23,452 nt of DNA from a virus, in the IMG/VR virus record IMGVR_UViG_3300030406_003413, positions 1 to 23,452 of that record. One strand, 5' to 3'. Made by a program: the position numbers and the translations under genes. The notes below the pieces were generated by a model, which ran no database searches, was not told where the DNA came from, and saw only the letters and a program-made list of their open reading frames with translations. Positions 1 through 23,452 of the stretch are shown in pieces (position 1 is the stretch's first letter; each line of letters begins with the position of its first letter).

Positions 1-308
1 GTGCTAGCAGTAACTTTGATTGCAAAATATAATCTACCTGTTGTTCTTACAGCAGCTGCTGCATCAAAACTTTCATGATGAACTTGATATGCATCTGTAT
101 TATCAGCAGTTCCACCTGCAACAGTAGTAAGAGTTACAGGCATTCTTTGTCCTGTGTTACTAGGAAATAAAGTAAGAGGAACATGCCAGTTATCATTTGC
201 TTTATGCTGATACTGTTCTTTCATGTCCCATATACCTTTTGAGCTAGAACTAGTCTGGGTTCTATATTTAGCTGTTGGGTGCACTAGTCCTCCAATAAAT
301 CTAGACAT
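1..308 (-). CDS. Virion/tail surface protein, 3' end cut by window edge
   Basis: The N-terminal 102 residues are visible; the reading frame runs off the left edge. It begins MSRFIGGLVHPTAKYRTQ and contains the segment KGIWDMKEQYQHKANDNWH at about residues 24-42. I recall this kind of GIW..xEQ..x..xxW element from marine phage tail or tail-fibre proteins. The rest is Thr/Ala-rich and beta-prone. The ATG overlaps the TAA of the upstream gene by one base (TAATG), so it should be translated by re-initiation and is the last visible gene of the late operon. A tail-tip or fibre role is inferred from position and this motif only. Confidence 0.75.
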   Translation of the reverse strand, partial: MSRFIGGLVHPTAKYRTQTSSSSKGIWDMKEQYQHKANDNWHVPLTLFPSNTGQRMPVTLTTVAGGTADNTDAYQVHHESFDAAAAVRTTGRLYFAIKVTAS

Positions 309-667
309 TAGCTTATTTCCTCATAATTTACCATTACTACTAAATCATTATCTGCTGAAGCTAAAATATGCAAGATGTCATTTTCTTCTAAATATATAGC
401 TGTATTCTTATCAATTAATATTAAAGAAGCAGCAGCAGGCACAGATATTCCTTGAAAAATACTTTGAGCAATTCCGCTTTTAGTTAATCTTATAGTTACA
501 TTAGCTGAATTTGTTCCATCAATGTTACCAACAACTACATTATTTACTTTAAATACTTTACCAGAATCAGCTGCATTTGTCAAAACATCAGTTCCTAATG
601 TAGTTAAGGCTGCAGCAACTGATTTTGCTGTTATTGTTGATACTGTTGCTAAATTAGGTGCTGACAT
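308..667 (-). CDS. Small virion structural protein (tail-fibre-associated type)
   Basis: This gene encodes 119 residues with no Cys, rich in Val, Ala, Ile and Asn. The pattern is beta-strand rich: SGKVFKVNNVVVGNIDGTN at about 35-53, a VPAAASLILIDK strand pair near 77-88, IYLEENDILHILAS near 91-104 and a C-terminal NYEEIS. I recall this layout (a hydrophobic beta core, a 'dK..iYLEEgD' element and a terminal YEEIS) from small phage structural proteins next to tail-fibre genes; I cannot name the family. The start is well supported by GGAG 7 nt upstream, inside the 9-bp gap after the preceding gene. The stop overlaps the next ATG by one base. A trimer or fibre-cap role would be speculation. Confidence 0.8.
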   Translation of the reverse strand: MSAPNLATVSTITAKSVAAALTTLGTDVLTNAADSGKVFKVNNVVVGNIDGTNSANVTIRLTKSGIAQSIFQGISVPAAASLILIDKNTAIYLEENDILHILASADNDLVVMVNYEEIS

Positions 668-676
668 ATATTCTCC

Positions 677-1378
677 TTATCCAAATATTGCAGATGCAAT
701 GAATGGGTTAATAAAATTACTTTTAAGATGAGCTCCAGATGCATTTCTTCCTTGATTAAAAACAATTGACTTACTATTAGCACATTTTAATGTTAAATCC
801 CCATCTGCTGTAATTGTTAAATCTGCTTCAGACCCACTAGCATCAGCAGTAAATATACTAGTTTGCCCATTTGCACTAACTAAAAATTGAAGATAGTCAT
901 CTTGAGCAGAACCACCTTGCTCATAGATTGTTAATTTACTAAAAGTGTTATCAAATCCAGCTATAGAAAATATTTTTCCACCTCCAAGACTACTAACAAA
1001 ACTATAGCTATCTTGTACATCATTTGTAACCTGTTGAGTACATGTATTAGTATTATATGTATACGCACTTGTGTTAACGCTGCTTGCAGTAAGCGTGTTA
1101 AATGTAGGATTTGCTGGTAGCTTAAATTGATTCATTACATCAACTTTAGCTTTAACTTCATTAATTTTTTCTTCCAACGATTTAAATGATTCTCCAACTT
1201 TTACTCCATGCCATTGCTGATTGGCTTTTATATATAACTTTAACCCTGAGCCAGTTCTTCTAAATGCTATATCGCCTTCACTGCCTTGTGAATTTATTGG
1301 CTCACCTCTACCAATTGTAGGTATTGTTGATTTACGTGCTTCGTTTACTCTATCAATATTGGTTCTACGTATTGACAT
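677..1378 (-). CDS. Putative tail fibre or surface protein
   Basis: This gene encodes 233 residues. The N-terminal part (about 1-65) is basic and holds a GDIAFRRTGSGLKLYIKAN segment, the sort of short beta-hairpin seen near the base of many phage fibre proteins. A predicted helical heptad stretch follows (SLEEKINEVKAKVDVMNQF, about 67-85), consistent with a trimeric coiled coil. A Ser/Thr/Asn-rich beta region then runs to the end, with a 'GSEADLTITADGDLTLK' segment at about 181-197. This order of anchor, coiled coil and beta shaft is typical of fibres. Its ATG overlaps the stop of the large tail gene by one base (TAATG). Receptor-binding function is inferred from architecture and position. 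Confidence 0.7.
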   Translation of the reverse strand: MSIRRTNIDRVNEARKSTIPTIGRGEPINSQGSEGDIAFRRTGSGLKLYIKANQQWHGVKVGESFKSLEEKINEVKAKVDVMNQFKLPANPTFNTLTASSVNTSAYTYNTNTCTQQVTNDVQDSYSFVSSLGGGKIFSIAGFDNTFSKLTIYEQGGSAQDDYLQFLVSANGQTSIFTADASGSEADLTITADGDLTLKCANSKSIVFNQGRNASGAHLKSNFINPFIASAIFG

Positions 1379-4300
1379 TATTTAACTCTTTTAGGTCTAA
1401 ACACTATGGTAATATCATTAATTTCAAAGTCTGTTGCTATTCCGCCTACCATATATTTAGTTGTAGTGTCATGAGTGTTGCCATAGCCTTTATCAGTTAA
1501 AGCTGTTTTTAAAGTAACCACTTTCGTTGTACCATTGTATTGTGTGCCATTGCTTGAATTTTCTATAAGTCTTGTGTTGTATCGAGCATTGCCTGCATAT
1601 ATGTTTATATTATAATCATTATATGCACCATCAGTGCCACTTGCCCCACTAGCTAATTTTAAAGTAGTTGTGCTAGCACTTCCTGACTGACAGGTGCCAG
1701 AATGTGCTTGAATTGAATCAAAACTTAATTGTATACTTTTAACATTATTAATTGATGATGTGGGTTTTAATTCTGCAACTTGCCATACACCATCACTATT
1801 TTTAAATCCTGTTGACGTAGCATTGCTTGAAAAACTATCAACATTATAGTTTGTGCTTTTTGAGCTACTAAAATCTGTAAATGAATTGCTTCCATCAGTT
1901 GCAAATTGCATTTTTACTCCTGAATGTCCCGTAGATTTGTATGTAACGTAAACTTTATATATTTTCTTGTTAACAGCTGGACTTCCAAAGTCTATATCTT
2001 TGCTTTTCCATAATACAGCACTTCCAAAAGAATTTCCTTCCCCAGCATCATTACTCCATTGATAAAAATTTAATTTATCTGAATCTCCTTCATCTACGTA
2101 TCCTACAATCATATTGCCTTCAGAATCATTAATAATGTTTGTATAAAAATTTTGCCCACTCTCACTAAATGGAAATAAATCTCCATAATAAGCATGTTGA
2201 TATGATTGTAATTCTAAATCATATATATACCAAACAGTTAAAGCCCCAAGACCAATTTGTGGCGTAAATATCACTCTGTTTGTGTATTTGTCAAATCCAA
2301 TAATAGCTGTTGTTAATGACGTAACAGGAAATGAACTGTCACGTAAATTACGTGTTAAATTTGTTATTTGTTGGCCATTAAAAAACCAAAGACCTGATTC
2401 ATTAAGCCAAGCAATTCCTAAATTTGTTTTTACTACTTGAGATGGTTTGTCGACACCTGCATTTGGATACTCTGATTCCAAAACTTCTGAATCACCTGAT
2501 GTATTAATTATATATACTGTGTCTCTTTTATATTGAAGCAATCTATCACCAAATGATTTAAGTGCTGTAATTCTATCTCCATCACCAACAGCTACATCAA
2601 TAAAGTTTGTTTCTGGAAACGTATCAAACTTGTTTACAGGGCTTCTAAGCATTCTGTCAGGGTAAGTCCTGCCCCCTTGTCTAATATTGCCTATATAGAC
2701 CCTTCTGCCAACAACCTCAGACACTTTATACTGTGCATCAATAATTGTTTGCTCTGTAAATAAATTTTCTGATAAATATGTATCAATGGGTTTTATTGTT
2801 AAGGTTGTTCCATCAGTTACTGTTGAAATTGCATGTGTTGCAGGTTGCTCAAGTATTAGCTCTGAATCTCCTGCTGCAAATATTGTATATGTTCCTTTGT
2901 TTAAATTAACCTCAGCAAACAATCTAAATTCTTTTGAAGCATCATCTTCAGTGACATCTTTCATGTATATTTTAAAACCATTAATCCTTGCATTCCATGA
3001 TTTTTCATCTGTTCCAAAATTGTATACAGACTTAATTACACACTTAGGTGCAACTGTAAAGTTTGTCCAGTCAACTGTTGCTGTTGGGCTCAACTCTTCA
3101 ATTTTAAATACTTGAGTATCATCTGCGTGAGTTGCTATTGCAGTATTATTAAATTGTCTTACACAACCTGTCAAATTATTACTTGAAACTGCTCCAACCT
3201 TTAATTGTTCTGTTCCAAGCATAATAATATCTCCAGCTGAAAAAGCGGTGCCATCATCTACTGGCACAGTAACTGGGTCTGTAGAATTATCAATTCCAGA
3301 AGTCAATAAATTAGAGGCTCCAGAAGACTGAGTTACTGCTGTGATTTTATGTCCTTGAGTTAATAAAGACTCTTGAACTTCTTGCCCTGGACCATCATAT
3401 GTAAATGACATTGCAAAGTTCCATTTACGTTTTAAGTCTTCATTAATATTATTTTCACCTTTTACAGATACAACTCCAAGCAATTGCTGTATTGCCATTG
3501 TTCCTGCAGAAGAACCTGTGCTTTCTGAATTAGCGTCTGTAAAAAAGAAATTATTTGTATCTATAGCTGATGCTAATTTTATTCCATTGTACGAAGTGAC
3601 TCCTGTTTGACCAGATATATGTACAAAATACGTACCAGATGAAGGTAGTTCCCCACCTGAGCCTTGTGTAATTTTTACTGTATTAGGAACTGTATGTGCA
3701 GCTATGGCTGTTGCATTTTCCTGTTTTGCTGCAAGATTAAAATCTACTGCTGCTTGCGAGCTTCCTTCAATAACAATATCAAAAGTTGCAGAATCTACAG
3801 ATTTAATTTCATGTTCTCCTGCAAGTGTTGATATATCGCTTCTTGTTCCAGAAATAATAATTGTTTCACCATCAGATAGCCCATGATTTTCTTTCGTTGT
3901 TATAGTTATTGTATCATTACTTACAGCACTTACATGTATAATGCCAATACTTGGAGGAGACTCTCCAAACTCAAGCACAACCTTTTCAGATTCTGCTGGA
4001 TAATTAGCTGTAGCTCCTTCAATTATATCATATACTCTTAATGATTGTATGCCTGCACTATTAGCAAGCGTTCCTGTTGTTCCGTCTGATTTACGTGTAT
4101 TGTTTGGAGGTTGTGGAGTTTGTACGTCATCAGTCCATGCATTTACAGAGTTTGATGTTTCACATTCAAATAATCTATCTGCTTTTATATGTCCAAAGTA
4201 TTTAGGAACATTAACAAAAAATATATTAGTATTATCTGTATGATTTGCTATTCTAGTATTAGCAAAACCTCTAATTACTTTTACTGATGTTCCTCCCGAA

Positions 4301-4914
4301 ACTCCTGTAGCGACATACATAATTTCTTGGTCTATTTGTATAATTGAACCTGTAGCTAAAGTAACATTTCCCCCTGCCCCATTATCAATATTAATTAATA
4401 TATCATTTTTAGTTATTGCTCCAACTGTATCTATAGCAGTATCAGTAACTTCAAAGTTTGAATCACATACTCTTAATGCTCCATCAACATTATAATATTC
4501 AGGCTTTACAGTCTGAGTTCTTGAACCTAATGTAAATTGATTATCTCTGAAGTCTGCACTACCATCTTTATTAGGGTCATAAATATCAATTTCATTTGCA
4601 TCATTAATAACAATATAATCTGTGTCAATTTCAACTGGAGGTGTGTCCATATTGTAATCATGTGAAAATGAAAATAATCCAAATCCTTTAGAGAAGCCAC
4701 CTGTTGACGGTGTGTTATTTATTGCTCCTATTGCATGATTATTAATACCTGTCTTGTCATACAAATTTTTAGCATCACCTTCCTTAACAAGTCTTCCAGG
4801 ATTTCTTACAGACAGTGCTGCAAATGCATTTTGATTATCACCAATATCTCTTGGGTCAAATTTAGTATTTGTGCCCCCTTCAAATCTTAATATTTTGTAT
4901 TCTTGTTTTGCCAT
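1378..4914 (-). CDS. Large tail protein, nozzle/tail-tube-B-like
   Basis: At 1178 residues this is the largest protein in the window. The N-terminus (MAKQEYKILRFEGGTNTKFD) and the central block at about 773-850 resemble podovirus tail nozzle/stabilisation proteins that I recall. Key elements of that block are a VGDGDRITALKSFGDRLL segment, YKRDTVYIIN and GIAWLNESGLWFFNGQQ. The C-terminal part is beta-rich with VTYKSTG and FATDGS stretches. The protein carries repeats: two copies of an IIxxxxExMxV..VxRxFxxTxIAxHxDxTxxF beta unit at about 180-233 and 550-604, and an Ig-like 'HGLSDGE..ISGT' unit at about 326-395 related to one in the adaptor at 7745-8368. There is no SD; it starts right after the TAA of a 50-codon gene (TAAATG), so coupling is likely. 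Exact tail position is inferred. Confidence 0.75.
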   Translation of the reverse strand: MAKQEYKILRFEGGTNTKFDPRDIGDNQNAFAALSVRNPGRLVKEGDAKNLYDKTGINNHAIGAINNTPSTGGFSKGFGLFSFSHDYNMDTPPVEIDTDYIVINDANEIDIYDPNKDGSADFRDNQFTLGSRTQTVKPEYYNVDGALRVCDSNFEVTDTAIDTVGAITKNDILINIDNGAGGNVTLATGSIIQIDQEIMYVATGVSGGTSVKVIRGFANTRIANHTDNTNIFFVNVPKYFGHIKADRLFECETSNSVNAWTDDVQTPQPPNNTRKSDGTTGTLANSAGIQSLRVYDIIEGATANYPAESEKVVLEFGESPPSIGIIHVSAVSNDTITITTKENHGLSDGETIIISGTRSDISTLAGEHEIKSVDSATFDIVIEGSSQAAVDFNLAAKQENATAIAAHTVPNTVKITQGSGGELPSSGTYFVHISGQTGVTSYNGIKLASAIDTNNFFFTDANSESTGSSAGTMAIQQLLGVVSVKGENNINEDLKRKWNFAMSFTYDGPGQEVQESLLTQGHKITAVTQSSGASNLLTSGIDNSTDPVTVPVDDGTAFSAGDIIMLGTEQLKVGAVSSNNLTGCVRQFNNTAIATHADDTQVFKIEELSPTATVDWTNFTVAPKCVIKSVYNFGTDEKSWNARINGFKIYMKDVTEDDASKEFRLFAEVNLNKGTYTIFAAGDSELILEQPATHAISTVTDGTTLTIKPIDTYLSENLFTEQTIIDAQYKVSEVVGRRVYIGNIRQGGRTYPDRMLRSPVNKFDTFPETNFIDVAVGDGDRITALKSFGDRLLQYKRDTVYIINTSGDSEVLESEYPNAGVDKPSQVVKTNLGIAWLNESGLWFFNGQQITNLTRNLRDSSFPVTSLTTAIIGFDKYTNRVIFTPQIGLGALTVWYIYDLELQSYQHAYYGDLFPFSESGQNFYTNIINDSEGNMIVGYVDEGDSDKLNFYQWSNDAGEGNSFGSAVLWKSKDIDFGSPAVNKKIYKVYVTYKSTGHSGVKMQFATDGSNSFTDFSSSKSTNYNVDSFSSNATSTGFKNSDGVWQVAELKPTSSINNVKSIQLSFDSIQAHSGTCQSGSASTTTLKLASGASGTDGAYNDYNINIYAGNARYNTRLIENSSNGTQYNGTTKVVTLKTALTDKGYGNTHDTTTKYMVGGIATDFEINDITIVFRPKRVK

Positions 4915-5067
4915 TTACATTAATTTATTTTTGCAAATGTCCCATACTTTATCATCTAATTTATTTTTTGATGAAGCTACTAAATAGTCTCCAACTTTAA
5001 CAAAAACTTCTTTCAGCACTTTTTCGCTAAACAAGTTTTTTACTATGATTGCTACTACATTCTTCAT
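4915..5067 (-). CDS. Small hypothetical protein (50 aa)
   Basis: This short gene is missed by length cut-offs. It encodes 50 residues starting MKNVVAIIVKNLFSEKVLKE and ending VWDICKNKLM. An amphipathic/hydrophobic N-terminal helix (VVAIIVKNLF) is followed by a Lys-rich tail. Context supports translation: an AAGGAGAAAG ribosome binding site precedes its ATG, the ATG shares four bases with the upstream stop (ATGA), and its TAA abuts the next ATG. I do not recognise a family. The helix is too short and charged for a confident membrane span. Confidence 0.7.
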   Translation of the reverse strand: MKNVVAIIVKNLFSEKVLKEVFVKVGDYLVASSKNKLDDKVWDICKNKLM

Positions 5068-5300
5068 TCTTTCTCCTTGATTGGTTTCTTACATTTCTCA
5101 CATTCCACAAAATCTCTCTTTGGGTGTGAGTCTTTAATTAAAAATTCTATTAACCTACCATGCTGAAGCAAAGTGGTTTCTATGCTATCAACTTTTACAT
5201 CAAGCTCATTAGGCTTTTCAACGTAATCTAAGATTTTACTTATCTTAAATTTTTTTGCAACAAGCTGAATTACTTTATCTATCACTATCTTCTGCAACAT
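5064..5300 (-). CDS. Hypothetical protein with helical region and CxxC tail
   Basis: This gene encodes 78 residues. The N-terminal half (VIDKVIQLVAKKFKISKILDYV) is a basic amphipathic helix. The middle (ELDVKVDSIETTLLQHGRLIEFLI) has heptad-like spacing suggesting a short coiled coil. The C-terminus holds ECEKCKKPIKEKE, a single CxxC that could bind metal in a dimer or form a disulfide. It overlaps the preceding 45-residue gene by 26 bases and the following 50-residue gene by four. I recall similar small proteins near tail genes of uncultured marine phages but cannot give a function. Confidence 0.75.
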   Translation of the reverse strand: MLQKIVIDKVIQLVAKKFKISKILDYVEKPNELDVKVDSIETTLLQHGRLIEFLIKDSHPKRDFVECEKCKKPIKEKE

Positions 5301-5412
5301 CTTTACTTATAATATGTTCATGATTAATCATGCAATGACTTGGACATGGATTTTTACTTTCATAGTTTTCAAGAAATATACCTAGCCCTACAGCCATCAT
5401 AATCATAATCAC
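5275..5412 (-). CDS. Tiny protein with hydrophobic N-terminus and Cys/His cluster (45 aa)
   Basis: The most likely start is GTG at 5412, with GGGG just upstream; in-frame ATGs at 5406 and 5400 are alternatives. It gives 45 residues: a short hydrophobic segment (MIMIMMAVGLGIFL) followed by NPCPSHCMINHEHII and an acidic tail. The Cys23, His26, Cys27, His31, His33 cluster could bind a metal ion. Its end overlaps the next gene by 26 bases. The segment is short for a transmembrane helix, so a membrane anchor or signal-like role is only possible. The coding call rests on codon continuity, the tightly packed operon and my recollection of CPSHC..NHEH-type peptides in marine phages. Confidence 0.6.
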   Translation of the reverse strand: MIMIMMAVGLGIFLENYESKNPCPSHCMINHEHIISKDVAEDSDR

Positions 5413-5421
5413 GTCCCCATA

Positions 5422-5784
5422 CTATCTTTCCTCCCACTTACTTAAATCAAGCATCTGTAATGGCCTTTCAATTACGTGGTCTTTCAGCTTATCATTCTGT
5501 ATTTGTATCTTTGTACCACCTTTGACATAAGGCTTTCCTTCTGCCATTCCTATATCATACGCAAAAAATGTTGTCTTCCATATTCCTACTCGTATACATC
5601 GTGCTGGTCTACCATCAAGAACAACAACATCATCCGTATTTAAATCTTTCCCCATGAAGACCTTTAAGCCTTCAACCACAGTTTCTATTGTGGATTTAAA
5701 TAATAAAAGAGCAACTCCAGATACAAATAACCATACCCAGTTCCCTAAGATACCTTCCGCTTGTTTTTGTAATTGCTCTTCCAT
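5422..5784 (-). CDS. Single-TM protein with MscS-like beta domain
   Basis: This gene encodes 120 residues. One hydrophobic helix lies at about 14-30 (NWVWLFVSGVALLLF), followed by an amphipathic helix (KSTIETVVEGLKVFMG) and a beta domain at about 48-107. Its pattern matches the pore-helix/beta-domain junction of the small mechanosensitive channel family: TDDVVVLDGRPARCIRVGIW (entry strands), TTFFAYDI (the 'T.l.t.dG' strand) and KIQIQNDKLKDHVIERP (the 'v.IPNs.l....i.N' strand). MscS normally has three TM helices and about 280 residues, so this is a minimal version. It lies 2 bp after a metallophosphoesterase gene. It may act in the inner membrane as a holin-like or pressure-related factor; that is inference. 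Domain assignment is by eye. Confidence 0.75.
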   Translation of the reverse strand: MEEQLQKQAEGILGNWVWLFVSGVALLLFKSTIETVVEGLKVFMGKDLNTDDVVVLDGRPARCIRVGIWKTTFFAYDIGMAEGKPYVKGGTKIQIQNDKLKDHVIERPLQMLDLSKWEER

Positions 5785-5786
5785 AA

Positions 5787-6563
5787 TTATCCATTTATTA
5801 GTTCACCCCACAATGATGTTCTACCTTGAATTATCTGTATAACATGTACTGTAAAATGACCCCTAGTGTAAAAATCAACGATGGCGAATGCATGTGACCA
5901 GTTAATACGTCTGCCTCCAAGCCACTCATTCTCTTCATCGCTCATGTCTTTCAAACAACCAATGCTCCATGCTGACTTGGGTCCATCTATGTGAGTCATT
6001 GACGACTGTTGGATATCGTGATGATGACCATACATTACATTCGCTCCCAGTCGTATTAGATGATTCCTTGTATGATGAACACCCGCAAAGTGATGGCCAT
6101 GGTAAAAGTGTAGCTTTCCAATCTTTAAATACTTTCCAGCCTTGTAATATTTGTATCCTCTTTCTTTTAATTTTACGCATTCGTTAAACCTATATTGTGT
6201 TAAGTATGGGTTTTCATTAACAAACTTGTTCATCCAGTCGTCATGATTACCCTCAATCATATATTTTTCTTTGCAGTTTGCTTTATCTAAAGACTCATCA
6301 ATTAAGTCCATTCCTGCATTTACATCTTTTACGTCTTTGTCAATAAAAGGCAACTGATATTCTAATGGTGGCCTTTTTTTCTTTGCCCATTGCCAGTGAG
6401 AGCATCCATGCCATTCACCAACATCGCCTATGTCTATGTATGCATCAGGCTTTACTATTTCTATTGCTTTCCTAACTACGCTTATTGCTTTTTTATCCGC
6501 TAGTGGAAAGTGTTTATCTGGTGTGACGAATACTCGTTTTACAACACCTTTATCTTTTTTCAT
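5787..6563 (-). CDS. Calcineurin-like metallophosphoesterase
   Basis: This gene encodes 258 residues with the full set of calcineurin-like phosphoesterase motifs in order: D16-x-H18 (PDKHFP), G46-D47 (YIDIGDVGEW), G-N-H-D at 105-108 (IEGNHDDW), H155-G-H157 (FYHGHH) and G-H-x-H at 179-182 (YGHHHD). These residues hold the two-metal site of the family, so the protein is probably catalytically active on a phosphoester. The substrate (DNA ends, nucleotides, cyclic nucleotides, protein) cannot be told. It lies in the late operon between a one-TM protein and an MscS-like protein, where a structural gene would be expected. The start ATG follows the upstream stop by 6 bp. Confidence 0.92.
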   Translation of the reverse strand: MKKDKGVVKRVFVTPDKHFPLADKKAISVVRKAIEIVKPDAYIDIGDVGEWHGCSHWQWAKKKRPPLEYQLPFIDKDVKDVNAGMDLIDESLDKANCKEKYMIEGNHDDWMNKFVNENPYLTQYRFNECVKLKERGYKYYKAGKYLKIGKLHFYHGHHFAGVHHTRNHLIRLGANVMYGHHHDIQQSSMTHIDGPKSAWSIGCLKDMSDEENEWLGGRRINWSHAFAIVDFYTRGHFTVHVIQIIQGRTSLWGELING

Positions 6564-6569
6564 ATAAAC

Positions 6570-6719
6570 CTATTTTTTAAGTTCGTTTTTTATCTTTACA
6601 CAGATGTATACAAATGATGCAAGTCCAACCAGTACTCTAACCGTAACTGGAAGCCATTCAATCCAGGTAACACTTATACCTGTGACTGCAACTAAATTTG
6701 TTTTCATTGTTTCTACCAT
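6570..6719 (-). CDS. Small single-TM protein, holin candidate (49 aa)
   Basis: This 49-residue gene begins MVETMKTNLVAVTG; an internal ATG at 6707 is an alternative start. A hydrophobic stretch at about 22-42 (WLPVTVRVLVGLASFVYIC) is followed by a basic tail (VKIKNELKK). A single span with a positive C-terminus is common among small phage holins or spanin-like accessory proteins. Its start overlaps the end of the upstream gene by 7 bases and its stop is 6 bp before the metallophosphoesterase. No close family is recognised. Since the endolysin is about 10 kb upstream in the same operon, a holin role is only a suggestion. Confidence 0.65.
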   Translation of the reverse strand: MVETMKTNLVAVTGISVTWIEWLPVTVRVLVGLASFVYICVKIKNELKK

Positions 6720-7000
6720 TTAACTCTATTAGCCCAATATGCTGCAGACATTTTGCCTTTAGCGATGTTTTTTGCATGTCTTGCTTTGAATGACTTGCGT
6801 CTATTTTTTTGTTTCTGTGATTCGCCTTTTTTAGGCTTACCTGCTGTCTTTACTCCTTGCTGACCAAATCGTATTGTTTTAATTTTATCACCTTCTTTTG
6901 CTACAACAATATGTGATTTTTTTGGATGTCCAGGAGTACGCTTAGGCTTGTTATAGCCTGATACTCCAGCACGTCTTAATCTTGCATCTTTTTTTTGCAT
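6713..7000 (-). CDS. Highly basic small protein (95 aa)
   Basis: This gene encodes 95 residues, very rich in Lys and Arg. It carries the elements KRTPGHPKKSHIVVAKEGDK, IRFGQQGVKTAGKPKKGES and a C-terminal KSFKARHAKNIAKGKMSAAY block ending WANRVKW. I recall near-identical blocks in many uncultured marine phage genomes, always as a hypothetical protein. The 'IRFG.QG' strand pair suggests a small folded core with basic tails. Basic charge and the location among structural genes suggest a nucleic-acid-binding or virion-internal role, but this is inference. The ATG overlaps the preceding TAA by one base. Confidence 0.85.
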   Translation of the reverse strand: MQKKDARLRRAGVSGYNKPKRTPGHPKKSHIVVAKEGDKIKTIRFGQQGVKTAGKPKKGESQKQKNRRKSFKARHAKNIAKGKMSAAYWANRVKW

Positions 7001-7245
7001 TAACGATTTCTCATCTTTGATAATACAGCCTTACCATATTTTGCATGTGTCTTGCCAGATTTTGTAGCTTTACGCTTCTTTCTGTTTTCAGAAGCTTTTT
7101 GTGCTGGTGTAAGACTTTCTCTTACAGACTTAGGTAAATATCTACCACGCTCTGATTTAGGTTTACGTCTATCTTTTGCACTGACATAATCCCAATCTTC
7201 ACTAGTCCATTTATTTAAAGATTTTTGTGATTTTTTAAGAGCCAT
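7000..7245 (-). CDS. Highly basic small protein (81 aa)
   Basis: This gene encodes 81 residues with more than a quarter Lys/Arg. The N-terminus has a WTSEDWDYVSAKDRRKPKSE segment with a conserved-looking 'dWdyi' helix. The rest is RGRYLPKSVRESLTPAQKAS followed by a Lys/Arg-rich tail. It resembles the 'YLP.aar.aLt..e..a...kK' segment I recall from small DNA-associated phage and giant-virus proteins, but I cannot confirm the family. It is coupled on both sides by one-base TAATG overlaps, which suggests production in ratio with its basic neighbours. Confidence 0.85.
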   Translation of the reverse strand: MALKKSQKSLNKWTSEDWDYVSAKDRRKPKSERGRYLPKSVRESLTPAQKASENRKKRKATKSGKTHAKYGKAVLSKMRNR

Positions 7246-7370
7246 TACTGTATACGTGAACTACGCTCTCTTGCATCATTTTGACGCAATGCTTTGAAAT
7301 CAGCTCCTGTAATTTTGTTGAAAGGTGCTGCAGCTTTTGCAATCTTTTTTTGTTTCTTTGAAAGTTTCAC
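7245..7370 (-). CDS. Very small basic protein (41 aa), GTG start
   Basis: A 41-residue frame starts at GTG 7370 (the GTG shares four bases with the upstream TGA: GTGA) and ends in a TAA that shares its last base with the next ATG. The product begins MKLSKKQKKIAKAAAPFNKI and ends GADFKALRQNDARERSSRIQ. Its ITGADFKALR element, a helical basic peptide, is seen in small marine phage proteins as I recall. Perfect fitting between both neighbours with no spare bases is the main evidence that it is a real gene; otherwise there would be a 120-bp gap in a gapless operon. Confidence 0.75.
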   Translation of the reverse strand: MKLSKKQKKIAKAAAPFNKITGADFKALRQNDARERSSRIQ

Positions 7371-7597
7371 GATGTGTACCCTCCTCCTTTTTCTTTATAT
7401 CTTTTTGCAAGCATCTGTGCTTTTCTAGCACTCCAAACACCTGCAGGGCCACCTTTTGAGCCAGCCTTAATTGATTGAAATAAACGCTTTCTCATTCCAG
7501 GCTTTGTATAATTACCAGCCTCATTTACTTTAGACTTTACCTTACCACCTTTTTTATAGCTAGGGTTTCTTCTGTCTTTTGCGTTTTTACTTATCAT
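7367..7597 (-). CDS. Small basic protein with SARKAQMLAxxYKxxGGGY end (76 aa)
   Basis: This gene encodes 76 residues. An N-terminal KDRRNPSYKKGGKVKSKVN segment is followed by TKPGMRKRLFQSIKAGSKGG and then VWSARKAQMLAKRYKEKGGGY near the C-terminus. This last element recurs in proteins I recall from marine phages and giant viruses, often at the C-terminus, with no known activity. The helical R.RLF..IKAGSKGG..G.WSARKAQ arrangement looks like a compact nucleic-acid-binding unit, which is inference. The start is supported by GGAG upstream. Confidence 0.85.
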   Translation of the reverse strand: MISKNAKDRRNPSYKKGGKVKSKVNEAGNYTKPGMRKRLFQSIKAGSKGGPAGVWSARKAQMLAKRYKEKGGGYTS

Positions 7598-7748
7598 TGT
7601 TTTTCTCCAAATCTTCTAGTAGTTCTATCTTGCCAAGTATCTTTAACATTTCTTTACTGATGCCACCAAGCTTTAACTCTAATTCTTTTTTTTGTTCATT
7701 CAATGCATTGTATGCCTGAACTTCTTCTTGCAGTCTATCTTTTATCAT
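7587..7748 (-). CDS. Small coiled-coil protein (53 aa)
   Basis: A 53-residue frame starts at ATG 7748, overlapping the adaptor gene's TGA by four bases (ATGA), and ends 11 bases inside the next gene. It is almost entirely helical and Glu/Lys/Leu rich: MIKDRLQEEVQAYNALNEQK, then ELELKLGGISKEMLKILGKI and a charged end. Heptad spacing of Leu/Ile suggests a short coiled coil. It could be a small chaperone or a capsid-completion peptide, but no family is recognised. The coding call rests on the tight fit and amino-acid pattern. Confidence 0.75.
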   Translation of the reverse strand: MIKDRLQEEVQAYNALNEQKKELELKLGGISKEMLKILGKIELLEDLEKNNDK

Positions 7749-8368
7749 ATTCGTGGTACAGATAAAGCTCTGACTCCAGACTTACGTAATGGATACTTAT
7801 GGACTCCAGATTCAAACATTCTTCTGTAATATGATGCTCTTTCAATGTCTCCTGCATCTTCAAATAGTCTTGCTTTTACATAACAAAGAACCATGGGGTG
7901 TAAGCCACTATCTAATCCTGATACTGTTTTTAAATCATCTGTTTGTCCTGTTATTGCTGTATATTTTGCACGATAAGTATATCTTAATCCATTGTCAACA
8001 AATAAAGATGTAAATTGGACTGAGTTGTCAGAAGCTCCTTCATCAGAAGTACTGTTTGTCGCAGAAATTGTAAATGTATTTGTGTCTTTTGCTGTAACTG
8101 CATGATTGCCATCATAAGTAGTTGTTCCTGTAATAGATATTCTATCTCCAACAGCAAGTCCATGTGAGGCCGATGTAAAAACAACAGTAGAGCCAGCTCC
8201 AGTACTAGAGGCTGTTATGCTTCCATTTAAATCACCAGTTCCTTGAAATGTATCATACAACTCTCTTGATGTGGTTGTGTCTGATGTAGTTGTTTTTGAT
8301 AAAATAGCAAGTCTTGAATCGTCATTGTACCATGCATAATAATCATTTGGAAAGTTTCTATTGGCCAT
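7745..8368 (-). CDS. Head-tail connector/adaptor protein with inserted Ig-like beta domain
   Basis: This gene encodes 207 residues. The N-terminus (FPNDYYAWYNDDSRLAIL) and the C-terminal half (NGLRYTYRAKYTAI, GLDSGLHPMVLCYVKARLFE and DIERASYYRRMFESGVHKYP followed by RKSGVR.LSVPR) match a small connector-type protein I recall in marine phages. Between them, at about 46-118, lies a Ser/Thr/Gly-rich beta unit with 'SHGLAVGDRISITGTTTYDG' and 'TNTFTIS'. This unit is like one in the large tail protein (1378-4914) and is probably an inserted surface domain. AGGAG precedes the ATG. A neck/connector role is inferred from position after capsid and portal genes. Confidence 0.75.
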   Translation of the reverse strand: MANRNFPNDYYAWYNDDSRLAILSKTTTSDTTTSRELYDTFQGTGDLNGSITASSTGAGSTVVFTSASHGLAVGDRISITGTTTYDGNHAVTAKDTNTFTISATNSTSDEGASDNSVQFTSLFVDNGLRYTYRAKYTAITGQTDDLKTVSGLDSGLHPMVLCYVKARLFEDAGDIERASYYRRMFESGVHKYPLRKSGVRALSVPRI

Positions 8369-8376
8369 ATATTCTC

Positions 8377-8682
8377 CTATACAAGTGAGTCATCTGCCTC
8401 ATCAGTATCGCCTCTTAATAATTTGTGTGGGTCTGCAAGTTTTGGTATCATTACGTATCTACCATCTGTATCTTTAACTTCAACACGTGTAATATCAATT
8501 ACATCATCATCTAATGTATACCATCTTTGCTTTACTTTTAAATCAACTATTTTTTCTTTTGTGTTGTGTTGTTTTTCTGCAGCAATTTCATTTAATGCAT
8601 CATTAATTAATTGAAACATATATTGTTCTGGCTGTCTTCCAAACATTTTTTCTGCTTGTTCAATAATATTTTTAACTGTCAT
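8377..8682 (-). CDS. Small structural protein, probable connector component (101 aa)
   Basis: This gene encodes 101 residues. The N-terminal helical half (IIEQAEKMFGRQPEQYMFQL, then INDALNEIAAEKQHNTKE) is followed by a beta segment (IVDLKVKQRWYTLDDDVIDI, then RVEVKDTDGRYVMIPK). Helix plus 'YtLd.dvi.I..v...d..g....iPk' is common in phage neck proteins that bind the portal or tail. It is one-base coupled (TAATG) to the upstream adaptor and lies 8 bp before the next one. It may be a shorter partner of the same neck complex; specific assignment is not possible. Confidence 0.7.
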   Translation of the reverse strand: MTVKNIIEQAEKMFGRQPEQYMFQLINDALNEIAAEKQHNTKEKIVDLKVKQRWYTLDDDVIDITRVEVKDTDGRYVMIPKLADPHKLLRGDTDEADDSLV

Positions 8683-9320
8683 TATTTAGCTCCTTGTGAA
8701 GCAATTATTCCAGAAAGTTGTAATCCTTGCGTATAATCTTGTTTTAAATTTTGTATTAATGGTAAATATAGTTCTGGGTCTTCTTCAAGTATTGCTCGTG
8801 CCTCTAATGCTTTTATTGCAGCATATAAAACTACAAGATATTCTAATTCATCAGGAAAATTTGGAATACCAGATGCTCCATCTCCATGAGCTATTGTAGG
8901 GTAACCTACATGATATACAATTGCTGTTTGATTTGCTGTAGGTGTTGGTATAACATTTAGTATTGCAGCATCTCCAGAGCTTAAAATCCAATATACAGGG
9001 TCTGTTTCGCTTGCTTTATAAATACTATTATCATCATTTGACAACTCTCCATACATTGATGATACTTCTCTACATGGAATCCTGCTTCCTCCAGTATCAG
9101 CAGAAAGTCTATTTACATACAAAATTTCTCCCACTCCATCCATATCCATGGTTGTAGCAGAATTATTTAATGTGGTTTCTGTAGTGCATTTTTTCTTTAA
9201 ATCTCTGGGCATCATGTTGATTATTTCACGAGCACCAGAAGTCAACCAATCACTTAACGCATCATTGTCTGTAGTGCTAAATCCTGTTAACGCATCAACT
9301 TGATTAGAAAATGTTTCCAC
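8682..9320 (-). CDS. Head-tail connector/adaptor protein, GTG start
   Basis: This gene encodes 212 residues. The start is GTG at 9320, whose G is the last base of the upstream TAG (TAGTG). The N-terminus (VDALTGFSTTDNDALSDWLT plus GAREIINMMP) is helical. A beta core follows, and then IPNFPDELEYLVVLYAAIKA with a helical C-terminus. The 'iP..le..vvlYAAiKAle' element is a hallmark of phage connector proteins that sit between portal and tail, as I recall. Together with the next two genes it probably forms the neck. There is no GGAG at the GTG, so translation should depend on re-initiation. Confidence 0.78.
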   Translation of the reverse strand: METFSNQVDALTGFSTTDNDALSDWLTSGAREIINMMPRDLKKKCTTETTLNNSATTMDMDGVGEILYVNRLSADTGGSRIPCREVSSMYGELSNDDNSIYKASETDPVYWILSSGDAAILNVIPTPTANQTAIVYHVGYPTIAHGDGASGIPNFPDELEYLVVLYAAIKALEARAILEEDPELYLPLIQNLKQDYTQGLQLSGIIASQGAK

Positions 9321-9499
9321 TAGCCATTTCTCCTGTCAGCTATATCTTGAGCCATTGTCTTTGATGAAAACTCTATCTTGGTTTGACTACTCCAAGTAGT
9401 TCTCATATTGACATGGTCTTTTGTATTATTTAATCTAACAGGAGCGTGCTCAACTTCAACAACCTTCCCTTTATTATTATCGTATACGAATATTGCCAT
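9320..9499 (-). CDS. Small hypothetical protein (59 aa)
   Basis: A 59-residue gene with one-base overlaps on both sides: its ATG shares a base with the upstream TAA and its TAG shares a base with the next GTG. It begins MAIFVYDNNKGKVVEVEHAP, contains RTTWSSQTKIEFSSKTMAQD and ends IADRRNG. The first strands look like a small beta unit with a helical end. It resembles small 'V..d.k.gkVve' phage proteins encoded next to connectors, but no function is known to me. Confidence 0.8.
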   Translation of the reverse strand: MAIFVYDNNKGKVVEVEHAPVRLNNTKDHVNMRTTWSSQTKIEFSSKTMAQDIADRRNG

Positions 9500-9858
9500 T
9501 ACTTCTTTTTCTTTCCGTATACCATTCCGCCACCGCCCATTTTTTTCTTACCATGGACTTTACCACCATGAGGCATCTTCTTTTTACCATAATGTATTTT
9601 TCCACCGCCCATCATTTTATCCATCTCTACTTTGCCACCTTTCTTGTAAGACATTCCGCCTTGCATCATTGGTGACATCATTGGACTGTGAACCATTCCA
9701 CCATGTAAATATTCTTTGACCATTCCACCCATTTCCATTTTATCTAACTCAACCTTTCCGCCAGATTGCATGGAATATTGCTTTGCTTGAGCTATTCCTT
9801 CTTTTGTGTAAGGAAACTTCATTCCCCCTGCGTTTCTATTTTTCTTTACGTTTGGCAT
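9499..9858 (-). CDS. Met/Gly/Lys-rich repeat protein (119 aa)
   Basis: I place the start at ATG 9858 because GAGGAGG lies 6 nt upstream; a longer frame to 9903 has no such site and overlaps its neighbour more. The product has 119 residues: an N-terminal MPNVKKNRNAGGMKFPYTKE, a helical IAQAKQYSM, then about 85 residues of imperfect repeats built on GG-(K/M)-V-x-x-x-K-(K/M). It contains 18 Met by my count and many Gly, Lys and Tyr/His. It overlaps the upstream gene by 23 bases. I recall similar GGM/GGK repeat proteins in uncultured marine phages. Function unknown; virion or DNA binding is possible. Confidence 0.82.
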   Translation of the reverse strand: MPNVKKNRNAGGMKFPYTKEGIAQAKQYSMQSGGKVELDKMEMGGMVKEYLHGGMVHSPMMSPMMQGGMSYKKGGKVEMDKMMGGGKIHYGKKKMPHGGKVHGKKKMGGGGMVYGKKKK

Positions 9859-10156
9859 TTTTTCCTCCTCTTTGTCGTGCATCCTGCACTGGTAATTTAC
9901 CAAATTTGTTAATATATTCCAAAGCAGCCTCCGTCTGTGGATTGACTGAACTTTTTCTGATTACATATTCTCCACCTTCAACCTCAATAGGCACTCCTCC
10001 TTGAGCATGTGAAGGTCCACTAATGTAACCACCTTGCTGTTTTTTTGTATGAGTATAACCTTGTTTACCATATGCTATATGTTTTTCATAGGTATCAGCT
10101 TTTACAGCTTTGCCATTTTTATACATCATATGCGGTTTAAAATTTTTCTTAGCCAT
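9836..10156 (-). CDS. Small virion-type protein with GGxPIEVEGGEYVI motif (106 aa)
   Basis: This gene encodes 106 residues. The N-terminal half is Lys/Tyr/His-rich (MAKKNFKPHMMYKNGKAVKA). The C-terminal half has SHAQGGVPIEVEGGEYVIRK, a short Gly-rich beta hairpin, followed by NPQTEAALEYINKFGKLPVQ and a basic tail. The 'gGvpiEvEgGEyVi' element recurs in phage structural proteins, including ends of tape-measure proteins, as I recall. It precedes the Met/Gly/Lys repeat protein and may be its partner. The ATG shares one base with the upstream TAA. Confidence 0.8.
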   Translation of the reverse strand: MAKKNFKPHMMYKNGKAVKADTYEKHIAYGKQGYTHTKKQQGGYISGPSHAQGGVPIEVEGGEYVIRKSSVNPQTEAALEYINKFGKLPVQDARQRGGKNAKRKEK

Positions 10157-10326
10157 TATGAATTTTTAGTTGCTATAATAAAAAGTCTGTCACCATTTAA
10201 TCTAGTCACAGAAACTTGACAATCATCTTCACTACCCATAAATGTTGCGAGTGCGTCATAAGGTGCATCAGATTCAGTTTTATCAGGGGCTGCATCTACA
10301 ATGAAAGTTTTTATTGTTGTTGCCAT
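10156..10326 (-). CDS. Small hypothetical protein (56 aa)
   Basis: A 56-residue gene with GGAG 7 nt upstream of its ATG. It begins MATTIKTFIVDAAPDKTESD, continues APYDALATFMGSEDDCQVSV, and ends with RLNGDRLFIIATKNS. It is acidic in the middle with two hydrophobic strands at the end. Its stop overlaps the next ATG by one base. It is the first gene after the hairpin-bearing gap following the capsid/decoration pair, so it may head a sub-operon. No family recognised. Confidence 0.78.
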   Translation of the reverse strand: MATTIKTFIVDAAPDKTESDAPYDALATFMGSEDDCQVSVTRLNGDRLFIIATKNS

Positions 10327-10366
10327 ATTATCTCCAATTTAAATGTTATAAAATTTTTAGTAGATT

Positions 10367-10396
10367 TGGAGTGAGCCCTTTATACGACCCACTCCA
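10367..10396 (-). terminator. Hairpin between capsid/decoration genes and downstream genes (possible attenuator)
   Basis: On the minus strand TGGAGTGGG pairs with CTCACTCCA (nine pairs including one G·U) around a 12-nt loop. It lies in the only sizeable gap (10327-10432) of the capsid region, 37 bp past the decoration gene stop. No U-run follows directly (AATCTACTAAAAATTTT), so it would be a weak terminator or an RNA end protector that keeps capsid mRNA more abundant. A second, weaker AAACC/GGTTT repeat is at the stop codon. Confidence 0.5.
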
Positions 10397-10432
10397 TAGT
10401 TCTACAAGACTATTAAACCTTATTGTTTTGGT

Positions 10433-10879
10433 TTAGTTTAATGAACATTCAAAGCCAATAATGTCAAATTGAAGAACAGTATCGCTACCAGGGTCTCCAC
10501 TTATAACACATTCGACTTCATCAGGACTTCCTATGACAGCTCCAGCAGTAGGATTTCCTACAGCTAAAACACCATTACAAGGAATTACGCCTTTATATCC
10601 AGCACTATTTACTGCAATAGACGCACCATCAACATATCCATCAGTATCAGCGTCTGAGCCAACATCTAGAAAGTTAACAGCATTTGTTGATGCAGTTACA
10701 ACTGTTAAAGCAACAGCTATAGGAACAAAATTATCAGGCATTGCTATTGCGGACTCTTTGCCTGTAGTTGCTCCATTAGCTACTGTAATAGTAGCTCTAT
10801 AGCTTGTATGTTTAAATGCTGCATCATCATTTGAAAGTGCATAACTTTTACTATTTTCATTTAATACATCACTTCTCAT
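10433..10879 (-). CDS. Probable head decoration/stabilisation protein
   Basis: I choose ATG 10879, one base past the capsid gene's TAA, giving 148 residues. A longer frame to 10933 would run 53 bases into the capsid gene. The product is beta-rich: SYRATITVANGATTGKESAI, then ALTVVTASTNAVNFLDVGSD, a 'DADTDGYVDGASIAVN' acidic loop that may bind a cation, and a final VLQFDIIGFECSLN strand pair. A small beta protein encoded right after the major capsid protein is usually a decoration or head-stabilising protein. No sequence family is clearly recognised, so this rests on position and composition. Confidence 0.7.
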   Translation of the reverse strand: MRSDVLNENSKSYALSNDDAAFKHTSYRATITVANGATTGKESAIAMPDNFVPIAVALTVVTASTNAVNFLDVGSDADTDGYVDGASIAVNSAGYKGVIPCNGVLAVGNPTAGAVIGSPDEVECVISGDPGSDTVLQFDIIGFECSLN

Positions 10880-10880
10880 A

Positions 10881-12266
10881 TTATACGCCCTCCAAGTGTA
10901 ATAGTGCGTGAGTTTCAGGAAGAGATACTTCAAGACCAGCCTCAGTTAAGATTAGGTCTTTTCTTAAATCTTCATCCGCTTGCTGCACATTTGTTGTAAT
11001 TGATGTGTCTCGGTTGTAACCATTTCCAACTAGTGGTCTGTAAGCTACGTGGTCTAAGTCAACTAAACACATGTATCCAGAATAATTTGCTCTGAATAAT
11101 GGTTCTTTAACCAATGTCATGTCACCATGAATTGTGTCAATTTTTAAGACTTTATGACCAAATGCACCTTCAGCTTTGTCAAAGTTATACCTAGACTGTC
11201 CAGATACACTGCCATTAATAAAGCTACCACTTCCTAGTTTATTGAAATGTGACATTACAGGCAATGAAGCTAAAGCTAGTTTAGAACTTGCTCCACCTCT
11301 TGCAGGGTCAAAAATCACTTCAAAATCACCAAGCAAAGCATCGTAAGTCATTTGAGCTGCTTCAAATGATTTAATAAATGATTTTTTTTCTGTGTAAGAT
11401 AAAGCTGCGTTACCTTCTGTAACTGGATTACTAACACCTACTTCTACTGCAGCATTTTTTACAATGCTACCAGTAATACCATCAGTATACTGAACACCAC
11501 CTTGAGAACCTTTCATGCCAAAAAGCATTGCTCTTTCGATATCAATTTTGTGCTCTCTTAGCTTTAAGTTCCAGATTCTTGCCCATTCATCAGCATATCC
11601 TCGATAAATTGTAGCAAGAGCAGTATTGCTCATTTCACATGCTGTTTTAAAGATTTGAGTATATCCAAATCCATCATCAAGCTTTTGCGAAAATACGTCT
11701 GGTGCTCCTGTACCTTCACCAAATCCAGTACCAATAACAGTCAATAAAGCATTATCATCAGCAGCTAATGTAGAGCCATCACTTGACTCAATAGTTTTTA
11801 CTGATAATGTTGAGCTAGATGAACCATGAGAAACAGATTCAATTCGTACAGTTGCTTGAGCAAGCTCATCTGCACTTGATTCTGCAGATGCTCCATGTCT
11901 TATGCTCAAAACCATTCCCTTGATTAAGTAGTCAATAGACGATGGGGATGATGCTCCATCATCAACAGATATTGATGTAAGTCCTCCTGGAGCAGCTATT
12001 GTTGCACCTGCAGCCAACTGAAAACTTCTGTCAGTCATCGCAATTTGTGTTCTATCTTCCAAGTATCTGAATTGCGAATCAGATGTTGGGACCTTTGCGA
12101 CCTGTGATAAGTATACAAAAAATGGAGATTCTTCTGGTGACAGTTCTGCGACCCTGTCGCTGAAATCGTACAGTCGTCTGGTGGTCATATTTACGCCATC
12201 AACGACATTCTTCCCAGGAGTTATTCCACTTATTGCATTTACAGGCCCTTGATTATAATTAGGCAT
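10881..12266 (-). CDS. Major capsid protein
   Basis: This gene encodes 461 residues and follows the portal and scaffold genes, the standard place for the capsid gene. The N-terminal segment (VDGVNMTTRRLYDFSDRVAE, then LSPEESPFFVYLSQVAKVPT) matches the 'R.lyDfs.rv..l.P.e.PF..yl' opening of a capsid family I recall among SU10-type and marine phages. An interior Ser/Asp-rich beta region is followed by the helical ERAMLFGMKGSQGG and the C-terminal VDLDHVAYRPLVGNGYNRDT. Fold should be HK97-like. AAGGAG precedes the ATG. No protease gene is visible in the window, and the scaffold is separate. Confidence 0.88.
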   Translation of the reverse strand: MPNYNQGPVNAISGITPGKNVVDGVNMTTRRLYDFSDRVAELSPEESPFFVYLSQVAKVPTSDSQFRYLEDRTQIAMTDRSFQLAAGATIAAPGGLTSISVDDGASSPSSIDYLIKGMVLSIRHGASAESSADELAQATVRIESVSHGSSSSTLSVKTIESSDGSTLAADDNALLTVIGTGFGEGTGAPDVFSQKLDDGFGYTQIFKTACEMSNTALATIYRGYADEWARIWNLKLREHKIDIERAMLFGMKGSQGGVQYTDGITGSIVKNAAVEVGVSNPVTEGNAALSYTEKKSFIKSFEAAQMTYDALLGDFEVIFDPARGGASSKLALASLPVMSHFNKLGSGSFINGSVSGQSRYNFDKAEGAFGHKVLKIDTIHGDMTLVKEPLFRANYSGYMCLVDLDHVAYRPLVGNGYNRDTSITTNVQQADEDLRKDLILTEAGLEVSLPETHALLHLEGV

Positions 12267-12290
12267 TGTTTTTCTCCTTAGTTATTTTAT

Positions 12291-13028
12291 TTATAATACA
12301 TTCTTTCGGCTCCCAGAAGCAGCAATTGCATCCCATATTCCATCTTTCTCTGATTTGACTTGAGGCTGCTCACCTTGAAGTATTCCTCCAGGTGTTGGTG
12401 TAGCCTGTGTTTGTCTCACATTGTCAAGTGGATTAGGATTTGGATTCACTGTTCCTTGGCCATCGTTCATCACAGCACGCCACATTTTGATTGCACCTTC
12501 AACGCCATACTCTCCAGGATTCTTAGCAGCAAAGTTCATGAATGAATCAACTTCTTGTGGAGTCAAACCTTGCTGTGCTAAATTAGCTTTCAACTGTTGT
12601 ACTCCTTGTTGCTTCACAACTCCTGCCATCCTTTCTTGTACTGCGGCACTAATGCTATCCTGCAGTTCTTGCTGTCTGAACTTATACGATTTAGATTTCG
12701 GGTCATTATAGGCTTCCCATGGGTCAAACTCATCTTTCTCTAATTCAATACGTTGCGGTCCTACGGGTTGACCTGAACCACCTTGAACCATTGCAGTTAT
12801 TGTATTTGCAATATCTGGTCGTTGTTGTAACAGATTCCCAATTGCTTCATATTTTTTAAGATTTTGATTTTCACTTGCGAGCTTATCCTTTTCTGACTGG
12901 AAGTATTTAGCTTGTTCTTCCCAGTTAGCATTAGAACTCTCACCAGTTGCTTGCCCTTCATCTTGCCCTACATTATCAACGGGTTGACCTTCCTGTGGAA
13001 GATTCTCGTTTTCATATGCGTCTGTCAT
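12291..13028 (-). CDS. Capsid scaffold/assembly protein
   Basis: This gene encodes 245 residues located between portal and major capsid genes. It is acidic and Gln/Asn/Glu-rich: MTDAYENENLPQEGQPVDNV, a helical middle with KYFQSEKDKLASENQNLKKY, and a Pro/Gly/Gln-rich C-terminal part. The last residues (GSRKNVL) are basic, a pattern used by scaffolds to bind the shell. The composition (no large hydrophobic core, long helices, disordered N-terminus) is typical of scaffolding proteins. The ATG shares a base with the portal stop (TAATG), so the two are probably made in ratio. Confidence 0.82.
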   Translation of the reverse strand: MTDAYENENLPQEGQPVDNVGQDEGQATGESSNANWEEQAKYFQSEKDKLASENQNLKKYEAIGNLLQQRPDIANTITAMVQGGSGQPVGPQRIELEKDEFDPWEAYNDPKSKSYKFRQQELQDSISAAVQERMAGVVKQQGVQQLKANLAQQGLTPQEVDSFMNFAAKNPGEYGVEGAIKMWRAVMNDGQGTVNPNPNPLDNVRQTQATPTPGGILQGEQPQVKSEKDGIWDAIAASGSRKNVL

Positions 13029-15058
13029 TACTTCTTCTCCTTTTGCGATTTCTCTTGTCGTAATTGAGCTTGACTACCTATTCGTAATTTCTCTGACTCG
13101 AGTTTGACCGCATCTTTTAGTCTATCCATTGTGAGCTTACTTTCTGCTTTAGAAGTTGCAGCGTCACGATTGAGTTCTGTTTTGAATTTTTCAACTTCAG
13201 TTCGTTTTCGTGCCTGTATAGCTTCTCTATGTGCAGTCTGTAAGTCTCCTGAAACTTTCTTAATTTGATTCTGTGCACCAGCCAATGCTTGCTGTAATTG
13301 TTGTATTTGGTCTGCTCTTGACAATACACCCTCCTTGTCGAATATATCTGTTTTCTTAAGAGCTTCAACTTTATCAATAAGCCCTGACTGATATGCTTGC
13401 ATATATATTTCCCACTCAGCCCATTTGTTTGATGGCATAGTAGAATTACCAATAACACGTATATCAAACTGTCCTACCGATACATCATTTTCAATAGTCA
13501 TTAGTTCTTTTGTTTTGTCATCATACATACGTTTGTTTACTGTGTATTCGTTTATGTCGTTGTTAGGCTGTGCAATTCTAAATGTTTTTTGAAAATCGTA
13601 ATGTGATTTAGATAGATTATATACCACTCTTCCAATACGTTTCAAAGAACCTTCAATATCTCTTAATTTTGATTTAGACCGTCTTTGTCCAAAATCCTCC
13701 ATCATCATAGTTGCTGAAGATGTTCTAGGTGCAACTTCTGCGTTACCCTGCATCATTTCAAAAATACCCATATTTAAATCAATATACTTTTCAATCAATC
13801 CAGGCAACTGCATGATTGAAGACGATAATGGTTGCGGTGATGGAAAATGTGGTTCCCCAAAAGAAGCATCATATTCGAGGGTGGCATTCGGGTTTGCCCA
13901 ATCTCTTTCTAGTTCTTCAATATCTTGAACACTTCCCTGAGGTATAAGAAGCTTTAATCCTGAGCTAGCTTGTGCGTGAGATGTAATTAAAGATACTACT
14001 TTGTTGAGGAACCTTTGAAAATCTTTATTCTTTCTAACATCACTCATTGGATATGGAGTGTTGGTCCATATGTTTGGTACTGGTACAACTGGATATATAT
14101 CTGTATCTAATACTAAATCAGATAATACAATCTGTCCTAATACAAGTACCTGTCTAATTCTTGTTTGCTGCACTTCAACAAAGTCAATAAAGCCCTTGTC
14201 TATTGCATTTAAAAAATCTTTATCTTGTGATAATTTTTCAAATTGTTCTTGAGCAACTATACGTTCTTGGTTTACACGTTTATCCAATAATCTATAATAC
14301 GGTACACGTGTCTTAGTATAGTACTCCATAAGTCTATATTTCTCTGATGAGTTTTTGTAATCATAATCCTTAACCACATCAGGGGTGAATGAATCCATGG
14401 TACGTCTATTTTGATGGCTCGGGTAATCTTCATCGCTCTCTGTATCTATATAGTCAATCAACATCTTATCACTGTCTTCTTCGTAAGGCTGTGCAAGTTG
14501 TGGGTATGCATCCAATAATTGCATTTTACTCATTATATGAGATACCATAATACCTGAAGCATCATCAAAATACATGTGCCTAGAGTTTGGGTCTACATAT
14601 ACTTTGAATGGATTAAGATGTTTAAACTTAATTTCACCTCTACCATAATCCGCTTCTTTATCAATGTATGCATAGAAGTAACCAAGACCTGTTACCGCAT
14701 AATCATGAACTGCTTGCTTAAACTGCTCATTGCCATCAGAGTTATCCCATATATATTCCAGTATAACTCTCCATACACTTGATAGTTTAGAATCAGAATC
14801 TTCTCTAGCTACCGCTGTAAACTTAGGTGGCTTAGATGTAATGATTGCTTTGAATTGCTCAATCGCAGAATATAACCTATCCATAGGCACTGCTGATTGA
14901 TTTCTGGATGCAAGTTCTTCTGCTTCTGCCTCACTAAAATGATTTCCAAGATAGAAATCTATATCTTCACGAGCAGCTGTATCCCAGTCTTCTCTTGCAT
15001 TTGACCATCGGTCATAAAGTTCTTTAATCTCTTTGGCCCTATAATCTTCTTTAATCAT
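13028..15058 (-). CDS. Portal protein
   Basis: This gene encodes 676 residues, within the range of larger podovirus portals. The N-terminal part contains MDRLYSAIEQFKAIITSKPP and YAVTGLGYFYAYIDKE, then KHLNPFKVYVDPNSRHM, elements typical of portal clip/stem domains. 'NIWTNTPYPMSDVRKNKDFQ' and 'MGIFEMMQGNAEVAPRTSSA' match the conserved portal segment before the helical barrel. The C-terminus (about 580-676) is a Gln/Lys-rich coiled coil, consistent with a barrel crown. The gene is preceded by a 42-bp AT-rich gap with a palindrome and has no clear SD. It is expected to form the dodecameric ring for DNA entry. Confidence 0.9.
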   Translation of the reverse strand: MIKEDYRAKEIKELYDRWSNAREDWDTAAREDIDFYLGNHFSEAEAEELASRNQSAVPMDRLYSAIEQFKAIITSKPPKFTAVAREDSDSKLSSVWRVILEYIWDNSDGNEQFKQAVHDYAVTGLGYFYAYIDKEADYGRGEIKFKHLNPFKVYVDPNSRHMYFDDASGIMVSHIMSKMQLLDAYPQLAQPYEEDSDKMLIDYIDTESDEDYPSHQNRRTMDSFTPDVVKDYDYKNSSEKYRLMEYYTKTRVPYYRLLDKRVNQERIVAQEQFEKLSQDKDFLNAIDKGFIDFVEVQQTRIRQVLVLGQIVLSDLVLDTDIYPVVPVPNIWTNTPYPMSDVRKNKDFQRFLNKVVSLITSHAQASSGLKLLIPQGSVQDIEELERDWANPNATLEYDASFGEPHFPSPQPLSSSIMQLPGLIEKYIDLNMGIFEMMQGNAEVAPRTSSATMMMEDFGQRRSKSKLRDIEGSLKRIGRVVYNLSKSHYDFQKTFRIAQPNNDINEYTVNKRMYDDKTKELMTIENDVSVGQFDIRVIGNSTMPSNKWAEWEIYMQAYQSGLIDKVEALKKTDIFDKEGVLSRADQIQQLQQALAGAQNQIKKVSGDLQTAHREAIQARKRTEVEKFKTELNRDAATSKAESKLTMDRLKDAVKLESEKLRIGSQAQLRQEKSQKEKK

Positions 15059-15082
15059 AGTATATAATATAAGAATAATTTA

Positions 15083-15094
15083 TGTTTATAAACA
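15083..15094. promoter_or_regulatory. 12-bp perfect palindrome upstream of portal gene
   Basis: TGTTTATAAACA lies in the only gap (15059-15100) of the packaging-capsid block, 25 bp upstream of the portal ATG. It is followed on the minus strand by an AT-rich stretch (TTATATTATATACT) with -10-like character. It may be an operator or part of an internal promoter for portal-capsid genes. There is no G/C clamp, so a stable hairpin is unlikely. Confidence 0.35.
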
Positions 15095-15100
15095 AATGCG

Positions 15101-16663
15101 TCATATTCGTCTCCCTGTCATCCAATCATACATCTTTCTAGGCTTTATCCAAGAACCATCACGTTGCAATTCTTTTTTAGCTGTGCCTGCTTTTGGATTA
15201 CCTTTAGCAAACTGTGTTGCAAGATAGAATGCATCAATAATATCGTCATGAGAACCTTTTGGAAAATCAATAAGCTCATCAATAAATTCATGGTGTTGCT
15301 TTTTTAGATGTACAGCCCCAGCTTTGAACATAGGCTGCAAACCTTCAAACAATCTATCTTTCTTTTTAGAGTTATAGTTCTTAATACCTTTTTCTATACC
15401 AGGCAAAAACAATCCTTCAGACTTACTGCGTTTCATTATGTAGTCACGTAACATTTCTTGATATGCAATTGTTTCAATATTAATACGTCTTATGGGCGTG
15501 TATTGTTTCGCAATCTTAAATATTTCATCAGCACACTCCATGGGCAGAACTCTTTTACGCCAATATTCAATAACGTAATAATCATAATCAGATGTAACCC
15601 CAAGAACCATAATAACAGAATAATCGCTACGCTTAGTGATTGTAGAAGCTGGGTCCACTCCAATGTAAATATTAACATACTTTCTATCTCCATTTGCAAA
15701 CTGTATATACCAAGAGTCTGCTGATTCATCAAAACGTGCATTGCCTTGGTACAGTCCATCGTTTATATCGTCTTCACTAAATATTTGGTCTTCAGGTGAT
15801 TTGGCCTGGTTCATATACTCTTGATAGAACTTTGCTGGTGTACCTGAGTCAATATAAAACTGTTTACGTTCTTCTAGTTTTTTCATTGGCCATCTTGAAG
15901 GCCATATAGGTTTGCCATCTTCGATAGCTTTACGTGTATACACATCCCAAGTATATTCTTCGCCTGTTTTTTCTGCTTCTTGTTTATTTCTTACCAACAC
16001 ATTCAAAAATGCATCATAGTGTACAATTGTGCCATTGCACCACAAGAAACCATTTTTATCAAAATCAATTGCTGGATATACTGCTGCAGTAACCCATTCT
16101 TTAATTTGTCTACGTGAATCAGGTGTTTTAGTATTTAGCTCTGATTCAAAGTCATCAAGTATTATACCTGTATATCTTGATGATAATTGTTTTTTACCAC
16201 GTAATCTTTGTGATGTACCCTTGCCAATCATCCTGCAGCCATTACTCAAAGTAAATTCATCTTTGGTCCACTTATCTCCCTGTAAATCACCAAAGTAGTA
16301 ATGTATAGCAGGATTAGAATATATATGGTTTGCAATCCAGTTTAAATTATCTCTGGCCTGGTCTTGTGCTTCACCAACCCATGCAATAAACTCAGGCCTA
16401 TCTTTACTTGCAAATAAAAACCGATGCAACACTGCACATGCAGCCAACGTAGATTTTGCATGGTCACGTGGCAATACCAATGCTAATTGTTGTTTATTTT
16501 TATCTAATAATAGTTTTCCTACATCGATATGAAAGTCTGGTGTAGCAGACGCAAGAAAATCTTGTGGTGAAAAAAGTTTACCGAATGTTATTAGGTTTTT
16601 ATGAGCTAGATGTAAAGCTTCTTCGTTCTTAGATATGTTGCCATTAAGATTTAGATTTGCCAT
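15101..16663 (-). CDS. terL: Large terminase subunit (ATPase/nuclease)
   Basis: This gene encodes 520 residues with both terminase domains. ATPase domain: a Walker-A-like LPRDHAKST at 64-72, Walker B GIILDDFE at 166-173 (D170, D171, E173), and the coupling segment LWCNGT near 207-212. Nuclease domain: GVDPAS (D337), INIETIA (E397) and SHDDIIDA (D473/D474) supply the three metal-binding acidic positions. It packages DNA into the prohead together with the small subunit. The first base of its ATG overlaps the endolysin TAA (TAATG). Four genes separate it from the small terminase, which is unusual. Confidence 0.96.
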   Translation of the reverse strand: MANLNLNGNISKNEEALHLAHKNLITFGKLFSPQDFLASATPDFHIDVGKLLLDKNKQQLALVLPRDHAKSTLAACAVLHRFLFASKDRPEFIAWVGEAQDQARDNLNWIANHIYSNPAIHYYFGDLQGDKWTKDEFTLSNGCRMIGKGTSQRLRGKKQLSSRYTGIILDDFESELNTKTPDSRRQIKEWVTAAVYPAIDFDKNGFLWCNGTIVHYDAFLNVLVRNKQEAEKTGEEYTWDVYTRKAIEDGKPIWPSRWPMKKLEERKQFYIDSGTPAKFYQEYMNQAKSPEDQIFSEDDINDGLYQGNARFDESADSWYIQFANGDRKYVNIYIGVDPASTITKRSDYSVIMVLGVTSDYDYYVIEYWRKRVLPMECADEIFKIAKQYTPIRRINIETIAYQEMLRDYIMKRSKSEGLFLPGIEKGIKNYNSKKKDRLFEGLQPMFKAGAVHLKKQHHEFIDELIDFPKGSHDDIIDAFYLATQFAKGNPKAGTAKKELQRDGSWIKPRKMYDWMTGRRI

Positions 16664-17058
16664 TAAATGTTTGTAAGTTCAAAATGCGGCAAGTCATCAA
16701 AGCCATTATCCTTGACTTCTGTATCTTGGTCCCAATCACCACCCCATCTAAGGCCAATACCTTTTGCTTTGGCAATGCCCATAACCATGCCCGCAAAGTA
16801 TGTCATACGTTCTCTATCTTTCCAGTCAATAGGATAAGGTGCAACATCTACCGCAATAGATGGTTTTTTGTTATGGCGGCCATGTGGCCATTTAACTTTT
16901 GAATGTCCAGACTCATATGCTTTGTTTTGGTCTGCTTCGCCTCGATGTCCACATAATACTGAACAATCAAAGTATTTAATGACTTCATTTAAAATTTCTT
17001 GCAAGTCTTCGTGACATGTTGCTAATCTACGTTTTGATGTTTTTCCAAATCTTGGCAT
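16663..17058 (-). CDS. M15-family peptidase endolysin (L-Ala-D-Glu / VanY-like)
   Basis: This gene encodes 131 residues, a typical single-domain size for this phage endolysin family. Conserved elements are CGHRGEADQNKAYESGHSKV near 36-55, HNKKPSIAVDVAPYPIDW at 62-79 (zinc ligands H62 and D71), and DDLPHFEL at 121-128 (ligand H125 with adjacent acidic D121/D122). It should cut the peptide cross-bridge of peptidoglycan. It has no signal peptide, so release would need a holin or other membrane lesion. GGAG precedes the ATG and lies in an 8-bp gap after the upstream gene. Placement just before the large terminase is uncommon. Confidence 0.93.
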   Translation of the reverse strand: MPRFGKTSKRRLATCHEDLQEILNEVIKYFDCSVLCGHRGEADQNKAYESGHSKVKWPHGRHNKKPSIAVDVAPYPIDWKDRERMTYFAGMVMGIAKAKGIGLRWGGDWDQDTEVKDNGFDDLPHFELTNI

Positions 17059-17066
17059 ATTTACTC

Positions 17067-18071
17067 CTAGTCAAAAAAATTAAAGTTTTGTCCTGAAAAT
17101 TTTTTTACTTTCATTTTAAGTTTATTTTTTAATTTAGGTTTTTCTTCATCGCCAAAAGTATCTTTTGTATAGTTCAAAACTACATTACTATCCAAAGGTA
17201 GTCCTGTATAATTACTATAAAAATTTTTTACATCTTTTTCGCTTTCAAAATAATTATATTTTTTTGCATTTCTTTCAACAAATGATTCTAAAAATTTTTC
17301 ACCATCTTTCTCTGATTCAAATTTAGCAGTCCTGTAAGATTTACCATCTTTATCTAAAAAAGGTTGACCTTTTATTATTTTTATACCCAAAGAATCTGCT
17401 AGCTCAACGCTTCCTGGTGTGTAAATAATTGCACCTGGATTATTGTGTTTTTCAGTTCTATCTCCTTTTTCAAACTTCTTTATTGTTCCTACCACCTTAT
17501 TCAAAACTGAATTTGACAATTTTTTGGTTTTTGTTTTTTCTGTGTTAATGTCAGGTATTATTTTTTCTATTTGTTTTTTTTGTTCTTCGCTTGCTGTCAA
17601 ATAGCCTATATCAGATGCTACAGTAGAACCTATATTTTTAATATAATTTAAATAATTTTCAGCAACTTCTTTACCTGTCCCAACAACACCTTGACCAAAT
17701 GATTGATACTCGCTCGAGTCTGTTAGACCTTCTCTAATATTTTCAGAAATTTGTTTGCCAGCAAGATATTTTGGAATAGTTGCTCTAAATGGAGTAAAGC
17801 CTGTAGTTTTATAATTTCTTAACACTGGAGTTAAAGATGTTAATGCTTTTCCCAAAATTCTTTCTTCTATATTTGCTGCACCTTTTAATGTTGGTACAGC
17901 TATTTTTTGAGCAGATTCAGGCAATAAATTTACAGGAGTTCTTAATTTAGACAACCCTTGAGATATTCCTTTTCCTGCTCTCAATAATGCACTTAATATA
18001 TTTGTAGTTGCACCTAATTCTTCTATGTTTGCATCACCGCTCATTAATTCTTCTTGTAAAGTTTTTGCCAC
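17067..18071 (-). CDS. Virion-type protein with NNPG domain, GTG start
   Basis: This gene encodes 334 residues. It starts at GTG 18071, sharing a base with the upstream TAG (TAGTG). The N-terminal 190 residues are helical and Lys/Ser-rich (LSALLRAGKGISQGLSKL), like an internal virion protein. At about 196-306 lies a domain with KHNNPGAIIYTPGSVELADS and SYRTAKFESEKDGEKFLESF. This resembles the 'NNPGni....g....fat...G..Al..lv' segment found in virion lysozyme-like or muramidase-like phage proteins as I recall. The tail (PKLKNKLKMKVKKF) is very basic. It may help cross the cell wall during DNA entry; catalytic residues cannot be assigned by eye. Confidence 0.75.
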   Translation of the reverse strand: MAKTLQEELMSGDANIEELGATTNILSALLRAGKGISQGLSKLRTPVNLLPESAQKIAVPTLKGAANIEERILGKALTSLTPVLRNYKTTGFTPFRATIPKYLAGKQISENIREGLTDSSEYQSFGQGVVGTGKEVAENYLNYIKNIGSTVASDIGYLTASEEQKKQIEKIIPDINTEKTKTKKLSNSVLNKVVGTIKKFEKGDRTEKHNNPGAIIYTPGSVELADSLGIKIIKGQPFLDKDGKSYRTAKFESEKDGEKFLESFVERNAKKYNYFESEKDVKNFYSNYTGLPLDSNVVLNYTKDTFGDEEKPKLKNKLKMKVKKFSGQNFNFFD

Positions 18072-18982
18072 TATCTCATTCTCCTAAGTAAATCATCTAA
18101 TGTTGTTCCGCCTCCGCCAATGCCTGTACCAACTGATGCAAAGCCACCTGATGTTCCAGGAAAATATAATCGCCTTGCGGCCTGACCGCCTTGTCCTCCA
18201 CCACCTGTAAATTGTGGTGCTGAGGATTGGACTGGATTTATAGTTTGTGCTAAATTTGAAAGAAATCCTGCATTTGATGTATTGCCTATGCCTGTGCTAG
18301 CAGCAGCCTGCAAATCTAGTGCATTTATTATACCGTCATTATTAAAATCAAAATTAGGAGCAGGTGTTTCAGGGGCTGGTAAAAAACCTGTATCAAAATT
18401 ACCTGGAACTATATCTTGAAAATTTCCAAATATAGGTTCCATAATAAATTCATTATTTGATGTATCTGTACCTGTATCGATATCAACATTTGTAGGTGGT
18501 GCATTATAATCATCTAAAAATAAAGAATATAAACTTTCACTTACAGATTGAGGAGTATTGCCTTCTTGATTTATTAAATCAATAAAAGTATTTTGAAGCG
18601 ATTGCCAGTCATATGTAAAATTATCTATCAATCCGCTGCTAGCCATAGACGAAATTAACTGATTATATGCATCTAATGCATCACCAGTCAATGTTGTCGT
18701 AGAGCTGCCTCCACCATAATCAGGAGTATATATTGGAAGCCCTTCATTTTCTGGCATAACACCTTCACCAGTTGAAAAATCAAAAAAAGGTGCTTCAGAC
18801 ATAACATCATTATCAGGGTTTGTTAAATTCGATTCAAAAGGTTGCATACCTAAATCCATTTGTCCTCCAACAAAATTTGTATAATTCTGCAAAGGTGCTT
18901 GATTTATGTTTTGATTTGTCTGTTGCATGCCTTGATTAGCAAGCGATTGCGAAAATGGTGTTAGATGTCCCCTAATGTGCAT
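18071..18982 (-). CDS. Hypothetical virion protein with dockerin-like loop
   Basis: This gene encodes 303 residues, Gln/Asn/Gly/Pro-rich and low in Lys. The N-terminus (QSLANQGMQQTNQNINQAPL) looks disordered. At about 211-225 it has FDFNNDGIINALDLQ, the calcium-loop pattern of a dockerin or EF-hand half (D-x-N-x-D-G-x-I-N-x-x-D). A Gly-rich end (GGGGQGG, FPGTSGG, TGIGGGGTTLDDLLRRMR) follows. The final LDDLLRRMR resembles C-terminal ends of phage capsid-associated peptides. AAGGAG sits about 13 nt upstream of the ATG. It precedes the NNPG protein with a one-base overlap, so the two are probably made together. Function unknown; an ejection or internal role is possible. Confidence 0.75.
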   Translation of the reverse strand: MHIRGHLTPFSQSLANQGMQQTNQNINQAPLQNYTNFVGGQMDLGMQPFESNLTNPDNDVMSEAPFFDFSTGEGVMPENEGLPIYTPDYGGGSSTTTLTGDALDAYNQLISSMASSGLIDNFTYDWQSLQNTFIDLINQEGNTPQSVSESLYSLFLDDYNAPPTNVDIDTGTDTSNNEFIMEPIFGNFQDIVPGNFDTGFLPAPETPAPNFDFNNDGIINALDLQAAASTGIGNTSNAGFLSNLAQTINPVQSSAPQFTGGGGQGGQAARRLYFPGTSGGFASVGTGIGGGGTTLDDLLRRMR

Positions 18983-18984
18983 GT

Positions 18985-19179
18985 TTATGCGTCTCCTTGT
19001 ATTGAATCCTCGCCATAAATATACAAAATATTATTGTTTTTATCAAACTCACTGGCACATTCTGGGCATATCCAGCCAATAACGTCCTTGGTTCCGTTCA
19101 AAACACCAATTCTTTGCGTATATTTAGAGTTAAAATACAAATTAAAGTCGCATACAGGGCACAAATCCTGTTCTTGCAT
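18985..19179 (-). CDS. Small zinc-ribbon protein (64 aa)
   Basis: I start this gene at ATG 19179, 4 bp after the small terminase stop; a longer frame reaching 19416 overlaps the terminase and is a shadow. It has 64 residues with two CxxC knuckles: CPVC at 7-10 (QDLCPVCDFNLYF) and CPEC at 38-41 (VIGWICPECASEFD), a classical zinc ribbon. Short length and isolation suggest a metal-stabilised accessory factor, perhaps binding DNA or a packaging protein. It sits between small terminase and virion genes. GAAGAG 8-13 nt upstream is a weak ribosome site. Confidence 0.8.
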   Translation of the reverse strand: MQEQDLCPVCDFNLYFNSKYTQRIGVLNGTKDVIGWICPECASEFDKNNNILYIYGEDSIQGDA

Positions 19180-19183
19180 GACT

Positions 19184-19939
19184 TTACTCTTCTTTGTGTG
19201 CAATGAGCTCTGTTTTTTCTCCACTCTTGAGTGCCTCCATCTGTTCTTCACTAAAACCAGCCCATACTGTAAGCTGTTCTTGCTTTGTATCGGTGTTAAA
19301 CAGACCTGCAATCTTTGATAGCGACTCCAATGACCGCAATTTGTCTGCGTCTTTTTCCGCCAGCTCTGCAATATCTTTATATCTGGACAATATCCAGTCA
19401 GGCGTGATGCCTTCATCCTGCAAAACTTTCTTTATTTCTTCTTTAACCATCTTTTTAACCTCATCTTTCTTCATTAATTGTTTAGCTGAGTTGGCAATAT
19501 GCTCACTACTCTTTGATTTCTTGAACACTTTCTTGTATGCCTGCGTAATTTCCATACCCTCAGCAACATATCTGGCAAATACAAATTCTTTTGGCTTGAG
19601 ACCTGCCTTGCGATATTCATTGAATGCTTTATATGTGCGTGAAAACGTGTAAATGTTTTGTGCAATACCCTCGCTGCCCAATAACTTGGCATTCATATTG
19701 TCAATACGATATGTTCCAAGCACGCACCTGATGCATTGTGTAATTCTTTTGGACCCCTGAATCTTGATGTCATACATTTTAAGGATTTGTACCACGTTAT
19801 CATCGTCCGTCAACACCCAATCATTGGTTTTGCCTGAACGCCAGTCCTGAATCAGCGGCTCATCAGGATGGTGTACCCTAAACTCAGCAACTGAATCATA
19901 TAAAAAATGTTTGACACCTTTGACTTCTTTGAAATCCAT
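19184..19939 (-). CDS. terS: Small terminase subunit
   Basis: I prefer ATG 19939 (251 residues) over an upstream TTG at 19966. The N-terminal part (about 1-80) has PDEPLIQDWRSGKTNDWVLT and VQILKMYDIK, then RCVLGTYR, a beta unit I recall at the front of marine phage small terminases. The C-terminal part is the DNA-recognition region: KPKEFVFARYVAEGMEITQA (helix-turn-helix, about 116-135), SEHIANSAKQLMKKDEV, then ITPDWILSRYKDIAELAEKD and a helical coiled end. It recognises the packaging site and feeds the large terminase. It leads the long late operon. No good ribosome site is visible. Confidence 0.82.
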   Translation of the reverse strand: MDFKEVKGVKHFLYDSVAEFRVHHPDEPLIQDWRSGKTNDWVLTDDDNVVQILKMYDIKIQGSKRITQCIRCVLGTYRIDNMNAKLLGSEGIAQNIYTFSRTYKAFNEYRKAGLKPKEFVFARYVAEGMEITQAYKKVFKKSKSSEHIANSAKQLMKKDEVKKMVKEEIKKVLQDEGITPDWILSRYKDIAELAEKDADKLRSLESLSKIAGLFNTDTKQEQLTVWAGFSEEQMEALKSGEKTELIAHKEE

Positions 19940-19995
19940 ATCATAATATAATAACAATTTGCACAATAAAAAAAATCATACTAAATTAGGGCACT

Positions 19996-20031
19996 CATAT
20001 ATGGTTTGGTTTGAAACTTGTTGCATATATG
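19996..20031. repeat. Paired CATATATG palindromes upstream of the late operon
   Basis: Two identical 8-bp palindromes CATATATG lie at 19996-20003 and 20024-20031, 28 bp apart, about 60-90 bp upstream of the small terminase start. A related GCATATATA occurs at 20314. Two identical palindromes at close spacing just upstream of a long operon could be binding sites for a dimeric regulator. The sequence is AT-rich, so chance cannot be excluded. Confidence 0.35.
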
Positions 20032-20040
20032 TTTTATGAA

Positions 20041-20254
20041 GTGGCCACAATAAGGGGTGAGTCAAAGCCACAATCCAACTCGAAAGCAATTGCGGATGAC
20101 TCTAGGGGAATAACCCGAAGCTGATGATTGCTCGTGATTGTAATTTATTCATTATAATCATATCCAAAGACTGCATGGCTCCGAAAGAGTAATGAAATGG
20201 ATAGTGAGAGCCTGGTTCTGTCTCAAACAGGCCAGGGGTAATATCTCTCTATCC
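20041..20254 (+). ncRNA. Candidate structured RNA (nested hairpins)
   Basis: No reading frame of note exists here, but the segment holds several base-paired units on the plus strand. GAGTCA (20059-20064) pairs with TGACTC (20097-20102). TGATTGTAA (20135-20143) pairs with TTATAATCA (20152-20160), including a G·U pair. GGATAGTGAGA (20199-20209) pairs with TCTCTCTATCC (20244-20254), with one U·U mismatch, and encloses CCTGG/CCAGG and CTGT/ACAG stems. The G·U pairs favour the plus strand; on the minus strand they become C/A mismatches. GTGGC (20041-20045) could also pair with GCCAC (20067-20071), crossing the first stem. It may be a phage ncRNA or a leader; no known family recognised. Confidence 0.4.
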
Positions 20255-20394
20255 TTTCAACAACATTCACCAAAAGAGTAATTAAAAAAATATATATAAG
20301 AACCTGAAAAAGTGCATATATAGCAATCCAAAAACAAAATCCAAAAAAGTTGAAAAATAGTAGTAGAATGTGTGACAGTCTTTTTTTATGCATG

Positions 20395-20419
20395 CCACCC
20401 TTACGTTAGCCCTCGGTGG
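20395..20419. other. Short CCACC/GGTGG hairpin in the non-coding block
   Basis: CCACC (20395-20399) and GGTGG (20415-20419) form a five-pair stem around a 15-nt loop, with a direct repeat TTACG-TTAG / TTACGATTAG nearby. No U-run follows on either strand, so it is not a clear terminator. The rest of the block between 20255 and 20470 is A/T-rich and I see no gene in it. Confidence 0.3.
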
Positions 20420-20470
20420 GGTTACGATTAGGTTAAAATTATAATTAAAGATGAATTAAATATTTTATGT

Positions 20471-20508
20471 AAAGAAAAACCCCGCTAATAATTGCGGGGC
20501 TTTCTTGG
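20471..20508 (-). terminator. Strong intrinsic terminator of the 20530-21297 gene
   Basis: On the minus strand GCCCCGC, loop AATTATTA, GCGGGGT and then TTTTCTTT form a GC-rich stem followed by a U-rich tail, 22 bp past the stop of the 255-residue gene. On the plus strand the same stem is followed by CTTTCTT, so it could also stop a plus-strand transcript coming from the non-coding block. Confidence 0.85.
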
Positions 20509-20529
20509 GGTTGGTTGACTATTGAAGAT

Positions 20530-21297
20530 TTAGCTTGCTTTTCTTGCGGGGGCTTTGCTTGCTGGTGCTTTCTTTATTTCTGTTTGTTTGGTTTGTAACT
20601 CTTCCAACTGTTTGCCATTTAATTTAGATAGATTTATTAAAGTTCTTAACCTTTTGAATCTAACTTTATTTTTAAAGTTATACCACACAACCCGCAACCC
20701 CTTGAACTTCTTTTTTACTTTATACATGAGGCTATTTTTTAACATTACGCTTTTTATATACTCGTGTGTGTGTCTTCGTTCCCTTTCTAGTTGTACGTGT
20801 ATGGCTTCATCTATTACGTCTTCATCAACTGCGCTATTAATCATATCCTGCACGTCTGACTCGTCAACATAATTGCAATTATGATAAATCCAATTATCAA
20901 TTACGTCTTCTATTGAGCTCTCATTATCATAAACATAATCTATGTTTTCAAGTTCATCAACACGTTCGACTAAATCCGTTACACCTTCTGTGCGTAGTTC
21001 CTGGACGGCTTTCATTAGTTCATCTTTTCTGTTGGTTATGTCCTCCGCAATCCATGTTTTAATCCGTGTTTGGACGTCCTCATTTTTTAACATGTCTTTA
21101 AGCATATGACCAAGCACATTATTATTTAATACCAAACTAATACTATTATCATATGTTTTTAATTTACTTTGTAATAGTTCGTTTTTTTCATGCACTGCAT
21201 TTAATAACTTTTTTTGTGCGGTGTGCTTTTCGTTTAAGTCGTTTAAATACTCGTTAATCAACTTTATTTGTTCGTTTTTATTTTCGATATTATCCAT
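20530..21297 (-). CDS. Coiled-coil protein with basic Ala/Lys/Pro tail, monocistronic
   Basis: This gene encodes 255 residues. The N-terminal 50 residues are a helical coiled coil (KLINEYLNDLNEKHTAQKKL). The middle (about 90-165) is strongly acidic, with VDELENIDYVYDNESSIEDV and ESDVQDMINSAVDED. From about 190 the protein turns basic (YKVKKKFKGLRVVWYNFKNK) and ends EIKKAPASKAPARKAS, a histone-H1-like Ala/Lys/Pro tail. A long helical region with acid and base halves plus a basic tail suggests DNA or assembly-partner binding. It has its own leader, AAGG ribosome site and terminator, so it is transcribed alone, opposite to the plus-strand genes. Family not recognised. Confidence 0.8.
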   Translation of the reverse strand: MDNIENKNEQIKLINEYLNDLNEKHTAQKKLLNAVHEKNELLQSKLKTYDNSISLVLNNNVLGHMLKDMLKNEDVQTRIKTWIAEDITNRKDELMKAVQELRTEGVTDLVERVDELENIDYVYDNESSIEDVIDNWIYHNCNYVDESDVQDMINSAVDEDVIDEAIHVQLERERRHTHEYIKSVMLKNSLMYKVKKKFKGLRVVWYNFKNKVRFKRLRTLINLSKLNGKQLEELQTKQTEIKKAPASKAPARKAS

Positions 21298-21312
21298 TTT
21301 TATTTATTCCTT
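21295..21312 (-). promoter_or_regulatory. Ribosome binding/start segment shared with the divergent gene
   Basis: On the minus strand AAGGAATAAATAAAAATG contains the AAGGA ribosome binding site and the ATG of the 255-residue gene. The identical 18 nt stand at 21464-21481 on the plus strand before the 104-residue gene. Identity over the whole leader end suggests joint translational control or recent copying. Confidence 0.75.
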
Positions 21313-21333
21313 TTATTTTATTTAATAGTCATT

Positions 21334-21350
21334 GTGCCCCCCTCGGGCAC
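21334..21350. promoter_or_regulatory. GTGCCC/GGGCAC hairpin in the divergent control region
   Basis: GTGCCC (21334-21339) and GGGCAC (21345-21350) flank a CCCTC loop, making a six-pair GC-rich stem in otherwise A/T-rich sequence. It lies in the 5' leader of the minus-strand gene and could be a leader hairpin or part of an operator. Confidence 0.5.
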
Positions 21351-21364
21351 TGTAAGAACTTACA
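21351..21364. promoter_or_regulatory. Operator-like inverted repeat TGTAAG-AA-CTTACA
   Basis: TGTAAG and CTTACA form a perfect inverted repeat with a two-base spacer, next to the GC hairpin and between two divergent genes. It is the size and form of a small dimeric repressor site. The A/T-rich remainder (21365-21463) probably holds both divergent promoters; I cannot place -10/-35 boxes with confidence. Confidence 0.5.
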
Positions 21365-21463
21365 CAATATTATTTATATTACAAATATTATTTTAATTTA
21401 TTTTTATTATTTTTTATTACAATTATTATTATTAATTTTACAACGATATATTTTTAATCAATT

Positions 21464-21481
21464 AAGGAATAAATAAAAATG
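21464..21481 (+). promoter_or_regulatory. Ribosome binding/start segment of the 104-residue gene
   Basis: AAGGAATAAATAAAAATG holds the AAGGA ribosome site and ATG of the plus-strand gene. It is identical to the minus-strand copy at 21295-21312, so the control region is flanked by mirror copies of the same segment. Confidence 0.75.
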
Positions 21482-21793
21482 ATAAAAGCAAAAAACATAA
21501 TCAGTGATAAGGGGAACCCAATCACAAACCAAATCATAATTACAGATACTAAAAAAGATTCCGAAACCTTTCAAAGTTATGATTCAATAATAGCAATAAA
21601 AGAAAAAAAGAACGAAAGATATTCTTACGCAGTACCTGAAGAACATAAAACAAACGTCACCCTCGATGAATATTATTGGAACTATTCAAGAACTACCGCA
21701 AAATATAGAAATATATTTTTAAATGAAACAACGGAAGAAACCAAGAGAAAGATTAAAGAAGGAATATATTTATTAGCTAATCTTAACAAATAA
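21479..21793 (+). CDS. Conserved small phage protein (104 aa), first plus-strand gene
   Basis: This gene encodes 104 residues. The layout is one I recall from many phages, including those of Gram-positive hosts. An N-terminal 'kgNpitNQiiI' strand pair is followed by ETFQSYDSIIAIKEKKN, YYWNYSRTTAKYRNIFLNET and ETKRKIKEGIYLLANLNK. The W-x-Y-S-x-T-T-x-K-Y-R-x-x-F-L block is the strongest signature. Its activity is unknown to me. It stands alone between a divergent control region and a strong terminator, so it is transcribed separately. That suggests a highly expressed or regulatory early product, which is inference. Confidence 0.85.
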   Translation: MIKAKNIISDKGNPITNQIIITDTKKDSETFQSYDSIIAIKEKKNERYSYAVPEEHKTNVTLDEYYWNYSRTTAKYRNIFLNETTEETKRKIKEGIYLLANLNK

Positions 21794-21807
21794 ACAGGAG
21801 GAAAATT

Positions 21808-21841
21808 AAGCCTTGCAACATTGTTGCGGGGCTTTTTTTTT
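21808..21841 (+). terminator. Strong intrinsic terminator after the 104-residue gene
   Basis: AAGCCTTGCAAC pairs with GTTGCGGGGCTT through twelve pairs, two of them U·G, around an ATT loop, and a run of Ts follows. The stem begins 15 bp past the stop codon. An AGGAGG lies just before it (21796-21801) with no ATG or GTG at the right distance. Confidence 0.9.
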
Positions 21842-21852
21842 AAGTAAATAAT

Positions 21853-21978
21853 ATGAAAAAAGTGAAAATAAAAAAGGAAATATTTGGAGAAAACGCAATA
21901 TTAATTGAGGCAATTTTAAACGGATTAATTGCACAGAATAGGAGAAAAGAAAATGATAATAGAAAGAAGAAAAAGTGA
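21853..21978 (+). CDS. Very small basic protein (41 aa)
   Basis: A 41-residue frame begins MKKVKIKKEIFGENAILIEA, contains ILNGLIAQNRR and ends in a basic run (RKKKK). It lies directly after the terminator and overlaps the next gene by 26 bases. There is no ribosome site better than AAGTAA. The length and helical ILIEAILNGLIAQNRRK segment resemble tiny phage early proteins that I recall, but the call is uncertain. Confidence 0.5.
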   Translation: MKKVKIKKEIFGENAILIEAILNGLIAQNRRKENDNRKKKK

Positions 21979-22099
21979 TGGAGCAATAATAATATATGAA
22001 AGTATTGACAATCAATTAATAACAAAAACATATATTGGATACACAGAAAAGGAAAGTAAAAGACTATTTAACAGAGATAAGAAAAAAGGATGGAGGTAA
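21953..22099 (+). CDS. Small hypothetical protein (48 aa)
   Basis: A 48-residue gene with AGGAG 9 nt upstream of its ATG. It begins MIIERRKSDGAIIIYESIDN and continues QLITKTYIGYTEKESKRLFN. The 'v..tYiGYt.kEa...F..e' pattern is one I recall from small phage proteins of unknown function. It ends just before the next gene (GGAGGTAAGTAATG), whose ribosome site overlaps its stop. No function can be given. Confidence 0.8.
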   Translation: MIIERRKSDGAIIIYESIDNQLITKTYIGYTEKESKRLFNRDKKKGWR

Positions 22100-22102
22100 G
22101 TA

Positions 22103-22621
22103 ATGGGATTTGATATACATGGAATGAATCCAATAGTAAGAAAAGGAAAGAAACCACAAAAACCAAAAGGATTATATGAAGGAGAAAAAATAGATGACGA
22201 TATAGTCAATAAATATTATGATGAACTCAACAAGTTTGAAGATGAAAATGTTGGTGTTTATTTCAGAAATAATGTTTGGTGGTGGCGTGGATTATGGGAT
22301 TATGTTTATAAAGTATGTGATGATGTAATTTCAGAAGATGAATGGAATGAAGGCCACTCAAATAGTGGATTGAAAATTGATGAGGACAGAGCAAAGAAAA
22401 TATCCAAAAGATTAAATCAATTCATTAAGGACGGAAGAACCGAAAGCTATGTAGACTTATGGGAGGCACGTAGAAAAATAGCAGAAGAGCACAATAAAGG
22501 CTTAAAAAAGGGCTCTAGTGATAAGAACTATAAGTGGATAGCTAGTTATCCATTGAGTATTGACAACATAAAACATTTTGCAGATTTTTGTGCAGATAGC
22601 GGAGGATTTCAAATATGCTAA
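22103..22621 (+). CDS. Conserved phage protein with YFRNNVWWWRxLWxYV motif
   Basis: This gene encodes 172 residues. The N-terminus MGFDIHGMNP, the central VGVYFRNNVWWWRGLWDYVY (about 50-69), GHSNSGLKIDEDRAKKIS and the C-terminal YPLSIDNIKHFADFCADSGG followed by FQIC form a signature I recall from many phage hypothetical proteins. The Trp cluster, the 'N.G....ed.a..ia..L' helix and the 'YPfs..nv..Fa.F...SGGF.I' end recur in order. GGAGG precedes the ATG. No biochemical activity is known to me. It lies in the plus-strand early block with other small genes. Confidence 0.85.
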   Translation: MGFDIHGMNPIVRKGKKPQKPKGLYEGEKIDDDIVNKYYDELNKFEDENVGVYFRNNVWWWRGLWDYVYKVCDDVISEDEWNEGHSNSGLKIDEDRAKKISKRLNQFIKDGRTESYVDLWEARRKIAEEHNKGLKKGSSDKNYKWIASYPLSIDNIKHFADFCADSGGFQIC

Positions 22622-22791
22622 AAACAGATGAAATATATGATTACTTAATTGAATATGGAATTGCAACAGAAAAAGAAGTCGGATTGGTGTGTGCAATCAA
22701 TGGAACAAATGAGGATGCTTTGAACGCAATTTTATATGCAAGAACGGGATATAGAGACTTGGAACAAATAAAAGAAATGGAGGATTATTAA
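22615..22791 (+). CDS. Small hypothetical protein (58 aa)
   Basis: A 58-residue gene overlaps the end of the preceding gene by seven bases; GGAGGA is 6-11 nt upstream of its ATG. It begins MLKTDEIYDYLIEYGIATEK and continues EVGLVCAINGTNEDALNAIL and ends YARTGYRDLEQIKEMEDY. The 'eeigLvt.I.G.nee.Ln.IlyaRtGYrdleq' pattern is one I recall from small phage proteins that occur beside similar genes. Function unknown. Confidence 0.85.
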   Translation: MLKTDEIYDYLIEYGIATEKEVGLVCAINGTNEDALNAILYARTGYRDLEQIKEMEDY

Positions 22792-22793
22792 TA

Positions 22794-23129
22794 ATGAAAA
22801 AGATTGACATGGTGGATTATGCAGAAAAGTTATTCATGATGGACAGAAACAGAGAAATGGAGGACTTTGAAAAAGAAAAGGAAACAACAAAACATATACA
22901 ATTTTTACAAGCAATGTTGAGTTATTTCTGTAACGTCAACGGACGTGAGTTAGCAAAAGATTTATTTGATGTACAAATAGATGATTGGAAGAAAGATGAT
23001 GCAGGTGGATATCATAGTGATAACTTTCAAATTATGCAGAAAGATTTATATAGATTCTTAATTAAATGTGATGATATCAGACGTGCAAGAATAGTGAAAC
23101 AAGTAATGAAAATCATGGAGGAAAAATGA
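22794..23129 (+). CDS. Hypothetical helical protein (111 aa)
   Basis: This gene encodes 111 residues, largely helical and charged: EDFEKEKETTKHIQFLQAML, then YFCNVNGRELAKDLFDVQID, and a C-terminal LIKCDDIRRARIVKQVMKIM. GGAGG sits 8-12 nt upstream of the ATG. Its stop overlaps the next ATG by four bases (ATGA). I do not recognise a family. The order of short genes suggests an early operon. Confidence 0.8.
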   Translation: MKKIDMVDYAEKLFMMDRNREMEDFEKEKETTKHIQFLQAMLSYFCNVNGRELAKDLFDVQIDDWKKDDAGGYHSDNFQIMQKDLYRFLIKCDDIRRARIVKQVMKIMEEK

Positions 23130-23452
23130 ATAAAACAATAGGACACGTAAAAACTACTTATAAGGTAACTGCGGGGGACATGGATTATGTTCTTGTTGGA
23201 GCTTTTGAGGGTGGTAGTAATTATTGGATTGAGAAAGTATCCGTTGTGGATAATGATTACAAAGGAGGCGAATATGCTTCAGATGTGATTGGGCTTGGTG
23301 GTGAGCTTTTAATCCACGTATCAGATGGAGATACAATAAAACTTACACAAGCAAAACTGCTCAATGGATTTCAATTATATGTTGATGGTGGCGGTAAAAA
23401 CTTTCCGTTTGACTTGACAAGTCCTGATGCAATAACCTACGATATGATACTG
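23126..23452 (+). CDS. Conserved phage hypothetical protein, 3' end cut by window edge
   Basis: The first 109 residues are visible and the frame runs off the right edge. The segment VLVGAFEGGSNYWIEKVSVV (about 21-40), then GLGGELLIHVSDGDTIKLTQ and LLNGFQLY, followed by FDLTSPDAITYDMIL, is a pattern I recall from a widespread phage protein. That protein normally continues with a D-x-x-x-Q-x-x-x-F-G-E segment just beyond this edge. GGAGG precedes the ATG. The biochemical role is unknown to me. Confidence 0.85.
   Translation, partial: MNKTIGHVKTTYKVTAGDMDYVLVGAFEGGSNYWIEKVSVVDNDYKGGEYASDVIGLGGELLIHVSDGDTIKLTQAKLLNGFQLYVDGGGKNFPFDLTSPDAITYDMIL

Follow-up and report, generated by a model that had tools for sequence, protein, structure and literature searches.

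The window analysed here, by which the whole stretch of DNA is meant, is a 23,452-bp virus record, and the phage that it represents encodes a P22-type portal, an SU10-type major capsid protein (MCP), a terminase and an M15-type endolysin. At 5422..5784 (-) lies an ORF with an ATG start, whose 120-aa product is recognised as a minimal MscS protein (hereafter mini-MscS) on the basis of the ORF list, its family, the Pfam family PF00924, hhalign and Foldseek. Immediately upstream is the gene of a calcineurin-type metallophosphoesterase (5787..6563 (-); phrog_221 by PHROG), whose stop codon is situated 2 nt before the mini-MscS ATG, and beyond it that of a 49-aa one-TM protein (6570..6719 (-)), a holin candidate placed in cluster 3 by neighbour clustering. 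Both had been named in the first-pass annotation, which described a phosphoesterase and a small TM protein beside the gene, and both are real. Judged by eye, the phosphoesterase keeps all of the calcineurin-type motifs (DKH, GDVGE, GNHD and GHHH); it has no match in Pfam.

Downstream of mini-MscS, further small genes occupy the same strand. A 45-aa ORF with a GTG start and a hydrophobic N-terminus (5275..5412 (-)) is a weak assignment, kept only by the closest relatives. It is followed by a 78-aa charged, helical-looking protein of cluster 1 (5064..5300 (-)) and by a conserved neighbour of 50 aa, assigned by PHROG to phrog_402, a family whose function is not known (4915..5067 (-)). The KLDDKVW motif of this last protein resembles the SKKDDLVWD tail of 49-aa proteins from other lineages, and from these motifs the two groups may possibly constitute one family of small membrane-active proteins. 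The endolysin of the window phage, of the M15-peptidase type (phrog_465 by PHROG), is encoded at 16663..17058 (-), 11 kb away from mini-MscS.

Family and anatomy of the mini-MscS protein

The first-pass annotation had proposed a search for homologues in other phages, and the gene was indeed found at 274 loci (a count in which one contig may have entered under more than one locus id), which encode 158 distinct proteins, mostly of 119-128 aa. The dN/dS values between mini-MscS and its close relatives are about 0.02-0.06, and the gene is under strong purifying selection. Given the number of loci that encode it and these dN/dS values, mini-MscS is not a chance ORF; it represents a widespread, unannotated phage family, present on hundreds of uncultured phage contigs.

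The protein contains a single hydrophobic segment, at about residues 14-30, within a predicted helix that spans residues 2-44, in agreement with the one TM helix originally described. Hydropathy, the AF2 helix and entropy delimit this segment as TM3a-like (5695..5745 (-)). The remainder of the helix, residues 31-45 (5650..5694 (-)), is the counterpart of TM3b according to the hhalign register and the AF2 helix, with G39 falling on G121 of E. coli MscS (EcMscS). The beta domain comprises residues 46-105 (5470..5649 (-); AF2, hhalign and entropy) and is predicted by AF2 to contain strands at 53-56, 59-66, 70-81 and 84-96 and a short helix at 97-102, an insertion at residues 78-89 extending the beta3-beta4 hairpin. 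The three motifs first quoted for the product (DDVVVLDG, TTFFAYD and IQIQNDKL) are all present in it. A C-terminal tail at residues 106-117 (E-PLQMLDLSKW; 5434..5469 (-)), delimited by entropy, completes the protein at the point where MscS would run on into its alpha/beta cage. With 120 aa and one hydrophobic segment, mini-MscS is devoid of TM1, TM2 and the C-terminal alpha/beta cage, and does not qualify as a canonical full-length MscS, which has at least three TM helices plus the cage. Instead, its TM3-like helix is joined directly to the beta domain, as reflected both in the ungapped hhalign register through TM3b and in the AF2 helix at 2-44.

The protein becomes more conserved towards its C-terminus, mean entropy falling from 1.54 bits in the TM segment to 0.68 in the beta domain and 0.36 in the tail, so that the N-terminus and the hydrophobic segment are the least conserved part and the tail the most conserved stretch. 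Across all of the phages the tail is near-invariant as PL[QP]MLDL, and in its sequence it looks like a partner-binding motif. Such strong conservation of the cytoplasmic domain and the tail suggests more than a simple pore, namely interaction with another protein. Unlike TM3a of MscS, the helix is not obviously rich in Gly and Ala, although G14 never varies and position 23 is either G or A, and the EcMscS kink residues P129, G143 and P166 are replaced by D47, A61 and Q96. Neither the missing Gly/Ala packing nor the missing kink residues are taken to exclude a relationship to MscS, because the homology of the domain is direct. The N-terminus is acidic (mean net charge -2.2), which would fit an N-out, C-in topology, that is, the orientation of TM3 in MscS.

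Relationship to the MscS superfamily

Searched alone, the 120-aa protein has no match in Pfam, PHROG or PDB sequence searches, and a profile of 35 family sequences retrieved from the PDB only a chance match to tau. At the level of the family, a Pfam search with 75 members places PF00924, which corresponds to the MscS beta domain, ahead of all others, nine members matching it with a best E of 0.016. The relative L133 matches it with an E of 8.5e-5 and 16.7 bits, compared to a curated cut-off of 20.2, and no single family member passes the Pfam cut-off. Profile-profile comparison by hhalign, with a template of 32 MscS sequences from 31 cyanobacterial MscS loci, gave a collinear alignment that starts in the TM3 helix and runs through the beta domain with a score of 28.8 (P ~1e-4). 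Of 300 column-shuffled MscS profiles the best scored 21.0, and the reversed-profile control scored 12, both below the real alignment. The first-pass annotation had named profile searches empty of MscS as evidence against its assignment; this is what the lone sequence gives, whereas the alignment of the family recovers MscS through both PF00924 and hhalign.

When E. coli MscS is added to the template, phage residues 27-105 align to EcMscS 109-175, and the sole gap is the 12-residue phage insertion in the beta3-beta4 hairpin. In this register K30 falls on Q112, G39 on G121, D47 on P129, A61 on G143, Q96 on P166 and N97 on N167. The claim that the motifs follow the order and spacing of MscS is thus borne out, the alignment being ungapped save for that insertion.

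Structure prediction points in the same direction. An AF2 model built from 75 sequences (pLDDT 83) shows the long helix at 2-44 leading into five strands and a short helix, so that a beta domain does follow the helix, as had been anticipated. Among 350,542 PDB chains, Foldseek ranks 1-29 are all MscS-family channels, including EcMscS in both open and closed forms, AtMSL10, Flycatcher1 and EcMscK, with probabilities of 0.99-1.00, E values of 0.008-0.05, 83-94 aligned columns and identities of about 16-24%; no individual match in this set of chains reached E < 1e-3. An earlier model from 16 sequences (pLDDT 76) gave ambiguous fold matches, an ambiguity that the deeper alignment resolved. The assignment to the MscS family is considered decisive because this unbroken run of MscS structures is accompanied by independent profile evidence. 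The MscS-like core first proposed for the product is upheld by PF00924 at family level, by hhalign with its controls and by AF2/Foldseek, and the 120-aa protein is almost certainly derived from MscS, of which it retains the TM3-equivalent helix and the beta domain.

Carrier phages, gene neighbourhood and possible function

An SU10-type MCP is encoded in 31 of the 40 records tested, while L087 and its kin encode an MCP of the phrog_267 type; carriers of mini-MscS span at least two capsid types. Used as tblastn queries against isolate phages, three different members retrieved no relative, and the terminase of the window phage is less than 30% identical to those of the best isolate phages among the matches listed. 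In GTDB genomes only one relative was found, in the Prochlorococcus single-cell assembly AG-436-M02. It is located on a 46,061-bp contig that is matched in IMG/VR by a virus record of 46,061 bp (L134 / L195), suggesting Prochlorococcus as the host of this lineage. The same assembly also encodes a full-length MscS homologue. Matches of EcMscS in the phage collection were considered as possible phage MscS genes and rejected, as they include records named as Salmonella bacterial contigs, as well as assemblies that lack annotation, and none is close to the mini-MscS family. One such entry, AGRM01000002.1, is a 691-kb Salmonella enterica record carrying mscS. Bacterial chromosome contigs of this kind in a phage collection can mislead anyone who surveys it for channels encoded by phages.

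The neighbourhood was surveyed in 107 non-identical loci with flanks, which are related to each other, so that the counts are not independent. A phosphoesterase of phrog_221 or phrog_284 is located at most three genes from mini-MscS in 83 of the 107, and the occurrence of two phosphoesterase families in one slot across phages suggests a functional link with mini-MscS. The cluster 3 one-TM family is found within three genes in 65 loci, the cluster of the 78-aa protein occurs in 68, and 81 loci have some small TM gene on the same strand at most two genes away. A lysin is encoded at most four genes away in 46 loci, belonging to one of three unrelated families, proven or probable, namely the T4-lysozyme type (phrog_7/PF00959; 31 loci), phrog_3108 (11 loci) and the M15 type (phrog_465; 4 loci); the other 61 loci have no recognised lysin within that distance. 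A relative of the M15-type endolysin of the window phage is found at most three genes from mini-MscS in four other loci. Regarding phrog_3108, a family whose function is not known, it is a probable lysin because a relative directly adjoins an annotated holin in Vibrio phage PhiPS02 and because a member (L292:6214-6663 (+)) has a transglycosylase-like ESGY...GFWQVE motif, which makes it a candidate unannotated endolysin family. A recurrent gene order is MCP, lysozyme, phosphoesterase, small TM protein and mini-MscS. Directly after mini-MscS, a small TM plus coiled-coil protein of cluster 33 is encoded in L244-L247, L253, L254, L256 and L257, with weak matches to Rz-like spanins (best E 0.0011).

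The first-pass annotation suggested a holin, an anti-holin or an osmotic protection factor, and the gene neighbourhood favours a role in the lysis module. The main argument for such a role is that different lysins accompany the gene in different phage backbones. According to the proposal that we favour on balance, mini-MscS would be synthesised late, alongside structural and lysis genes, and would assemble in the host inner membrane into a ring (of seven subunits if it resembles MscS and microsporidian MscS2), whose pore would let ions and small solutes through and exclude folded endolysin. As a channel that resembles a pinholin or regulates a holin, it would then help to control membrane energisation, or the osmotic state of the cell, at about the time of lysis. 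Regarding its separate parts, it is probable that mini-MscS forms an oligomeric pore, whereas its action in the lysis module is possible but slightly doubtful. It is rather unlikely that it defines an MscS-derived class of lysis control, in which a one-helix heptameric pore would sense the membrane or energy state and time holin and endolysin, as the first lysis component with cellular ion-channel ancestry. A classical pinholin/SAR pairing was examined as well, but hydropathy detects no TM or SAR-like segment in the neighbouring lysins. Since an MscS-sized pore would block folded endolysin and these lysins are devoid of a signal-anchor-like TM segment, direct pairing of this kind is unsupported, and a separate holin is consequently likely, possibly the small one-TM neighbour.

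This proposal has two main rivals, a safety valve against osmotic stress and a scaffold that does not conduct. In the former, mini-MscS would replace or supplement host MscS, releasing solutes when the breakdown of host macromolecules or the weakening of the envelope raises turgor, and would thereby prevent the cell from bursting before virions are mature. Its homology to a release valve and its location in the late region agree with this, as does the precedent of the miniature MscS of T. cruzi, which is still mechanosensitive with a reduced membrane domain (PMC12334622); but TM1-TM2, the membrane-facing sensor of MscS, are missing, and the Prochlorococcus assembly that carries a relative already possesses a full-length homologue, so that this function is judged unlikely. 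Alternatively, the beta domain might be the oligomerisation platform of a membrane-anchored ring that conducts nothing and recruits a phage or host partner, its near-invariant beta domain and PLPMLDL tail tethering, for example, a phosphoesterase or a lysis protein to the membrane. The rise in conservation from the TM segment to the tail and the frequent proximity of the phosphoesterase are in line with such a scaffold; nevertheless, mini-MscS, like the microsporidian channel, retains TM3 along with the beta domain, and its helix is partly conserved, which leaves this reading quite unlikely.

Two other roles are much less probable than lysis control. As the gene resides among structural genes and adjoins large virion-like proteins in several lineages, its product might be a virion component, ejected to form an inner-membrane pore for genome entry. 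This is very improbable, as lysins and small TM proteins occupy the same place, hydrophobic TM proteins are unusual as capsid contents and we know of no ejection protein of the MscS fold. Superinfection exclusion and counter-defence, on the other hand, are common roles among small phage membrane proteins, and the neighbouring phosphoesterase could, speculatively, degrade a signalling nucleotide; the late-region location and the recurrent lysin neighbours speak against such a role, to which the lowest probability of all is given.

Significance and comparison with known systems

With mini-MscS the MscS superfamily gains a viral branch, which current family libraries leave unnamed. As a small natural protein in which the TM1-TM2 sensor is absent, it allows the essentials of MscS assembly and gating to be tested, and, if the lysis role is true, it would be a phage membrane effector of a new type, present on hundreds of uncultured phage contigs. 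Our search of the open-licence PMC literature retrieved no report of MscS or minimal MscS in phages. A survey of viral transport genes found mechanosensitive channels in three large eukaryotic viruses only and none in phages, the MscS-like protein among them having 261 aa and 3 TMs (PMC6163359). Like mini-MscS these MscS- or MscL-like genes are virus-encoded, but they are three isolated cases from eukaryotic viruses.

Among phage proteins, pinholin S21-68 forms a heptameric channel of ~2 nm (PMC9636201) and is likewise a small membrane protein; it is encoded among lysis genes, as mini-MscS often is. It differs from mini-MscS in having two TM segments, no beta domain and SAR endolysin partners, and no sequence relation between the two was seen.

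Within the superfamily (PF00924, MS_channel_2nd), E. coli MscS and mini-MscS share the passage from TM3 into the beta domain, the order and spacing of strands, the fold match and the positions N167/N97 and G121/G39. Only the E. coli channel has TM1, TM2 and the cage, whereas the hairpin insertion of 12 residues and the conserved tail are unique to the phage protein, which does not keep P129, G143 and P166. Trypanosoma cruzi TcMscS is also a miniature MscS, still mechanosensitive despite its reduced membrane part (PMC12334622), although it is eukaryotic and has two membrane helices. The closest architectural precedent is MscS2 of the microsporidian Nematocida displodere, a homo-heptameric channel protein made up of TMH3 and the beta domain alone (PMC11262690). 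This protein, of similar length, belongs to a eukaryotic parasite, and the likeness is one of shared beta-domain plan; it represents an independent reduction to TMH3 plus beta domain, and the minimal TM3-plus-beta plan is now shown outside microsporidia as well.
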